Position numbers and translations under genes: made by a program | Shown: positions 1-64,000 of the stretch, one piece after another | Layout: each line of letters begins with the position of its first letter | Numbering within the stretch: the first letter of the stretch is position 1 | Notes under the pieces: model-generated | Seen by the model: only the letters and a program-made list of their open reading frames with translations | Database searches by the model: none | Told to the model about the DNA's origin: nothing | NCBI GenBank assembly: GCA_017465565.1 | Contig: JAFTWA010000050.1 | Coordinates: forward strand, 24,415 to 88,414 | Origin: Tyzzerella sp. | GTDB taxonomy: Bacteria; Bacillota; Clostridia; Lachnospirales; Lachnospiraceae | Length of the DNA: 64,000 nt | Reading direction: 5' to 3'

Positions 1-183
1 TGTGATGAAATTGAAACGGCTTCAGGAGAAATTTTCAATCCTGCGATACATCAAGCAAAAATAGAAGCAACTGACGACATTTCACTTGATAAGACAGTGA
101 AATGTTCTCTGGGTACAGGATACAAAAAAGATGGCAAGGTGTTAATTCCTGAACGTGTCATCGTATATCAATATAAAAAATAA
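1..183 (+). CDS. GrpE-like nucleotide exchange factor, C-terminal fragment
   Basis: The reading frame is open from the window edge to a TAA at 181-183 and encodes 60 residues. The pattern G-x-x-F-N-P-x-x-H-x-A, then a Gly-Tyr (GTGYKKDGK) and a final P-E-R-V-x-V strand, matches the C-terminal beta-wing of GrpE proteins, which release ADP from Hsp70. The Hsp70 gene begins 20 bases downstream, which supports the reading. The N-terminal coiled coil lies outside the window, so the total length and any divergence from housekeeping GrpE cannot be judged. Family assignment is by pattern only. Confidence 0.55.
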   Translation, partial: CDEIETASGEIFNPAIHQAKIEATDDISLDKTVKCSLGTGYKKDGKVLIPERVIVYQYKK

Positions 184-203
184 AAACACAGGGAGAAAAA
201 ATC

Positions 204-1859
204 ATGAGTTATGTATTTGGAATTGATTTGGGAACAACTTATTCGTGCATTGCTTACATTGACGAATATGGGAAACCAGTAGTGCTGAAAAACAGTGATG
301 GTGACCACACCACTCCATCAGTCGTAATGTTTGAAACGAGCGATAATGTGATTGTTGGTACAGAAGCTAAACGGTCAATAGAGATTGAGCCAGATAAAGC
401 AGTACAATTTATTAAAAGAAAAATGGGCAAGGACAATGATAAGGTTACTTTAAATGGAACAACCTATTCTGCTCCCGAGGTGTCGGCATACATTTTGAAG
501 AAATTAACATCGGATGCGAACGAAGAATTAATTCAAAATGGTGTTATCAAAAAGGGAGAAGAAATTAAAGATGTTGTTATTACTTGTCCTGCATATTTTG
601 GAATGAATGAGAAACAGGCGACCAAGAATGCCGGCGAATTGGCAGGACTGAATGTTTTGAATATTATTAACGAGCCTACCGCGGCGGCAATCAGTTATGG
701 TGTTTCAGGAGGCGAAAAGAATGAGACAGTTCTCGTTTATGACCTGGGTGGTGGAACCTTCGATATTACAGTAATGAATATTGCTGGAAATAAAATTTCA
801 GTTATCTGTACAGGCGGCGACGACCAGTTGGGCGGAAAAGATTGGGACGAAGCATTAATGAATTACATTATGGAACGTTACGAAGAAGAATATGAGGAAG
901 ATTTATCCGAAGACCCTGAAACCGTAGCGGCTCTTTATGTAGATGTCGAAACATGGAAGAAAGCCTTGACAGCTAGAGAATCAGTTAAAATTTCAGTCAA
1001 TGGACCAGCTGGCCGATTGCGAGAGGAATTGTCAAGAGAGAAGTACGAAGAAATTACAAGTCATTTGCTGGAGAGAACAAAGAACTTACTTGATGACGTG
1101 CTTAATACGGCGGCAAAACAGGGGTATCCTATCAGTAAAATAGATAAAGTGCTTCTTGTTGGTGGCTCTTCAAAGATGCCTCAGGTTGCTGCTATGATTG
1201 AGCGTGATTATCACGTGACCCCGTCTCTTCAAGACCCTGACGAAGCAGTGGCAAAAGGTGCGGCTATTTACGCAGGAAATGAAAAACAGTTTTCTGATTT
1301 TATTGCTGAAGAAGCACAAAAAACTGGAAAAACAGTTGAGGAACTTGTTGAAAGCAATTTGCAGTCTGGAGAACTTGACAAGAAATTTATGCGTGCTTCT
1401 GGCACTGCATCTACCGCTATGAAGATTAGCATTACTAACGTTCTTTCCAGAACATATGGTTTGTCTGCGTTGAATAGTAATAACGAAAAGACTATCTTCA
1501 ATATGCTTATGATTAATGATAAGCTTCCTGCTTCTGTTAAAGAGTCATTCTATACACACTCCGATAACCAGGAAGGTGTAGCATTAGATATTTACGAAAG
1601 TAGAAGTACAGATAAAAGCATGGCAATCGAGGGGAGAAAACCATTGACTACGATTGATATGACTTTTACTCAAATGGTTCCACGGGGAACAGAGATACAA
1701 ATTGCTTTTATGTTAGATAATTCGGGAATTCTTCACGTTGTAGCGGAAGAAATGTTATATCATTCAAAGCTTGATACAACATTTACTTTATCGAATCAAA
1801 TGTCAGGAACAGAGATGAAAATCGCTGGTGACAGACTTAATAATTCGACCGTTGAGTAG
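204..1859 (+). CDS. Hsp70-family chaperone, short non-canonical form
   Basis: A 551-residue Hsp70/DnaK homologue. The N-terminal ATPase domain is intact: phosphate-1 motif GIDLGTTYSCIAY at residues 6-18, NEPTAAAISYG near 156, DLGGGTFDIT near 180 and the adenosine motif LLVGGSSKMPQ near 316. The usual hydrophobic interdomain linker (DVLLLD) of housekeeping DnaK is absent. In its place is a charged stretch of about 45 residues (FIAEEAQKTGKTVEELVES) before a beta-type substrate domain near 400-535. The C-terminal helical lid is missing, so it is roughly 60 residues shorter than typical DnaK. Its neighbours are a GrpE-like gene and two membrane-protein genes with 14-base gaps, so it probably works in a membrane-associated complex. 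An accessory role rather than the housekeeping DnaK is inferred. RBS is GGGAGAAAA. Confidence 0.85.
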   Translation: MSYVFGIDLGTTYSCIAYIDEYGKPVVLKNSDGDHTTPSVVMFETSDNVIVGTEAKRSIEIEPDKAVQFIKRKMGKDNDKVTLNGTTYSAPEVSAYILKKLTSDANEELIQNGVIKKGEEIKDVVITCPAYFGMNEKQATKNAGELAGLNVLNIINEPTAAAISYGVSGGEKNETVLVYDLGGGTFDITVMNIAGNKISVICTGGDDQLGGKDWDEALMNYIMERYEEEYEEDLSEDPETVAALYVDVETWKKALTARESVKISVNGPAGRLREELSREKYEEITSHLLERTKNLLDDVLNTAAKQGYPISKIDKVLLVGGSSKMPQVAAMIERDYHVTPSLQDPDEAVAKGAAIYAGNEKQFSDFIAEEAQKTGKTVEELVESNLQSGELDKKFMRASGTASTAMKISITNVLSRTYGLSALNSNNEKTIFNMLMINDKLPASVKESFYTHSDNQEGVALDIYESRSTDKSMAIEGRKPLTTIDMTFTQMVPRGTEIQIAFMLDNSGILHVVAEEMLYHSKLDTTFTLSNQMSGTEMKIAGDRLNNSTVE

Positions 1860-1873
1860 AAGGGAGCCATTCA

Positions 1874-2281
1874 ATGATTTCATTAATAATTTTGGGTTGT
1901 ATAGCGATGTCATATTTCTTTATGGCAACAACAATGATCATCAAAGGAATATCTGCGCTGATGGATACAATGCTTGATATGGTTGAAGTATGGGCAATTC
2001 TTCTGCTTGGTGGAATTGTAATTGGTGCAGTTGAACTCATTGTTGCAATATCCGGTGCAAGCTTTTGGGCAATAGTTGGTGTTATTATCATCTGCGTCTT
2101 AGTGGGGTGGGTGTTTGGTATTATAGGTGCGATATTCTTAGTTATATTTGAGTTAGCAATGTATGCAGCTTTGTTTGCATATGGTATCCTTGATCTGATT
2201 CTTGAGAAATTGGGTGAGTGGAGCGAGCTTGGACTAAAATATTTTTTGGGAATAATCAATAGAAAGATTGTTCTGAGTTAG
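1874..2281 (+). CDS. small multi-pass membrane protein, function unknown
   Basis: A 135-residue protein, mostly hydrophobic and with few charges. It has an N-terminal segment (LIILGCIAMSYFFMATTMII), a central pair (ILLLGGIVIGAVELIVAI and FWAIVGVIIICVLVGWVFGI) and a further segment (IFLVIFELAMYAALFAYGIL), giving about four or five membrane helices. I do not recognise a family. It starts 14 bases after the Hsp70 stop and ends 14 bases before the next start, so the three genes are almost certainly co-transcribed. RBS is AAGGGAGCC. A membrane scaffold for the neighbouring Hsp70 is possible but unproven. Confidence 0.7.
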   Translation: MISLIILGCIAMSYFFMATTMIIKGISALMDTMLDMVEVWAILLLGGIVIGAVELIVAISGASFWAIVGVIIICVLVGWVFGIIGAIFLVIFELAMYAALFAYGILDLILEKLGEWSELGLKYFLGIINRKIVLS

Positions 2282-2295
2282 GTGAGAGGTGAACC

Positions 2296-3972
2296 ATGGC
2301 AGATATTATAGATGTGATTCGTAGAAAATACGATATCGATATAAAAAAAGACAATATTATAAAACTGTATAAAATTGATTCTGCTGACATCTCAATATCT
2401 GATTTAGAGTCGAAAATTGTGGATAGAAGGAAAAAGTGGAATCAAAGCATAAATGGTGCCAACGAAAAGTTTGCGGAACGCGATAAAGCTTATCTAGAAA
2501 AGGCAGATAAGTTTGAAGCTATTTTAAGAGATGAAAAGCTTAGGAAAGACTTATTCGAGTTTTATAAAGGAAAAAAAGGTTCGGGGAGTGCGGAAGTATC
2601 GGGGTTAGTAAAGAAGTATTTCGGACTGATTAGTGCAACAACAAAAGTTGGAAAATCAGAATTGGAGTTCTTCTTAAAGTATTTCCCGGATGAAAAGAAA
2701 AATAAAAAAAGTATTTTAGAGTTCCTAAAGAAGGAATACAAAGTTGTCATTGCTTCTTTTGGCGGACAGAAAGACAATGAAGAAGAGATGGATGAGGATT
2801 CCCAAAAGACAAAGAAAAAAAGTTCGAGCTTCATCGTCAATCTTTTTTCGGAAAAGACACTCATTAAACTCAGGAAATGTGAACTTGATTTTAATATAGC
2901 AGCAGAATCAGAACAAGTTGTCTCCAGATATCCTGAGGTTAAAAAATCCTTGTATGAGTACCTTGAAATTGGCAAGTATAAGAAATTAGATGATTTCAAG
3001 AAACATGTCGGGGATAAGAGAACTGAAATATACAATATTCGAAACGATTTCGGCTCTGAATTCATTTCATTGGTTGACCTGTATAATGGTTTGTCTTCTG
3101 TTGTTGAAAATGATGACGTTAGAGATAACTTTGAGGAATTCAAACTTCTTATTATGTATCCGGCTTTAACACCATATATGTATGAAATTGGAGAAATTAA
3201 GAAGGACACTTTGAATGAACTATACGCGATTGCTAATGAAGAATATAGTTTCAGAAGTGTTACAGACTTCTTGGTATCGTATTTTAATATTGTTTACGAC
3301 AACTTCGGTATTTACGAAGATCCTATCAAAAAAATTATGGCTAATGCAGAAAAGCAAGCCGGCAAGGAAAAAGTATTAAATGCAATTTCTTCACTTTGGG
3401 GCAGAACAAAAGGGAGAAAACTCCCTGCAAAATTACGGGTGGTGTATGCCCTATCCTATTGGCCTATTCACGTTCTTGCTTTTGTGTTTAAAGCCGGTAA
3501 ATTTGCAATTGAGAAACTCAGATATTTTGGTGTTGGCTCAGCGGTACTTATTTCCTTAATGTTTATCTTTGGTGGTGAGAGTGTGTATGGTGATGCAAAT
3601 CTATTCACCAACGGCTTGCCTTGGGGACAATATTTGAAGGCATTGAATGGATTAGAAAGCACCAATTTCTTATTGCAATTACTAAGTTCCATTGAAGCAA
3701 TTATAAAAATTATCTTTATGTACTTCTCTATCGGCGGTGTTGTCGGATATTTCTTCTGGCAATTGTCAGTTAACCTGAGAAAGAAAATTGACCTTAAAGG
3801 GTTAGAGAGAAGTATTGATGCAATCATTGACAATGCAAAAAAACGCATTATTGAACAAGACGAAGATAATCCAAATGGATTAATGAGTAAGAAAATGCCA
3901 TTGATTATTACGAATGTGGTCGGTCTGCTCGTCTTTGTTATGGCAGTAATACTGCTAAATATCATCTTATAA
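2296..3972 (+). CDS. large C-terminally membrane-anchored protein of the Hsp70 island
   Basis: A 558-residue protein. The N-terminal part (residues 1-95) is charged and helical and contains an R-R-K-K-W segment followed by a run ending KAYLEKADKFEAILRDEKLR. This recalls, but does not prove, a degenerate J-domain-like or Hsp70-partner helix bundle; there is no HPD motif. Residues 95-380 are soluble, Lys/Glu-rich and probably helical. Four hydrophobic segments follow, near 381-402, 412-427, 465-490 and 534-558, the last at the extreme C-terminus. It is the last gene of the island and is followed by a hairpin terminator. I do not recognise a named family. A membrane-tethered client or co-chaperone of the upstream Hsp70 is an inference from gene order only. 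Confidence 0.65.
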   Translation: MADIIDVIRRKYDIDIKKDNIIKLYKIDSADISISDLESKIVDRRKKWNQSINGANEKFAERDKAYLEKADKFEAILRDEKLRKDLFEFYKGKKGSGSAEVSGLVKKYFGLISATTKVGKSELEFFLKYFPDEKKNKKSILEFLKKEYKVVIASFGGQKDNEEEMDEDSQKTKKKSSSFIVNLFSEKTLIKLRKCELDFNIAAESEQVVSRYPEVKKSLYEYLEIGKYKKLDDFKKHVGDKRTEIYNIRNDFGSEFISLVDLYNGLSSVVENDDVRDNFEEFKLLIMYPALTPYMYEIGEIKKDTLNELYAIANEEYSFRSVTDFLVSYFNIVYDNFGIYEDPIKKIMANAEKQAGKEKVLNAISSLWGRTKGRKLPAKLRVVYALSYWPIHVLAFVFKAGKFAIEKLRYFGVGSAVLISLMFIFGGESVYGDANLFTNGLPWGQYLKALNGLESTNFLLQLLSSIEAIIKIIFMYFSIGGVVGYFFWQLSVNLRKKIDLKGLERSIDAIIDNAKKRIIEQDEDNPNGLMSKKMPLIITNVVGLLVFVMAVILLNIIL

Positions 3973-3977
3973 GGTCG

Positions 3978-4035
3978 AAGGGATGCAAAAATGAGATTAA
4001 GATTGATTTTTAATCTGCTGAGTGCATCCCTTTTT
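3978..4035 (+). terminator. bidirectional hairpin terminator
   Basis: GGGATGCA at 3980-3987 pairs with TGCATCCC at 4023-4030, followed by TTTTT. An inner pair (GATTAA/TTAATC) extends the fold. It ends the Hsp70 island. Its right half lies inside the end of the convergent AraC gene, so it may also serve that gene. Confidence 0.7.
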
Positions 4036-5221
4036 GTCTATATGCGCGAGGGCTAATCCCTATTATTTTTGAAAACAATTTAGAAAAGTACGCAAAATCA
4101 TGGTAGCCAACGGCGGTTGCCACTTCCGAAACAGACATATGTGTAGTGTTGAAAAGCCGAATCGCCTCCTGCATACGAGTCTGCTGAATAAAATTTGTCA
4201 GTGTTTGTCCGGCTTCTTTACTAAAGATATTTGAAAGAGCAGAAGCATTCTTTTTAAAATGGCCGGCTAACTGGTTCAGAGATAAGTCTTCATCCAAATG
4301 AAACTCTACATAAGCCATTACGTCTTTGGTTATCTTAGAAAAGTCTGGATTCGAGTAATTCTTAACCAGTAGACAATATTTGCGGCAAATCTCATTTGGC
4401 AGCTGCCTTAATTTGGTCAGGGATGTTATGCTGTCGATTTTTACACCGATAGAAAAAGCTTGTTTTAAAACATGAGACGGATGAATATCTGTCTCCAAAA
4501 GTGCCATATGACAGTAATCATTTAAGGCCTGCAAAAGCATTTTATAGTTTCTTAAGTTGAGATTAGTAGTAAACTTGGATTCCTGAAATAATGTTTGTAA
4601 TGCTTTTTTTCCCTTTTCGTTGTCTCCGCATTTCAGAGCAGCGAGAAAAGCGGATAGTAATTTATGATATCGTGTCGAAAAATCTAAGAAATTTTGTTCA
4701 ATCAAATTTGTGTTCACTTCAATAGGTCGTTTGTGATCAGCATACTCAATGAACTCAGGGGTTAATTCCTTGAATTCAGGAATAAACGCTCCAAGAATGT
4801 GCTGGGTAACATTTACAATTGTGTCCACTTGGACGAAAGGCATTCCTTCATATAGATGTTTCATGCGCTGCATTGTACTCGGAGTAATATGTGCGTCCTT
4901 CAGAATTTGCGTAAAATAATTTGCCGAAAGTTCGTTATTGCGAAAAGGACCGATGGAAATAAAATCTGGTTTTTCATCCGCACCAAAGAACACCAGCACA
5001 TTATAAAAACCAAGATTACTCTTTATTATTAGTATACGATACGGCTTTGAAAGGTCTGTAAACTGAACCTTTGTATTCCGGTCATTATAATTCGTCCATA
5101 CAAAAGCTCTCATCCCCTGGTCAATCTTGCGGATATCCTGATACGGCGGGGTAAAATATACAGCTGGCACATTAAAGGCGTCTAACAAAACATTTTTTAA
5201 CAAATCATAACACTTTTCCAT
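4010..5221 (-). CDS. AraC-family transcriptional regulator of the GH2/symporter operon
   Basis: A 403-residue regulator. The C-terminal hundred residues hold the two helix-turn-helix units of AraC proteins: LSLNQLAGHFKKNASALSNI, then VSEVATAVGYHDFAYFSKLF and the conserved P-R-A-Y-R end. The N-terminal 150 residues contain an F-x-T-P-P-Y and V-F-F-G-A pattern like PocR/PAS-type sensory domains, so a small carbohydrate-derived ligand is plausible. I chose the ATG at 5221 rather than an upstream one because AAAGGAG lies seven bases before it. The gene is divergent from a GH2 glycosidase and its transporter, which it probably controls from the 111-base shared intergenic region. Confidence 0.85.
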   Translation of the reverse strand: MEKCYDLLKNVLLDAFNVPAVYFTPPYQDIRKIDQGMRAFVWTNYNDRNTKVQFTDLSKPYRILIIKSNLGFYNVLVFFGADEKPDFISIGPFRNNELSANYFTQILKDAHITPSTMQRMKHLYEGMPFVQVDTIVNVTQHILGAFIPEFKELTPEFIEYADHKRPIEVNTNLIEQNFLDFSTRYHKLLSAFLAALKCGDNEKGKKALQTLFQESKFTTNLNLRNYKMLLQALNDYCHMALLETDIHPSHVLKQAFSIGVKIDSITSLTKLRQLPNEICRKYCLLVKNYSNPDFSKITKDVMAYVEFHLDEDLSLNQLAGHFKKNASALSNIFSKEAGQTLTNFIQQTRMQEAIRLFNTTHMSVSEVATAVGYHDFAYFSKLFSKIIGISPRAYRQKGMHSAD

Positions 5222-5272
5222 AACACATTCTCCTTTTGTAAAAATTATATATATAAAACAAAAATAATACAA

Positions 5273-5296
5273 GTACTGGAATGTACAATTTAGTAC
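5273..5296. promoter_or_regulatory. three GTAC half-sites at exact 10-bp spacing, candidate AraC operator
   Basis: GTAC occurs at 5273, 5283 and 5293, within AGTACTGGAATGTACAAT and the following TTAGTACAAT. One helical turn separates the copies, in the divergent intergenic region between the AraC gene and the GH2 gene. This is the arrangement expected for tandem binding by an AraC-type activator. No good -35/-10 pair for the GH2 gene is evident. Confidence 0.4.
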
Positions 5297-5332
5297 AATC
5301 ATATTAAGAATTATAAAGGGAGGACTTTATCT

Positions 5333-7555
5333 ATGAAATTTAACTGGAATGACTCTTGGTTATTTACCAAAGATAATACGTTAAATGTATCTGACTGGGA
5401 AGCGGTAAATTTACCACATACTTGGAATGCAAAAGATGGACAAGATGGTGGTAATGATTACTATCGTGGCACATGCTACTATGCTAAAAAGTTAGCATTG
5501 GCAGATGTGAGCGGTGCAGAAGGAGTATATCTTGAATTCGAAGGTGCGAACTCTTCTGCAGATGTATACGTAAATGGAAATCTTGCTGTTCATCATGACG
5601 GCGGTTATTCTACATTCCGCGCAAACATTACAGAATATTTGAAAGAAGAAAATGATATTCTTGTAGCAGTGGACAATGCTCCAAACGACAGAGTATATCC
5701 ACAAATGGCAGACTTCACTTTCTATGGTGGTCTTTACCGTGATGTAAATGTAATCTGTGTACCAAAAGCACACTTTGATTTGGATTACTACGGAGGCCCT
5801 GGTATCACAGTAACACCTGTAGTGGAAGGGGCAAATGCAAATGTTGAAGTAAAAGGTTACTTTACAGGTCTGGCAGGAAACGAAAATGTAAAATACACAA
5901 TCAAAGACGGTGATGCAAATGTAGCGGAAGCATGTGTTGCAGCAGCGGACGGAAAAGCTGATTTTGTAATTGAAAATGTACATCTTTGGAACGGAAGAAA
6001 AGACCCATTCCTTTACACAGTGGAAGCAGTTTTAGTAGACGGTGAAAAGGAATTGGATGCAAGATGTGTTAAATTCGGCTGCAGATATTTCGAAATTGAT
6101 CCTGAAAGAGGATTTATCTTAAATGGTGAAGAATATCCACTTCGCGGTGTGTCTCGTCACCAGGACAGACTTGGAATTGGTAACGCGTTGTTGCCAGAAC
6201 ACCACAAGGAAGATGCAGAACTCATCTATGAAGTAGGTGCTACAACAATTCGTTTGGCTCACTACCAACACAATCAATATTTCTATGACCTCTGTGATGA
6301 AATGGGATTTGTACTTTGGGCAGAGATTCCATATATTTCACAACACATGCCAAATGGCCGTGAAAACACGATTTCACAGATGAAAGAATTGGTAGTACAG
6401 AATTACAACCATCCATCCATTTTTGTATGGGGACTTTCAAATGAAATCTCAATGAAGGGTGCAGACGATCCTGATTTAATTGAAAATCACCACATTTTAA
6501 ATGATTTATGCCATGAAATGGATAAGACGAGACTTACTACAATGGCAATCGTTTCTATGTGTGATATGGATGCAGAATACGTTCAGATTCCAGATACAGT
6601 TTCTTGGAACCACTACTTCGGATGGTACGGTGGAGAAACTCATATGAACGGACCATGGATGGATAACTTCCACGCAAAATATCCAGACCTTCCAGTTGGT
6701 ATGAGTGAGTATGGTTGTGAAGCCCTCAACTGGCACAACTCCAACCCACAGCAGGGAGACTATTCCGAAGAATACCAGGCTTACTACCATGAAGAATTAA
6801 TCAAACAATTATTTACGAGAAAGTACATCTGGGCAACTCATGTATGGAATATGTTCGATTTTGGTGCGGATGCCCGTGCAGAAGGCGGAGAAGATGGACA
6901 GAACCATAAGGGTCTTATGACATTTGACCGTTCCTATAAGAAAGATTCATTCTATGCTTACAAAGCATGGTTATCAGATGAGCCATTTGTACATATTTGC
7001 GGAAAACGCTATGTTGACCGTGTAGAAGATATTACCAAGGTAACTGTTTATTCTAATTTGCCAGAGGTTGAGCTGTTTGTAAATGGTAAGAGTCTTGGAA
7101 AACAGACAAGTGATGTGCATTTCTTCTATTTCGATGTGCCAAACGCAGGCGAAACGGAATTAGTTGCAAAAGCAGGTGAATGTGAAGACACATCAAAGCT
7201 TAAAAAAGTAGCTGAATTTAATAATGCATACCGTATGGTTGAAACAGGTGATGTTCTCAACTGGTTTGATATTACAGAAGTACCAGGCTGCTTCTCGCTC
7301 AACGATAAAATGAGCGAGCTTATTGCCAATGAGCAGGGTAGAAATATGATGGTGGGTCTTATGAAGTCAGCATCTGAAGGACAAAAGACAATGGCTGACC
7401 CAACACAAATGCTTAGCAATCCAGCGATGATTGAATTCATGGGCGGATTTACAATCAAGCGTTTACTTTCAATGGTTGGTGCAATGGGGGCAAAACCATT
7501 GACAAGAGATCAAATGCTTGCATTTAACACGATGTTAAATCAGATAAAGAAATAA
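5333..7555 (+). CDS. glycoside hydrolase family 2 (beta-galactosidase or beta-glucuronidase type)
   Basis: A 740-residue cytoplasmic enzyme with no signal peptide. The domain order is GH2: a sugar-binding jelly roll (residues 1-150, with WNAKDGQDGGNDYYRGT), an immunoglobulin-like domain (about 155-250) and a TIM barrel (about 255-560). Catalytic residues are visible: acid/base Glu371 in WGLSNEIS and nucleophile Glu459 in GMSEYGCE. The 88-residue spacing is closer to beta-glucuronidases than to E. coli LacZ, but the sugar specificity cannot be read. After an Ig-like domain there is a C-terminal helical extension (about 640-740, with LTRDQMLAFNTMLNQIKK) that simple GH2 enzymes lack. It is followed 26 bases later by a GPH symporter, the likely importer of its substrate. 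RBS is AGGGAGG. Confidence 0.9.
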   Translation: MKFNWNDSWLFTKDNTLNVSDWEAVNLPHTWNAKDGQDGGNDYYRGTCYYAKKLALADVSGAEGVYLEFEGANSSADVYVNGNLAVHHDGGYSTFRANITEYLKEENDILVAVDNAPNDRVYPQMADFTFYGGLYRDVNVICVPKAHFDLDYYGGPGITVTPVVEGANANVEVKGYFTGLAGNENVKYTIKDGDANVAEACVAAADGKADFVIENVHLWNGRKDPFLYTVEAVLVDGEKELDARCVKFGCRYFEIDPERGFILNGEEYPLRGVSRHQDRLGIGNALLPEHHKEDAELIYEVGATTIRLAHYQHNQYFYDLCDEMGFVLWAEIPYISQHMPNGRENTISQMKELVVQNYNHPSIFVWGLSNEISMKGADDPDLIENHHILNDLCHEMDKTRLTTMAIVSMCDMDAEYVQIPDTVSWNHYFGWYGGETHMNGPWMDNFHAKYPDLPVGMSEYGCEALNWHNSNPQQGDYSEEYQAYYHEELIKQLFTRKYIWATHVWNMFDFGADARAEGGEDGQNHKGLMTFDRSYKKDSFYAYKAWLSDEPFVHICGKRYVDRVEDITKVTVYSNLPEVELFVNGKSLGKQTSDVHFFYFDVPNAGETELVAKAGECEDTSKLKKVAEFNNAYRMVETGDVLNWFDITEVPGCFSLNDKMSELIANEQGRNMMVGLMKSASEGQKTMADPTQMLSNPAMIEFMGGFTIKRLLSMVGAMGAKPLTRDQMLAFNTMLNQIKK

Positions 7556-7581
7556 GAAGTTATACAAAGGAGATTTGAGAG

Positions 7582-8961
7582 ATGGAAAACAAACGTAAAT
7601 TTGGTATGCGCGACTGCCTCGCATATGCTGCCGGAGATTTCGGCTGTAACATGAGTTTTGCTCTTAAGGGCACAATGATGATTTTCTGGACCCAGTTCAT
7701 GGGATTGGAGCTTTGGTATTCATTGTTATTAGTTGTTGTTCAGGTGTGGGATGCCATTAATGACCCTGTTATCGGTTCTATTATCGACGCTGACCGTCGC
7801 CAGTACAAACGAAACAAGTTCTTACAGTATATTTGGTTCGGCTCAATTGGTCTTATTGTAGCAGGTGCGTTATGCTTCCTGCCATTCAAAAATGCTCCAT
7901 TGGCAGCACAAATGATTATCTTTGTTTGTGGATACGTTATTTGGGATGCATTTTATACAATTGCAAACGTTCCTTACGGCTCATTGTTATCGTTGATTTC
8001 TACTAACGCAGCTGACCGTGCTTCTCTTTCAGCATGGCGTTCCGTTGGCTCTATGCTTGGGAACATGGTTCCTATGGCTATTTTGCCAATGATTATTTAT
8101 GACGCAGAGGACAATTTGATTGGTGAACGTGTATTTATTGCGGCACTTATTATGGGTGTTTTAGGATTTATCAGTTTCCAATTTATGATTCGAAACACAG
8201 AGATTCGGGGAAATGCAGATATTCAAGTGAACGAAGACCAGCCTAAATTCAATGTTTTCAAAGCAATGGCTAACTTTGTTAAAAACCGTCCAGCCATGGG
8301 AGCTACTATCGCTGCAGTAGGTATGTTCCTTGGTATGCAAGGTGGAACGGCAGCTGTTACCGTTCTGTTCCAGTCATACTTTAACAATGCAAAGATTTCT
8401 GGTGTGGTACAGGTATTTGCTATGATTCCAATCGTTGCTTTTACACCTCTTGCACGTAAAATGGTTACGAAGTACGGTAAGAAAGAATTAGCTACTGTTG
8501 GCGCTATCGTCAGTATGGCAGCTTGTGTTCTGATGCTATTCTTACCAATTACACCAGATGCTACAGGTATGATTTTCTATATTCTTTGCCAGTTATTCAA
8601 CAGTCTTGGTATGGGTATCTATACAACAGTTAGTTGGGCAATGATGGGTGATGCTATCGATTACAATGAATGGAAGACTGGTACTCGTGAAGAAGGTACT
8701 GTTTACGCATTACATTCATTCTTCCGTAAATTGGCACAAGGCGTTGGTCCTGCGCTTGCTTTAGTTGTAATGGTTGCTTTAGGATACGTTGGCGCTAACG
8801 AAGGAAATCAAACTTTAGAAGTTGCAACAAATATGCGTTATCTTGTACCAGCACTCTACTTATTCAGTGCAGTAATGATGTTCGTTGGTTTATCATTAGT
8901 ATACAACCTTGACAGGAAGAAACTTACACAAATGCAAGACGAGTTAGCTGCACGTAAATAA
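7582..8961 (+). CDS. GPH-family sugar:cation symporter
   Basis: A 459-residue membrane protein of the glycoside-pentoside-hexuronide:cation symporter family within the MFS. Twelve membrane spans are expected. The family signature is visible near the N-terminus (FWTQFMGLELWY, then DAINDPVIGSIIDADR around residues 58-73), and the second half has AMMGDAIDYNEWKTGTREEG near 355. These proteins import glycosides or uronides with Na+ or H+. Together with the upstream GH2 enzyme and the divergent AraC regulator it forms an uptake-and-hydrolysis unit. RBS is AAAGGAG, 10 bases before ATG. Confidence 0.92.
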   Translation: MENKRKFGMRDCLAYAAGDFGCNMSFALKGTMMIFWTQFMGLELWYSLLLVVVQVWDAINDPVIGSIIDADRRQYKRNKFLQYIWFGSIGLIVAGALCFLPFKNAPLAAQMIIFVCGYVIWDAFYTIANVPYGSLLSLISTNAADRASLSAWRSVGSMLGNMVPMAILPMIIYDAEDNLIGERVFIAALIMGVLGFISFQFMIRNTEIRGNADIQVNEDQPKFNVFKAMANFVKNRPAMGATIAAVGMFLGMQGGTAAVTVLFQSYFNNAKISGVVQVFAMIPIVAFTPLARKMVTKYGKKELATVGAIVSMAACVLMLFLPITPDATGMIFYILCQLFNSLGMGIYTTVSWAMMGDAIDYNEWKTGTREEGTVYALHSFFRKLAQGVGPALALVVMVALGYVGANEGNQTLEVATNMRYLVPALYLFSAVMMFVGLSLVYNLDRKKLTQMQDELAARK

Positions 8962-9010
8962 AAATGCATAAAAGTTCATAATGTTGCCATAATAATCTTG
9001 GGGTGATGGT

Positions 9011-9157
9011 ATGAACAAGAAAAAGCAGGAAAAACAAGAACAGCAGCGAAATCAAAACAAATTCAATAGTGTAACTGAAAAGGTGAAACCAGAGAATCAG
9101 AACCAGACACATAATGTCAGGTCTGAAGCGGTGGAACCTAAAATCAGACAAGTATAG
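9011..9157 (+). CDS. 48-residue highly charged small protein, unknown
   Basis: ATG at 9011 follows GGGGTGATGGT and opens a 48-residue frame. It is rich in Gln, Asn, Lys and Glu (start MNKKKQEKQEQQRNQNK), with no Cys, no membrane segment and no recognisable motif. It ends at the base of a perfect ten-pair terminator hairpin, as a real short gene would. The composition suggests an unstructured, soluble peptide. Whether it is translated cannot be shown from sequence alone. Confidence 0.45.
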   Translation: MNKKKQEKQEQQRNQNKFNSVTEKVKPENQNQTHNVRSEAVEPKIRQV

Positions 9158-9185
9158 GCATCCCATTCGGATGCCTATTTTTTTG
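9154..9185 (+). terminator. intrinsic terminator
   Basis: ATAGGCATCC (9154-9163) and GGATGCCTAT (9169-9178) form a perfect ten-pair stem with a five-base loop, followed by a run of T. It ends the transcript of the 48-residue ORF and probably the GH2/symporter unit. Confidence 0.9.
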
Positions 9186-9237
9186 CAATTGCGCTTCGCG
9201 AAAGAGTTCGCAGGCGAACACTTTATTCCCAAAATAG

Positions 9238-9288
9238 TTGACATGATATGTATATCATATTATAATACATTTAACAATTAGGTTAAAT
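9238..9288 (+). promoter_or_regulatory. consensus sigma-A promoter with two operator-like dyads
   Basis: TTGACA at 9238-9243 and TATAAT at 9261-9266, with a 17-base spacer, form a perfect vegetative promoter. The spacer carries the dyad TGATAT-gt-ATATCA (9244-9257). A second dyad, ATTTAAC-n6-GTTAAAT (9269-9288), covers the start region. ArsR-type autorepressors such as SdpR bind dyads of this kind over their own promoters, so autorepression by the adjacent gene is likely. Confidence 0.75.
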
Positions 9289-9310
9289 GTTAAATGAAAG
9301 AGGTGATAGA

Positions 9311-9586
9311 ATGGGATTACAGAACACATTACGTGCACTAGCAGATCCCATACGTCGTGAAATCCTAAATTTACTAAAAAATGGCAGACTGTCTGCTGGA
9401 GAGATTACAGACCATTTTGATGTCACAGGGGCATCGGTTTCAAGACATCTATCTGTCCTTAAAGAGGCGGATTTGATTCGGGATACGCGAGAAGGAAAAT
9501 TTATTTTTTATGAATTAAATGCTTCCGTTTTAGAAGAAATTATGCTATGGATTACAGACTTGAAAGGGGAAAATAAGAATGATTAA
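9311..9586 (+). CDS. ArsR/SdpR-family winged-helix autorepressor
   Basis: A 91-residue protein that is almost entirely one winged helix-turn-helix: LADPIRREILNLLKNGRLSA, then GEITDHFDVTGASVSRHLSV and the wing FIFYELNAS. There are no metal-binding cysteines, so it belongs with the SdpR-type members rather than the metal sensors. An earlier ATG at 9287 is in frame but lies in a promoter-proximal dyad. The ATG at 9311 has GAAAGAGGTG before it and gives the family's usual length. It overlaps the SdpI-like gene by eight bases, as in sdpRI-type pairs. Confidence 0.87.
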   Translation: MGLQNTLRALADPIRREILNLLKNGRLSAGEITDHFDVTGASVSRHLSVLKEADLIRDTREGKFIFYELNASVLEEIMLWITDLKGENKND

Positions 9587-10232
9587 AGAGAATAAAGGAA
9601 AATTAATTTTAACATCCATAATTACAATGTTGCCAATTCTTATTGGATTGATTTTATGGAATCAGCTCCCGGATAAGATGCCGACACACTGGAATGCGGA
9701 AGGTGTAGTGGATGGCTGGAGCAGCAAAGGTTTTACCGTTTTTGGTCTGCCGCTCTTTTTGCTTGGCTGTCATTGGCTTTGTACGCTGGCAACAGCAGCA
9801 GACCCGAAAAAACAGAATCATTCAGGAAAGATTTTGGGCATTGTTTTTTGGATATGTCCGCTTGTGTCTGTATTTATGCTGATTTTAGTGTACGGCACTG
9901 CACTTGGTATGGAATTTAAAGTAGATACCTTAATGCTGATAGTTATGGGACTTATGTTTATAATAATAGGCAATTACTTACCAAAGTGTAAACAGAATTA
10001 TACGATTGGGATTAAAGTGCCTTGGACATTGAATGATGAGGAAAACTGGAATTATACACATCGTCTGAGTGGAAAACTTTGGGTAATCTGCGGGATTGTG
10101 GTTATGTTGTGTGTACTTCTGCCTGCAAATGTTATGAGTGTTGTTCTGGTAGCAGCACTGATAGTAACGGCAATTGTGCCAACGATATTCTCCTATGTGT
10201 TTTATAAAAAGAAGATGAAAAGTGGTGACTAA
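9579..10232 (+). CDS. SdpI-family membrane immunity/signalling protein
   Basis: A 217-residue integral membrane protein. The N-terminal DUF1648 signature is clear (LPDKMPTHWNAEGVVDGWSS), and the SdpI signature follows (YTIGIKVPWTLNDEENWNYT, then HRLSGKLW). About six membrane spans are expected. In Bacillus, SdpI protects against the SDP toxin and sequesters SdpR at the membrane. No toxin-maturation genes (sdpABC) are visible here, so this pair is better described as a general SdpR/SdpI module. It is co-transcribed with an ABC exporter. Confidence 0.87.
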   Translation: MIKENKGKLILTSIITMLPILIGLILWNQLPDKMPTHWNAEGVVDGWSSKGFTVFGLPLFLLGCHWLCTLATAADPKKQNHSGKILGIVFWICPLVSVFMLILVYGTALGMEFKVDTLMLIVMGLMFIIIGNYLPKCKQNYTIGIKVPWTLNDEENWNYTHRLSGKLWVICGIVVMLCVLLPANVMSVVLVAALIVTAIVPTIFSYVFYKKKMKSGD

Positions 10233-10233
10233 G

Positions 10234-11112
10234 ATGAATGCAATTCAGACTACAAATTTAACAAAATATTACGGGAAATCCAGAGGAATCGAAGAGTTAA
10301 ATCTCACCGTGAAGAAAGGACAGTTCTTTGGCTTTATTGGCCCAAATGGTGCTGGAAAAAGCACGACCATTCGAACACTTTTGGGTCTTATTAAGAGCAG
10401 CGGCGGAAGTGGAACTGTCTTGGGGTTTGACATTGCAAAAGAAAAAGAAGGAATTCTAAAACGTGTCGGCTATCTGCCATCGGAAGCTATGTTTTATTCT
10501 GGCATGCGAGTGCGTGATGTGTTGAAATTTTCGGCAGATTTGCGCAAAGCCAATTGTAAGGAAGAGGCAGAAATATTATGTCAGAGATTACAACTGGATA
10601 CCTCCAAAAAGGTGGAGGAACTTTCTTTTGGAAATAAGAAAAAGGTGTCTATTGTATGTGCACTTCAGCATAAACCAGAGCTCCTGATTTTAGACGAACC
10701 AACCAGTGGCTTAGACCCGCTGATGCAGAGAGAATTTTTTGAAATATTAAAAGAACGTAATGCGGAGGGTACGACCATATTTTTGTCTTCTCATGTGCTG
10801 TCTGAGATTCAGCGAAACTGTACTCACGCAGCGATTATTCGGGAAGGAAGACTCATCGCATGTGACAGTGTAGAAAAACTTTCCCAGACCAATGCAAAAC
10901 GAATTCAGATTCAGGGAAATGTAGATATTGCTAGTTTAGAGAATATTCGCGATATGAAGCAGACAGAGCATGGCATTAGTTTCCTTTATGGTGGAGACGT
11001 GAATGTACTCTTACGAGTTCTTGCGAAGCAGTCGGTTCAGGATTTGTCCATATCAGAGCCTGATTTGGAAGAAATCTTTATGCACTACTATCTGGATGGA
11101 GGTGAGGAGTAA
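10234..11112 (+). CDS. ABC transporter ATP-binding protein (drug/peptide exporter type)
   Basis: A 292-residue ATPase. Walker A is GPNGAGKST near residue 37, the signature is unusual (LSFGNKKKV instead of LSGGQ), and Walker B is LLILDEPTSGLDPL near 150. It resembles CcmA/YhaQ-type exporter ATPases that pair with ABC-2 permeases. GTG codons at 10222 and 10225 are in frame, but the ATG at 10234, just after the upstream stop, is the better start. The permease follows with a one-base overlap. Location behind SdpR/SdpI suggests a role in peptide or stress export. Confidence 0.9.
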   Translation: MNAIQTTNLTKYYGKSRGIEELNLTVKKGQFFGFIGPNGAGKSTTIRTLLGLIKSSGGSGTVLGFDIAKEKEGILKRVGYLPSEAMFYSGMRVRDVLKFSADLRKANCKEEAEILCQRLQLDTSKKVEELSFGNKKKVSIVCALQHKPELLILDEPTSGLDPLMQREFFEILKERNAEGTTIFLSSHVLSEIQRNCTHAAIIREGRLIACDSVEKLSQTNAKRIQIQGNVDIASLENIRDMKQTEHGISFLYGGDVNVLLRVLAKQSVQDLSISEPDLEEIFMHYYLDGGEE

Positions 11113-11897
11113 TGACAATGGTGAAACATGAATTAAGGCAGAATAGGATTTCGTTATCTGTTTGGACGTTAGCGATTGGATTTTTAATCTCCGTTTGCAT
11201 CTTTCTGTATCCAGAGATGAAAGGTGAAATGGAAAGCATGAGCGACGTCTTTGCCTCTATGGGAAGTTTTACTGAAGCCTTTGGAATGGATAAAGTCAGT
11301 TTCGGAACCTTGCTTGGTTATTATTCTATAGAATGTGGAAATGTGCTTGGTCTTGGAGGAGCTTTCTTTGCGGCATTATGCGGTGTATCAGCCTTGGCGA
11401 AGGAAGAAAAGGAGCACACAGCAGAATTTCTCCTTACTCACCCGGTAAGCAGAACTCGTATTATTACAGATAAACTGATTGCTGTAATACTTCAGATTCT
11501 TATTTTAAATGTAGTTGTATATGCTCTTGTGGCAGGGTCTATGGCAATAATCGAAGAAAATGTTCCGTGGAAAGAAGTCACACTTTTGCACTTGGCATAT
11601 TTGTTTTTGCAGATTGAACTTGCAGGAATCTGTTTTGGATTTTCTGCATTCCTGCGACGAGGAAGTCTGGGAATCGGGCTTGGAGTTGCAATCATGATGT
11701 ATTTTATCAATCTCATTGCAAATATAACAGAGAGCGCTGAGTTCCTGAAGTACATAACTCCTTTTGGATACGCGGATGGGGCAGAAATCGTGTCAGAGGT
11801 TGCCCTGGATGAGAAGTTGATTGTACTGGGGATGCTATATTGCGTTATCGGTATTATAATTGCATATTGGAAATATTCCAAAAAGGATATTGCATAA
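11112..11897 (+). CDS. ABC-2-type exporter permease
   Basis: A 261-residue membrane protein with about six hydrophobic segments, starting with LAIGFLISVCIFLYPEMKGE. A central cytoplasmic stretch, ALAKEEKEHTAEFLLTHPVS, is typical of ABC-2 permeases next to CcmA-like ATPases. ATG overlaps the ATPase stop (TAATG), so translation is coupled, with GGTGAGGAG as RBS. The substrate is unknown. The gene ends exactly one base before the convergent AraC gene ends, leaving no intergenic space for a separate terminator. Confidence 0.85.
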   Translation: MTMVKHELRQNRISLSVWTLAIGFLISVCIFLYPEMKGEMESMSDVFASMGSFTEAFGMDKVSFGTLLGYYSIECGNVLGLGGAFFAALCGVSALAKEEKEHTAEFLLTHPVSRTRIITDKLIAVILQILILNVVVYALVAGSMAIIEENVPWKEVTLLHLAYLFLQIELAGICFGFSAFLRRGSLGIGLGVAIMMYFINLIANITESAEFLKYITPFGYADGAEIVSEVALDEKLIVLGMLYCVIGIIIAYWKYSKKDIA

Positions 11898-12677
11898 CTA
11901 TATATCCCGATATTGTGTGGGAGATTTACCAGTCATTTTCTTGAAATTGTGGTTAAAACTGCGTATACTTTGAAATCCACTCTCATAAGCGATATCGGTG
12001 ACTGATTTATCCGTTTCTGTGAGCAGCATAAGAGCGTGCTCCAGTCTATATGAATTCAGATAGTCATTAAACGACATATGAAAGATTTTATGAAAATATC
12101 TGGAAATATAACAATAATCATATCCAGATATTTTCGCTAAATCTGCTAAATCAAGCTTGTTTTGAAAGTTGTTTGCAATATAGTCTGTGATAGTGCGCAT
12201 TAGTAGATCACTTTTTGTAGACAATTCTTTTAATTTCACATTGTTGCAGTACTCAGCACAGACAGCATACAAACATGATTTTAGGATATAAGTTTCTGGA
12301 CACTCTTTTGTGAGGAGTGTTGTCTTTAAATAATTTTCAATCTCAGGACGGCAGCGAAATTTAAAATGTTCGCCCGTCTTATTTTTTGTCTGTTTTTCAA
12401 AAGCGTGGACAAAATCGCCGGAAAATACACCTACCCAGGCTTTAGATTCGCCGAGAGTGTGATAAGCATGGATTTCGTTGGACAGGCATAGGCCGAACTC
12501 ATTTGCACGCAGAACGTCGGTTTTGCCATTAATCGTACATTCAACTTCACCAGATATAACATAAATAAGTTCAAAATTTTTATGAAAATGATAGTTCCAT
12601 TTAATATTTTTGTAAATGCATACATTATAGGAATAATTACTTAAACAGTTTTGGGGCTGATGAAAAAGCACATTCAT
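11898..12677 (-). CDS. AraC-family regulator of arabinofuranosidase
   Basis: A 259-residue regulator with an N-terminal cupin sugar-sensing domain (WNYHFHKNFELIYVISGEVE near residues 27-46) and a C-terminal double helix-turn-helix (LDLADLAKISGYDYCYISRY, then VTDIAYESGFQSIRSFNHNF). It is divergent from the GH51 gene, with 113 bases between them, and probably senses arabinose or an arabino-oligosaccharide. RBS on the minus strand is GAGGTG. Confidence 0.87.
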   Translation of the reverse strand: MNVLFHQPQNCLSNYSYNVCIYKNIKWNYHFHKNFELIYVISGEVECTINGKTDVLRANEFGLCLSNEIHAYHTLGESKAWVGVFSGDFVHAFEKQTKNKTGEHFKFRCRPEIENYLKTTLLTKECPETYILKSCLYAVCAEYCNNVKLKELSTKSDLLMRTITDYIANNFQNKLDLADLAKISGYDYCYISRYFHKIFHMSFNDYLNSYRLEHALMLLTETDKSVTDIAYESGFQSIRSFNHNFKKMTGKSPTQYRDI

Positions 12678-12703
12678 GGTTTCACCTCGAAAAAGACAAG
12701 ATT

Positions 12704-12730
12704 TTGCTATTATAGTACAATGGATAGCAA
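12704..12730. promoter_or_regulatory. inverted repeat in divergent AraC/abfA promoter region
   Basis: TTGCTAT (12704-12710) and ATAGCAA (12724-12730) form a seven-base inverted repeat with a 13-base centre, between the AraC start and the arabinofuranosidase start. It is the most obvious candidate operator for that regulator. Binding is not shown. Confidence 0.35.
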
Positions 12731-12754
12731 GAATATGTCAATAAAATGCGATAG

Positions 12755-14299
<1,545 letters not shown>

Positions 14300-14315
14300 A
14301 GAAAATATTCTTGAC

Positions 14316-14344
14316 TTGAATATGTTTTGTCGTGATGTTATAAT
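14316..14344 (+). promoter_or_regulatory. sigma-A-type promoter for the Rpn-like gene
   Basis: TTGAAT (14316-14321), a 17-base spacer and TATAAT (14339-14344). It implies a leader of roughly 200 bases before the start codon at 14550. A weak hairpin (ATATTC/GAATAT) overlaps the -35 and may terminate abfA. Confidence 0.6.
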
Positions 14345-14428
14345 CATGGCAAAGCATATTTTCTTTTGCAAAGCGTTTGGCACTTTGCATTCTAAGAGGG
14401 AGAATCCCTATCAATAAGACATTTCATC

Positions 14429-14540
14429 ATAACTGCGAGAGTCGATAAGATGCAGTTATATCAGAAAATTCATGCTTTTAAAATCACATTAACAAAAGCA
14501 GGAGTTTTCTAAGTTGGATGGCTCCTGCCACGAACAGGAG
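14429..14540 (+). promoter_or_regulatory. structured 5' leader with mutually exclusive Shine-Dalgarno pairings
   Basis: ATAACTGC (14429-14436) pairs with GCAGTTAT (14452-14459). Downstream, CTCCTG at 14522-14527 can pair with the ribosome site CAGGAG at 14535-14540 (seven-base loop). Its extension CTCCTGC can instead pair with GCAGGAG at 14498-14504. The two pairings exclude each other, so translation of the Rpn-like gene could be switched. No ligand or known riboswitch class is recognised. Confidence 0.4.
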
Positions 14541-14549
14541 GAATTGCAT

Positions 14550-15503
14550 ATGGGAAAAGATGCGGGCTGGAAAGGTTTCTTTTCAGACGATGAACGTTAC
14601 GCAGATGTTATTAATGGCATTGGATGTAAGGGGAAGCAAGTTGTAAAAAAAGAAGATTTGCAGGAAATGGATACGCAGACGGGATTTTTGCGTGGTCCGA
14701 AGTTTATTCGGAAATTACCATCGTTGAAGAAAAAGAACGTGAAGATTCGTGATTGTGTTCGAAAGGTTGCGTTTGGGATAAATTTTATGATTGTTGGAAT
14801 AGAAAACCAAGAGACAATCGATTATTCCATTCCGCTAAGAAGTATGTCGCATGATGTTGGAACATACGAAAAGCAGGCGGCGAAAATACGAAAAGAAGTC
14901 AGGAAGAATCATAAGGGATTAACAGCAGGAGAATATCTTTATGGATTTCGGAAGGATAGTAGGTTGTATTCTTCGGTAACGATAGTGTTGTATTCGGGTT
15001 CAAAAACGTGGGATGGACCAAGGTCATTGCATGAAATGTTGGATTTTACGGACATACCAGAAGAAATGCAACAAATGGTAGCGGATTATAAAATCAATCT
15101 TGTAGAAATTCGAAAATTAGAAGATACAAGCGTGTTCAAAACGGATGTGCGTCATGTCTTTGATTTTATCCGATATTCTAACGATAAAAGAGCCTTGAAA
15201 CAGTTAGTTGAAAATGATGATTACTATAAAAATATGGAAGAAGATGCATTTGATGTGGCAGTTCAATATACAAATGCAACGGAGTTAATTGAAGCAAAAG
15301 AATATTACGAAAAGGAGGGTGTTGTTGATATGTGTAGAGCGCTGACAGAATTGATAGAGGATGGAAGAGAAGAAGGAAGAGATGAAAAACTCAAGGAACT
15401 AGTAGAAAAGAAAGTGAGAAAAGGTCTTTCGGTTCCTGAGATTGCGGAGATATTTGAGGAAAGTGAAATGACAATCGCTGAGATTGTAAAAAAATTGCAA
15501 TAA
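14550..15503 (+). CDS. Rpn / PD-(D/E)XK nuclease-family-like protein
   Basis: A 317-residue protein of the large Lachnospiraceae group usually annotated as Rpn-type or PD-(D/E)XK transposase-like nucleases. It has the typical FFSDDERYADVINGIGCKGK opening, the core with VAFGINFMIVGIENQ and a late LYSSVTIVLYSGSKTWDGP segment. The C-terminus is a charged helix rich in E-E-G-R followed by a small helix-turn-helix-like end (LSVPEIAEIFEESEMTIAEI). Compared with the core motif of canonical members (E-x-Q), the visible G-I-E-N-Q keeps the Glu and Gln. No inverted terminal repeats were found around it, so I treat it as a fixed gene. ATG at 14550 has CAGGAGG before it; an upstream TTG at 14514 does not. 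Confidence 0.7.
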   Translation: MGKDAGWKGFFSDDERYADVINGIGCKGKQVVKKEDLQEMDTQTGFLRGPKFIRKLPSLKKKNVKIRDCVRKVAFGINFMIVGIENQETIDYSIPLRSMSHDVGTYEKQAAKIRKEVRKNHKGLTAGEYLYGFRKDSRLYSSVTIVLYSGSKTWDGPRSLHEMLDFTDIPEEMQQMVADYKINLVEIRKLEDTSVFKTDVRHVFDFIRYSNDKRALKQLVENDDYYKNMEEDAFDVAVQYTNATELIEAKEYYEKEGVVDMCRALTELIEDGREEGRDEKLKELVEKKVRKGLSVPEIAEIFEESEMTIAEIVKKLQ

Positions 15504-15609
15504 AATTCTATAACCTTACGGAGTAAGAAATATATTGCTAGAGTGTAGCAGAAAAGAGGAATCTGTGTTATACTTTACCTGACTTTAAAATATGCAGGAG
15601 GATACTACT

Positions 15610-15984
15610 ATGCAGAAATTTGTGGAAAAGAAACGTACAGCACTCTTTGGATTGCCAATTTATTTTACTACATACACAATTACAGAAGAACTTTTACAGA
15701 TTAGAAAAGGACTTCTCAAGATCACAGAGAATGATTGTTACTTATACAAAATCCAAGACGTTACATTAACAATGTCTTTATTGGAAAGAATTTTTGGACT
15801 TAGTACAATCATTTGTCACACAGGTGACACAACAGACCCAATCATCACGTTAGAGCACATCAAAAATGGAGCAGAAATCAAAGATTACCTAATCAAGACT
15901 TCTGATGAAATGAGATTAAAGCGCAGAACAATTAATACGTTAAATATCAATGCAGATGATTTGGATGACGCATTAGAGGAATAA
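15610..15984 (+). CDS. PH-domain-like (bPH/DUF304-type) protein
   Basis: A 124-residue soluble protein whose beta-strand pattern (FGLPIYFTTYTITEELLQIR, YLYKIQDVTLTMSLLERIFG, then a T-x-x-T-I-x-L strand and a basic C-terminal helix) resembles the small bacterial pleckstrin-homology-like family. Known members bind membranes or scaffolds, but the role here is unknown. AGGAGG lies nine bases before ATG 15610; an upstream ATG at 15592 overlaps that site and is unlikely. A strong terminator follows, so it is a single-gene unit. Confidence 0.65.
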   Translation: MQKFVEKKRTALFGLPIYFTTYTITEELLQIRKGLLKITENDCYLYKIQDVTLTMSLLERIFGLSTIICHTGDTTDPIITLEHIKNGAEIKDYLIKTSDEMRLKRRTINTLNINADDLDDALEE

Positions 15985-15996
15985 TTCCAATGAAAG

Positions 15997-16027
15997 AAAA
16001 ACGGCTGGCAAAGCGCCAGCCGTTTTC
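15997..16027 (+). terminator. bidirectional intrinsic terminator
   Basis: ACGGCTGGC (16001-16009) and GCCAGCCGT (16015-16023) form a nine-pair GC-rich stem with loop AAAGC, flanked by AAAA and TTTT. Confidence 0.92.
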
Positions 16028-16233
16028 TAGAGAAAGAGGAATATTTATGTTAACGATGAAATCGAAATTGTTAGTCGAAGTCCAACAATCGTAAATAAAT
16101 ACTTAAGTGCGATTGTTGTCTTCATTTGATATTATTATTATATGCGGGAAATGTGAGTAAAATATGTCGAATTTGGAAAACATTTCTAAAAAATCTAAAG
16201 AAATTCATAAGAAAGAATAAGAGGAGTCTGAAG

Positions 16234-16815
16234 ATGGGAAATAAGAGAATTATCTTAGCTTCTGCGTCGCCGAGAAGACGTGAACTTTTAGCGCAGGCAG
16301 GTTACGAATTTGAGATACAGGTGAGTCACAAGGAGGAAGTGTATACGAGTACAGAACCGGCAGAAATTGTAAAAGAACTGGCACTTCTGAAAGCAAAAGA
16401 TATTGCGGAGAAGAATGACGCGAAAAACGTAATCGTAATTGGTGCAGACACAGTGGTGGCACATAAAGGTGAAATTCTTGGAAAGCCACAGTCAAAAGAA
16501 GAAGCGTTTCGGATGATAAAAGGCTATCAGGGAGATAAGCATCAGGTTTATACTGGGGTGGCAATTCTGGATTACGATGCTGAGGGTAATGAAAAAATAG
16601 TTAATCACGCCGTGAAAACAGATGTATATGTCAATCCGATGACCGACGAGGAAATCTGGAATTATATCGAAAGCGATAACGTGATGGACAAAGCAGGAAG
16701 CTACGGAATCCAGAGCGGATTTGCAATTCATATTGAGAAGATTGAGGGAGACTACTTTAACGTAGTGGGACTTCCCATTTCATATATTTACGAAGAACTT
16801 AAGAAGAGGGAATGA
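16234..16815 (+). CDS. maf: Maf-family nucleoside triphosphate pyrophosphatase
   Basis: A 193-residue protein. The N-terminal signature is ILASASPRRRELLAQAGYEF, followed by VIGADTVVAHKGEILGKPQS near 69-88 and the C-terminal GSYGIQSGFAIHIEKIEGDY. These are the Maf/YhdE motifs that hydrolyse dTTP, UTP or modified NTPs to limit misincorporation. The 36 upstream in-frame residues are dismissed because AAGAGGAG lies just before ATG 16234. It overlaps the next gene by four bases, so Maf and the metal-chelate ABC transporter are probably co-transcribed. Confidence 0.93.
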   Translation: MGNKRIILASASPRRRELLAQAGYEFEIQVSHKEEVYTSTEPAEIVKELALLKAKDIAEKNDAKNVIVIGADTVVAHKGEILGKPQSKEEAFRMIKGYQGDKHQVYTGVAILDYDAEGNEKIVNHAVKTDVYVNPMTDEEIWNYIESDNVMDKAGSYGIQSGFAIHIEKIEGDYFNVVGLPISYIYEELKKRE

Positions 16816-17780
16816 GGAAAATAATGAAAAGAATACTTGCTATTTTGATGGTAGCGATAATATTGATTATGTCAGGGTGTTCAGAAAGTAAGACGCAGGG
16901 GGTGTCGAAGAACCAAGAGGATAAAGTCACGTTCACGGATGACCTTGGACGTGAGGTGACTGTGGAAAATCCGCAGAGAGTAGCAGCCTTACTCGGAAGT
17001 TTTGCAGATATGTGGTTTTTGGCAGGAGGAACCGTATGTGCCTCAGCTGACGATGCCTGGGATAATTTTCAATTAGATATGCCAGCCGACGCGGTAAATT
17101 TGGGGAAAACAAAAAGCTTGAATCTGGAAAAACTATTTGCGGCAGAACCGGATTTTATCATCGCAAGCACGAATACAAAGATAGATTTGGAATGGAAAGA
17201 AACTTTGGAGAACGCAAAGATTCCAACAGCTTATTTTGATGTGTCTGACTTTGACGACTATCTCCGCGTGCTAAAAATATGTACTGATATTACGGGAAGA
17301 GAAGATTTATATGAGAAAAATGGACTTTCTATACAGAAGCAAATAGAAGAGACCATAAAGAAAAGTGAAGATAGAATTGAAAAAGAGGGTGCGCCAAAAG
17401 TGCTTATCCTTCGCATTTCTGCAGCAAGTGTTCACGCAAAAAACAGTCAGGGAAATGTTTTGGGCGAGATGTTAAAAAAACTTGACTGTGAGAATATTGC
17501 AGACAGCGATAAAACCCTATTGGAGAATATCAGTGTCGAGCACATTTTGAAGCAAGATCCTGATTTCATCTTTTTTGTTCAGCATGGAGATGATAAAGAG
17601 GCTGCCGATGCGAATATCGATAATTTTATTTCCGAAAATCCAGCATGGCAGGAGTTGACTGCAGTAAAAGCGGGAAGAGTTTACAGCATGGAAAAGGAGC
17701 TTTTCAATCTGAAGCCAAATGAGCGCTGGGCAGAAGCTTATGAAAAGCTGGAGGGAATTTTGAACGATGAACAAGAGTAG
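16812..17780 (+). CDS. ABC transporter substrate-binding lipoprotein (FecB/BtuF type)
   Basis: A 322-residue lipoprotein with a signal sequence ending in L-I-M-S-G-C and lipid Cys at about residue 23. The mature protein opens with VTFTDDLGREVTVENPQRVA, typical of periplasmic-binding proteins for Fe-siderophores, haem or cobalamin, and has two lobes joined by a long helix (about 170-190). The start could be ATG 16812 (overlapping maf) or ATG 16824; the second gives a cleaner signal peptide. Permease and ATPase genes follow with overlaps. The ligand cannot be told from sequence; nearby asr genes and cbiK make iron or corrinoid plausible. Confidence 0.88.
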   Translation: MRKIMKRILAILMVAIILIMSGCSESKTQGVSKNQEDKVTFTDDLGREVTVENPQRVAALLGSFADMWFLAGGTVCASADDAWDNFQLDMPADAVNLGKTKSLNLEKLFAAEPDFIIASTNTKIDLEWKETLENAKIPTAYFDVSDFDDYLRVLKICTDITGREDLYEKNGLSIQKQIEETIKKSEDRIEKEGAPKVLILRISAASVHAKNSQGNVLGEMLKKLDCENIADSDKTLLENISVEHILKQDPDFIFFVQHGDDKEAADANIDNFISENPAWQELTAVKAGRVYSMEKELFNLKPNERWAEAYEKLEGILNDEQE

Positions 17781-18762
17781 AAAACGGATTTTTATAGCAG
17801 TGGCGGTGTTGCTTGTTTTAGGAATCATATTGAGTGTCTCCCTGGGAGCAGTTTGCCTGACACCGGCCCAATTGGTGAATGCCATAAAAAATGGTTCTGG
17901 AAGTGGGCTGGAAGGTAATATTTTTTGGTATGTGAGAGTGCCGCGGACGATTGCCTGTCTTCTTGCAGGAGCAGGACTTGCAGTTTCCGGTGTTGTAATT
18001 CAAAGTGTTCTTTCCAATAAATTGGCGTCGCCTGGAATTATTGGTGTAAATGCAGGAGCAGGATTTGCCGTTACAGTTTGCTGTGCACTTGGAGCGTTGA
18101 GTGGCTGGGCCCTCGCGGGCAGTGCGTTTATTGGTGCGCTCTTGGCGGTACTCCTGGTGGTAGGTGCGGCACAGAAAATGAATGCCTCCAGAACAACGGT
18201 AATTCTCGGGGGAGTTGCCGTGAATAGCTTTCTGAATGCAGGCTCCGAAGCAATTATTACACTGTTTCCAGATATAGGAGTAATGAGCAGCGACTTTCGT
18301 GTGGGCGGTTTTACATCGGTCACGATGACCCGATTATTGCCGGCTGGTATTTTAATTCTTATCGGACTTTGCGTATTATTTACATTATGTAACGAACTCG
18401 ACCTGATGAATCTGGGAGAAGAGACCGCCCAGGGGCTGGGACTTCCAGTGAAAAAGATGCGTACTATATTTCTAGCTGTGGCGGCTCTTCTTGCAGGGGC
18501 CAGCGTGAGTTTTGCAGGACTCTTGGGATTTGTAGGGCTTATTATTCCACATATTGCAAGAAGACTTGTGGGCGGAGAGAATAGACATTTGCTCCCATTC
18601 TGCGCCATAGGCGGTGCGGCATTTGTGGTGCTGTGCGATCTGGCTGCAAGACTTGTTTTTCAGCCTTACGAGATACCAGTCGGAATTTTGATGTCCTTCA
18701 TCGGCGGGCCATTTTTTGTTTTCTTATTATTCAAAAACAAAGGAGGGCATAGACGTGATTGA
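17767..18762 (+). CDS. FecCD-family ABC permease (iron chelate/cobalamin)
   Basis: A 331-residue membrane protein with about nine or ten spans. Family marks include VRVPRTIACLLAGAGLAVSG near 58, a GIIGVNAGAGFAV segment near 91 and GLLGFVGLIIPHIARRLVGG near 257. It forms the dimeric channel for the upstream binding protein. The start overlaps the end of the preceding gene by 14 bases, and its own end overlaps the ATPase gene by eight bases, so the three are tightly coupled. Confidence 0.92.
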   Translation: MNKSRKRIFIAVAVLLVLGIILSVSLGAVCLTPAQLVNAIKNGSGSGLEGNIFWYVRVPRTIACLLAGAGLAVSGVVIQSVLSNKLASPGIIGVNAGAGFAVTVCCALGALSGWALAGSAFIGALLAVLLVVGAAQKMNASRTTVILGGVAVNSFLNAGSEAIITLFPDIGVMSSDFRVGGFTSVTMTRLLPAGILILIGLCVLFTLCNELDLMNLGEETAQGLGLPVKKMRTIFLAVAALLAGASVSFAGLLGFVGLIIPHIARRLVGGENRHLLPFCAIGGAAFVVLCDLAARLVFQPYEIPVGILMSFIGGPFFVFLLFKNKGGHRRD

Positions 18763-19516
18763 GATGAAAAATGTATGTGCAGGCTACGGAAACGAAGAAG
18801 TATTACATAATATAAATCTTTCTATTGAACCAGGGAAGGTAACTGTTTTGGTGGGACCGAATGGCTGTGGGAAAAGTACTCTTTTAAAATCTATAATTCG
18901 GTTGAATCCGCATACGTCGGGAACAATCGCAGTTGATGGGGATTTGATTGAGAAGTTGGATTCCAGTGCTCTTGCGCAGAGAATTTCCTATCTTCCGCAA
19001 GGGAAAAAAGTGCCTGATATTACGGTAAGACGAATGGTACTTCACGGAAGATTTACTTACCTTAAATATCCAAGACATTATAGAAAACAGGATTATGAGA
19101 TGGCACAAAAAGCAATGGAGTGGGTTGGAATAGAAGAATTGGCAGAAAAAAATGTAAGTCAGCTTTCAGGAGGAACCCAGCAAAAGGTATACATCGCCAT
19201 GGCTTTGGCACAGGATACACCGGTGATTCTGATGGACGAGCCGACCGCGTATTTGGACATTGGGCACCAGATGAAATTAATGGAGACTGCAAAGGCTTTG
19301 GCGGCGAAGGGAAAAGCAGTCGTTATGGTGCTTCACGACCTTACGCAGGCATTTCGCTTTGCAGATCGAATTGTTGTGATGTCAGAAGGGGAAATCGTGG
19401 CGCAGGGCATGCCGGAAGAGGTATACCAAAGTGCGGTAATAGATACTACGTTTCGTGTCTGTGTGGAACGCATGTTTACTGAATCTGGATGGCAGTATTT
19501 TTATAAAAGTGAATAA
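18755..19516 (+). CDS. FepC/BtuD-type ABC ATPase
   Basis: A 253-residue ATPase. Walker A is VGPNGCGKSTLL near 34, the signature is QLSGGTQQKVYIAMALAQDT near 138 and Walker B is VILMDEPTAYLDIGHQM near 160. I place the start at GTG 18755 because AGGAGG lies eight bases before it. An upstream ATG lies deep in the permease gene, and the next ATG (18764) would need an over-long spacer. It energises import by the two preceding proteins. Confidence 0.9.
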   Translation: MIEMKNVCAGYGNEEVLHNINLSIEPGKVTVLVGPNGCGKSTLLKSIIRLNPHTSGTIAVDGDLIEKLDSSALAQRISYLPQGKKVPDITVRRMVLHGRFTYLKYPRHYRKQDYEMAQKAMEWVGIEELAEKNVSQLSGGTQQKVYIAMALAQDTPVILMDEPTAYLDIGHQMKLMETAKALAAKGKAVVMVLHDLTQAFRFADRIVVMSEGEIVAQGMPEEVYQSAVIDTTFRVCVERMFTESGWQYFYKSE

Positions 19517-19562
19517 AAGAGGCTTATAGATATAATCTATGAGTGTGATAAGTAACAATGAT

Positions 19563-19595
19563 AAGATTCCATGATTAATTTCGTGGAATCTTTTT
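19563..19595 (+). terminator. intrinsic terminator
   Basis: AAGATTCCA (19563-19571) pairs with TGGAATCTT (19584-19592), followed by a T run. It separates the ABC transporter from the asr operon. Confidence 0.85.
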
Positions 19596-19650
19596 GCATA
19601 TGCTGATAAAATGGTATTAGGAGAAATTTATAATTTAGAAAGGAGCCACC

Positions 19651-20649
19651 ATGGGATACAATTTATCAAAAGAAAATGCAGAGAAAGTCCTTCAACAATG
19701 GTTGGAGAAATATGATATTTTTGCTCCAAAGTTGATGGAAGGCGAAGGCTGTTTTTCGGATACAGACATTGTCCGCTATGGAAAAATTAGCAAACTGGAT
19801 GATATTGAGTGGATGAAAAAATCGGATTATTCATTCAAAGAGATTCTGTTAGCGATTAATGAAACTTTATTTTACTTTACGGAAGACCAGACAACAGTTC
19901 CGAAAGGACCAGAAAAGGATATTCTAATCTTTTTGCGCTCATGTGACTTGCATGCAGTGAAGCGTCTGGATGAAATCTATCTGAAAAACGGTTTTGAAGA
20001 TTTTTATTACAGCAGAGTAAGAGAACGGGCAAAATTTATTCTTATGGGTTGCGAAACCACATGTTCATCAGGATTTTGTGTAAGTATGGGTACGAATAAG
20101 TCAGACAATTATGATGCCTACATAAAAGTAGATGGTGATAATGTTTACATGGATTTGAAATGGAGCGAGCTTGCAGATGCTGTAACAGAAGCAGAGGAAG
20201 TGGATGTAACGCCTGATTTTGTGACGGAAAACAAAGAAAAAGTTACATTGCCAAAGAATCTTTCGAATGAAAGCTTTACAAAAGAAATTTGGCAGGAATA
20301 CGGTGCACGCTGTATTGCATGCGGACGCTGCAATTTTGTCTGCCCAACCTGTACCTGCTTTACAATGCAGGATATCTTCTATAAAGATAATCCGAAAGTT
20401 GGTGAGAGACGAAGAGTGTGGGCGTCTTGCCAGATTGACGGCTACACAGATATGGCAGGGGGACATGGTTACCGTAAGAGTCAGGGCGACAGAATGCGTT
20501 TCAAGGTAATGCATAAGATTTATGACTATGAAAAACGTTTTGGATACCCGATGTGTGTAGGCTGCGGTCGATGTGATGATGTCTGTCCTGAGTACATCTC
20601 TTATTCAAACTGCGTGAATCGTTTGGCAAAGGAGGAAAGTGAAGCATGA
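19651..20649 (+). CDS. asrA: anaerobic sulfite reductase subunit A
   Basis: A 332-residue iron-sulfur protein that carries electrons within the AsrABC complex. Two ferredoxin-type clusters are visible: CIACGRCNFVCPTC from Cys221 and CVGCGRCDDVCP from Cys302. Cys pairs before them (LRSCDLHA near 93 and MGCETTCSSGFC near 131) are also typical of AsrA. AsrA takes electrons from ferredoxin or AsrB. It overlaps asrB by four bases. RBS is AAAGGAG. Confidence 0.93.
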   Translation: MGYNLSKENAEKVLQQWLEKYDIFAPKLMEGEGCFSDTDIVRYGKISKLDDIEWMKKSDYSFKEILLAINETLFYFTEDQTTVPKGPEKDILIFLRSCDLHAVKRLDEIYLKNGFEDFYYSRVRERAKFILMGCETTCSSGFCVSMGTNKSDNYDAYIKVDGDNVYMDLKWSELADAVTEAEEVDVTPDFVTENKEKVTLPKNLSNESFTKEIWQEYGARCIACGRCNFVCPTCTCFTMQDIFYKDNPKVGERRRVWASCQIDGYTDMAGGHGYRKSQGDRMRFKVMHKIYDYEKRFGYPMCVGCGRCDDVCPEYISYSNCVNRLAKEESEA

Positions 20650-21437
20650 TGAATCATTACATTCCACAACTTTCTACGATTAAAGAAGTAATCAAACATA
20701 CCGATTTAGAGTATACCTTCCGCATGACCTTTGAAGGTGATGTGAAACCGGGACAATTTTTTGAAATTTCCATTCCGAAATACGGTGAAGCACCGATTTC
20801 AGTAAGCGGTATTGGTGAAGGTACTGTAGATTTTACAATCCGCCGTGTAGGTAAAGTAACCAATGAGATTTTTGAAAATTATGTTGGCGACAAATTCTTT
20901 ATTCGTGGACCATATGGAAACGGATTTGAGATTGAAAATTATAAGAATAAAGAGCTTGTGGTAATTGCTGGAGGTACAGGCCTTTCACCAGTAAGAGGCG
21001 TGGTGGATTATTTTGCACATCACAATACGGAAGCAAAAAGCACGACCTTAATTGCAGGATTTAAATCACCAAAAGATGTACTTTTCAAAGATGATTTCGC
21101 ATTTTGGAAAGATAACATTAACGTAATCCAGACTGTTGACACGGCGCCAGAGGGATATGAGGGACCAGTAGGTATGGTAACCAAATATATTCCAGATTTG
21201 AAATTCGAGAATATTGAGAACACAGCGTTTATCTGTGTTGGACCGCCGGTTATGATTCGATTTACGGTCATGGAAATTTTGAAATTAGGTGTTCCAGAAG
21301 AAAACATCTGGATTTCCCACGAAAGAAAGATGTGCTGCGGACTCGGAAAATGCGGTCACTGTAAAATTGGCTCTACATATATTTGCCTGGATGGACCAGT
21401 ATTTAATTATGTAGATGGCAAGGAACTGATTGATTAG
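20646..21437 (+). CDS. asrB: anaerobic sulfite reductase subunit B (FAD/2Fe-2S)
   Basis: A 263-residue flavoprotein of the PyrK/HydG-like ferredoxin reductase family. The FAD-binding beta barrel fills the N-terminal hundred residues (RGPYGNGFE), the NAD-binding part contains VVIAGGTGLSPVRGVVDYFA near 104, and a C-terminal 2Fe-2S motif is CCGLGKCGHCKIG followed by YICLDGPVF. It accepts electrons from NAD(P)H and passes them to AsrA/AsrC. It starts inside the asrA stop. Confidence 0.93.
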   Translation: MMNHYIPQLSTIKEVIKHTDLEYTFRMTFEGDVKPGQFFEISIPKYGEAPISVSGIGEGTVDFTIRRVGKVTNEIFENYVGDKFFIRGPYGNGFEIENYKNKELVVIAGGTGLSPVRGVVDYFAHHNTEAKSTTLIAGFKSPKDVLFKDDFAFWKDNINVIQTVDTAPEGYEGPVGMVTKYIPDLKFENIENTAFICVGPPVMIRFTVMEILKLGVPEENIWISHERKMCCGLGKCGHCKIGSTYICLDGPVFNYVDGKELID

Positions 21438-21448
21438 GAGGTGTCGGC

Positions 21449-22423
21449 ATGGGATTAGATATTAATACGAAAAAATTAAAAAAGAATGCGTTCCGCGTTT
21501 CAAAACATCGTGGAATCGGCGCATCTAGAATCCGTGTGCCAGGCGGTTATCTGAATGCAGAAGTACTTGGCATGGTGCAGGAAATTGCTCAAACCTATGG
21601 AAATGGGTATGTTCATCTTACGACTCGCCAGGGCTTTGAAATTGAAGGAATCCGTCTGGAAGATATGGATGAAATCAACAAAAAACTTCAGCCAATTATT
21701 GAAACGGTAGGAATCAATCAGGATGAACCAAACAAAGGTTATCCGGCATCTGGAACAAGAAATATCACAGCATGTATCGGAAACAACGTCTGTCCATTTG
21801 CCAACTACAACACAGCAGAGCTGGCAAGAAAGATTGAAAAGGAAGTATTTCCACATGACCTTCACTTTAAGATTGGTCTTACTGGATGCTCTAATGACTG
21901 TGGTAAGGCGAGAATGCATGACTTTGGTATCATCGGCCAGACAATGCCACAGTATGATCCAATGCGCTGTGTGAACTGTCAGGCATGTATCAAAGGCTGT
22001 AAGAGCCTCTCTGTAGATGCACTTCGTTCTGAAAACTATAAGATTGTGAGAGATACAGAAAAATGTGTGGGTTGCGGTGTATGTATCACGAAATGTCCAA
22101 CACGTGCACTTACAAGAAGCAAAAAGAAATATTACAAGCTTACGATTATGGGACGAACCGGAAAGAGAAATCCAAGACTCGGGGAAGACTTCCTTATCTG
22201 GGCTGATGCAGAAAATATCATAAAAATAATTCTCAATACTTACAAATTTGTAGATAAATACATTTCACCAGATGCGCCAGGAAGAAAAGAGCATATTGGA
22301 TATATTATCGACAGAGTAGGATTTGAAGAATATAAAAAATGGGCACTGGACGGTGTGGAATTGATGCCAGAGACAATCATGAAAGATTGTGTTTACTGGA
22401 GCGGAATTCATTTTGACCGTTAG
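21449..22423 (+). CDS. asrC: anaerobic sulfite reductase subunit C (sirohaem enzyme)
   Basis: A 324-residue catalytic subunit. The sirohaem/4Fe-4S motif is C-x5-C (ACIGNNVCPFA) followed by C-x3-C (TGCSNDCGKA near 150), and two ferredoxin clusters follow (CVNCQACIKGC and CVGCGVCITKCP). It reduces sulfite to sulfide, and related enzymes also reduce nitrite. Next to a nitrate-reductase-like gene, nitrite is a real alternative substrate. RBS is AGGAGGTG. Confidence 0.93.
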   Translation: MGLDINTKKLKKNAFRVSKHRGIGASRIRVPGGYLNAEVLGMVQEIAQTYGNGYVHLTTRQGFEIEGIRLEDMDEINKKLQPIIETVGINQDEPNKGYPASGTRNITACIGNNVCPFANYNTAELARKIEKEVFPHDLHFKIGLTGCSNDCGKARMHDFGIIGQTMPQYDPMRCVNCQACIKGCKSLSVDALRSENYKIVRDTEKCVGCGVCITKCPTRALTRSKKKYYKLTIMGRTGKRNPRLGEDFLIWADAENIIKIILNTYKFVDKYISPDAPGRKEHIGYIIDRVGFEEYKKWALDGVELMPETIMKDCVYWSGIHFDR

Positions 22424-22437
22424 GAAAGGAAAGATAT

Positions 22438-24531
22438 ATGAAAAAAATACAATCAACCTGTAATTATTGTGCCATCGACTGCAATCTTGATTTCTATGTA
22501 GAAGACAACCGCATCGTAAAGGTTGTGCCTACAAAGGGTTATCCTGTAAACGATGGTTTCAGCTGTATCAAAGGTCTTTCTTTAGATAAGCAGCAAAAAA
22601 CGGTAAAACCGAACAGTCTTCCAAAGATTCGCCAGGAAGATGGAAGCTTCAAAGAAGTAGCCTGGGAGGAAGGATTCCAGCATGTAGCTGATAAACTAAA
22701 AGAAATTCAGGCAAAATATGGTCAGGAAAGTGTTGCCGGCATTAGTACAGGCCAACTGACGTTGGAAGAATTTGCTCTCTTTGGACACGTGATGCGCGAC
22801 CATTTAAAAGCAAATGTAGACGGTAATACACGTCTTTGTATGGCAACTGCAGTAGTAGCGCACAAACAGAGCTTTGGTTTCGACGCACCTGGGTATACAT
22901 TAAATGACCTTGAGCTTTCTGATACAATCGTTCTCATTGGTGCAAATCCTGTAGTAGCCCATCCTATCGTATGGGGAAGGATTCAAAAGAATAAAGTGCC
23001 TGGCCACAAACTGATTGTTGTAGACCCTAGAAAGTCTGAATCAGCAATGAATGCAGATTACTGGTATGGTCTCAAGCATAGAAGTGACTTGCTGTTATTA
23101 TATACGATTGCAAACCAATTAATCGAAAAGGATTACTTGGACCACCAATTCATTGAAGCGCATACAGAGAAATTTGAAGAATTCAAAGAATTTGTAAAAG
23201 CCTATACATTAGAACGCGGCGTGGAAGGAACAGGCCTTTCGGCAGAACAGATTTTAGAGTTTGTGGAATTGATTCACAGCGGTAAGAAGGTGTCATTCTG
23301 GTGGACCATGGGTGTTAATCAGGGGTATGAAGCGGTTCGTACTGCCCAGGCTATCATTAACATTGCATTGATGACAGGTAATATTGGAAAGCCTGGTACA
23401 GGTGCCAATTCAATTACCGGTCAGTGCAACGCTATGGCATCCCGCGCTTACTCTAATACAGCGGTATTCTACGGCGGCGGTGATTTCACAAATCCAGCGA
23501 GAAGAGCCCGTATTGCTGAGGTGTTTGGAGTTGACGAGAGCAAGCTTGCTGAAAAACCTACAAAGACATATAACCAGATTATTGAAGGTATTAATGCTGG
23601 CGAGATTAAGGCTCTGTGGATTTTGTGTACAAATCCAAGACACAGCTGGACAAACAATGAAACCTTTGCTTCTGCGGCTAAGAAACTGGAACTTTTCGTT
23701 GTTCAGGATATTTATGACACCATCGAAAGTGCTGAAGACTGTACCGTATACTTCCCGGTTGTTCCGGGCATCAAAAAAGAAGGAACATACATCAACATGG
23801 AGAGACGTCTTTCAGCAATGCGTCCTGTTTTAGAGCGTGGCGAAAATGAAATTTCAGACTACGAAGCAATCCTCGGTGTAGGAAAAGCTTTGGGAATGGG
23901 CGATGAATTAAAAGGCTGGGAAACTCCAAAGGATTGTTTCAATCTTATGAGAGAATGTTCTAGAAACATGCCTTGTGATATTACGGGTGTAACTTGGGAG
24001 ATGTTAGAAAACTCTCATGGTATCCAGTGGCCATATCCGGAAGGAAAAGAAGAAGAAAACAAAGAAGAACAGAGAAGACTTTACTCTGACGGTAAATTCT
24101 TTACACCATCGAAAAAAGCACAGTTTATGTTTGAAGATGTACGTGAAAATCCACTTCCAACAACAGACGAGTTCCCGCTAGTTTTCAATACAGGACGTGG
24201 AAGTGTGGGACAGTGGCACACACAGAGCCGTACAAAAGAAGTGAAATTTGTAGAAGATGTTTCTGCTAAAAAGGCATACATCTATATGAATACAAAGATG
24301 GCAGAAGAAAATGGCGTGAAAGAGATGGATGAAATACGTGTATATTCTGTGAATGGTCAAGATGCTGTATTTGCAGTAAAAATCACAGATAATGTTCAGT
24401 ACAACGAATTATATGCGCCAATTCATTATATTGAATGCAATAAATTAACGCCATCTTTATATGACACTTATTCAAAAGAACCTTCATACAAAGCGACACC
24501 AGTTCGATTTGAAAAATGTGAAGAAGTATAG
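22438..24531 (+). CDS. NasA-like molybdopterin oxidoreductase (nitrate-reductase type)
   Basis: A 697-residue bis-MGD enzyme. The N-terminal 4Fe-4S ligands are Cys8, Cys11, Cys15 and Cys42. The candidate Mo ligand is Cys134 in NTRLCMATAVVAHKQSFG, which matches assimilatory nitrate reductases (SRLCMSSAV) more than formate dehydrogenases, and no selenocysteine is present. The C-terminal cofactor domain shows FNTGRGSVGQWHTQSRTKEV. There is no twin-arginine signal, so it is cytoplasmic. It sits between asrC and genes for a four-cluster ferredoxin and an FAD reductase, so it is fed from NAD(P)H. Nitrate is the best guess; other oxyanions or S-oxides cannot be excluded. Confidence is high for the family and moderate for the substrate. 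Confidence 0.85.
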   Translation: MKKIQSTCNYCAIDCNLDFYVEDNRIVKVVPTKGYPVNDGFSCIKGLSLDKQQKTVKPNSLPKIRQEDGSFKEVAWEEGFQHVADKLKEIQAKYGQESVAGISTGQLTLEEFALFGHVMRDHLKANVDGNTRLCMATAVVAHKQSFGFDAPGYTLNDLELSDTIVLIGANPVVAHPIVWGRIQKNKVPGHKLIVVDPRKSESAMNADYWYGLKHRSDLLLLYTIANQLIEKDYLDHQFIEAHTEKFEEFKEFVKAYTLERGVEGTGLSAEQILEFVELIHSGKKVSFWWTMGVNQGYEAVRTAQAIINIALMTGNIGKPGTGANSITGQCNAMASRAYSNTAVFYGGGDFTNPARRARIAEVFGVDESKLAEKPTKTYNQIIEGINAGEIKALWILCTNPRHSWTNNETFASAAKKLELFVVQDIYDTIESAEDCTVYFPVVPGIKKEGTYINMERRLSAMRPVLERGENEISDYEAILGVGKALGMGDELKGWETPKDCFNLMRECSRNMPCDITGVTWEMLENSHGIQWPYPEGKEEENKEEQRRLYSDGKFFTPSKKAQFMFEDVRENPLPTTDEFPLVFNTGRGSVGQWHTQSRTKEVKFVEDVSAKKAYIYMNTKMAEENGVKEMDEIRVYSVNGQDAVFAVKITDNVQYNELYAPIHYIECNKLTPSLYDTYSKEPSYKATPVRFEKCEEV

Positions 24532-24542
24532 GGAGGAAGCTT

Positions 24543-24971
24543 ATGTATCGAATTAAAATTGACAGAAGCCGCTGCATCGGCTGCCTTACTTGTGTGACAG
24601 CGTGCGTTGTAAGTCATGAAACTGAGAGTGGCGATGCAAGAAACCGTGTGACAATCGACAGTGAGATCAAACCAGCACCTATTTTCTGCCGTCACTGTGA
24701 CAGACCAGAGTGTGTATATACATGCATGACAGGCGCAATGAAGAAAAATCCGGAAACCGGATATGTAGAATACGACAAAGAACAGTGTGCAAGCTGCTAC
24801 ATGTGTATCATGTCCTGTCCATTTGGAATTCTAAAACACGATAGTATTAACAAGACAGAGATTATGAAATGTAATATGTGTGTGCACAGAAGTGAAGATG
24901 GTTCTGGAAATCCAATGTGTGTGGAAAAATGTCCAATGCATGCAATTACAGTAGAGGAGGTGGGAAGATGA
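24543..24971 (+). CDS. four-cluster ferredoxin-type electron-transfer subunit
   Basis: A 142-residue protein of the HycB/DmsB type. Four cysteine groups are visible: CIGCLTCVTAC, CRHCDRPECVYTC, CASCYMCIMSC and CNMCVHR with CVEKC, enough for four 4Fe-4S clusters. It most likely wires the FAD reductase to the molybdenum enzyme. It overlaps the FAD gene by four bases. RBS is GGGAGGAAG. Confidence 0.9.
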   Translation: MYRIKIDRSRCIGCLTCVTACVVSHETESGDARNRVTIDSEIKPAPIFCRHCDRPECVYTCMTGAMKKNPETGYVEYDKEQCASCYMCIMSCPFGILKHDSINKTEIMKCNMCVHRSEDGSGNPMCVEKCPMHAITVEEVGR

Positions 24972-26197
24972 GATATGTGGTAATCGGAGCTTCGGCTGCA
25001 GGAATCAATGGTGTCCGCGAGCTTAGAAAACTAGACAAAGAAAGTGAAATCATTCTCATTTCAAAAGACAAGGAAATTTATTCCCGCTGTATTCTGCATC
25101 ACTACCTTGGCGGTGAGAGAACTGTTCCAGAACTGAACTTTGCGGAACACAATTTTGAAGAACTTTATAATGTGCAGTGGATCAAAGGAAAAGCCTGTAC
25201 GGGATTAAAACCGGAAGAGAAAAAGGTGATTCTGGAAGACGGAGAGGAAGTAAAGTATGACAAACTCCTCATCGCTACAGGCTCCCACACATTTGTCCCA
25301 CCGATTAAGAACTTAAAAGAAGCAAAAAATGTGATTGGATTCCGTAATATTGAAGACATCGAAACCTTGAAAGAAGTTGCAAAGACACACAAGAATTTCC
25401 TAGTAATGGGAGGAGGTCTTGTTGGACTTGACTGTACAAGCGGTCTCCTTGAACTAGGAGTAAATGTGACGCTTGTCGAAATGGCAAAATGGATGCTGGT
25501 AAGACAGCTTGACCCACGTGCAGCAAAGACGTATCAGGATGCCTTCGAGGCAAAAGGCGTGAAACAGTACTATGGTGACGGTATTGCAGAAGCTGTTATG
25601 AACGGGGAAGGCGTGATTACATCTGTAATTTTATCCAGCGGAACAGAAATTCCATGCGATTATGTCGTTATCACAGCGGGCGTTCGTTCGAATGTAGAAT
25701 TCCTGGAAGGTTCTGGAATTGAGACGAGCAAATTTGGCCTTATTTACGATGAAACAGGCAAAACAAGTGATGAAAATATTTATGGGGCCGGAGATGTTTC
25801 AGGAACAAGTCCAATCTGGCCGGTTGCTGTAAAAGAGGGAATTATCGCGGCAAGCAATATGGCAGGCGTGCCAAGAAAGATGACAGATTTTTTCGCAAGT
25901 AAATCTACGATGAATTTCCTTGGAATTCCAAGTATGTCTCTTGGCAATGTAAATCCAGAAGACGATTCTTACTGTGTAGAGATTCGCGACACGAAAGATT
26001 CCTATAAGAAGATTGTTCATCAGAATGGCAAGATTGTTGGAGCAATCCTTCAGGGAGATCTGGCGTACGGCGGTATCCTTCAGCAGTTGATTGCAAGAAA
26101 GATTGATGTCACAAAAGTGAAAAAGCCAATTTTTGATGTGGATTATTCAGACTTTTTCCATATCAATGAAAACTTTGAATTCTATTATGAAGATTAG
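24968..26197 (+). CDS. NirB/NasB-like FAD-dependent NAD(P)H oxidoreductase
   Basis: A 409-residue pyridine nucleotide-disulfide oxidoreductase fold: FAD motif VVIGASAAGINGVRELRKLD at the N-terminus, second dinucleotide motif VMGGGLVGLDCTSGLLELG near 148, and C-terminal FAD site IYGAGDVSG near 275. It resembles the FAD part of NirB/NasB. It lacks their 2Fe-2S and sirohaem domains, so it is a stand-alone reductase. ATG at 24968 follows GAGGAGGTG, and longer upstream starts lie in the ferredoxin gene. It probably oxidises NAD(P)H for the molybdenum enzyme. Confidence 0.87.
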   Translation: MRYVVIGASAAGINGVRELRKLDKESEIILISKDKEIYSRCILHHYLGGERTVPELNFAEHNFEELYNVQWIKGKACTGLKPEEKKVILEDGEEVKYDKLLIATGSHTFVPPIKNLKEAKNVIGFRNIEDIETLKEVAKTHKNFLVMGGGLVGLDCTSGLLELGVNVTLVEMAKWMLVRQLDPRAAKTYQDAFEAKGVKQYYGDGIAEAVMNGEGVITSVILSSGTEIPCDYVVITAGVRSNVEFLEGSGIETSKFGLIYDETGKTSDENIYGAGDVSGTSPIWPVAVKEGIIAASNMAGVPRKMTDFFASKSTMNFLGIPSMSLGNVNPEDDSYCVEIRDTKDSYKKIVHQNGKIVGAILQGDLAYGGILQQLIARKIDVTKVKKPIFDVDYSDFFHINENFEFYYED

Positions 26198-26208
26198 TGA
26201 GGAAAAAT

Positions 26209-27138
26209 ATGAAAAGATTAGAAAAAATGCCGGTACCGGTACTTCCAACATTTGTTGGCGCGCTGACATTGTCTAATGTGTACTCTGGAATGGGATATCT
26301 TTGGGTTCGTCACATTACGATGTGGGCGGCAACGATTATTCTTTTACTTTATTTAGTGAAAATAATTAGATTTCCAAAAACATGTAAGCAGGAATACGAA
26401 ACAGTCGTTCCAAGTAGTTTATATGCGGCTTTTAACATGATACTTATGATTCTTGGAAGCTATTATTTTGATTATGTTCCAGCCTTAGGGAAAGGAATGT
26501 GGGGCATTGCAATTGTGATGCATGCGGCACACATTTTAGTATTTACCTATCGGAATGTAATCAAAAAACGCGATGTGAATACGTTTGTTCCAAGCTGGTA
26601 TGTTACATATAACGGAATCATGGTAAGCTGTGTTGTGGGCGGCGCAATGAACGCGGCTGGTGTATTAAAATACATTGTATATTATGGTATTATCATTTAC
26701 TTTGTGATTCTCCCATTCATGCTTTGGAGACTGATGAAGGTAGAAGTAAAAGCACCAGTTTATCACACAATGGCAGTTTTACTTGCTCCATGTAGTCTCT
26801 GCGTGGTGAGTTACTTAAATGTGATTCAGAATCCAAATCAGATTATACTATATATTTTATATGCATGTGTATTAGCATCACTTACATTCATAATCATTAA
26901 GCTTCCAAAATTCTTTGCATTCCCATTTGCACCGGGATTTGCAGGAATGACCTTCCCTATGGCAATTGGTATCGTGGCAAGCAACAAAATGGCAGGATAC
27001 TTAGCAGGAGCAGGAAACGAAGCGTTGGCAGGTGTGGTTACACAGATTAGTGGAATTCAAATATATCTGACAACAATGATTATTGGATTTGTGCTTTTAA
27101 ACTTTGTCATGATGGCATTAAAAGTGGAGAGAAAATAA
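26209..27138 (+). CDS. TDT-family (TehA/SLAC1-like) anion channel
   Basis: A 309-residue membrane protein with about ten helices. The opening P-V-P-V-L-P-T-F-V-G-A-L-T-L-S-N and repeated hairpins resemble the tellurite-resistance/dicarboxylate (TDT) family, which includes TehA, SLAC1 and the Ssu1 sulfite exporter. These channels pass nitrate, sulfite or similar anions, so it suits a cluster reducing an inorganic oxyanion. ATG 26209 follows TGAGGAAAA; a GTG at 26197 overlaps the upstream stop and is less likely. Confidence 0.75.
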   Translation: MKRLEKMPVPVLPTFVGALTLSNVYSGMGYLWVRHITMWAATIILLLYLVKIIRFPKTCKQEYETVVPSSLYAAFNMILMILGSYYFDYVPALGKGMWGIAIVMHAAHILVFTYRNVIKKRDVNTFVPSWYVTYNGIMVSCVVGGAMNAAGVLKYIVYYGIIIYFVILPFMLWRLMKVEVKAPVYHTMAVLLAPCSLCVVSYLNVIQNPNQIILYILYACVLASLTFIIIKLPKFFAFPFAPGFAGMTFPMAIGIVASNKMAGYLAGAGNEALAGVVTQISGIQIYLTTMIIGFVLLNFVMMALKVERK

Positions 27139-27140
27139 AA

Positions 27141-27710
27141 ATGAAAATTGGTTGTGTAATCCTGGCAGGCGGGAAAAGCTCCCGCATGGGAAAAGACAAA
27201 GCGTTATTGGAAATAAATGGTAAGAATTTTATAAAACAATTGACTGAAGAGCTTGATTGGTTTGGAGAAAAACTGATTGCCCGCGGAAACAATAGTGAGA
27301 TACAGGAGGTCTCGTGGCCTGTGATGCCTGATGTATATCAGGAGCGCGGTCCAATCGGCGGACTTCATGCGGCGCTTTCATTATGTGAATCGGATGCATT
27401 GTTTTGCGTTTCTTGTGACATGCCGCTGATACAAAGCCCGCTTGCAAAAAGTCTGTGTGATTCCATGGACGAAGCCTGTGATGCAGTTGTTGCAAAGGCA
27501 GAAGACGGAAGAATCCATCCGCTGTGTGCAGTGTACCGGAAAGAGGCAGCGGCAGTTTTTGAGGAACAGATTCTGTCTGGAAATAATCGTATCATGAGTG
27601 CACTTGATAAGATGCGGGTAAAATATATTACCATTGATTTTGAAAGGGGAGCACAACAGCTATTTAATGTAAATACTCCAGAAGAGTATTTGGAGATAAG
27701 AAAGCCATAA
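27141..27710 (+). CDS. mobA: molybdenum cofactor guanylyltransferase
   Basis: A 189-residue nucleotidyltransferase that joins GMP to molybdopterin to give the guanine dinucleotide form needed by the upstream bis-MGD enzyme. The signature LAGGKSSRMGKDKALLEI is at residues 8-25, and the catalytic-region CDMPLI with a preceding GPIGGL lies near 72-98. The gene starts only two bases after the channel gene. No other Moco biosynthesis genes (moaA, moeA) are in the window. Confidence 0.92.
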   Translation: MKIGCVILAGGKSSRMGKDKALLEINGKNFIKQLTEELDWFGEKLIARGNNSEIQEVSWPVMPDVYQERGPIGGLHAALSLCESDALFCVSCDMPLIQSPLAKSLCDSMDEACDAVVAKAEDGRIHPLCAVYRKEAAAVFEEQILSGNNRIMSALDKMRVKYITIDFERGAQQLFNVNTPEEYLEIRKP

Positions 27711-27714
27711 AAAT

Positions 27715-27835
27715 GAAAAAACCGGATTTCGAGTCGATGATACCTAAACGCTTGGCGCATGGTGCTCGACCGTGGATGGTTCCACCGGAGTGTATCTGGA
27801 AACGGGTATGCTTTCCAATGTGAGAAGGAGTTCGT
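27715..27835 (+). promoter_or_regulatory. structured RNA leader, candidate Moco/Tuco-type riboswitch
   Basis: Between mobA and the next gene lie about 120 bases that fold. GTCGA (27733) pairs with TCGAC (27766), inside it ACC with GGT, and CGC-TTG-GCG caps the arm. A second hairpin is CCGTGGA-TGGT-TCCA-C-CGG (27770-27788), and a third is TGGAAA (27797) with TTTCCA (27812). The AAGGAG of the following gene is just beyond. The segments TAAACGCTTGGCGCATGGT and CTCGACCG recall the molybdenum-cofactor riboswitch, and the context (mobA upstream, Mo enzyme in the operon) agrees. I could not run a covariance search, so the class is tentative; a structured leader is more certain. Confidence 0.5.
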
Positions 27836-28402
27836 ATGAGATATTCAAAATTATCTATGTTAAATTTCATGGCTTTATGTTGTATACTTGGTCTATTTAC
27901 CAAGAAATTGATAAATCCTTTTGCCAATATTATTACAGAGGCATTACATATCCCAGGGGGAATCAGCACTGGATTCTCCATCATGTTTCTAGTGATTGCA
28001 GTAGAAATTGTGAAAGGGAAGCACTGCGGGACTCTGATGGCGACTGTGCAGGGGCTTCTTGCACTTGCGCTTGGAAGAATCGGAAGTATGGGAATGCTGA
28101 TGCCGCTTGGCTATATTGTAACGGGTGTTGCTATTGATTTGATTTACGGCTTGCAGAAATACATCAAGTGTTCCAGAACGGAGCGAATGGTATTTGCAAA
28201 TGCCTTGGCAGCAGTCATGGCGTCCGTAACGGCAAATGTGCTGGTGTTTCATTTGCATGGACCGGTCTTATGGCTATACCTGTGTGTGTCGGCGACAAGC
28301 GGAACCATGTATGGATTTTTAGGCTCAGCTGTTGCAGCGCGCCTTTATCCTATATTTGAAAATAGTAATGGAAAGAGAGAGGATTATCATGAAATCGCGT
28401 AA
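27836..28402 (+). CDS. ECF-transporter S-component-like membrane protein
   Basis: A 188-residue hydrophobic protein with about six helices, the size and layout of ECF S components that bind vitamins or metals. Examples are MLNFMALCCILGLFTKKLIN, ISTGFSIMFLVIAVEIVKG and LMATVQGLLALALGRIGSMG. The conserved short helix-breaking loops fit the family, but I cannot name the ligand. It lies directly behind the structured leader and is co-transcribed with the anchored protein downstream. A molybdate, tungstate or pterin-cofactor ligand is suggested only by context. The ECF ATPases and T component must be shared from elsewhere. Confidence 0.6.
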   Translation: MRYSKLSMLNFMALCCILGLFTKKLINPFANIITEALHIPGGISTGFSIMFLVIAVEIVKGKHCGTLMATVQGLLALALGRIGSMGMLMPLGYIVTGVAIDLIYGLQKYIKCSRTERMVFANALAAVMASVTANVLVFHLHGPVLWLYLCVSATSGTMYGFLGSAVAARLYPIFENSNGKREDYHEIA

Positions 28403-28835
28403 AGCTATTATTTTAGGAGTAGTATTAATTATACTTACTGCAATCGCTGCAGTAATTCATCTGAGTACACGAGAGGAAGTACCAGAAAATGCAGTACAGA
28501 TTTCTGCAAATGACAAGACATACACGATTGATATTAAAAAATTAAACTATGAGCAGGTGGAAGGAATTCGCGTGAATGGAAAAGGCGAAGAGATTCCAGT
28601 AGAAGGAGCTGGCATTGCGCTAAAAGATATTTTGGCACAGGAAAAGATTACAGAGTATTCGAAAGTGACGGTTGTTGCGGATGATTCTTATAGCGCAGAA
28701 CTTACGGCTGAAGAGATAAAGGAAGACGAAAAGGTGTATTTGCTAAATGAAGAGGAGAGTCTTCGTTTGATAGTTTTCGGAGATGAAAATAGTAAACGCA
28801 GTGTATCGAATGTAGTGCAGATTATTGTAGAATAA
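28389..28835 (+). CDS. membrane-anchored protein with sulfite-oxidase-like (SUOX) fold
   Basis: A 148-residue protein with an N-terminal anchor (AIILGVVLIILTAIAAVIHL) and an extracytoplasmic domain. The pattern IALKDILAQEKITEYSKVTV, then D-x-Y-S-A-E-L, E-S-L-R-L-I-V-F-G and V-S-N-V-V-Q-I-I-V-E matches the core of molybdopterin-binding sulfite-oxidase-type domains. It is half their size and has no Cys to ligate molybdenum, so it is not an oxidoreductase by itself. It overlaps the S-component gene by 14 bases. RBS is GAGAGAGGA. Cofactor or substrate capture for the S component is my inference. Confidence 0.6.
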   Translation: MKSRKAIILGVVLIILTAIAAVIHLSTREEVPENAVQISANDKTYTIDIKKLNYEQVEGIRVNGKGEEIPVEGAGIALKDILAQEKITEYSKVTVVADDSYSAELTAEEIKEDEKVYLLNEEESLRLIVFGDENSKRSVSNVVQIIVE

Positions 28836-28842
28836 GTACAAA

Positions 28843-28886
28843 GAAGGCCCATAGAAGTCAAAATTGACTTCTGTGAGCCTTTTTTA
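28843..28886. terminator. bidirectional terminator between the redox operon and cbiK
   Basis: AAGGCCCATAGAAGTCAA pairs with TTGACTTCTGTGAGCCTT around a short loop, giving a long, nearly perfect stem followed by TTTTT on the plus strand. The end of the convergent cbiK gene lies in the right arm. Confidence 0.85.
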
Positions 28887-29652
28887 AATGTTCTACAAAA
28901 AGCTGGCGAATAATAGGATATTCTCCCAAACCTTTTAGTACACATTGGACTTCATACCCCTCGCTTTCGAGCACTGATTTCCATGAATCCTCTGCATCTC
29001 CTGCAAGTTCATTCACTGCGTGACTTCCTGCTACAATCATGAAAGGCGCGAGAAGAATTTTGCGGGTGTTCGTATTCTTTATATGCTCTATGACGGCTGC
29101 AATGGAAGGGGAAGGCTTCATAGTTCCGAGGATGATATTCGTGTGCCCCTGAGCCTGAAGTTTTTCGTTGACTGCACTATAGACAACGTTGGAATCGTGT
29201 TCCGAACCATGTCCGACATAAACTAGCATTTCATCTGGCTGCAAATGCCATTCTTTTGTAATAAATTCGGTTACTTTATGGATATCTTCTTGTGCCGAGA
29301 GAAGCGGAGCTCCGACTGCAATACCGTCAAATTTGTCTCTCATCTTATCAATATCCTTTTCCATGATGGTGTTTTCTGTACCATTCAGCACATGCGTTGG
29401 CTGTACAACAACATAGTTGACCCCATCCTTATACATCTGTTCGAGTGCTTCAGTGACACTAAAAACATGTAGGTTGTCACGTTTTTCAACGATTCTGCGG
29501 ATCATATTGCTTGTCCAAGCGCGGTAAAGTGGATAATCAGCATAAGCTTCCTGAATCTCATTTTCAATTGCAGCAATTGTTTTTTGATATGTTTCTTTGT
29601 GACTCGTGCCAAAGCTTACTACCAGAATGGCTTTATCGTTCCCGGTCTTCAT
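28858..29652 (-). CDS. cbiK: sirohydrochlorin cobaltochelatase (anaerobic CbiK)
   Basis: A 264-residue protein matching CbiK: AILVVSFGTSHKETYQKTIA near the N-terminus, VVVQPTHVLNGTENTIME near 88, the metal-ligand MLVYVGHGSEHDSN near 143 and LLAPFMIVAGSHAVNELAGD near 196. CbiK inserts Co2+ into sirohydrochlorin for anaerobic cobalamin synthesis and can also insert Fe2+. A role in sirohaem supply for AsrC is therefore possible. The ATG at 29652 follows AGAAGGAG; longer in-frame upstream sequence overlaps the methyltransferase gene and is dismissed. Confidence 0.92.
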   Translation of the reverse strand: MKTGNDKAILVVSFGTSHKETYQKTIAAIENEIQEAYADYPLYRAWTSNMIRRIVEKRDNLHVFSVTEALEQMYKDGVNYVVVQPTHVLNGTENTIMEKDIDKMRDKFDGIAVGAPLLSAQEDIHKVTEFITKEWHLQPDEMLVYVGHGSEHDSNVVYSAVNEKLQAQGHTNIILGTMKPSPSIAAVIEHIKNTNTRKILLAPFMIVAGSHAVNELAGDAEDSWKSVLESEGYEVQCVLKGLGEYPIIRQLFVEHLKKAHRSQF

Positions 29653-29671
29653 GAAATTACTCCTTCTAAAA

Positions 29672-30532
29672 CTAACGGGCTTCCCATCTGCCCGATGCCC
29701 CGCATGGAAGCACCAGTCCATTGCTTGATACTGGAAGTCCAATTTCCTGTGAATCTACTGTCCCGTTGAAATCCTTCAATTCCGTTGCAAGCATGTAGGT
29801 TAATACCGCAGGAGCAAGTCCTGTTGTATAAGAATTAATCAGGAAAAATAAAGGCTCATCCGATAAAATCTGTGTACATAATTTGATAAGTGGATGAATT
29901 GCTTCCTCGATTTTCCATATTTCCCCTTTTGGACCACGGCCGTAAGAAGGTGGGTCCATAATAATCGCATCGTATTTATTTCCACGGCGGATTTCGCGTT
30001 CTACGAACTTCACACAGTCGTCAACAAGCCAGCGGATTGGGGCGTCTGCAAGTCCAGACGAAACTGCATTTTCCTTTGCCCACTGAACCATGCCTTTCGA
30101 AGCGTCAACGTGAGTGACATTTGCGCCGGCAGCAGCCGCAGCGAGAGTTGCACCGCCTGTGTATGCAAATAAATTAAGTACCTTAATAGGCCTGCCTGCA
30201 TTTTTGATTTTTTCAGAGAACCAGTCCCAGTTTGTTGCCTGTTCTGGGAAAAGTCCAGTGTGTTTGAAACTAAAAGGCTTCAAATTAAAAGTGAGACTCT
30301 TGTAATGAATCTGCCACTGCTCAGGCAAGCTGAAGAACTCCCATTCGCCGCCGCCCTTTTTACTGCGGTGATAGTGTCCATTCATATTTTTCCAGCCTTT
30401 GTGTGTCTTTTTTGTATTCCAAATAACCTGAGGGTCTGGTCTTACTAAAATATAATCGCCCCAGCGTTCTAATTTTTCTCCATTTGAAGTATCAATGACT
30501 TCATAGTCTTTCCATCCGTCTGCTATCCACAT
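29672..30532 (-). CDS. class I SAM-dependent methyltransferase (RlmI/COG1092-like)
   Basis: A 286-residue protein. The SAM-binding motif is VLNLFAYTGGATLAAAAAGA near 118-137, followed by THVDASKGMVQWAKENA, and motif IV is DAIIMDPPSYGRGP near 189. This resembles RlmI-type 23S rRNA cytosine methyltransferases, but the N-terminal PUA domain is absent, so the target is uncertain. ATG at 30532 has AAAGGAT before it and gives a start W-I-A-D-G-W. It lies 19 bases upstream of cbiK on the same strand, so the two may share a transcript. Confidence 0.8.
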   Translation of the reverse strand: MWIADGWKDYEVIDTSNGEKLERWGDYILVRPDPQVIWNTKKTHKGWKNMNGHYHRSKKGGGEWEFFSLPEQWQIHYKSLTFNLKPFSFKHTGLFPEQATNWDWFSEKIKNAGRPIKVLNLFAYTGGATLAAAAAGANVTHVDASKGMVQWAKENAVSSGLADAPIRWLVDDCVKFVEREIRRGNKYDAIIMDPPSYGRGPKGEIWKIEEAIHPLIKLCTQILSDEPLFFLINSYTTGLAPAVLTYMLATELKDFNGTVDSQEIGLPVSSNGLVLPCGASGRWEAR

Positions 30533-30631
30533 AATTTTTCTTATCCTTTCGCGTTTTTGCATCACACCTATTATAACAGTGTTTTTCCAGAATGTACATA
30601 TGTATTAATTTAGGAAAAACGCAGAAAATGG

Positions 30632-30660
30632 TTTACTTTACACCTGTACAATGATAGAAT
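30632..30660 (+). promoter_or_regulatory. sigma-A-type promoter of the selenium operon
   Basis: TTTACT (30632-30637), 17 bases and TAGAAT (30655-30660), 60 bases before yedF. It faces away from the divergent methyltransferase gene. Five of six bases match at the -10 and four of six at the -35. Confidence 0.55.
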
Positions 30661-30719
30661 ATTTCTATAAGTGAAGAAGCGGAAAGCGACAAAAAATAAC
30701 AGAAAAGGTGGAAAAGTTT

Positions 30720-31304
30720 ATGATTAAAGTAAATGCAATTGGCGATGTATGTCCAATTCCAGTAGTAAAAACGAAAAAAGCAATGCAAGAACTAGAAGGA
30801 GCAGGCGTAATCGAAGTATTAGTGGATAACGAAATCGCTGTTACAAATGTTACAAAAATGGCTGCAAGTGCAGGCGCAAAAGTAACATCAGAAAAGAAAG
30901 CAGAAAAAGAATACAAGATTACAATCGAGGTGGTAGATGGCGCTGTGGCCTGCGCAGCATGTGAAGAGGAAAATTTGGTAGTGGTTGTTTCATCTGACCG
31001 TATGGGAAATGGTAACGACGAATTGGGTAAAGTCTTGATTAAGGGCTTTATTTTTGCGATTACACAACTTGACAAATTACCAAAGACAATGCTCTTTTAC
31101 AACGGTGGCGCTACACTTACAGCAGAAGGCTCTGATTCATTAGAAGATTTAAAACATTTGGAAGAACAGGGTGTTGAAATCTTAACTTGTGGTACATGCT
31201 TAAATTACTACGGTTTATCAGATAAATTACAAGTAGGAAGCGTAACTAATATGTACACAATTGTAGAAAAAATGGCTGGGGCTGATAACATCATCAGACC
31301 ATAA
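30720..31304 (+). CDS. yedF: selenium-associated sulfurtransferase-like protein
   Basis: A 194-residue two-domain protein. Residues 1-70 form a TusA/SirA-like domain with the C-P motif at Cys11-Pro12 (VCPIPVVKTKKAM). Residues 100-194 form a DsrE-like domain with TCGTCLNYYGLSDK. This combination is known as YedF and co-occurs with selD in many anaerobes, where a role in selenium or sulfur handling is presumed but not proven. It is the first gene of the sel operon. ATG 30720 follows AAAGGTG; an ATG four codons earlier overlaps that site. Confidence 0.9.
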   Translation: MIKVNAIGDVCPIPVVKTKKAMQELEGAGVIEVLVDNEIAVTNVTKMAASAGAKVTSEKKAEKEYKITIEVVDGAVACAACEEENLVVVVSSDRMGNGNDELGKVLIKGFIFAITQLDKLPKTMLFYNGGATLTAEGSDSLEDLKHLEEQGVEILTCGTCLNYYGLSDKLQVGSVTNMYTIVEKMAGADNIIRP

Positions 31305-31344
31305 TCGAAAGAACAAGGGAAATTGAAAGGAAGAATTTGACAGT

Positions 31345-32385
31345 ATGATTAAAGATGTAAGATTGACGCAGATGACAAAGACGGCAGGTTGAGCGGCTAA
31401 GATAGGTCCGGAGACCCTTGCTCAGGTTCTGGGTAAGTTGCCAAAATTTGAAGATGACAATTTATTAGTAGGAATTGAAACATCTGATGACGCTGCTATC
31501 TATAAAATAACTGATGATATTGCAATGATTCAAACTGTTGACTTCTTCACTCCAATCGTCGACGATCCTTATATGTTTGGACAAATTGCAGCAGCAAACT
31601 CATTAAGCGATGTATATGCCATGGGCGGTGAACCGAAGGTGGCGCTTAATATCGTAGGTTTTCCAAATTGTTTGGACCCAATGATTTTAGGAGATATTCT
31701 TGCAGGGGGTGCAGCAAAAGTAAAAGAAGCAGGTGCTGTACTCGTAGGCGGACACTCTGTTCAGGATGATGAACCGAAATACGGACTTTGCGTATCAGGT
31801 TTCGTGCATCCGGACAAGATATTTAAAAATTATGGATGTAAACCGGGAGATGTTTTGATTCTGACAAAACAAATTGGAAGCGGTATTGTAAATACAGCAA
31901 TTAAGGCACAAATGGCATCCGACGAGGCAATAGCCGAGGCGATTACCGTTATGTCGTCTTTGAATAAAAAGGGAAAAGAAGTCGTAGAAAATTATCCTGT
32001 TACAGCTTGTACGGATATAACAGGATTTGGACTTCTTGGTCATTGTGCAGAGATGGCTTCTGCCAGCGAAGTAACATTTGAACTGAATGTAGAAGAGATT
32101 GCATACATGCAGGACGCTGTTTCCTATGCGAAGATGGGACTTGTTCCGGCGGGAGCATACAAGAACCGTCAGCATACGGGCAAATTAGTAGATTTTTCGC
32201 GGGTAGAAGAACATTACATCGATCTTTTATACGATCCACAGACATCCGGAGGATTGCTCGTCAGTGTTGCTCCAGAATGTGTGGAATCTATGATGGAAGA
32301 TTTTGAAAATAAAGGAATGGATACGAAAGTATCAATTATAGGAAGAGTAGTGGAAAAAGGCGATAAATTAATTCGTCTATATTAG
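31345..32385 (+). CDS. selD: selenophosphate synthetase, itself a selenoprotein
   Basis: A 346-residue enzyme that makes selenophosphate from selenide and ATP. ATG 31345 opens a frame that runs through an in-frame TGA at 31390-31392 (residue 16). The context K-T-A-G-U-A-A-K-I-G-P matches the active-site Cys-x-x-Lys loop of SelD, with Sec at the Cys17 position and Lys19 as the catalytic partner. Downstream are the typical DDAAIYKITDD, LVGGHSVQDDEPKYGLCVSG and TGFGLLGHC motifs. A hairpin usable as a bacterial SECIS lies 16 bases after the TGA. A start after the TGA would lose the catalytic residue. Confidence 0.96.
31405..31436 (+). promoter_or_regulatory. candidate SECIS hairpin in selD
   Basis: CCGGAGACC (31408-31416) pairs with GGTTCTGG (31425-31432) around loop CTTGCTCA. 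The stem has one wobble-rich stretch and one bulge. The loop is about 27 bases after the UGA, within the range of bacterial SECIS elements bound by SelB. Confidence 0.6.
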
Positions 32386-32395
32386 GAGTTTAAAG

Positions 32396-33790
32396 ATGAA
32401 TAAAAATCTTTTATATCGCAGCATCCCAAAAGTAGATGTACTTTTGGAAAATGAGGAAATAAAGGCCAGCATGGAATATTACGGCAGGGACATTGTTGTG
32501 GAAGCCATTCGTGTGGAAATGGACGAGCTCCGTGCATTTATCGGAACCTGTGAGGATGAAGAGGCTGCAATGGAGAAAATTACAAAGCTCACAGAAAGAA
32601 TTCTCGAACGCGCAGAAAAGATGCTCCAGCCAAATATGAAACGCATCATCAATGCAACTGGCACCATTCTTCATACCAATCTTGGACGAGCACCAATCAG
32701 CCCAGAACATATGAAGCACGTTATGGAGATTGCGGTGGGGTACTCGAATCTGGAATATAACTTGAATGCAGGAAAACGTGGTGAAAGATATTCTCATTTT
32801 GAAGAATTGCTTTGTAAGATTACAGGTGCAGAAGCAGCTATGGCAGTAAATAATAATGCTGCGGCAGTTATGCTTGTGCTCAGCTCTATCGGTAAAGGAG
32901 GAGAAGTTATTGTTTCCCGCGGAGAGCTGGTGGAAATCGGCGGCAAGTTCCGAATTCCAGATGTTATGGTTCAAAGTGGTGCTGCTTTGGTGGAAATTGG
33001 AACAACAAATAAGACACATTTTTCTGATTATGAAGATGCAATTACAGAAAACACAGCGGCTTTATTAAAGGTTCATACAAGCAACTACCGTATCGTCGGA
33101 TTTACAGAGACTGTGGGAATCGATGAGTTAGTTACCCTCAGCCGAAAACACGATATTCCAATCGTTGAAGATTTAGGCAGTGGTGTGCTTTTAGACCTTA
33201 GCAAATACGGCATCACATACGAACCGACAGTTCAGGATTCGATTCGGGCAGGTGCTGACGTTGTAAGCTTTAGCGGGGACAAGCTTCTTGGCGGTCCACA
33301 GGCAGGTATTATTGTCGGTAAGAAGAAATACATCGACAAGATGAAGAAAAACCCTCTTACCAGAGCGCTTCGTATCGATAAATTTACAGCAGCAACGCTG
33401 GAGGTTGTGCTCAAGGAATATTTATCAGAAAAGCGTGCTGTAAAGAATATTCCAGTATTACAGATGATTACAAAATCACAGGAAGATATTATTAAAGAAG
33501 CGAGAAAATTAAAACGTTTCTTAACAGGTTTAGAGTTGAACGCAGAGCTTGGAATTGAGAATTGCGAGTCACAGATTGGAGGAGGTTCTCTTCCGTTGGA
33601 AAGAATTCCAAGTAAAGCAGTTACCATTAAGCCAAGAAATATTTCGACGGCAGAGCTTGAAGTCCGTATGCGTTTCCTTTCTGTACCGATTATTCCAAGA
33701 ACAGTGAATGATAAGATTGTCTTGGATGTAAGAACAATTGGCGTAGATAACTTTGAAGCCTTCCGCCAATTAAAGGATATCTGTGATTAG
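32396..33790 (+). CDS. selA: L-seryl-tRNA(Sec) selenium transferase
   Basis: A 464-residue PLP enzyme that converts Ser-tRNA(Sec) to Sec-tRNA(Sec). Family marks include INATGTILHTNLGRAPIS near 83, YSNLEYNLNAGKRGERY near 117, and the PLP lysine Lys296 in SFSGDKLLGGPQAGI, one residue off the position I recall for the E. coli enzyme. Length is normal. It follows selD by ten bases, with TAGGAGTTT as RBS. Confidence 0.97.
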   Translation: MNKNLLYRSIPKVDVLLENEEIKASMEYYGRDIVVEAIRVEMDELRAFIGTCEDEEAAMEKITKLTERILERAEKMLQPNMKRIINATGTILHTNLGRAPISPEHMKHVMEIAVGYSNLEYNLNAGKRGERYSHFEELLCKITGAEAAMAVNNNAAAVMLVLSSIGKGGEVIVSRGELVEIGGKFRIPDVMVQSGAALVEIGTTNKTHFSDYEDAITENTAALLKVHTSNYRIVGFTETVGIDELVTLSRKHDIPIVEDLGSGVLLDLSKYGITYEPTVQDSIRAGADVVSFSGDKLLGGPQAGIIVGKKKYIDKMKKNPLTRALRIDKFTAATLEVVLKEYLSEKRAVKNIPVLQMITKSQEDIIKEARKLKRFLTGLELNAELGIENCESQIGGGSLPLERIPSKAVTIKPRNISTAELEVRMRFLSVPIIPRTVNDKIVLDVRTIGVDNFEAFRQLKDICD

Positions 33791-33806
33791 AAAGGTCATT
33801 TAAGAT

Positions 33807-35723
33807 ATGAAAAATATTATTATAGGAACAGCGGGACATATCGACCACGGTAAGACTACTTTAATCAAAGCGCTTACAGGGAGAAATACAGACCGCTGGG
33901 AGGAAGAACAGCGAAGAGGAATTACCATTGACCTCGGGTTTACCTATTTTGATTTAAAAAACGGAGACCGTGTCGGAATTATTGATGTTCCTGGACACGA
34001 GCGCTTTATTAATAATATGGTGGCTGGTGTTGTGGGCATGGACCTTGTTATGCTGGTAATTGCAGCAGACGAAGGGATTATGCCACAGACGAGGGAACAC
34101 ATGGATATCCTGGGACTCCTCGGCATTGAAAAAAGTATTATCGTGCTAAATAAATGCGATTTGGTGGATGAGGACTGGCTGGAACTGGTAAAGGAAGAGA
34201 TTCAGGAAGAACTGGAGGGAACCTTCCTCGACGGTTCTCCAATTGTAGAAATCTCAGCAGTGACTGGTCAGGGGATTCCAGAACTAGTTGACACTATTGA
34301 ACGACTTACGTCAGAAGAAGTGGTGGAAAAGGATATTAATACGATTCCGCGTCTTCCGATTGATCGTGCCTTCAGTTTATCTGGTTTTGGAACCATTATC
34401 ACAGGGACACTTCTTGCGGGAACTATCACAAAAGATGACAATCTGCAGATGTACCCGATGGGAAAAGAGTGCAAAATCCGAAGCATTCAGGTTCACGGAC
34501 AAGATGTGGACAAATGCTACGCCGGCCAGCGTGTAGCCATTAACCTGTCCAATGTGAAGAAGAGTGAAATTAGCAGAGGATGTGTGCTTGCTCCACCGAA
34601 TAATATGAAAAATACAGAACTTTTGGATGTGCGGTTAAATGTGCTTCCGGGTTCGAAACGTGTGCTTACCAATCACAGCCGTCTGCATTTGTTCACGGGA
34701 ACGAGTGAAATCTTATGCAGAGCCGTGCTGTTAGATAAGGAAGAAATAGGACCAGGTGAAAGTGGTTTTGTGCAGCTTCGTTTAGAAGAGGAGATTGCAC
34801 TTCGCCGTGGCGACAAGTTCGTGGTTCGATTCTACTCACCAATGGAAACCATCGGCGGTGGTGTTGTGCTCGAGCCGAATCCAAAACGTAAACGCCGTTT
34901 TCAAGATGATGTGATTGAAGAACTGAAACGCAAAGAGTCAGGTTCTTCAGAGGATGTCATCGAGATGCATGTGAAGTCTCACGGAGAAACTATGATTACA
35001 CTCACGGAGTTGGCGAAGCTCACGGCTCTTTCTATGGAAGAGGTAGTGGAGGACGTGGATTCCTTAGAGGCGCAAGGTATCGTGAGAGTATTCCCCATGA
35101 AGAAGGATACTTATGTATGGCACACAGTACATGAACAGCAAATCAGACATGAATTAGTGAAAGTACTTCGCACTTATCATGAAAAATATCCATACCGCTA
35201 TGGTATGAAAAAGGCAGAAGTACACATGACATATATGAAGAAAGTCAAATTAAATGTATTTGACATGTATATGGAACTGCTGGAACAGGAAGAAGCAGTG
35301 ATGCGATACCAAGAATATTTGCAGCTTCCTGAATTTGAAGTGGCAAGAGATGCTACATATGAGAAAGTAAAGAAGACAGCAGAGAAAGCATTCCAGAAAG
35401 CCCAATTTGATTTTGTCCGTTTTTCTGAAATTTCATTTGCGGATATTGACGGTGAAGTGGTAGAAGATATTTTGCTTCTATTAATGGACGAGAGGTTTAT
35501 TGTAAAAATTGAAGAAAATATCTATACATTGCAGACAATCATTAACCATGCAGAAGAAGTGATTCGCGCACGTTTGAAAGAAAATCCGCTGATTACCATT
35601 GCGGAGGTGCGTGATTTATTAAATACAAGCAGAAAAAGTGCGAAACCAATTTTGGAATATATGGATAGCATTAAAGTAACAAAGAAAAATGGAACAGAGA
35701 GTGAAAGGGTAGCATTTATATGA
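33807..35723 (+). CDS. selB: selenocysteine-specific elongation factor
   Basis: A 638-residue GTPase that delivers Sec-tRNA(Sec) to UGA codons with a SECIS. G1 is [14 protein letters not shown] near residue 6, G3 is DVPGHERF and G4 is NKCD near 112. EF-Tu-like domains 2 and 3 follow, then the C-terminal winged helices (about 370-638) that bind the SECIS hairpin. It overlaps the LysR gene by four bases. Confidence 0.97.
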
Positions 35724-36619
35724 ATTTAAAGCAATTAGAGGCGTTCGTGAGAATTGCAGACAGTGGCAGTTTTTCGAAAGCAGCAAAGGTTTTGTTTTTG
35801 ACACAGCCCACAATCAGTGCTCATATCTCTTCTCTGGAAAAGGAACTAAACAGCCGGCTTTTTGTCCGTAATACAAAAGAAGTACGTTTGTCAGAAAGCG
35901 GGGAAATCTTATATAACTATGCAAAGCAAATGCTCCTTATACAAAGGCGGATAGAGGAGTCTTTTGCAACAAACGAGGAGAAAGATCAGCAATGTCTGAC
36001 GATTGCAGCATCTACGATTCCTTCGCAGTATTTATTACCTAAGATTTTGGTTGCTTTCAGTGAGAGATACCCCGAGCAGCAATTTAAGGTTGTAGAAACG
36101 GACAGTGCGAAGGTAGTAGAGCACGTTATGAATCATACAGCGGATGTTGGGCTTACAGGAACTGTATTAGATAAGAAGTTTTGTAAGCACATTCCGTTTT
36201 ATGAGGATGAACTGGTTGTAATTACACCTAACACAGAAAAATACAGAGAACTGGGAAAAATTGAAAAAGACGCAAAGTGGATTATAAATGAAAAATTGAT
36301 TATGCGTGAGGAGGGTTCTGGAACCAGAAAAGAGGCAGAAAAGCAATTGAAAAAGATTGGTTTGCCAGTCGCAAAATTGAATGTGATTGCGAGTATGGAG
36401 AATCCGGAAGCGATTAAAAAAGCGGTTAGCAACGGTATGGGAATCTCAATTATTTCCAAGCTGGCAGCAGAGGAGGAAGTGGAAAAAGGCACATTGCTGT
36501 CCCTTCCGGTTGATACAGAGGATGCTAAGAGGGATATTAATGTGGTTTACGACCGTAACCTGCAGCCGTCACGTACTACGGAGCGTTTTGTGAAGCTCGT
36601 GAAGGAAATATATAAGTAG
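35720..36619 (+). CDS. LysR-family regulator of the selenium operon
   Basis: A 299-residue regulator. The N-terminal helix-turn-helix is FVRIADSGSFSKAAKVLFLT (residues 9-28), then QPTISAHISSLEKELN. Residues 90-299 form the usual two-lobed effector domain. Its place between selB and a cysteine-desulfurase-like gene matches a known selenium-metabolism-associated LysR group. Its ligand and sites are unknown. It overlaps selB, so it is translated with the Sec machinery. Confidence 0.9.
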   Translation: MNLKQLEAFVRIADSGSFSKAAKVLFLTQPTISAHISSLEKELNSRLFVRNTKEVRLSESGEILYNYAKQMLLIQRRIEESFATNEEKDQQCLTIAASTIPSQYLLPKILVAFSERYPEQQFKVVETDSAKVVEHVMNHTADVGLTGTVLDKKFCKHIPFYEDELVVITPNTEKYRELGKIEKDAKWIINEKLIMREEGSGTRKEAEKQLKKIGLPVAKLNVIASMENPEAIKKAVSNGMGISIISKLAAEEEVEKGTLLSLPVDTEDAKRDINVVYDRNLQPSRTTERFVKLVKEIYK

Positions 36620-36648
36620 AGAGCGAAGCTCGTAAAATGGAGGAAGCT

Positions 36649-37785
36649 ATGATTTATATGGATAATGCGGCGACAACCATGAGAAAGCCGGAAGAGGTAA
36701 TTACGGCTGTCATGAACGCCATGAATTCTATGGGAAATGCGGGACGTGGAGCCCATGCGGCATCCTTAAGTGCGTCAAGAGTGATTTACAATGCAAGAGA
36801 AGCATTGGCACGTTTTTTCAACGCAGAAAGCCCCAAGCAGATTGTTTTTACCAACAACTCGACAGAGAGCCTTAATATTGCAATCAAAGGACTTTTAGAA
36901 CCGGGCGACCATGTGGTAACAACCATGCTGGAACACAACTCCGTATTACGCCCTCTGTACGAGATGGAGCAAAAAGGTGTATCACTTACGATTGTGAAGA
37001 GCGACAAACAGGGAAGAATTTCCTATGAAGAAGTGGAAGAAGCGGTGCAGGAAAATACAAAGGCGATTATCTGTACAAATGGCTCCAATCTTACAGGAAA
37101 CTATGTGGATGTGAAACGCATTGGAGCAATTGCAAAGAACAAAGGCGTTCTTTTTGTAGTAGATGCATCTCAGACAGCAGGCGTATATCCAATTGATGTG
37201 CAGGAAATGAACATCGATGTGCTTTGCTTTACAGGACACAAAAGTCTCCTTGGACCACAAGGAACAGGTGGGTTGTGTGTAAGAGAAGGTCTGAAACTAA
37301 AGCCATTAAAGAGTGGTGGCAGTGGTGTTCTTACTTATAGTAAAGAGCATCCATCTGATATGCCAACAGCTTTAGAAGCGGGAACGCTAAATGGACACGG
37401 CATTGCCGGGCTTGGTGCAGCAATTGAATATTTGGAAAAAGAAGGAATTGACAACATCCGTGAAAAAGAATTACAACACATGTGGAAGTTCTATCATGGA
37501 GTGAAAGAGATTCCAGGCGTAAAAGTATACGGAGATTTTGAAACAGAACTCCGTTGCCCAATTGTTACGCTTAACATTGGGGATTATGATTCGTCAGAAG
37601 TAAGCGATGAGCTTCTGATGACTTATGGAATTTCTACCAGACCTGGAGCACACTGTGCGCCACTCATGCACGAAGCACTTGGAACAGTAGAGCAGGGAGC
37701 AGTTCGTTTTAGTTTTTCTCATTATAATACAAATGAAGAAATCGAAGCTGCAATCCAGGCAATCAAAGAATTAGCAGAGGAATAG
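36649..37785 (+). CDS. cysteine desulfurase / selenocysteine lyase-like PLP enzyme
   Basis: A 378-residue class V aminotransferase-fold protein. Motifs are MDNAATTMRKPEEV at the start, NSTESLNIAIKGLLEPGDHV near 72, the PLP Lys in FTGHKSLLGPQGTGGL near 200 and RPGAHCAPLMHEALG near 333, with the active-site Cys in the last. It probably supplies sulfur or selenium to SelD. The ATG at 36649 follows TGGAGG; an upstream ATG at 36637 overlaps that RBS. Confidence 0.88.
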   Translation: MIYMDNAATTMRKPEEVITAVMNAMNSMGNAGRGAHAASLSASRVIYNAREALARFFNAESPKQIVFTNNSTESLNIAIKGLLEPGDHVVTTMLEHNSVLRPLYEMEQKGVSLTIVKSDKQGRISYEEVEEAVQENTKAIICTNGSNLTGNYVDVKRIGAIAKNKGVLFVVDASQTAGVYPIDVQEMNIDVLCFTGHKSLLGPQGTGGLCVREGLKLKPLKSGGSGVLTYSKEHPSDMPTALEAGTLNGHGIAGLGAAIEYLEKEGIDNIREKELQHMWKFYHGVKEIPGVKVYGDFETELRCPIVTLNIGDYDSSEVSDELLMTYGISTRPGAHCAPLMHEALGTVEQGAVRFSFSHYNTNEEIEAAIQAIKELAEE

Positions 37786-37792
37786 TATTAAT

Positions 37793-38029
37793 ATGAGAGT
37801 AAAAGAATTGAAGTTGGTCATTACATTCCATACGACAGCAGACGCAATGGCAATGGAGAAATGCTGTAAAGAGGCAAATGCGCCAGGTAGATTAATTCCA
37901 GTACCAAGAGCGATTTCATCAGGCTGCGGACTTGCATGGTGCGCAGATTTGAGTGAGAAGGACGGGCTGTTGGAGGTAATGGCGAAAGTAGGACTGAAGC
38001 AAGAAGACATACATAAATGTATGGTATAG
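37793..38029 (+). CDS. DUF3343 Se/S carrier-like protein
   Basis: A 78-residue protein of the DUF3343 group, annotated in many genomes as a putative Se/S carrier. The fold opens with LKLVITFHTTADAMAMEKCC, and a conserved P-R-x-I-S-S-G-C-G-L-A-W-C segment near 43-55 contains the two Cys that could carry sulfur or selenium. It closes the sel operon and is followed by a strong terminator. Confidence 0.82.
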   Translation: MRVKELKLVITFHTTADAMAMEKCCKEANAPGRLIPVPRAISSGCGLAWCADLSEKDGLLEVMAKVGLKQEDIHKCMV

Positions 38030-38045
38030 TATGATGCAATAACGT

Positions 38046-38078
38046 AAAAAGCACTCCGTATGAAAGGAGTGCTTTTTT
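38046..38078 (+). terminator. intrinsic terminator of the selenium operon
   Basis: AAAAAGCACTCC (38046-38057) pairs with GGAGTGCTTTTTT (38066-38078) around loop GTATGAAA. It is strong and U-rich. Confidence 0.95.
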
Positions 38079-38188
38079 ATATGTCCCCCAAGTAAGGGAT
38101 AAAAGGAAGACGAGAGCGGTAACCAAGCCCTCAAATTAATACCTTTCCTATTATATGGGTGAGAATACGATTTGTCTAATTGATAAAA

Positions 38189-38250
38189 AATAGACAAGCA
38201 ATAGAAAAAGTCTATAATTAGAGAAATAGATAATAGAAAATATCTATAGA
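38189..38250 (+). promoter_or_regulatory. array of ATAGA/TCTAT half-sites upstream of yjiL
   Basis: Two dyads lie in tandem: ATAGAC-n14-GTCTAT (38190-38215) and ATAGATA-n8-TATCTAT (38226-38247). Half-sites recur about every ten bases. A similar arrangement lies upstream of prdC (52066-52107). The region 38079-38345 otherwise shows no gene; the promoter of the yjiL operon must lie here. Confidence 0.45.
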
Positions 38251-38345
38251 AACATGGAACGATAGAATATATCAATTTGACCTGTGTTTATGGGAAAAGT
38301 ACAATGAAAGATAGGAAAACAATGAAGGAGGATATGTGGAAAATA

Positions 38346-39113
38346 ATGAGCATGAATTATGTTGGAATTGATATTGGTTCTACTGCATCAAAAGTTGTGG
38401 TGCGCGGTAAGAACGATATTAGATTTGTACTTCCAACTGGTTGGAGCAGCAAAGAAACGACCATAAAAATTAAAGAAAGATTGCTAGAAGCAGGAGTCGA
38501 TGTTGCGTCGGAGGACACAAGGGTGGTTGCAACTGGATATGGACGTGTGGCTGTGGATTTTGCGGATAAGGTAATTACAGAAATTACCTGCCATGCAAGA
38601 GGAGGAAGAGAACTTGCGGGTGGCGACTGTACCATTATTGATGTGGGTGGACAGGACACAAAGGTTATTCAGGTGAATCAAGGAGTGGTCACAGATTTCC
38701 TTATGAATGATAAATGTTCAGCCGGAACTGGTAAATTTTTGGAAATCATGGCTAATCGTTTAGGAATCACCTTGAATGAACTGTTTGAATTGGCGAAGAC
38801 GGGTGAGAGTATTCCTATTAGTTCTCTTTGTACAGTGTTTGCAGAGTCAGAGATCATCAGTTATATAGGGGAAGGACGCGCAAGAGAGGATATTGCTGCT
38901 GGAGTAATCGATTCGGTTGTAGCAAAGGTTGCGCAGCTTGCACAGCGTCAGAAATCAGCAGAAAAGATTATTTTGACCGGTGGTTTAAGCCACAGCGATT
39001 ATTTTGCATCGAAGCTGTCTGAAAAAATGGGAAAAAATGTTATGCCCACAGAACTTGGAAGATTTGCTGGAGCACTTGGAGCAGCGTATTTGGCAGAAGA
39101 AAAAAGAAGATAA
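38346..39113 (+). CDS. yjiL: ATPase activator of a double-cubane cluster protein (YjiL-like)
   Basis: A 255-residue ATPase of the BadF/HgdC activator family, which drives low-potential electrons into a partner by ATP hydrolysis. Motifs are VGIDIGSTASKVVVRGKN at the N-terminus, DVGGQDTKVIQVNQGVVTDF near 100 and the cluster-binding DKCSAGTGKFLEI near 123 with a second Cys in SLCTVFAESEI near 158. The dimer binds one 4Fe-4S cluster between two subunits. I chose ATG 38346 because it gives the length I recall for E. coli YjiL (255). GGAGG at 38327 is badly spaced for every in-frame ATG, so the start is uncertain. Confidence 0.85.
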   Translation: MSMNYVGIDIGSTASKVVVRGKNDIRFVLPTGWSSKETTIKIKERLLEAGVDVASEDTRVVATGYGRVAVDFADKVITEITCHARGGRELAGGDCTIIDVGGQDTKVIQVNQGVVTDFLMNDKCSAGTGKFLEIMANRLGITLNELFELAKTGESIPISSLCTVFAESEIISYIGEGRAREDIAAGVIDSVVAKVAQLAQRQKSAEKIILTGGLSHSDYFASKLSEKMGKNVMPTELGRFAGALGAAYLAEEKRR

Positions 39114-39145
39114 AAATACAAAGTTAAAATTAAGGAGGAAATGAA

Positions 39146-40297
39146 ATGGAACTTATTAAGGATTTACCAGAGGTGTTTGAGGAGTTTGCAGAACAAAGAC
39201 AAAACTCATTTTTGAATGTGAAAAAATTAAAAGAACAGGGTATACCTGTAGTTGGAGTATATTGTACATATTTTCCACAAGAGATTGCTATGGCTATGGG
39301 TGCGGCAACGATTGGACTTTGTTCTACATCTGATGAAACAATTCCAGATGCTGAAAAGGATTTGCCAAAGAACTTATGCCCTCTGATTAAATCAAGTTAC
39401 GGATTTGCAAAGACAGATAAATGTCCGTTCTTCTATTTCTCAGATGTTGTGGTAGGTGAAACAACATGCGACGGAAAGAAGAAAATGTATGAATATATGG
39501 CAGAATTTAAGCCAGTACACATCATGGAACTTCCGAATTCACAATCTCCAGAAGCATTAGAATTATGGAAAAAAGAAATTATCAAATTTAAAGAATTCTT
39601 GGAAGAAAAATTCGAAGTAGAAATTACAGAAGAAAAAATTCGCGAAGCAATCAAAGTGAATAATAATGTAAGACGTTCATTAAAGAAGTTCTACAAAGTT
39701 ATGGCAAACGATCCTGTTCCAATGTATGGACATAACTTGTTCAAAGTATTGTACGGAAGCACATTTAAGTTCAATCGTGCGGCGATTCCAGCAGAAGTAG
39801 ATGCTGTTGTTGAAAAGATTATGGCTGAATATGAGGTGGAAAAGAAAATTGAAAAGAAACCTCGTATCTTAGTAACGGGATGTCCAATCGGTGGTGCAAC
39901 AGAAAAAGTTATTAGAGCAATTGAAGATAATGGCGGTGTTGTAGTTACATATGAAAACTGTAGTGGAGCAAAATCAATCGACCAGTTAGTAGATGAGGAT
40001 AATCCGGATGTTTACGATGCATTAGCAAGAAGATATCTGAATATAGGATGTTCTGTTATGACGCCAAATCCAAACCGTTTAGAATTACTTGGAAGATTAA
40101 TTGACGAATACAAAGTGGATGGTGTTGTAGAAGTGGTGCTTCAGGCATGCCATACATATAATGTGGAATCCTTCGGAATTCGCCGTTTTGTAAATGAAAA
40201 GAAAGGTATTCCATATATTGCTGTAGAAACAGATTATTCACAAGCTGATATTGGTCAGTTGAATACAAGATTAACAGCATTTATCGAAATGTTATAA
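39146..40297 (+). CDS. yjiM: double-cubane cluster protein / HgdB-like reductase (YjiM-like)
   Basis: A 383-residue member of the 2-hydroxyacyl-CoA dehydratase (HgdB/FldB-like) superfamily, the same length I recall for E. coli YjiM and very similar in pattern. Cys ligands appear in VGVYCTYFPQE, LCSTSDETIPDAEKDLPKNL, TDKCPFFYFSD, GETTCDGKKKMYEY and LQACHTYNVES. Unlike dehydratases there is no second subunit gene, so a homodimer is likely. This single-subunit group includes the double-cubane proteins shown in Carboxydothermus to hold an Fe8S9-type cluster and reduce small molecules. The natural substrate is unknown. Strong RBS AAGGAGG. Confidence 0.87.
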   Translation: MELIKDLPEVFEEFAEQRQNSFLNVKKLKEQGIPVVGVYCTYFPQEIAMAMGAATIGLCSTSDETIPDAEKDLPKNLCPLIKSSYGFAKTDKCPFFYFSDVVVGETTCDGKKKMYEYMAEFKPVHIMELPNSQSPEALELWKKEIIKFKEFLEEKFEVEITEEKIREAIKVNNNVRRSLKKFYKVMANDPVPMYGHNLFKVLYGSTFKFNRAAIPAEVDAVVEKIMAEYEVEKKIEKKPRILVTGCPIGGATEKVIRAIEDNGGVVVTYENCSGAKSIDQLVDEDNPDVYDALARRYLNIGCSVMTPNPNRLELLGRLIDEYKVDGVVEVVLQACHTYNVESFGIRRFVNEKKGIPYIAVETDYSQADIGQLNTRLTAFIEML

Positions 40298-40316
40298 TCA
40301 AATATACCAAAACAAT

Positions 40317-40343
40317 GGGAGTGGGATACCACTCCTAGTTTTG
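40317..40343 (+). terminator. weak hairpin terminator between yjiM and the amidohydrolase
   Basis: GGAGTGG (40318-40324) pairs with CCACTCC (40329-40335) around GATA, followed by TAGTTTTG. The stem is good but the T tract is short, so partial read-through into the downstream genes is likely. Confidence 0.5.
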
Positions 40344-40357
40344 CACTTGGAGGAAAT

Positions 40358-41557
40358 ATGGAAACTAGAAATAAAATTGTCGAAATGGCAGCGCGATACG
40401 AGGAAGAATTTATTTTGATAAGAAGAAAGCTGCATCAAAATGCGGAACTTTCTATGAAAGAGTACGAAACATCCAAAATCATCGCAGAAGAATTAAAAAA
40501 ATGCGAGGGGATAGATGTATTTACAAATGTGGCAGGTGGAACAGGTGTGATAGGTGTTCTTAAAGGAGGTAAACCTGGAAAATGTATTTTGCTGAGAGCA
40601 GATATCGATGCTTTGGCCATAGTAGAGAGAAACGATTTGAGTTTTAAGTCAATAAACGAAGGATGTATGCATGCGTGTGGACATGATGCACATGCTGCTT
40701 GGGTACTGGGCGCTGCAAGGATTCTGAGTGAACTGCGTCAAGAAGTCCCAGGTACAATTAAATTTGTATTTCAGCCAGGAGAAGAACGAGGTGCGGGAGC
40801 GAAAGAGCTGATTGAACAGGATAATGTTCTGGAGAATCCAAAAGTGGATTACGCATTTTCGGCGCATGCATGGCCGTCTATTCCAGCAGGGAAAATAGGA
40901 ATTGCACATAAGTATGCATTTGGTTGTCCTGCGGTATTTAGAGTAAAGGTGCTCGGAAAAGGCGGACATGGTTCTATGCCGCATCAAGCTGTCAATCCTA
41001 TTATGGTTGCAAATCAGATATGTACAATGTTTCCCCATATCTTGTCAGAAAAAATAAGCGGAACAGAGCCGAGAGTAATCACTGTATGCTCTTTTATGGG
41101 AGGGAGTCCGAAAGGAATGAATGTGATTCCAGAAGAATGCTATTTCCAAGGCACAGTTCGTGCCACAAATATGAGAATTCTGAAAGAAATTGAGAAAGAA
41201 ATGGAAGCAGTAGTAAAATCTTGCTGCTCATTATATGATGCAAAATATGAATTTGGCTTCTATAAAGGCATACACGAAGTGGAAAACAATGTCGCGCTTA
41301 TTGAAGTGTGCGCAAAAGCATCCCAAAATATATTGGGAGAAAAAAATGTAGAGATAGTGGAGGAATGCTCCCTGGGTGGAGATAATTTCTCGGAATTTAG
41401 TCGAAGAGTACCAAGTGTATATATGTATGTTGGGATTAAGGACGAACAACAGAAAGAAGAATTTAGTATACATAGTCCACAATTCATTTTGGAGGAAAGT
41501 GCTATAAGTAAGGCGGCAGCAGTACTTTCAGAAGTGGTGTTTGAAGCAAATATATAA
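40358..41557 (+). CDS. M20-family amidohydrolase (N-acyl-amino-acid hydrolase type)
   Basis: A 399-residue metallopeptidase of the IAA-amino-acid/hippurate hydrolase group. Metal-binding features are visible: CMHACGHDAHAAWVLGAARI near 104, the catalytic-base region FQPGEERGAGA near 147 and a late H-S-P-Q-F. Family enzymes cleave N-acyl amino acids. Between an activator/reductase pair and a C-S lyase, an N-acetyl-cysteine conjugate is an attractive substrate, but this is inference. RBS is TTGGAGGAA. Confidence 0.88.
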   Translation: METRNKIVEMAARYEEEFILIRRKLHQNAELSMKEYETSKIIAEELKKCEGIDVFTNVAGGTGVIGVLKGGKPGKCILLRADIDALAIVERNDLSFKSINEGCMHACGHDAHAAWVLGAARILSELRQEVPGTIKFVFQPGEERGAGAKELIEQDNVLENPKVDYAFSAHAWPSIPAGKIGIAHKYAFGCPAVFRVKVLGKGGHGSMPHQAVNPIMVANQICTMFPHILSEKISGTEPRVITVCSFMGGSPKGMNVIPEECYFQGTVRATNMRILKEIEKEMEAVVKSCCSLYDAKYEFGFYKGIHEVENNVALIEVCAKASQNILGEKNVEIVEECSLGGDNFSEFSRRVPSVYMYVGIKDEQQKEEFSIHSPQFILEESAISKAAAVLSEVVFEANI

Positions 41558-41667
41558 TGGTTGATTATAGAAAAAAATTATAAATGGCGTTTTGGATGGG
41601 AAATATGAATTAGACACGTTCAGGTACAATTGCTATAATCAAGGTAGGGAAAGGAGATAGGTTGCTT

Positions 41668-42840
41668 ATGTACAATTTCGATGAAAAAACGAATCGTCTA
41701 GGAACCAGTTGTTTGAAATGGGATTTCGCAGATAGAATTTTCAAGGGTACGAATTTGTTGCCGATGTGGATAGCTGATATGGATTTTAAGACGGCGCCAG
41801 GTATTCAGAAGAAAATTCAAGAAAGAGTAGAACAAGGAATTTACGGATATGGAGCGCTTCCGAAAGAATATCATGATGCTGTTATTTCATGGATGAAGCG
41901 AAGACATCACTGCGATATCGAAAAAGAATGGATTTGTTTTACACCAGGTGTTGTGAGTGCGCTTAATTTTGCAGTGACAGCAACAACAGAACCTGGCGAA
42001 GAAGTAATTGTAATGCCTCCTGTTTATGATCCTTTTTACCATGCGATTGAAGACCAGGGACGAAAAGCTGTAAGAATTCCATTGGTAAATAATAATGGTT
42101 ATTACACTATTAATTGGGAACAAATGGAACAACAAGTTTCGGAGAAGACGAAAGCTATTTTATTCTGTAGTCCACATAATCCGGTGGGACGTGTATGGGA
42201 TAGAGAAGAATTAGGACGACTTGTTGCATTCGCAGTGGAACGCGATCTGGTTATCATAGATGACGAGATTCATCATGATTTGGTGTATAAAAAGGAACAC
42301 ATCATGCTGTGCAGAATTTCAGAAGAAGCCATGAAAAGAAGTATTATCTGCACCGCTCCTAGTAAGACATTTAATATTGCAGGGATACAAGTTTCCAATA
42401 TTATTATTCCAGACTCAGAGTTGCGAGCAAAATATCGTGCTGTAGTTAATAAAAATCATGCATTTTCTTCGAATTCATTTGCTGCATCGGCATTGATTGG
42501 TGCTTACAATGATTCGGAAGAATGGTTGGATGAACTTTTAGAATATTTGAAAGGAAATATTGAGTATTTCTGTTCTTATATTACAGAAAACATACCAGAA
42601 CTCAAGGTGCAAGAGCCGGAAGGTACATATTTAGTGTGGGTAGATTGCAGCGGGTTAGGTATGACCGCGGAAGAACTCAAAAGATTCTTTGTTGAGAAAT
42701 GTGGCATTGCCCCAGGAAGTGGAGCAGGCTACGGCGAAGGTGGAGAGTCCTATATGCGATTTAATTTAGGTTGTCCTAGAGCTTATGTCGAACAAGCTCT
42801 ACAACAAATAAAACAAGCTTTATTTGAACGAACAAAATAA
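41668..42840 (+). CDS. MalY/PatB-family C-S lyase (cystathionine beta-lyase type)
   Basis: A 390-residue PLP enzyme. It opens YNFDEKTNRLGTSCLKWDF, has PMWIADMDFKTAPGIQKKIQ near 33, the D-D-E-I-H-H-D motif near 199 and the PLP Lys in TAPSKTFNIAGIQ near 231. These mark the MalY/PatB branch, which splits cystathionine or S-substituted cysteines into pyruvate, ammonia and a thiol. The ATG at 41668 matches the family's start. A TTG six bases upstream has better spacing from AAAGGAG, so the start is slightly uncertain. Confidence 0.9.
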   Translation: MYNFDEKTNRLGTSCLKWDFADRIFKGTNLLPMWIADMDFKTAPGIQKKIQERVEQGIYGYGALPKEYHDAVISWMKRRHHCDIEKEWICFTPGVVSALNFAVTATTEPGEEVIVMPPVYDPFYHAIEDQGRKAVRIPLVNNNGYYTINWEQMEQQVSEKTKAILFCSPHNPVGRVWDREELGRLVAFAVERDLVIIDDEIHHDLVYKKEHIMLCRISEEAMKRSIICTAPSKTFNIAGIQVSNIIIPDSELRAKYRAVVNKNHAFSSNSFAASALIGAYNDSEEWLDELLEYLKGNIEYFCSYITENIPELKVQEPEGTYLVWVDCSGLGMTAEELKRFFVEKCGIAPGSGAGYGEGGESYMRFNLGCPRAYVEQALQQIKQALFERTK

Positions 42841-42868
42841 AGTGACTTCAAAAAAGAGGAGGAAAAAC

Positions 42869-44449
42869 ATGAAGAAAGCATTAAGTATGTTATTAGTAGT
42901 TGTAATGGTATTAGGACTGCTTGTAACAGGTTGTGGAAACAGCCAAGAGGAAAACAAAGAAGGCGGAGATAAAGTATCTGCAGGTGAAAAAGTAGAAGGT
43001 GGTTCAGTTGTTCGTGCAATGCCAACAGACATTTTAAGCTTAAACTACTGGTATGAAACAGGTGACGAAGGTATGACTATGTTAAGACCAGTATATGATC
43101 CACTTTTTATCGTTGCTAAAGATGAAGTTCGCTATTATTTGGCAGAAAGCTATGAACTGTCAGAAGACGGATTGGAAGTTACTGTTAAATTACGTGATGG
43201 ATTGAAATGGCATGATGGTGAAAGTATCACAGCAGATGATGCTGTATGGAACTTCCAAGTAAAATCAATCGCTGAAAACAAAGCTTCAAGTGGAACAAAA
43301 ATCAATGGACAACTTGTAACAGTTGAAAAAGTGGATGAATTAACATTTAAAGTAATTCTTCCGGAAGTTTCTGCTTCTTACATTGCAACACTTGGTGGAA
43401 TTAGATTAATTCCAAAACATGTGTATGAAAACGAAGCAAACATTGCATCATCTGAGTTAAATATGACACAAGGTGTTGGTTCTGGTCCATACAAAGTAAA
43501 AGAATGGAAACAAGGCGAAAGTCTTACACTTGAAAAATTTGAAGACTACTACAGAGAGTCAAGCTTAGATACAGTTGTATTTAAAGTTATGCCAAATGAA
43601 AGTGCACAAGAAATTGCATTTGAAAATGGAGAAATTAATGTTCACCGTATTACAACATCTGATAAGCTGGAAAAATATTCAAAAGACGACAGATACGAAA
43701 TCGTAACATTAAATGAAGGCCGTATCAATTACATGGGATTCAACTCTAACAGTGAACTTATGAAAGATATCAAGGCGAGAGAAGCAATCGCAACAGCGTT
43801 GAATGTTCCTGAAATTGTATCTGGTGCTTATGGTTCGGAAGAAATTGCTGTAGCTGCTAAAACAGTGTTCTGTGAACAAAACTTCTACTACAAAGATATC
43901 GATGGTTACAAACATGACTTAGAAAAGGCTAAACAATTAGTAAAAGATGCTGGATTAGAAGGCAAAACATTGCAATTAGTTTACAACTCAAGCCGTGCGA
44001 ATATGGAAGACTGTGCGCTTATTATTCAACAACAATTAAAAGAAGTTGGTATTGAAGTAAAGGTTACAGGATATGAAACACAAGGTTTCTTTGAAAAATT
44101 CTTCTATACAGATTTAGGTGATTGGGATCTTGGATTAAATGGTTACTCTACAAACGCAGATAACCAAGGTGATGAATATATGTTCAGTAACCAAGGATTC
44201 TTGAGCAAGAACTTAGTTTCAACAGATGAAATCGCTGATTTATGGAACGCTGGAGATGCAACAACAGATCCTGAAAAACGTGCAGAGATTTATGCTGATA
44301 TCCAACAAAAAACTAAAGATGCGTACACAATGGTACCAATTTCTGACTGTAACTTTATTTTAGCTGTAGACAAGAATTTGAAAGGCTGCGATGCAATCAA
44401 TATCGTACCAGTATTCGAAGATTATACAAAGCTTTACATGACAGAATAG
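42869..44449 (+). CDS. oligopeptide ABC transporter substrate-binding lipoprotein
   Basis: A 526-residue lipoprotein: signal MKKALSMLLVVVMVLGLLVT followed by lipid Cys22 in TGCGNSQ. The mature protein is a solute-binding protein of family 5 (OppA/DppA), with AESYELSEDGLEVTVKLRDG and WHDGESITADDAVWNFQVKS near 86-125. These bind di- or oligopeptides, and some bind opines or glutathione-like conjugates. A terminator hairpin follows, as is common when binding protein is needed in excess. RBS is AGAGGAGG. Confidence 0.9.
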   Translation: MKKALSMLLVVVMVLGLLVTGCGNSQEENKEGGDKVSAGEKVEGGSVVRAMPTDILSLNYWYETGDEGMTMLRPVYDPLFIVAKDEVRYYLAESYELSEDGLEVTVKLRDGLKWHDGESITADDAVWNFQVKSIAENKASSGTKINGQLVTVEKVDELTFKVILPEVSASYIATLGGIRLIPKHVYENEANIASSELNMTQGVGSGPYKVKEWKQGESLTLEKFEDYYRESSLDTVVFKVMPNESAQEIAFENGEINVHRITTSDKLEKYSKDDRYEIVTLNEGRINYMGFNSNSELMKDIKAREAIATALNVPEIVSGAYGSEEIAVAAKTVFCEQNFYYKDIDGYKHDLEKAKQLVKDAGLEGKTLQLVYNSSRANMEDCALIIQQQLKEVGIEVKVTGYETQGFFEKFFYTDLGDWDLGLNGYSTNADNQGDEYMFSNQGFLSKNLVSTDEIADLWNAGDATTDPEKRAEIYADIQQKTKDAYTMVPISDCNFILAVDKNLKGCDAINIVPVFEDYTKLYMTE

Positions 44450-44473
44450 TAATGAATTGAGAGAAAAGGTGAG

Positions 44474-44507
44474 ATGGGCTGGTGCAAGTTTGCACCAACC
44501 CTTTTTC
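44474..44507 (+). terminator. intrinsic (partial) terminator after the binding-protein gene
   Basis: GGGCTGGTGCAA (44476-44487) pairs with TTGCACCAACCC (44490-44501) with one mismatch, followed by TTTTT. It probably reduces expression of the permease genes relative to the binding protein. Confidence 0.85.
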
Positions 44508-44526
44508 CTATTTATAAGGAGATAAC

Positions 44527-45483
44527 ATGAAAAATTACATTTTAAAGAGAATTGTTCAAATGATACCGGTACTGATACTTGTATCTATTTTTTCATTCAT
44601 GATTATCCATTTGGCACCAGGTGATCCGATAAACATGTACATTAGACCAGATATGACGGAAGAGGAAATACAAATTATCCGTGAAGACTTGGGACTTGAT
44701 GGGACAATTGTGGAACAGTATGTTGCCTGGCTGAAAAATGTTCTTCGGGGAAATTTTGGAAACTCTGTAATTACCCACCAGCCTGTGGCGGACCAGATTT
44801 TCAATAAATTGCCATCGACCTTGTTGTTGATGGGAACATCTTTTGTACTGTCTATTATAATTGCAATTCCATTGGGCTTGGTATCTGGTATGAAAAAGAA
44901 TAAATTGGTAGACCAAGTGATCAGTATTTTTAGTTATATTGGTATATCCATACCATCGTTCTGGTTTGCTTTGATGCTTATTATTGTATTTTCGCTTAAC
45001 TTACATTGGTTTCCAACAAACGGAATGAGAACAATTGGCGTTGAATCGGTGTTGGATGTTGTATGGCATCTGGTTCTGCCGAGTATTGTACTTAGTATAG
45101 ACAATATCGCTGTATTTACAAGATACATTCGCTCAAATACAATTACGCAGCTTGAAGAAGAATATGTTTTGACTGCAAAATCAAAAGGGGTACCGAAGAA
45201 AAGAATTATGACAGGTCATGTGTTAAAAAACTGCCTTCTTCCGATTATCACAATTGCGGGTATGAATTTAGCGAGTTTGGTTACGGGGTCTTTTATTATT
45301 GAATCTGTTTTTGGATGGCCAGGTATGGGGACTCTTGGTATGAGTGCAATTAATTCTAGAGATTATCCAATGATCATGGGATTTACAATGCTTTCGTGTC
45401 TCATTTTGATTGTTGGAAATTTGATTGCTGATTTATTATATAGCGTAGCCGATCCACGAATTAAGCAGGGGGTGAAAAGATAA
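44527..45483 (+). CDS. oligopeptide ABC permease OppB-like
   Basis: A 318-residue permease with about six spans, starting ILKRIVQMIPVLILVSIFSF. The cytoplasmic EAA-like loop is YVLTAKSKGVPKKRIMTGHV near 215, then NCLLPIITIAG. It pairs with the next gene as the membrane channel. The gene order OppA-B-C-D-F is complete here. RBS is AAGGAGATA. Confidence 0.93.
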   Translation: MKNYILKRIVQMIPVLILVSIFSFMIIHLAPGDPINMYIRPDMTEEEIQIIREDLGLDGTIVEQYVAWLKNVLRGNFGNSVITHQPVADQIFNKLPSTLLLMGTSFVLSIIIAIPLGLVSGMKKNKLVDQVISIFSYIGISIPSFWFALMLIIVFSLNLHWFPTNGMRTIGVESVLDVVWHLVLPSIVLSIDNIAVFTRYIRSNTITQLEEEYVLTAKSKGVPKKRIMTGHVLKNCLLPIITIAGMNLASLVTGSFIIESVFGWPGMGTLGMSAINSRDYPMIMGFTMLSCLILIVGNLIADLLYSVADPRIKQGVKR

Positions 45484-46422
45484 ATGAATCCTGAACATAA
45501 TGAAATCGTACGAGATGAAGTTTTAAAAGAAGACGCGTTTATGCCTATAGAAACGAAACATAAAGAAGATGATGTGTTGCGTGACAGAGGGATTTGGTAT
45601 AATCTGCTGACTAGTTTTAAAGAAAATAAGCTGGCGATGTTCTGTTTATGCTTTTTGATTATAATTATTATAGCATCTATCTTGGCACCGCTTTCACCAC
45701 ATGATCCAGATAAAATGGATTTATTGAATAAGCTGGCTCCGATGAGTAAGGAACATTTCCTTGGAACGGATGGTCTGGGGCGAGATTATTTTACAAGAGC
45801 ATTGTATGGAGGCAGAGTATCGCTGGTGGTAGGCTTGTTTTCTATGATGGTTGCAATTGTATTCGGAACGCTGTATGGAACAATCAGCGGATATATTGGT
45901 GGAACTGTTGATAATTTAATGATGAGAGCGGCAGATATTTTTATGTCAGTTCCAAGTTTTTTGCTAATCATAATCATTAATTCCTTATTATCACCTAGTA
46001 TGACAACAATGATTGTCATTATCGGGATGTTTTCTTGGATGGGAGTTGCAAGAATTGTCCGCGCAGAAACTATGTCGTTAAAAGAGCGAGATTTTGTATT
46101 GGTTGCAAAAAATCTAGGGGCTGGAAGCTTTAGGATTATTTTTAATCATATTATTCCTAATATGATTCCTTCCATTATAGTGGCAGCGAGTATCAGTATT
46201 GCAAGAGCGATTTTGACAGAATCTTCTCTGAGTTTCCTGGGATTTGGCGTTCAGCTTCCGATGTCTTCATGGGGAAGCATGTTACAGAGTGCGCAGGAGC
46301 ATATCATGGATGTTCCATCACTTGCGTTGTATCCAGGTCTTTTAATTTTACTTACAGTGCTTAGTTTTAATGTATTAGGAGACGTGCTTCGCAATGCATT
46401 AGAACCAAAACTGGTAAAATAG
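45484..46422 (+). CDS. oligopeptide ABC permease OppC-like
   Basis: A 312-residue permease that begins right after the OppB stop. It has the OppC N-terminal soluble tail (about 40 residues), then a TM, LGTDGLGRDYFTRALYGGRV near 92 and the EAA-like loop DFVLVAKNLGAGSFRIIFNH near 203. It forms a heterodimer with OppB. Confidence 0.93.
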   Translation: MNPEHNEIVRDEVLKEDAFMPIETKHKEDDVLRDRGIWYNLLTSFKENKLAMFCLCFLIIIIIASILAPLSPHDPDKMDLLNKLAPMSKEHFLGTDGLGRDYFTRALYGGRVSLVVGLFSMMVAIVFGTLYGTISGYIGGTVDNLMMRAADIFMSVPSFLLIIIINSLLSPSMTTMIVIIGMFSWMGVARIVRAETMSLKERDFVLVAKNLGAGSFRIIFNHIIPNMIPSIIVAASISIARAILTESSLSFLGFGVQLPMSSWGSMLQSAQEHIMDVPSLALYPGLLILLTVLSFNVLGDVLRNALEPKLVK

Positions 46423-46451
46423 AAATGATTAAACGAAAGGAAGAAATTCAG

Positions 46452-47480
46452 ATGAATAATATTTTGGAAGTTAAGAATCTGCAAGTTTCCTATCATACAT
46501 ACGCAGGAGAAGTGAAAGCAGTTCGAGGTGTGGATTTTTCTGTAAGTGAAGGAGAGACTTTGGCGATTGTAGGAGAATCGGGATGTGGAAAAACTGTTTC
46601 TGCAAAAGCTGTTATGGGATTAATACAAACTCCTGGTGTAATCAAGGAAGGCAGCGAGATTAACTATGGTGGAAAGAATCTGGTGGCGCAGCCGGAAAGT
46701 GAGTGGGAAAAATACCGTGGTGGAGAATGTGCGATGATTTTTCAAGATGCATTAGCGGCATTGAATCCTACACTATCAGTAGGGAAACAGATTGCAGAGA
46801 ATCTTATTATACATAGAAATTGTAACAAGAGAGAAGCGATGGAGAAGGCGGTTGAGCTTTTGGAAAAAGTAGGAATTCCAGAAGCGGATAAGCGTGTGAA
46901 ACAGTATCCTCATGAATTTTCGGGCGGTATGCGTCAGAGAGTTATGATTGCGATTGCTTTGGCATGCAATCCGAAAATTATTATTGCGGATGAACCGACG
47001 ACAGCACTTGATGTAACAATCCAGGCGCAGATTTTGGAATTATTGAAAGAATTGCAGAAAGAATTAAAAACATCAATTATTTTGATTACACATGACTTGG
47101 GTGTCGTGGCAGATATGGCAGACCAGATTGCAGTTATGTATTCGGGAAAGATTATTGAAAAAGGAAGTGGGCGAGATATCTTTTATCATCCGCGCCATCC
47201 GTACACATGGAGTCTTTTGAATGCTGTGCCACGATTGGATGGGGACCGTAAGAAAAATTTGGTATCAATTGAAGGAACACCACCAGATTTGTTATTAGAA
47301 CTGAAGGGTTGTCCGTTTGTGGAAAGGTGTGCACACTGTATGAATATTTGTACAAGACAGGCACCACCAACATTTACGTTTGAAAATGAGCATAGAGCAA
47401 CCTGTTGGCTGCATCATGAAAAAGTTCAGGGAGAGTATCCTTTTGAGACAGGAGGGGCATTATGTGTGGAAAAAGCATAA
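46452..47480 (+). CDS. oligopeptide ABC ATPase OppD-like
   Basis: A 342-residue ATPase. Walker A is IVGESGCGKTVSAKAVMGL near 38, the signature is FSGGMRQRVMIAIALACN near 156 and Walker B is IIADEPTTALDVTIQAQI near 178. The C-terminal oligopeptide extension has the Cys-rich segment of OppD proteins (CPFVERCAHCMNICTRQAPP), thought to hold an iron-sulfur cluster in related members. ATG 46452 follows AAAGGAAG; the earlier in-frame ATG lacks an RBS. It overlaps OppF by 19 bases. Confidence 0.92.
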   Translation: MNNILEVKNLQVSYHTYAGEVKAVRGVDFSVSEGETLAIVGESGCGKTVSAKAVMGLIQTPGVIKEGSEINYGGKNLVAQPESEWEKYRGGECAMIFQDALAALNPTLSVGKQIAENLIIHRNCNKREAMEKAVELLEKVGIPEADKRVKQYPHEFSGGMRQRVMIAIALACNPKIIIADEPTTALDVTIQAQILELLKELQKELKTSIILITHDLGVVADMADQIAVMYSGKIIEKGSGRDIFYHPRHPYTWSLLNAVPRLDGDRKKNLVSIEGTPPDLLLELKGCPFVERCAHCMNICTRQAPPTFTFENEHRATCWLHHEKVQGEYPFETGGALCVEKA

Positions 47481-48439
47481 TTGAAGAACCGGTTTTGCAG
47501 GTTAATCATTTGAAAAAATACTTTCCAATGGGGAAAGGGCAAATTTTGAAAGCCGTTGATGATGTCTCTTTTGAAATTGGAAAAGGAAAAACATTAGGAC
47601 TTGTTGGTGAGTCGGGGTGTGGTAAGACAACCTGTGGCAGAACCTGTACTGGTTTATATAGTAAGACGAGCGGAGAAGTTCTATTTAAGGGACAAGATGT
47701 GCATAAGTTGAGAGGAAAAGACAGAAAGGCATTTACAAAAAGTGTTCAGACAATTTTTCAGGATCCTTATGCATCTTTGGATCCTAGGATGAAAGTTAGC
47801 GAGCTTGTTACAGAAGGATTGCGAATCCATAATATGATTTCGAACAAAAAAGAGGAGCAGGAAAGAGCGCAGGAACTGCTGCGTTTGGTAGGATTGCAGG
47901 CAGAGCATGCAAATCGCTATATTCATGAATTCTCGGGCGGACAACGTCAAAGAATTGGAATTGCGAGAGCGTTAGCGATTGAGCCTGAATTTATAGTTTG
48001 TGATGAACCGATTTCGGCGTTGGATGTGTCCATTCAAGCACAAATTGTAAATCTTTTAAAAGAAATGCAGGCGAAAATGGATCTTACATATTTATTTGTT
48101 GCACATGATTTGTCAATGGTGCGTCATATTTCAGACCAAGTGGCGGTTATGTATTTGGGCAAAATTGTAGAACTGACTACTTCGGACGAATTATACTCAC
48201 ATCCTGTGCATCCGTATACACAGGCGTTGTTATCTGCAATTCCAATTCCGGATCCAGATGTGGAGAAGAAACGAGAACGCATCGTATTAACTGGTGATGT
48301 TCCTAGTCCGATTTCACCACCGCCAGGATGTCGATTCTGTAGTAGATGTAAATATGCGACTGAGCAATGCTTTGAAGAAGAACCAGAAATGAAGAAAATT
48401 GGACCGGAGCATTATGTTGCTTGCCACCTTTGTAAATAA
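47462..48439 (+). CDS. oligopeptide ABC ATPase OppF-like
   Basis: A 325-residue ATPase. Walker A is LVGESGCGKTTCGRT near 45, the signature is FSGGQRQRIGIARALAIEPE near 158 and Walker B is IVCDEPISALDVSIQAQIVN near 178. The C-terminus has the matching Cys motif (GCRFCSRCKYATEQC). It completes the ATPase pair. RBS is AGGAGGGG in the end of OppD. Confidence 0.93.
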   Translation: MCGKSIIEEPVLQVNHLKKYFPMGKGQILKAVDDVSFEIGKGKTLGLVGESGCGKTTCGRTCTGLYSKTSGEVLFKGQDVHKLRGKDRKAFTKSVQTIFQDPYASLDPRMKVSELVTEGLRIHNMISNKKEEQERAQELLRLVGLQAEHANRYIHEFSGGQRQRIGIARALAIEPEFIVCDEPISALDVSIQAQIVNLLKEMQAKMDLTYLFVAHDLSMVRHISDQVAVMYLGKIVELTTSDELYSHPVHPYTQALLSAIPIPDPDVEKKRERIVLTGDVPSPISPPPGCRFCSRCKYATEQCFEEEPEMKKIGPEHYVACHLCK

Positions 48440-48463
48440 GGAATAAGGAAAAGGAGAAGTTTT

Positions 48464-50488
48464 ATGGGAAAAGAATCATTGTTATTGCAGCCTTTAAAAG
48501 CAGGGAATTTGACGTTGAAGAATCGTATTATGTTTCCGCCTCTCACAACTGGATATGAAGAGCGTGACGGTTCTATAGGAGAAAGAAGTTTGCATTTCTA
48601 CGAGAGATTAGCAAAAGGTGGAGCGGCGTATGTAGTAATTGGGGATGTTGCACCGGTAAGAACGGCATCGCCAACCCCAAAATTATTTGATGATCAACAG
48701 ATTCCTGTATTTAAAAAATTGGCAGATGCTATGCATGCCTACGATTGTAAAGTGGCATTGCAAATCTTTCATCCAGAATACGATGTTCCAAGTGTTGGAA
48801 GATTGATTATGGCTTCGAGAAATGCAGCTATGGAAGCTGAAAAGGCAAAAGCACAGGGCGATATGGAAACCTTTGGAGCAAAAATGCAAGAAGCAGGAAG
48901 ATTAGGAAAAGAATCCTATGCGAAGATACATTATGATATGCAGCACTTTGTTTCGGAGGCATCTGTTGAGCAATTGGAGGAAATCAAAAAATCCATTGCG
49001 GATGCATCAAGAAGGGCAATGGAAGCAGGTATCGATGCGATTGAAATCCATGGCGACCGTTTGTTGGGTTCATTGTGCTCTACATTGTTAAATCACAGAG
49101 TGGATAATTATGGCGGAACATTTGAAAACCGTATCCGATATGCATTGGAAGTGGTTTCTGCGATTAAAGAAGCGGCACCAACACTTATGATTGAATACAA
49201 ATTACCGATTATCACGATTAATGAGGATGGAAGTTCTCGTGGAAAAGGTGGATTATATGAAGCGGAAGGTGTTGAGTTCGCAAAAAAATTAGAAGAAGCA
49301 GGTGTAGACATGATTCAGGTTGCCCAGGCAAACCATACAGGAAATATGGGTGATACGATTCCGCCTATGGGGACAGTGCCATATAATTGGACATTACCAA
49401 TCGCGAAGAAAGTCAAAGAGGCGGTATCAATTCCAGTGGCGACGGTAGGACGTGTTCTAACGGTTGAAAATGGAGAAGAAATTTTGGCAAATGGAGATGC
49501 GGATGTTATTGCTTATGGTCGTTCATTGCTTTGTGATCCAGACATTGCATTAAAAATAGAAAAGGATGAACCAATCCGCGAATGTCTCAACTGTAACAAA
49601 GGCTGTGTAGATGCAATTCAAAGCCGTCGCTACATTTCTTGTGTATTGAATGCTGAAAATGGTGATGAGACAACGATTTACATAAAGCCAGCTGAAGAAA
49701 AGAAACATGTAGTAATTGTTGGCGCAGGAATTGCGGGATTAGAAGCAGCTCGTGTTGCGGCAATTCGTGGATATAAAGTGGATATTTACGAAAAAGAAGA
49801 ACGCGTTGGTGGACAGATTCATCTTGCGGCAGTTCCGCCACGGAAAGATGAAATTTTACGTTCTGTAGAATATTATGAAAAGATTTTAGCTGATAAAGGT
49901 GTAACTATTCATTTAAATACTGAATGTACAAAAGATATCATGAATGCAGCAGATGTAGTAATTGTAGCAGTGGGTTCACACGATGTTACACTTCCAATCA
50001 AGGGTGCTGACAGTGAGAATATACTTTCTTCCTGGGACGTATTGGCTGGGAAAGCAGAAGTGAATGGTCATTGTGCGATTATTGGCGGAGGTCTGGTAGG
50101 TACCGAAACGGCAGAATATGTTCTTGAAAAGGGCTGTAATGTATCGATTATTGAAATGACAGATAAGATTGCAAATGGTGAATCATCCACGATTCTTCCG
50201 AGTATTATGGCGAATTTTGCAAAACATGATGTAAAACAATATGTAAATACAAAGGTAAATAGCATTGAAAATGATGGAAAGACAATTTTAGCCACAGATA
50301 CAAAAGAAGAAAAAGATATTACAATTGATTGTGATATGATTATTATGGCTGTTGGTTCTAAAAAGAATACAATAGATGTGGAGGGTGTATCGGTTCCTGT
50401 TTACTATATAGGAGACTGTGCAGGAGAAAGAACAGCAAATATTGCGGAAGCAATCCGTACAGGATATAAAGTGGCAAATGAAATTTGA
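48464..50488 (+). CDS. old-yellow-enzyme / 2,4-dienoyl-CoA reductase-type flavoprotein
   Basis: A 674-residue fusion of an FMN barrel (residues 1-370, opening LLLQPLKAGNLTLKNRIMFP, with GIDAIEIHGDRLLGS near 187), a 4Fe-4S motif CLNCNKGC from Cys374, and an FAD/NAD domain (VVIVGAGIAGLEAARVAAIR near 417, then CAIIGGGLVGTETAEYVL near 535). Such enzymes reduce activated C=C bonds with NAD(P)H. The loop where family enzymes carry the catalytic Tyr/His is LQIFHPEYDVPS, with an expected-region His. The substrate is unknown. It closes the catabolic operon that begins at yjiL. Confidence 0.87.
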   Translation: MGKESLLLQPLKAGNLTLKNRIMFPPLTTGYEERDGSIGERSLHFYERLAKGGAAYVVIGDVAPVRTASPTPKLFDDQQIPVFKKLADAMHAYDCKVALQIFHPEYDVPSVGRLIMASRNAAMEAEKAKAQGDMETFGAKMQEAGRLGKESYAKIHYDMQHFVSEASVEQLEEIKKSIADASRRAMEAGIDAIEIHGDRLLGSLCSTLLNHRVDNYGGTFENRIRYALEVVSAIKEAAPTLMIEYKLPIITINEDGSSRGKGGLYEAEGVEFAKKLEEAGVDMIQVAQANHTGNMGDTIPPMGTVPYNWTLPIAKKVKEAVSIPVATVGRVLTVENGEEILANGDADVIAYGRSLLCDPDIALKIEKDEPIRECLNCNKGCVDAIQSRRYISCVLNAENGDETTIYIKPAEEKKHVVIVGAGIAGLEAARVAAIRGYKVDIYEKEERVGGQIHLAAVPPRKDEILRSVEYYEKILADKGVTIHLNTECTKDIMNAADVVIVAVGSHDVTLPIKGADSENILSSWDVLAGKAEVNGHCAIIGGGLVGTETAEYVLEKGCNVSIIEMTDKIANGESSTILPSIMANFAKHDVKQYVNTKVNSIENDGKTILATDTKEEKDITIDCDMIIMAVGSKKNTIDVEGVSVPVYYIGDCAGERTANIAEAIRTGYKVANEI

Positions 50489-50515
50489 TTTTATAAGAGT
50501 TAAGGTGCCGGAAAA

Positions 50516-50560
50516 CAATAAGAGAGCTACCACATATGTGGTAGCTCAATTTGATTTATT
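50516..50560. terminator. bidirectional palindromic terminator
   Basis: GAGCTACCACAT and ATGTGGTAGCTC (50524-50547) form a perfect 24-base palindrome between the convergent flavoprotein and prdF genes. T-rich or A-rich flanks lie on both sides. Confidence 0.75.
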
Positions 50561-50569
50561 GAGTTAATA

Positions 50570-51604
50570 TTAACCTACGATGAAACCATATTTTAATGGA
50601 TCTAATCCGTCGATTAAGTATGTGCCGTAACCTGTTAAGTAGCAAGCACCTGTAATCATAGGGATTACTGCATCGTAATCAGCAACTTTAGTTGTTTCTT
50701 TGATTACTCCCTTGAAGATAGAACCGATGAATGATTCGTAAAGGAATTCTTCACCAACTTTGATTTCTCCCCAGTGATGTAATGTAGCAAGCTTAGCACT
50801 TGTACCTGTTCCACATGGAGAACGGTCAGCCTGGCCTTCACCAAATACTACAACGTTTCTTAATGTAGCTTTATCTGGATTTGGAGTTGGTCCGTAGAAT
50901 TCTACGAGGTCAACTGATGTAATGTCGAGTAATGGATGCTGGATTTCGATTTCTTTGTTAATCTTTTCCATCATCTTCATACCTAAATCGATGTATGTAG
51001 GTACTGTTTCAGCGTTGATTTCTCCGATATCTAATTGTGTAGTGTCAACTAATGCGAAGAATGAACCACCAAATGAGATAGTGAATTTAATGTCCTTTCC
51101 ATCAACATTTACAACTTGGTTTTCTTTGTAAACGAATGCTGGAACGTTTGTTAATGTAACACTTTCAACCTTACCATCTTTAACGATAGCTGTTGTACGG
51201 ATGATACCTGCTGGAGCTTCAAGTACAACTTCGTTTTCGCCTTCGTGCATTTCTTTAAGACCTGCTTCAAGAATTACAGTAACAGCACCGATTGTACAGT
51301 GTCCACACATATTTAAGTATCCGCCTGTGTCCATGAACATAACACCGAAGTCAGCTTCTTTATTTACAGGTTCACAAATAAAAGCACCGAACATATCGTG
51401 ATGTCCACGTGGTTCAAACATTAATGCTGTACGAACGTGGTCGTAATTTTTTTCCATCCAGTGTTTCTTTTCGATCATTGTGTTTCCAACTGGTTCAGGG
51501 AAACCTCCGATTACCATTCTACAGAATTCGCCGCTTGTATGAGCATCTACTACCTGAAGAGCAGATTCAAAACGGTCAACATTGATTTTTGCTTCTAATT
51601 TCAT
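50570..51604 (-). CDS. prdF: proline racemase
   Basis: A 344-residue PLP-independent racemase that turns L-proline into D-proline, the substrate of PrdA/PrdB. Both catalytic Cys are visible, in GYLNMCGHCTIGAVTVI near 93-109 and DRSPCGTGTSAKLATLHHWG near 254. The start ALQVVDAHTSGEFCRMVIGG is typical. It is on the opposite strand from the other prd genes, next to tRNA-Sec. RBS on the minus strand is AGGAAGAAGG. Confidence 0.93.
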   Translation of the reverse strand: MKLEAKINVDRFESALQVVDAHTSGEFCRMVIGGFPEPVGNTMIEKKHWMEKNYDHVRTALMFEPRGHHDMFGAFICEPVNKEADFGVMFMDTGGYLNMCGHCTIGAVTVILEAGLKEMHEGENEVVLEAPAGIIRTTAIVKDGKVESVTLTNVPAFVYKENQVVNVDGKDIKFTISFGGSFFALVDTTQLDIGEINAETVPTYIDLGMKMMEKINKEIEIQHPLLDITSVDLVEFYGPTPNPDKATLRNVVVFGEGQADRSPCGTGTSAKLATLHHWGEIKVGEEFLYESFIGSIFKGVIKETTKVADYDAVIPMITGACYLTGYGTYLIDGLDPLKYGFIVG

Positions 51605-51900
51605 AGCTAAAACCTTCTTCCTTTCCTATTATATAGTTGTTTCTGAAACATATGTTGCGGCAGAGGCCTGTTAATTGTTGCCAGCGTTGCACATTATTTA
51701 TAGAAAAAAGCGATAAATGAAAAGTATAATATTCAGAAAATTCACCACTAAATAAATAAAGCGAAAAACAACTGACAAAAATCTAACAAAGATTCATGCC
51801 ATTAATATGTTGTTCAGTTCTTGAATATATTATCTCGTAAACGTATTGAAAAGTCAACGGAAATTTGCTAAAATAAAAATGGTTAAAAGCGTAAAAAAAA
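51605..51900. other. AT-rich intergenic region upstream of prdF, no gene seen
   Basis: About 300 bases without a convincing ORF. It must hold the prdF promoter (minus strand). I looked for a sigma-54 -24/-12 element, as used by PrdR-controlled prd promoters in other clostridia, and found none that fits. No prdR gene is in the window. Confidence 0.6.
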
Positions 51901-51901
51901 C

Positions 51902-51930
51902 TTGAAATGCCTAGGAAAGTGTGGTATTGT
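51902..51930 (+). promoter_or_regulatory. promoter of tRNA-Sec
   Basis: TTGAAA (51902-51907), 17 bases and TATTGT (51925-51930). It lies 22 bases before the tRNA's first base. Confidence 0.6.
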
Positions 51931-51952
51931 TAGGAACGGCGGAAATTTATAT

Positions 51953-52050
51953 GGGGGTAGTTAGGTGACTGGTGTGCCTCCTAGTCTTCAAAACTAGTGT
52001 AGGGCGTTAAGAGCGTCCTGGGTGGGTTCGATTCCCACATACCTCCGCCA
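51953..52050 (+). tRNA. selC: tRNA-Sec (anticodon TCA)
   Basis: A 98-base tRNA. The anticodon arm is CTAGT-CTTCAAA-ACTAG with TCA at 51988-51990. The T arm is GTGGG-TTCGATT-CCCAC. The long variable arm folds as AGGGCG with CGTCCT. The eight-pair acceptor (GGGGGTAG with ATACCTCC) has one G-U and one terminal mismatch, followed by discriminator G and encoded CCA. The long acceptor and variable arms and the UCA anticodon are diagnostic. It serves the UGA codons of selD and prdB. Confidence 0.95.
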
Positions 52051-52065
52051 AAAAAGTGTTAAAAA

Positions 52066-52107
52066 ATAGACCAACTCTATAATTCGACAATTATAGAAAA
52101 GGTCTAT
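52066..52107 (+). promoter_or_regulatory. nested dyad upstream of prdC
   Basis: ATAGACC (52066-52072) pairs with GGTCTAT (52101-52107). Within it, CTATAATT (52077-52084) pairs with AATTATAG (52089-52096) around CGAC, with matched four-base internal gaps. It could be a hairpin in RNA or paired half-sites in DNA. The ATAGAC/GTCTAT element also occurs at 38190-38215. Confidence 0.55.
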
Positions 52108-52131
52108 AAAAATATATTATAGGTAAAATGA

Positions 52132-52166
52132 ATAAGTAAGCCAGGGCGATATGGCTTTTTACTTAT
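52132..52166 (+). promoter_or_regulatory. hairpin before prdC
   Basis: ATAAGTAAGCCA (52132-52143) pairs with TGGC-TTT-TTACTTAT (52152-52166), leaving a three-base bulge. It is followed by A-rich sequence rather than T, so it is not a terminator for prdC. It may protect or control the prd transcript. Confidence 0.45.
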
Positions 52167-52197
52167 AAAAAAGAAAAAACAAAAGGAGAGGATTGTC

Positions 52198-53514
52198 ATG
52201 GGAAATATTCAAATTTTACTAAGACAACACGTAGGTGCACCTTGCGCTCCAATCGTTAAAGCAGGCGATGAAGTTAAAAAAGGTACACTCATTGCAACAC
52301 CAACAGGGCTTGGCGCAAACATTTTCTCTAGTGTGTATGGTGTAGTTGAGGAAGTTAAAGAAGACAGAATCATCATTAAGCCAGACGCAGAACAAAAAGA
52401 CGAATTCGTACCAATCGAAGAAGGCAGCAAATTAGATATGGTTAAAGCTGCAGGTGTAGTTGGTATGGGTGGTGCAGGTTTCCCAACAGGCGTTAAATTA
52501 GGAACAGACCTTGATGGCGGATACATCTTAATCAACGCAGCAGAGTGCGAACCAGGACTTAAACACAACATTATGCAAATCGAAAATGAATGTGATAAAG
52601 TTATCCGTGGCGTGAAATACTGTATGGAAATCTCAAATGCTGCAAAAGCTATTTTCGCAATTAAGAAGAAAAACGAAAATGCAGTTAAGACATTAAAAGA
52701 AGCTTTAAAAGATGAAGCAGCAATCAGCATTCATCTTCTTCCAGATATCTACCCAATGGGTGAAGAAAGAGCCGTTGTTAGAGAAACACTTGGTATCGAA
52801 TTAGAACCAACACAGCTTCCAGCAGCAGCAAAATCTATCGTTATCAACGTTGAAACTCTTGCAAGAGTAGCAGAAGCTATCGACGAAAGAAAACCTTCTT
52901 TCAGCAAGAACTTAACAGTAATTGGTAAGATTAAAGGCGGTAACAAACCACACGTATTCATGGACGTTCCAGTAGGAACAAGCGTTGGCGATTTAATTGA
53001 AATGGCTGGCGGCCTTGATGGAGAACCAGGTGAAATCGTTATGGGTGGACCATTTACTGGTAAAGCTACTACATTGGACGCACCAATCACAAAGACAACA
53101 GGTGGAATTATTCCAACAATCGAGTTCCCAGACTTACACGGAGCAACAATGGGTGTTCTTGTATGTGCTTGCGGTGGTGATGAAACACGTATGCGTGATA
53201 TCGCTACAAAGATGAACTCAAAAGTAGTTTCTGTTGCAAGATGTAAACAGGCAGCTGAAATGAAGAGCGGTGCATTAAAATGTGAAAGACCAGGTAACTG
53301 TCCAGGTCAGGTTAAGAACAGTATGCAATTCAAGAAAGATAAATGTGAATACATTATCATTGGTAACTGTTCAGACTGTTCAAATACAGTTATGGGATCT
53401 GCTCCAAAGATGGGCTTAAAAGTATTCCACCAAACAGACCATATCATGAGAACAATTGGTCATCCATTATACAGATACTTAAGAGTGTCTAAGAAAGTTG
53501 ATCAGGATATCTAA
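52198..53514 (+). CDS. prdC: proline reductase-associated electron transfer protein PrdC (Cys form)
   Basis: A 438-residue RnfC-like protein that passes electrons to proline reductase. The N-terminal barrel-sandwich half opens LLRQHVGAPCAPIVKAGDEV, an Rnf-type FMN/NAD site is GMGGAGFPTGVKLGTDLDGG near 79, and the C-terminus has Cys-rich segments (VCACGGDETRMRD near 322, CERPGNCPGQ near 361, GNCSDCSNTVMG near 384). Some PrdC proteins have Sec here; this frame has no in-frame TGA, so it uses Cys. It is the first gene of the prd run. RBS is AAAGGAGAGG. Confidence 0.9.
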   Translation: MGNIQILLRQHVGAPCAPIVKAGDEVKKGTLIATPTGLGANIFSSVYGVVEEVKEDRIIIKPDAEQKDEFVPIEEGSKLDMVKAAGVVGMGGAGFPTGVKLGTDLDGGYILINAAECEPGLKHNIMQIENECDKVIRGVKYCMEISNAAKAIFAIKKKNENAVKTLKEALKDEAAISIHLLPDIYPMGEERAVVRETLGIELEPTQLPAAAKSIVINVETLARVAEAIDERKPSFSKNLTVIGKIKGGNKPHVFMDVPVGTSVGDLIEMAGGLDGEPGEIVMGGPFTGKATTLDAPITKTTGGIIPTIEFPDLHGATMGVLVCACGGDETRMRDIATKMNSKVVSVARCKQAAEMKSGALKCERPGNCPGQVKNSMQFKKDKCEYIIIGNCSDCSNTVMGSAPKMGLKVFHQTDHIMRTIGHPLYRYLRVSKKVDQDI

Positions 53515-53552
53515 TATCTAGATTAATAGAAAATGGTATAACTGTCACAGAA

Positions 53553-53587
53553 AAGTTTATAAAATCCCCCCGATATTTTATAAACTT
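53553..53587 (+). promoter_or_regulatory. 13-bp hairpin with C6 loop between prdC and prdA
   Basis: AAGTTTATAAAAT (53553-53565) and ATTTTATAAACTT (53575-53587) form a perfect 13-pair stem. The nine-base loop CCCCCCGAT holds six C in a row. No T run follows, so it is not a standard terminator. It could be an mRNA processing or stability element that sets prdA level relative to prdC. Confidence 0.6.
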
Positions 53588-53650
53588 AAGGGTGATTGGA
53601 TATATACATAGCGGAAAACCGCATTAAACAAACAAGGAGGTAAGAAAAAT

Positions 53651-55498
53651 ATGTCAATTACAGCCGAAACATGTAAAGAACATGCAAAGGATCCTGCAGT
53701 ATTATGCTGTAGAGCAGAAGCAGGCATTACAATTGGCCCAGAAAATTTAGAAGATCCAGCAATCTTTGATGATTTAGTGGATTCAGGGTTATTAAAATTA
53801 GATGGTTGTTTAACTATCGAAGAAGTATTAGGTGCTAAACTTCTTAAAACATGTGATTCTCTTTCACCACTTACAGCTGACGTTGTTGAAGGTGCAAAAG
53901 CTCCAGCAGCAGCTGAAGAAGTTGTAGAAGAAGTAGCTCCAGTAGCAGCTCCAGTAAATGCAACAACAAGCGTTGCAGGTGGAATGTTAAAAATCCACAT
54001 TGGAGAAGGTAAAGACATCGATATCCAATTACCAATGGGAATCGGTGGAGGCGTTGCAGAAGTTGTAGAAGTACCTGCAGCAGAAGGTACAGCAGCAGTT
54101 GCAGCTCCAGTAGCAGCAGCTCCAGTAGCTCAAGAAGAAAAAGTAATCAGAAGTTTAACAAGAAAACACTTCAAAGTAACAGAAGTAAAGAGAGGACCAG
54201 AAACAAAATTTGATGGTACAGTTCTTTACATCCGTGAAGGTATTGAAGAAGAAGCAGCAGCTTCACAAAAACTTGTTAACAGCTTAAAGATTGATATCAT
54301 CACACCAGAAAACTACCACACATACTCAGAAACAATCATGGACGTTCAACCAATCGCTACAAAAGAAGGCGATGCTGAAATTGGTACAGGTGTTACAAGA
54401 GTACTTGATGGCGTAGTTATGGTAGTATCAGGTACAGACGCTAACGGTGTTCAAATCGGTGAATTCGGTTCTTCAGAAGGTTACTTAGATGAAAACATCA
54501 TGTGGGGACGTCCAGGTTGTCCAGAAAAGGGTGAAATCTTCATTAAAACAGAAGTTATCATCAAAGAAGGAACAAACATGGAAAGACCAGGTCCTTTGGC
54601 TGCTCATACAGCAACAGATGTTATCACACAAGAAATCCGTGAAGCATTAAAGAAATTAGATGAATCACTTGTGGTTGATACAGAAGAATTTACACAAGTA
54701 AGAAGACCAGGTAAGAAGAAAGTAGTTATCGTTAAAGAAATCATGGGCCAAGGCGCTATGCATGATAACTTAATCCTTCCAGTTGAACCAGTTGGTATTC
54801 TTGGTGGTAAACCAAACGTAGACTTAGGTAACGTTCCAGTTATGACATCTCCACTTGAAGTATTAGATGGATGTATCCATGCATTAACATGTATCGGACC
54901 AGCTTCTAAAGAAATGTCAAGACATTACTGGAGAGAACCACTTGTACTTGAAACATTACACGATGAAGAAGTTGACCTTTGCGGTGTACTCTTTGTTGGA
55001 TCTCCACAAATCAATGCTGAAAAATTCTACGTATCTAAACGTGTTGGTATGATGGTAGAAGCATTAGACGTTGACGGTGCATTCGTTACAACTGAAGGTT
55101 TTGGTAACAACCACATCGACTTCGCATCTCACCACGAACAAATCGGTATGAGAGGCGTTCCAGTAGTTGGTATGTCATTCTGTGCTGTACAAGGTGCTCT
55201 TGTAGTAGGTAACAAATACATGACACACATGGTTGATAACAACAAATCAGAATCAGGTATTGAAAACGAAGTTCTTGGATGTAACACACTTTGCCACGAA
55301 GATGCTATCCGTGCTCTTGCAATGTTAAAAGCAGCTATGGCAGGTGAAGATGTTAAGAAAGCAGAAAAGAAATGGAATCCAAACGTTAAATCTACTAACA
55401 TCGAATTAATCGGTAACACAAGAGGTGCAGCCGTTGAATTAGTAGCTAACGAACAATCATTACCAATGAGCCAAAAACGTAAAGAAAAATACGACTAA
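53651..55498 (+). CDS. prdA: D-proline reductase proprotein PrdA
   Basis: A 615-residue precursor. In known PrdA, self-cleavage before a Cys gives a pyruvoyl group that binds D-proline. Here the site is ALT-Cys414-IGPASKEM, close to the position I recall for C. sticklandii (Cys421). Cleavage would leave a 413-residue part and a 202-residue pyruvoyl part. The first part has two Ala/Pro/Val/Glu-rich low-complexity linkers (about 85-108 and 136-168) around a small MLKIHIGEGKDIDIQLPMG domain. Together with PrdB it reduces D-proline to 5-aminovalerate. RBS is CAAGGAGG. Homologous halves occur separately as prdD and prdE. Confidence 0.96.
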   Translation: MSITAETCKEHAKDPAVLCCRAEAGITIGPENLEDPAIFDDLVDSGLLKLDGCLTIEEVLGAKLLKTCDSLSPLTADVVEGAKAPAAAEEVVEEVAPVAAPVNATTSVAGGMLKIHIGEGKDIDIQLPMGIGGGVAEVVEVPAAEGTAAVAAPVAAAPVAQEEKVIRSLTRKHFKVTEVKRGPETKFDGTVLYIREGIEEEAAASQKLVNSLKIDIITPENYHTYSETIMDVQPIATKEGDAEIGTGVTRVLDGVVMVVSGTDANGVQIGEFGSSEGYLDENIMWGRPGCPEKGEIFIKTEVIIKEGTNMERPGPLAAHTATDVITQEIREALKKLDESLVVDTEEFTQVRRPGKKKVVIVKEIMGQGAMHDNLILPVEPVGILGGKPNVDLGNVPVMTSPLEVLDGCIHALTCIGPASKEMSRHYWREPLVLETLHDEEVDLCGVLFVGSPQINAEKFYVSKRVGMMVEALDVDGAFVTTEGFGNNHIDFASHHEQIGMRGVPVVGMSFCAVQGALVVGNKYMTHMVDNNKSESGIENEVLGCNTLCHEDAIRALAMLKAAMAGEDVKKAEKKWNPNVKSTNIELIGNTRGAAVELVANEQSLPMSQKRKEKYD

Positions 55499-55514
55499 AA
55501 TTTAGGTGACAAAC

Positions 55515-55793
55515 ATGAAGTATGGTGATAAAATCATTAAGATGGAAGGTGTAATCGTTGAGGTACACGATGGCTGTGTAGCAATCGATCTCAAAGGTCG
55601 CCTTGGATATTTAAAAGTGCCGATGCGAATGATGATTACAGATTATCCGCTTAAGGTGGGTCAGGAGGTTGCATGGAACATGAGTTTTGTGGAACAGCTC
55701 GGACCAGAAGTCAACGACAAATATGTTAGTAACTTAGATATTTACAATAGGCGTCAGGCAGAAGCCCGTGCCAAGAATGAAGCAAATAATTAA
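55515..55793 (+). CDS. CBO2463/CBO2479-like prd cluster protein
   Basis: A 92-residue protein with a small beta-rich domain (KMEGVIVEVHDGCVAIDLKG, then L-G-Y-L-K-V-P) of a group seen between prdA and prdB in other clostridia. Its function is unknown; a folding or assembly factor for PrdA/PrdB is a guess. Start ATG 55515 follows TTAGGTG; an in-frame GTG nine bases upstream is less likely. It ends 15 bases before prdB. Confidence 0.8.
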   Translation: MKYGDKIIKMEGVIVEVHDGCVAIDLKGRLGYLKVPMRMMITDYPLKVGQEVAWNMSFVEQLGPEVNDKYVSNLDIYNRRQAEARAKNEANN

Positions 55794-55808
55794 GGAGGTA
55801 TAGAGACA

Positions 55809-56534
55809 ATGAGTTTAACAATTGTTAAAGGATTGCAATCGGAAATTTTCGTTCCAATTACACCACCAATGGTTTGGACTCCAGTAACAAAAGAACTTAA
55901 AGATATGAAAGTTGCTCTTGCTACAGCTGCTGGTGTTCATCATAAAGAACAAAAAAGATTCAACCTTGCTGGTGACTTTACTTGGAGAGAAGTTAAAAAT
56001 GAATGGCCATCAAACGAACTGATGGTATCACACGGTGGATACGATAACGGTGACGTTAACAAAGATATCAACTGTATGTTCCCAATTGATAGATTAAATG
56101 AATTAGCAGCTGAAGGATTTATCGGTTCAGTAGCTGATACTCATGCAGGATTCATGGGTGGCGGTGGAAACCAGGAAAAATTCAAAAACGAAACTGGTCC
56201 AGCTATCGCTAAAATGCTTAAAGAGGAAGGCGTAGACGCAGTTATCCTCACAGCTGGCTGAGGTACTTGCCACCGCTCTGCAGTATTGGTGCAGAGAGCG
56301 ATTGAAGAAGCTGGTATCCCTACAATTTGTATCGCAGCTCTTCCACCAGTTGTACGTCAAACTGGTACACCACGTTCGGTAGCTCCATTGGTGCCTATGG
56401 GTGCTAATGCTGGTGCTCCAAACAACCCAGAACAACAAACAGCAATCGTAAAAGCAACATTAGAACAATTAATCGAAATCCAGACACCTGGAAAGATTGT
56501 TCCATTGCCATTCGAATACATTGCTAAAGTTTAA
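55809..56534 (+). CDS. prdB: D-proline reductase selenoprotein subunit PrdB
   Basis: A 241-residue selenoprotein. The frame passes an in-frame TGA at 56259-56261, giving Sec151 in T-A-G-U-G-T-C-H-R. The U-x-x-C arrangement (Sec151/Cys154) is the active-site motif shared with GrdB-type reductases. The sequence beyond the TGA continues the family (QRAIEEAGIPTICIAALPPV), so this is not a pseudogene. A SECIS-type hairpin follows 13 bases after the TGA. Start has TAAGGAGG as RBS, and a terminator follows. Confidence 0.96.
56272..56302 (+). promoter_or_regulatory. candidate SECIS hairpin in prdB
   Basis: CGCTCTGCA (56274-56282) pairs with TGCAGAG-AG-CG (56290-56300) around loop GTATTGG, with a two-base bulge. 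The loop centre is about 25 bases after the UGA, as expected for SelB binding. Confidence 0.7.
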
Positions 56535-56545
56535 TATGGACTTTC

Positions 56546-56578
56546 AAAAGGCAGATGCGAAAGCATCTGTCTTTTTTT
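56546..56578 (+). terminator. intrinsic terminator after prdB
   Basis: AAAAGGCAGATGC (56546-56558), loop GAAA, GCATCTGTCTTT with a run of seven T. One mismatch (G/T) is within the stem. Confidence 0.92.
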
Positions 56579-56683
56579 GCGACTTTTTCTGGAAAATGAC
56601 TGGTAAATTTTATGCATAGAACAGAGTATTCCTGTTTGGTATAATGGCAAAAGATTTGAAGTATAGAAGAAAGGCTTGGGGCT

Positions 56684-57472
56684 ATGAGTAATATTAAAAT
56701 CAGTGATTTGTCATTTGCGTATGAACAACAGGAGAAGTTGATTTTGAAAGACATTAACGTAGAAGTGAAAACAGGAGAGTTTGTCTGCATTCTTGGACAA
56801 TCGGGATGTGGTAAAAGTACACTTCTGCGTCTCTTGGCAGGACTTGAAAAACCTACGGCAGGAGAACTCTTGATTGATGGACAATTGGTTGATGGTACAA
56901 GTCTTGAAAGAGGCGTCGTATTTCAAGATTATGGGCTTTTCCCATGGATGACAGCAGGTGAAAATATTGTGCTGGCATTGAAGCAAAGATTTCCAGAACA
57001 AAACAAAACTGAATTAAAGCAGATTGCAATGAACATGATGCAGGCTGTTGGACTCAGTGAAGACGTATATAAAAGGCTGCCAAAGGAACTTTCAGGAGGT
57101 ATGAAGCAGAGATGTGCGATTGCACAGGTCTTTGCAATGAATCCACCGGTTCTGCTTATGGACGAACCTTTTGGTGCGCTGGATGCAGTGACACGCGCGC
57201 GTCTTCAGGATCTTGTGTTGGAGCTCTGGAAAAGGGATGAAGAAAAGAAAAATGTATTTTTCGTTACCCATGATGTGGATGAAGCCTTACTATTAGCAAA
57301 TCGAATTATTGTACTTGGTCAGTCTCCGGGTAATATTATCTATGATATTTCGATTTCGGATGATAAACGACCGACAAGAGAAACGCAGTTTGAAGATCCC
57401 AAGGTTTTTCAAATGCGAAATGAGCTGATTCGTCAGATGAATAAGGATATAAAACCAGAGGAGGATAAGTAA
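56684..57472 (+). CDS. NitT/TauT-family ABC ATPase
   Basis: A 262-residue ATPase of the SsuB/TauB type. Walker A is LGQSGCGKSTLLRLLAGLEK near 37, signature ELSGGMKQRCAIAQVFAMNP near 131 and Walker B VLLMDEPFGALDAVTRARL near 151. It begins a three-gene transporter placed between prdB and prdD. A TATAAT at 56640-56645 may be its promoter, with a poor -35. The gene overlaps the next by one base. Confidence 0.92.
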   Translation: MSNIKISDLSFAYEQQEKLILKDINVEVKTGEFVCILGQSGCGKSTLLRLLAGLEKPTAGELLIDGQLVDGTSLERGVVFQDYGLFPWMTAGENIVLALKQRFPEQNKTELKQIAMNMMQAVGLSEDVYKRLPKELSGGMKQRCAIAQVFAMNPPVLLMDEPFGALDAVTRARLQDLVLELWKRDEEKKNVFFVTHDVDEALLLANRIIVLGQSPGNIIYDISISDDKRPTRETQFEDPKVFQMRNELIRQMNKDIKPEEDK

Positions 57473-58557
57473 TGAAAAAACGAATTTTAGCTGTGCTTTT
57501 GGGCTTAACTATGACTTTTAGCATGGTGGGATGTGGAACGAATGATGGTGACACGACAAATGAAGAAAATACTCAAAAAGGAGCTCCAGAACAATCTGTA
57601 GTAAGATGGAATTATGGTACTAGCGGTAATGTACTTATTACAATTGCCAATGAAAAAGGATATTTTGAAGAGGAAGGTATCACGATTAAGCCGGTAGCTG
57701 CGGATGAAAATAATGATGCTATGTCATTATTACAAACTGGTAAAGTGGATGTTGTATCCAATGCGGGAACAAGTACTCCGCTGCAACAAATTGCCGCAGG
57801 TATGGATTTTACACTTTTTGGCGGACACATGGTAAATGGATGTATGCCAATCGTTGCAAAAGAAGGTGCTGAGTGGAACGGCGTAGAAAGTCTGGTTGGT
57901 AAGAAATTTGCCTGCAACACAAGTTATTTCGCACTGACAGGTGCTGTTATGGATGCAGTTGGCGGCGATCCGTTTGAAGCAGTGGAATGGGTAACATATA
58001 ACAGCTATAACGATGCTTTGGCTGCTGTAATTCGTGGAGAAGTTGATTACGCGCTTATGGGAACTGGTCAGAACTATGCAGTAAAAGAAGAACTGGCTGA
58101 TAAAGTCGATATTGTTGCTTATCAAAGCGAAATTATGCCGAACTACTCATGCTGTCGTATGTTGGCACAAACAGAATGGGTGGACGAAAATCCTAACACT
58201 GTAAAAGCGGTTATCAGAGCGTTGCTTCGTGCGCAAAGCTACTATGAAGCGAACAAAGAAGAAGCTGTTTCGATGCATGCAGAAGCAATCGATGCTACAG
58301 AAGACTATGTTGCTGCGTATATGTTAGACGATGAACACTACACGGTAAGCGTTGACCCACTTCAAAACTCGGTTGTTCGTGCGTGGGGAATTCTTGGAGA
58401 AACAGGACTTCTGGATGGGAACGATGTTGATATTTTAGACCATATAAACACTTCTCTGTATGAAGAGGCGTTGGCTGAGGCTGCGGAAAAATATGGCGAA
58501 GAAGCTCCGAAATTCTATGAAAATATGAAAACGTTTTTTGAGGAAAACAATAAATAA
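57472..58557 (+). CDS. NMT1/THI5-like substrate-binding lipoprotein
   Basis: A 361-residue lipoprotein: signal KRILAVLLGLTMTFSMVGC with lipid Cys about residue 21, then an Asp/Thr-rich linker. The mature protein has the NitT/TauT binding fold (NEKGYFEEEGITIKPVAADE near 62, GKKFACNTSYFALTG near 141). These proteins bind small anions, sulfonates, or thiamin precursors. Its place in a prd cluster suggests a proline-related or sulfur/selenium ligand, but this is unproven. Start overlaps the ATPase stop (TAATGA). Confidence 0.87.
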   Translation: MKKRILAVLLGLTMTFSMVGCGTNDGDTTNEENTQKGAPEQSVVRWNYGTSGNVLITIANEKGYFEEEGITIKPVAADENNDAMSLLQTGKVDVVSNAGTSTPLQQIAAGMDFTLFGGHMVNGCMPIVAKEGAEWNGVESLVGKKFACNTSYFALTGAVMDAVGGDPFEAVEWVTYNSYNDALAAVIRGEVDYALMGTGQNYAVKEELADKVDIVAYQSEIMPNYSCCRMLAQTEWVDENPNTVKAVIRALLRAQSYYEANKEEAVSMHAEAIDATEDYVAAYMLDDEHYTVSVDPLQNSVVRAWGILGETGLLDGNDVDILDHINTSLYEEALAEAAEKYGEEAPKFYENMKTFFEENNK

Positions 58558-59297
58558 TGAAAAAGTACTTTATCACAATTTCTATTTTTATAGGGATCAT
58601 AGTGTTCTATATTTATGTAACGAAAAATGGATTTGCGAATCCTTATTTATTTCCTAATGCAGATGATATTTTAAAAGTTTTTGCTGAGGATAAAGGGACG
58701 ATGCTATTAAATATGGCGGCATCGTTTAAATTAATGGTGCCGGCTGTTGGTATTTCGTTGCTGTTAGCCCTTGGGATAGGGACAGTACTAGGGCTGAATG
58801 AGAAGCTGAGAGAAGCGTTGCATCCAGTTATCTATACATTTAGTGTGATTCCGTCAATTCTGCTTTCTCCGTTTGCATTGCTTCTTGCACCCACTTTCTG
58901 GACTGCATCGCTATTCCTGATTGTGTACAGTACAGTGTGGTCAACGTTATTTGCCACGATTACTGGTATCATGACAATTGATAAAAGGTATCTTGACAAA
59001 GCGGCAACCTTAGAGTTAAAAGGATTAAAACGCTTTGTAAAAGTAATTTTGCCGGCGGCAAGTCCTGCTATTTTGGCGGGCTTTGTAAACTCGCTTCGCA
59101 ATACGTTTGTGATGCTTGTATATGCGGAGATGACTGGGGCACAGTATGGTATGGGCTTCTATGTAAAGAAATACTCAAGCTTTGGTTTGTATGACAAAAC
59201 ATGGGCGGGATTTATATTTATGGTAGTCGTCCTTGTTGTAGTGATGCAGCTTTTTGAAATGCTGAAAAAACGATTATTAAAATGGACAATTGATTAA
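58557..59297 (+). CDS. NitT/TauT-family ABC permease
   Basis: A 246-residue membrane protein with about six spans. It has VIPSILLSPFALLLAPTFWT near 95 and the ATPase-contact loop KAATLELKGLKRFVKVILPA near 145. It completes the transporter. Start overlaps the binding-protein stop. A promoter for prdD follows. Confidence 0.88.
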   Translation: MKKYFITISIFIGIIVFYIYVTKNGFANPYLFPNADDILKVFAEDKGTMLLNMAASFKLMVPAVGISLLLALGIGTVLGLNEKLREALHPVIYTFSVIPSILLSPFALLLAPTFWTASLFLIVYSTVWSTLFATITGIMTIDKRYLDKAATLELKGLKRFVKVILPAASPAILAGFVNSLRNTFVMLVYAEMTGAQYGMGFYVKKYSSFGLYDKTWAGFIFMVVVLVVVMQLFEMLKKRLLKWTID

Positions 59298-59304
59298 AAA
59301 CGTG

Positions 59305-59333
59305 TTGGAAAAACATGGGTTTTATTGTATAAT
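59305..59333 (+). promoter_or_regulatory. promoter of prdD/prdE
   Basis: TTGGAA (59305-59310), 17 bases and TATAAT (59328-59333), ending 34 bases before the prdD start. It shows that prdDE can be transcribed independently of the ABC genes. Confidence 0.7.
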
Positions 59334-59367
59334 AACGTTAAATAATTAACTTGGAGGTGGATGAAAA

Positions 59368-60135
59368 GTGGCTGATAATGTAAAAGACTTACGACGCTTA
59401 GTAATCAAAGCATTCCACATGGATGAAGTGGAATGGGGCGAACATAATCATATTACTCCAGATGGGAAGATGACTGTTAGCAAAGAGATGATTGATGAAC
59501 TTGTGGCGGCAGAGCCATTGATTGAAAAGATTGATATCCAGATTATTAAACCGGGTGACCATGACCGCTGGACAAACACAATGATGGATATTATCCCTAT
59601 TTCAACAAAAGTTCTTGGAAAATTAGGAGAAGGAATTACACATACCATTACTGGTGTATACGTAATTTTAACAGGTGTGGATGTGAACGGAAAGCAGACA
59701 CATGAATTTGGTTCTTCAGAAGGTAATATGAAGGAGATGCTGTATTTGAACCGCGCAGGTACACCTGGGGATAATGATTACATAATCTCTTTTGATGTTA
59801 CACTTGCAGCTGGTATGGGACAAGAAAGACCAGGTCCTACTGCAGCACATAGAGCGTGTGATAAATTTATTCAGACATACCGTGAGAAACTCAAGAAGTT
59901 CAAAGGTGACCTCTGTACAGAGCGTCATGAATATCACGATATTGTGAGACCAGGGAAGAAACGTGTCTTGATTATCAAACAAGTGGCTGGACAAGGCGCT
60001 ATGTATGATACACATTTGTTCCCGAAAGAACCTTCTGGTGTAGAAGGTGGAAAATCTATTATTGATATGGGTAATATGCCGATTATTCTGACTCCAAATG
60101 AATATCGCGACGGTATTATCCGTTCAATGCAGTAG
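59368..60135 (+). CDS. prdD: PrdD, homologue of the PrdA N-terminal chain
   Basis: A 255-residue protein aligned with residues about 170-413 of PrdA: HEFGSSEGNMKEMLYLNRAG matches PrdA's GEFGSSEGYLDENIMWGRPG, QERPGPTAAHRACDKF matches MERPGPLAAHTATDVI, and KQVAGQGAMYDTHLFPKEP matches KEIMGQGAMHDNLILPVEP. It ends at R-D-G-I-I-R-S-M-Q, exactly where PrdA has its cleavage site, so it lacks the Cys. Start is GTG with GGAGGTGG seven bases before it; no in-frame ATG is nearby. Function in the cluster is unknown. Confidence 0.9.
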   Translation: MADNVKDLRRLVIKAFHMDEVEWGEHNHITPDGKMTVSKEMIDELVAAEPLIEKIDIQIIKPGDHDRWTNTMMDIIPISTKVLGKLGEGITHTITGVYVILTGVDVNGKQTHEFGSSEGNMKEMLYLNRAGTPGDNDYIISFDVTLAAGMGQERPGPTAAHRACDKFIQTYREKLKKFKGDLCTERHEYHDIVRPGKKRVLIIKQVAGQGAMYDTHLFPKEPSGVEGGKSIIDMGNMPIILTPNEYRDGIIRSMQ

Positions 60136-60148
60136 GAGGTGCGAAAGT

Positions 60149-60628
60149 ATGGGAATTGGTCCTTCAACAAAAGAAACATCATTGCATCACTTTAGAGATC
60201 CATTACTCGATGTAGTGTCAAAGGATACAGATGTAGATTTGATGGGTGTTATGTTAGTGGGTTCTCCAGACGGAAATGAAGAAAAAATGCTTGTGGGTAC
60301 AAGAGCTGCTGTTTGGGCAGAATGTATGAGAGCTGATGGTGTTATCGTTTCCTGTGATGGATGGGGGAACAGCCACGTAGACTACACAAACACAATGGAA
60401 CAGATTGGTATTCGCGGAATACCTGCAGCGGGAATCACATTCAATGGTACGGTTGCTCAATTCGTAGTAGTAAATGATTATCTGGATGCTATTGTAGATA
60501 TCAATAAGAATCCTGAGGGTGTAGAATCTAATATCGTTGGTGAAAACAACATGGTAGAAAAAGACTGTAAGATTGCACTCTACAAGTTGAAAGCAAAGAT
60601 GAAAAAGAAAGAATTGGAAGAAAGATAA
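60149..60628 (+). CDS. prdE: PrdE, homologue of the PrdA C-terminal (pyruvoyl) chain
   Basis: A 159-residue protein aligned with PrdA from Cys414: MGIGPSTKETSLHHFRDP matches CIGPASKEMSRHYWREP, and GVMLVGSPDGNEEKM matches GVLFVGSPQINAEKF. Met1-Gly2 stands where PrdA has Cys, so no pyruvoyl group can form. It contains a late Cys (VSCDGWGNSHVDYT). ATG 60149 follows AGGAGGTG, 13 bases after prdD. PrdD and PrdE probably form a non-cleaved mimic of mature PrdA; the role is unknown. Confidence 0.9.
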   Translation: MGIGPSTKETSLHHFRDPLLDVVSKDTDVDLMGVMLVGSPDGNEEKMLVGTRAAVWAECMRADGVIVSCDGWGNSHVDYTNTMEQIGIRGIPAAGITFNGTVAQFVVVNDYLDAIVDINKNPEGVESNIVGENNMVEKDCKIALYKLKAKMKKKELEER

Positions 60629-60637
60629 TTGGATACT

Positions 60638-61288
60638 ATGGAAAATAAAGAGTTAGAGATTCAAAACGAGGAACTTGACCGTAAAATGAGTAAATATGTT
60701 GTACCTGTCAAGCGTGATGAAAAGATGCTGAAAACATTTGTTAAGTTTTCTAATAATGTAAGACACCCTAGAGTTACCGGTTATATGGTAATTGTTGGTG
60801 GTACGCTGGCGATACTGCCATTTGTGAATAAGGAGATTGAGCTTCCGGGTGTGATCATCTGTCATGTGATGGGCACTTTGATGGTGCTCATGGGAATCTT
60901 TAGACATTGGATTGGTGTCTACATGTTAAAGAGTAATCCGCAGACTCAACTGAACGAAGAACTAACATATTTGTTTGGAAATACAGGAGTTAAAGTCGAG
61001 AAAGGTGCAAATATTGAGCACATGGGAAGTTACAAGAAGATTTACCGTGTGTGGGAAGATGAAAAACACTTCTATATTGGAATGAACGAAGATGATTTGG
61101 CTGTGTTGCCGAAAGACCATTTTGAAGTGGGTGATGTTGGTACGTTCCGCGATTTTATTCTTGAAAAGAGCAGGGCGATTTACACATGGAAGCCGACAAG
61201 AGTTGATAATGTTATAAAGCAAAACATTTTGAACTTCAAGGTGAGAATGACTCAAATGAGAATGGGAGCCAATGAAGAGGAAAAATAA
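60638..61288 (+). CDS. two-helix membrane protein downstream of prdE, unknown
   Basis: A 216-residue protein with a charged N-terminus, two hydrophobic segments (VTGYMVIVGGTLAILPF near 47-63 and LPGVIICHVMGTLMVLMGIF near 69-88) and a soluble C-terminal domain (about 105-216, with WEDEKHFYIGMNEDDLAVLP) resembling small YcxB/PH-like domains. A TTG at 60629, right after the prdE stop, is an alternative start with slightly better RBS spacing. Not recognised as a named prd protein. It is the last gene before a terminator. Confidence 0.65.
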   Translation: MENKELEIQNEELDRKMSKYVVPVKRDEKMLKTFVKFSNNVRHPRVTGYMVIVGGTLAILPFVNKEIELPGVIICHVMGTLMVLMGIFRHWIGVYMLKSNPQTQLNEELTYLFGNTGVKVEKGANIEHMGSYKKIYRVWEDEKHFYIGMNEDDLAVLPKDHFEVGDVGTFRDFILEKSRAIYTWKPTRVDNVIKQNILNFKVRMTQMRMGANEEEK

Positions 61289-61303
61289 TAATTGAGCAAA
61301 ATG

Positions 61304-61336
61304 AAAGGGCATTTGGAATTTCCAAATGCCCTTTAT
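61304..61336. terminator. palindromic terminator between prdE operon and TSUP gene
   Basis: AAAGGGCATTTGGAA and TTCCAAATGCCCTTT are perfect 15-base arms around one T (61304-61334). It is bidirectional by symmetry, with weak T tracts. Confidence 0.8.
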
Positions 61337-61371
61337 GTACTTCCATATTAAGTTTTAAATCGTGTTTAAAA

Positions 61372-62295
61372 TTACGCTGCTGAACCTTTCTTGATAGCGT
61401 CTTTGAGATAAAGAGCTGCTGTGAAGTATACTACAACAACGATAACTTTTGTAAGAAGGTCAAGTGGCATGCTCTTAACTAAGTAGTAAGCTACGAATAC
61501 ACCAACTGAACCAGCGATTGCTTGTGTCCAAGATGCAACAAGGTCGATTTTTGCTTCTTTGATGAATTTTGGACCATTACCAAATGCCATCAAGAATGCA
61601 CAAGAACCCATCATAGCTGGGAATGCACAGTTAGCATCCATACCTAATGCAAGAACCATAGCCATACATGGAGCGTAGAGACCTACACCGATACTCATAA
61701 GAGCACCAAATACGAAGTTACCAACTACTGCGATAACAAGTTTTACACCTGATAATCCAAGAGCTGTACCTTGCGAACCGAATGGGCCAACACCAAGGTT
61801 TCTCATAAGAACTACAGTTGCAAGAAGGAACAAACCTACGAATAATGAGTAACGAACTTTCTTTCTGTCGAACTTAGATACGATACCAGCCATTACGATA
61901 GAACCGATAACAGCTGCAACAAGCATAAGTACGAGTGTAAGAATATCCATTTCTACGATGCCGAAGAACAAGAAAGCTTCCACACATACAGGAACTGTGT
62001 CACCTACGTTAAGTGTTCCAGGAACAAGAGCGTCATCTACAGATTTTGTTAATTTGAATGCTGCAGATGTAGGAGCAAATGAACCGATACCTAATGTATC
62101 AAGGAAGTTTGCTACGAAACCGATGATTGAAGTTACAACAACGTGTTTCATACCGAATTGCCATAACTCTTCACCTGTCATTCCTGTTACAGGGTCTTTT
62201 TCTGAGCTGGCGCGCATTTCTTTGGTTTTTAATGCCATAAGAATTACTGTAAGGACAACACCTGCAAGAGCGAGCCCTTTTAATACGTACATCAT
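61372..62295 (-). CDS. TSUP (TauE/SafE-type) membrane permease
   Basis: A 307-residue membrane protein with about eight to ten helices. The motif FVANFLDTLGIGSFAPTSAA near 52-71 and the repeat-like late GMDANCAFPAMMGSCAFLMA match the sulfite exporter TauE/SafE family. These transport sulfonates, sulfite or organic anions. It is convergent to the prd run. Transport of 5-aminovalerate or a sulfur compound is speculation. Start ATG 62295 follows GGAGGTATG; longer in-frame starts lack an RBS. Confidence 0.82.
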   Translation of the reverse strand: MMYVLKGLALAGVVLTVILMALKTKEMRASSEKDPVTGMTGEELWQFGMKHVVVTSIIGFVANFLDTLGIGSFAPTSAAFKLTKSVDDALVPGTLNVGDTVPVCVEAFLFFGIVEMDILTLVLMLVAAVIGSIVMAGIVSKFDRKKVRYSLFVGLFLLATVVLMRNLGVGPFGSQGTALGLSGVKLVIAVVGNFVFGALMSIGVGLYAPCMAMVLALGMDANCAFPAMMGSCAFLMAFGNGPKFIKEAKIDLVASWTQAIAGSVGVFVAYYLVKSMPLDLLTKVIVVVVYFTAALYLKDAIKKGSAA

Positions 62296-62619
62296 AATAC
62301 ATACCTCCAAAAATATTAAATTTTTTGACACCTCATACCTTTAAATTATGTAATAATAGAATCCGTATATGCATCCCCCGAAAATGAATATACTTTGTTA
62401 AAAATATGACTGTCTAATATAAATTATACTATCAAATTTTGTGAAAAAAGTCAATTGGTTTGTGGTAGAACGGTAAAGTGTTAAAGAAGTTGTAATAACT
62501 TGTCGAAGAAAAAATGTGTTTCTACCTATTATAATGGTGCGATATGTGATACAATAAAAAGCAAAATTCGTGCATGTGAAAAAGTACAAAAAATAAATGA
62601 AATTTTTGTAAAAAAGTAC
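62296..62619. other. intergenic region between TSUP and S10 operon, no gene seen
   Basis: About 320 AT-rich bases. On the minus strand TATAAT and TTGACT occur 20 bases apart (about 62420-62455), a poor promoter candidate for the TSUP gene. No ORF or repeat is convincing. Confidence 0.5.
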
Positions 62620-62648
62620 TTGCAATCTTGAGGAGTATCCTATATAAT
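62620..62648 (+). promoter_or_regulatory. S10 operon promoter
   Basis: TTGCAA (62620-62625), 17 bases and TATAAT (62643-62648). It precedes a leader of about 225 bases. Confidence 0.85.
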
Positions 62649-62654
62649 AAAAAA

Positions 62655-62868
62655 GCTGTGACAAGATAGCGTTGAAGCGTGAGGTTGCTGCTTAGAAGAA
62701 AAGCAGGTGTTCCGTGGAGCGAATGTCAAGTTAGGAAACTGGCGACAAGTCACTGTACGAATCTATAACAGCCGATGAAAAACGGTAACAACGTGTGTAT
62801 CACGACACACACGGGAGAGTGTACAGTCACCGCTTGTCGTACTGAAACCCAAAGTACGAAAAGGAGGC
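62655..62868 (+). promoter_or_regulatory. S10 operon leader RNA
   Basis: A long GC-richer, structured untranslated leader typical of r-protein autoregulation. A clear hairpin is GTGTGT-ATCACG-ACACAC (about 62794-62811), and complementary CTGTACG/CGTACTG segments bracket it. L4 is the known regulator of S10 leaders, but the class was not confirmed. It ends before AGGAGG of rpsJ. Confidence 0.6.
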
Positions 62869-62878
62869 GACTTTTTTT

Positions 62879-63196
62879 ATGGCAAGTCAAGTAATGAGAA
62901 TTACACTTAAAGCATATGAACATCAATTAGTTGATGCATCTGCTAAAAAAATCATCGAAACTGTAAAGAAAAACGGATCACAAGTGAGTGGACCAGTGCC
63001 ACTTCCAACAAAGAAGGAAGTTGTAACAATCTTAAGAGCGGTTCACAAATACAAAGATTCTAGAGAACAGTTCGAACAAAGAACTCACAAAAGACTTATT
63101 GATATTATCGCACCAACACAAAAAACAGTTGATGCATTATCAAGATTAGAAATGCCAGCAGGTGTTTACATCGATATCAAAATGAAAAACAAATAA
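62879..63196 (+). CDS. rpsJ: 30S ribosomal protein S10
   Basis: A 105-residue S10: [20 protein letters not shown] at the start, then [20 protein letters not shown], and [20 protein letters not shown]. It is the first gene of the S10 operon. The ATG lies behind AAAGGAGG with a spacer of T residues. Confidence 0.98.
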
Positions 63197-63305
63197 GAGT
63201 CTTATAATAAGAAGAGTTCAGTAACAAATTAATGAGACAGTAAGAATCCTAACATTTAGGATGAACGCAGAAGCGTTCCGCTGTAAATCACAGGAGGTAA
63301 GAATA

Positions 63306-63986
63306 ATGAAGAAAGCTATTTTAGCTACAAAAGTCGGAATGACTCAAATCTTCAACGAAGACGGAGTATTAACTCCAGTAACTGTACTTCAAGCTGGTCC
63401 TTGTGTAGTAACACAAATCAAGACAGTTGAAAACGACGGTTACAGTGCTGTTCAAGTTGGTTTTGTGGATAAGAAAGACAAAATCGTGAACAAAGACAAA
63501 GCAGGTAAGAAAGAAATCGTACACAGAAATGGTACAACAAAAGCAGAACAAGGACATTTTGCAAAAGCTGGTGTTTCAAGCAAGAGATTTGTAAGAGAAT
63601 TTAAATTCGAAAACGCTGACGAATACTCATTAGCACAAGAAATCAAAGCTGATATCTTTGCTGCAGGCGACAAAGTAGACGCTACTGCAATTTCAAAAGG
63701 TAAAGGTTTCCAGGGTGCTATCAAGAGACATAACCAACACAGAGGACCTATGACTCACGGTTCTAAGTTCCATCGTCACGCTGGTTCTAATGGTGCTGCA
63801 TCTGATCCAAGTAAAGTATTCAAGGGTAAAAAGATGCCAGGACACATGGGAGCAAAGAAAATTACAATTCAAAATCTTGAAATCGTAAGAGTAGATGCTG
63901 AAAACAACTTAATCTTAGTAAAAGGCTCAGTTCCAGGACCTAAGAAATCTTTAGTGACAATTAAAGAAAGCGTAAAAGCAATCTAG
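63306..63986 (+). CDS. rplC: 50S ribosomal protein L3
   Basis: A 226-residue L3: [20 protein letters not shown] near 6, [20 protein letters not shown] near 130, and GMxK-like [20 protein letters not shown] near the C-terminus. ATG 63306 follows AGGAGGTAA; the in-frame upstream ATG at 63261 is rejected. The next gene of the operon (rplD) would lie beyond the window edge. Confidence 0.98.
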
Positions 63987-64000
63987 TCTTAAATAGGAAA

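Follow-up and report, generated by a model that had tools for sequence, protein, structure and literature searches.

The locus was examined in a window of 64,000 nucleotides, the whole stretch of DNA that was analysed, in which a MobA-like gene, a Moco (molybdenum/tungsten cofactor) riboswitch aptamer and two small genes, here called S and X, follow one another on the forward strand. The MobA-like molybdenum cofactor guanylyltransferase is encoded at positions 27141–27710 (PF12804, NTP_transf_3, E = 2.3e-34; TIGR02665, E = 1.8e-33, below the cut-off of that model). The aptamer occupies positions 27715–27846, where the covariance search matched RF01055 over its full length (model positions 1–135) with 57.7 bits (gathering score 36) and an E value of 1.7e-12. 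When the 64,000-nucleotide window was rescanned at the gathering threshold, RF01055 again matched at these positions, and this aptamer was the single RF01055 match in the whole assembly. S (27836–28402) encodes an ECF S-component-like membrane protein of 188 amino acids and X (28389–28835) a putative membrane-anchored, Cys-free protein of a SUOX-fold family with 148 amino acids. The first-pass annotation of this stretch had described three folded RNA elements after mobA, followed by an ECF-S-like gene and an anchored protein with a SUOX-type core lacking Cys, and had proposed a Moco-type covariance match as the check on the leader. That match was obtained, the mobA-like gene indeed ends ahead of the leader, and both protein assignments are supported by the relatives described below; the leader is folded as claimed, but the three elements are not separate, being stems of one RF01055 aptamer.

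The 5' strand of stem P1 (27725–27730) pairs with 27827–27832, and this 3' strand overlaps the Shine-Dalgarno sequence of S (AAGGAG, 27825–27830); the ATG of S, at 27836, lies within the 3' end of the RF01055 match. Since a closed P1, the state expected with bound ligand, would mask the ribosome site, the arrangement of the leader suggests an OFF switch acting on translation. Stem P3 is visible in the RF01055 alignment of the window aptamer, and P3 is reported to correlate with Moco and not with tungsten metabolism (PMC2408646). The known RF01055 regulons, with molybdate transporter or moa genes, share the RNA family and P3 with this locus, whereas an ECF-type unit is controlled here, in genomes without MoaA, MoaC and MoeA. 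Neither S nor X, which follow the aptamer, matched the Mod, Tup or Wtp families of molybdate/tungstate ABC importers in Pfam and NCBIfam.

The protein encoded by S, taken alone, matched no Pfam or NCBIfam family above cut-off. PF09819, which we take to be the family containing the thiamine-related ECF S component YkoE, was matched by 14 of 18 S-family members, the window S not among them, at E values of 1 or better (best 1.6e-14). NCBIfam gave nothing meaningful for the S family (best E = 0.0056, to a SecB model, in one of 18 members), and the S-family profile had no match among solved chains at E 10. The hydropathy of the family alignment presented about five to six hydrophobic segments. These sequence comparisons point to a relationship between the S family and ECF S components. 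YkoE is described as a group I ECF S component (PMC5037267); the S family resembles it in the PF09819 matches and in the EcfA, EcfA' and EcfT genes that accompany many members, and departs from it in the lack of a match for the window S alone and in the SUOX-type partner, the Moco riboswitch and the MobB linkage found on the S side. No EcfA, EcfA' or EcfT gene lies beside the window S.

X presents a single N-terminal hydrophobic segment (by eye) and contains no Cys, so that the Cys ligand for molybdenum of the Oxidored_molyb enzymes is lacking. The window protein alone again matched no Pfam or NCBIfam family above cut-off, and its assignment was drawn from relatives: PF00174 (Oxidored_molyb) was matched by 8 of 13 X-family members, the window X not included, at E values of 1 or better (best 4.3e-10), and among NCBIfam models a diheme-protein model was matched by 8 of the 13 (best 2.2e-7) and a sulfite dehydrogenase model by 5 (best 2.4e-5). 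The best solved relatives of the X-family profile were 7kos and 7kou, deposited as 'Pterin Binding Protein' (E = 1.7e-4), followed by 7kom (0.0073) and, behind these, by sulfite oxidases (0.016 and weaker). PruR, the protein of 7kos, is reported to reside in the periplasm, to have a SUOX fold that lacks the molybdenum Cys and to bind reduced pterins, with a preference for tetrahydromonapterin; the residues named are position 102, which is Asn or, in some groups, Asp, together with Tyr104 (or Phe) and Trp160 (PMC13259868). The window X carries D99-x-Y101, and D-x-Y/F was found in all 13 aligned X proteins, aligned to N-D-Y of 7kos; from the spacing, these residues probably correspond to PruR positions 102 and 104. 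A Trp near the domain end was present in 8 of the 13 X proteins and absent in the window-type ones (window, L001, L002, L021 and L023), the PruR alignment stopping short of that position. Taken together, the comparisons point to a Cys-less SUOX-fold domain related to the PruR-type pterin-binding proteins. As in the PruR-DcpA pair, a Cys-less SUOX-type domain with an aligned D/N-x-Y motif would lie outside the membrane; here, however, the partner of X is an ECF S-like protein and not DcpA, and X is membrane-anchored and under a Moco riboswitch. No DcpA-type regulator was found near X, where the neighbours are S, MobA, a molybdoenzyme and transporter genes. The truncated site of PruR is considered likely to be too small for Moco in a 2026 review (PMC13259868), and for this reason X may bind a smaller pterin, or just a portion of Moco.

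An FdhF-like molybdopterin enzyme, encoded upstream on the same strand at 22438–24531 (PF00384, PF01568 and PF04879), is probably the protein that uses the cofactor. At E 1e-10 no other PF00384 match was found in the assembly, and the best solved matches of this enzyme were YjgC and formate dehydrogenases.

The distribution of S was studied in an order sample of 246 genomes, the window genome (G000) included, and in a phylum sample of 398 genomes. S was carried by 17 of the 246 order genomes, the window genome counted, and the S profile matched 70 of the 398 phylum genomes. From the phylum counts, 22 of these 70 were excluded for weak matches (E from 3e-8 to 2.5e-17), and G000 and G041 because the order sample covers them, which leaves 46 strong phylum carriers. 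Counted on the strand of S and no more than 8 kb from it, an X-type gene was found at 34 of the 46 loci, EcfT at 34, EcfA at 36, MobB at 32, a RIO-like kinase at 15, a type I phosphodiesterase at 14 and an FMN_bind protein at 10, the family names having been assigned from single members; X and EcfT occurred together at 31 of the 46. One frequent arrangement of the complete cassette runs FMN_bind, SUOX-type protein, S, phosphodiesterase, X, EcfA, EcfA', EcfT, MobB and RIO. Of the 18 phylum carriers without MoaC, 17 had MobB no further than 8 kb from S. The window-type cassette (the window's own, L001, L002, and those of the order genomes G041, G103 and G143) is smaller and lacks its own ECF module; in it, MobA, a molybdopterin enzyme or both adjoin S and X. 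The small RIO-like kinase stands at the cassette end, often adjoining MobB, at L024, L025, L026, L027, L030 and L032, and a pterin-phosphorylating role is conceivable for it.

These neighbourhoods bear on the idea that the role of S and X lies with an unrelated vitamin or in redox work in the envelope, the link to Moco being an accident of regulation. PF09819 includes, presumably, the thiamine-related YkoE, and the FMN_bind protein in 10 of the 46 phylum clusters suggests redox chemistry; nevertheless, the Moco riboswitch, MobB, MobA and molybdo- or tungstoenzymes recur in linkage with the unit in several genome families, and an unrelated role is scarcely credible.

The capability of the carriers to make Moco was judged from the biosynthesis genes. 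MoaA (TIGR02666, above cut-off), MoaC and MoeA_N were present in the same 6 of the 17 order carriers, and none of MoaA, MoaC, MoaE and MoeA was found in the other 11, among them the window genome, whose assembly is 88.6% complete. The carriers without biosynthesis genes include G131, a single contig that is 100% complete, and G041, a 100% complete genome of the window's family in which a molybdoenzyme, MobA, the riboswitch, S and X lie at one place. A molybdo- or tungstoenzyme was present in 10 of these 11 carriers, with PF00384 in 7 and an in-cluster aldehyde ferredoxin oxidoreductase in 3 (one of them checked with Pfam); in G177, no molybdopterin enzyme was found by PF00384, the sole family searched in that genome. 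The riboswitch precedes S in 9 of the 11. Over the whole order sample, MoaC was found in 62 and MoeA in 39 of the 246 genomes, and because the matches, where present, were nearly all very strong, low search sensitivity is unlikely to be the cause of the absences. The absence of MoaE was dropped as an argument, since this gene, which none of the 17 carriers has, is likewise absent from 58 of 61 further order genomes, 56 of them chosen for having MoaC. With MoaE in 3 of 61 non-carriers and MoaC so much more frequent than MoeA, it looks unsettled whether molybdopterin is synthesised in this order or MoaC has another use there.

In a cell without MoaA, MoaC and MoeA, molybdate should be unusable, and without MoeA the same applies to metal-free molybdopterin. 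Import of molybdate or tungstate by the S/X unit would be in line with the molybdate transporter genes known downstream of other Moco riboswitches (PMC2408646). The presence of MoaC in 28 of the 46 phylum carriers also favours such a cargo. There are, moreover, ECF systems for cobalt and nickel. Against it, MoaC is lacking in 11 of the 17 order carriers and in 18 of the 46 phylum carriers, where the metal alone should be useless, genomes without MoaC have more than their share of riboswitch-controlled S operons, and the partner X belongs to a pterin-binding type of family; metal import is therefore regarded as very unlikely. Import of a metal-free pterin (molybdopterin, a precursor or a small reduced pterin) that is finished or otherwise used in the cell is unlikely, though less so than metal import. 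It agrees with the resemblance of X to PruR and its preferred ligand and reportedly small pocket. A ThiF/MoeB-like protein, checked by family search, is encoded in the clusters of four order carriers (L025, L027, L028 and L029), in three of them with a MoaD-like protein, and metal insertion would be within the reach of the 6 order carriers that have MoaA, MoaC and MoeA. Nevertheless, the 11 of 17 order carriers devoid of MoaA and MoaC also lack MoeA, which inserts the metal; the regulator is a riboswitch for Moco, and MobA and MobB act after metal insertion. The retention of Moco enzymes, of the guanylylation step (where MobA or MobB was found) and of a Moco sensor without biosynthesis is most simply accounted for by an importer supplying Moco itself.

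The idea that carriers in general are unable to make Moco was tried and rejected, MoaC being found in 28 of the 46 phylum carriers and in 19 of 34 phylum non-carriers, the latter drawn by eye from 321 non-carriers, at about equal intervals between G246 and G446. Many carriers are therefore probably able to make the pterin. In the MoaC-bearing carriers the system may supplement their own synthesis, a frequent role of vitamin importers, or some members of the family may have other specificities. Conversely, strong PF00384 matches without MoaC and without S were found in G185, G037 and G195, and in G037 the riboswitch is present.

A riboswitch was found in the S operon of 15 of the 17 order carriers and was absent at S in G103 and G143; of the two relatives L002 and L001, the former has one at S and the latter does not. 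For the phylum, an RNA model (R1) was built from 26 riboswitches, some of them from loci later searched, and the phylum loci matched by it were for this reason rechecked with Rfam. A riboswitch was present at the S locus in 18 of the 46 strong carriers, each of the 18 being confirmed by Rfam; a match of 22.3 bits at L141 was dropped. All 38 R1 matches above 55 bits lay upstream of S and on its strand, and in 32 of them the first recognised gene starts no more than 150 bases away or overlaps. In the order, 34 genomes have a riboswitch; of these, S was present in 9 of the 10 without MoaC compared with 6 of the 24 with MoaC (Fisher p = 0.0015, ignoring shared ancestry). Similarly, the riboswitch stood at S in 12 of the 18 phylum carriers that lack MoaC, against 6 of the 28 that have it (p = 0.0046), and, when the count is restricted to loci with X, in 12 of 16 and 6 of 18, respectively (p = 0.020), values which likewise take no account of shared ancestry. 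A second Moco-type riboswitch was observed before the aldehyde ferredoxin oxidoreductase gene at L027 (3784–3900), L028 (3905–4021) and L029 (6134–6249).

The reading favoured here, with a probability of roughly two in three, is that the S/X unit is an ECF-type importer of Moco, that is, of metal-bound molybdopterin, or of a close derivative, in a cell that does not make Moco. The cofactor-uptake proposal of the first-pass annotation thus gains support from the RF01055 match, the ECF S and SUOX-type relatives, the linkage to EcfA, EcfA', EcfT and MobB, and the absence of biosynthesis genes in 11 of the 17 carriers. X, anchored outside the membrane, would bind the pterin part of the cofactor through its Cys-less SUOX fold and offer the cofactor to S, which would dock on an ECF module and move it across the membrane. 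In many relatives the module would be the dedicated EcfA-EcfA'-EcfT, and in the window genome it is presumably a shared housekeeping one. In the cell, MobA (window) or MobB (relatives) would help to convert the cofactor to the guanine dinucleotide form, in the window genome for the FdhF-like enzyme. When Moco is plentiful, its binding to the leader RNA would bring P1 over the Shine-Dalgarno sequence, and translation of S would stop. In the larger relatives, Moco could be freed from its dinucleotide forms (MGD and MCD) outside the cell by the type I phosphodiesterase/nucleotide-pyrophosphatase, whose start resembles that of a lipoprotein (by eye). The odds seem evenly balanced for a complete scavenging pathway, in which SUOX-fold surface proteins catch Moco, a surface nucleotide pyrophosphatase strips the dinucleotides, an ECF transporter imports the metal-bound cofactor and a Moco riboswitch controls the uptake, so that molybdo- and tungstoenzymes work in bacteria without any Moco biosynthesis.

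In the open-access literature searched, subscription papers and preprints lying outside its scope, no bacterial Moco importer was found. Each component (riboswitch, ECF transporter and PruR-like domain) is of a known kind; their combination and function were not found in that literature. Related statements concern some type 11 secretion proteins, for which a 2025 paper suggests a possible part in the uptake of cobalamin or molybdopterin (PMC12282271), and an Escherichia coli modelling paper, where Moco uptake reactions are given as an example of unrealistic gap-filling (PMC3423039). The dietary uptake of Moco described for Caenorhabditis elegans (PMC9793310) is alike in that a cofactor made by others is used, and differs in that the user is an animal; the same source presents the passage of Moco across the membrane as an open question, linked to the therapy of human Moco deficiency. 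The S/X unit, carried by a relative of gut species that seems incapable of making Moco, suggests that some bacteria take up Moco ready-made. If this is true, Moco would be a shared vitamin of microbial communities, the genome-based prediction of the capacity for Moco enzymes would change, and candidate proteins for moving Moco across the membrane would be at hand.

A possible further part of the system is a type II ABC importer encoded on the forward strand at 16812–19516, with a PF01497 binding protein, a FecCD-type permease and an ATPase. The binding protein (16812–17780), whose best solved matches were iron- and siderophore-binding proteins, shares 66% identity over 300 amino acids with the second half of an X fusion at L002, and behind this fusion, under a Moco riboswitch, lie relatives of the window permease (63%) and ATPase (55%). 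Because X is fused at L002 to a relative of this binding protein, the ABC importer is possibly tied to the same task as S and X, or to the capture of molybdenum in another form. Between the importer and mobA, positions 19651–27138 hold one run of sulfite-reductase-like genes (AsrABC by eye), the FdhF-like molybdoenzyme, Fe-S proteins, pyridine-nucleotide oxidoreductase proteins and a TehA/SLAC1-like channel, possibly a single sulfur-oxyanion or formate pathway. SelD-, SelA- and SelB-like genes (by eye) were observed at 31438–35723, and a selenocysteine tRNA at 51953–52046.
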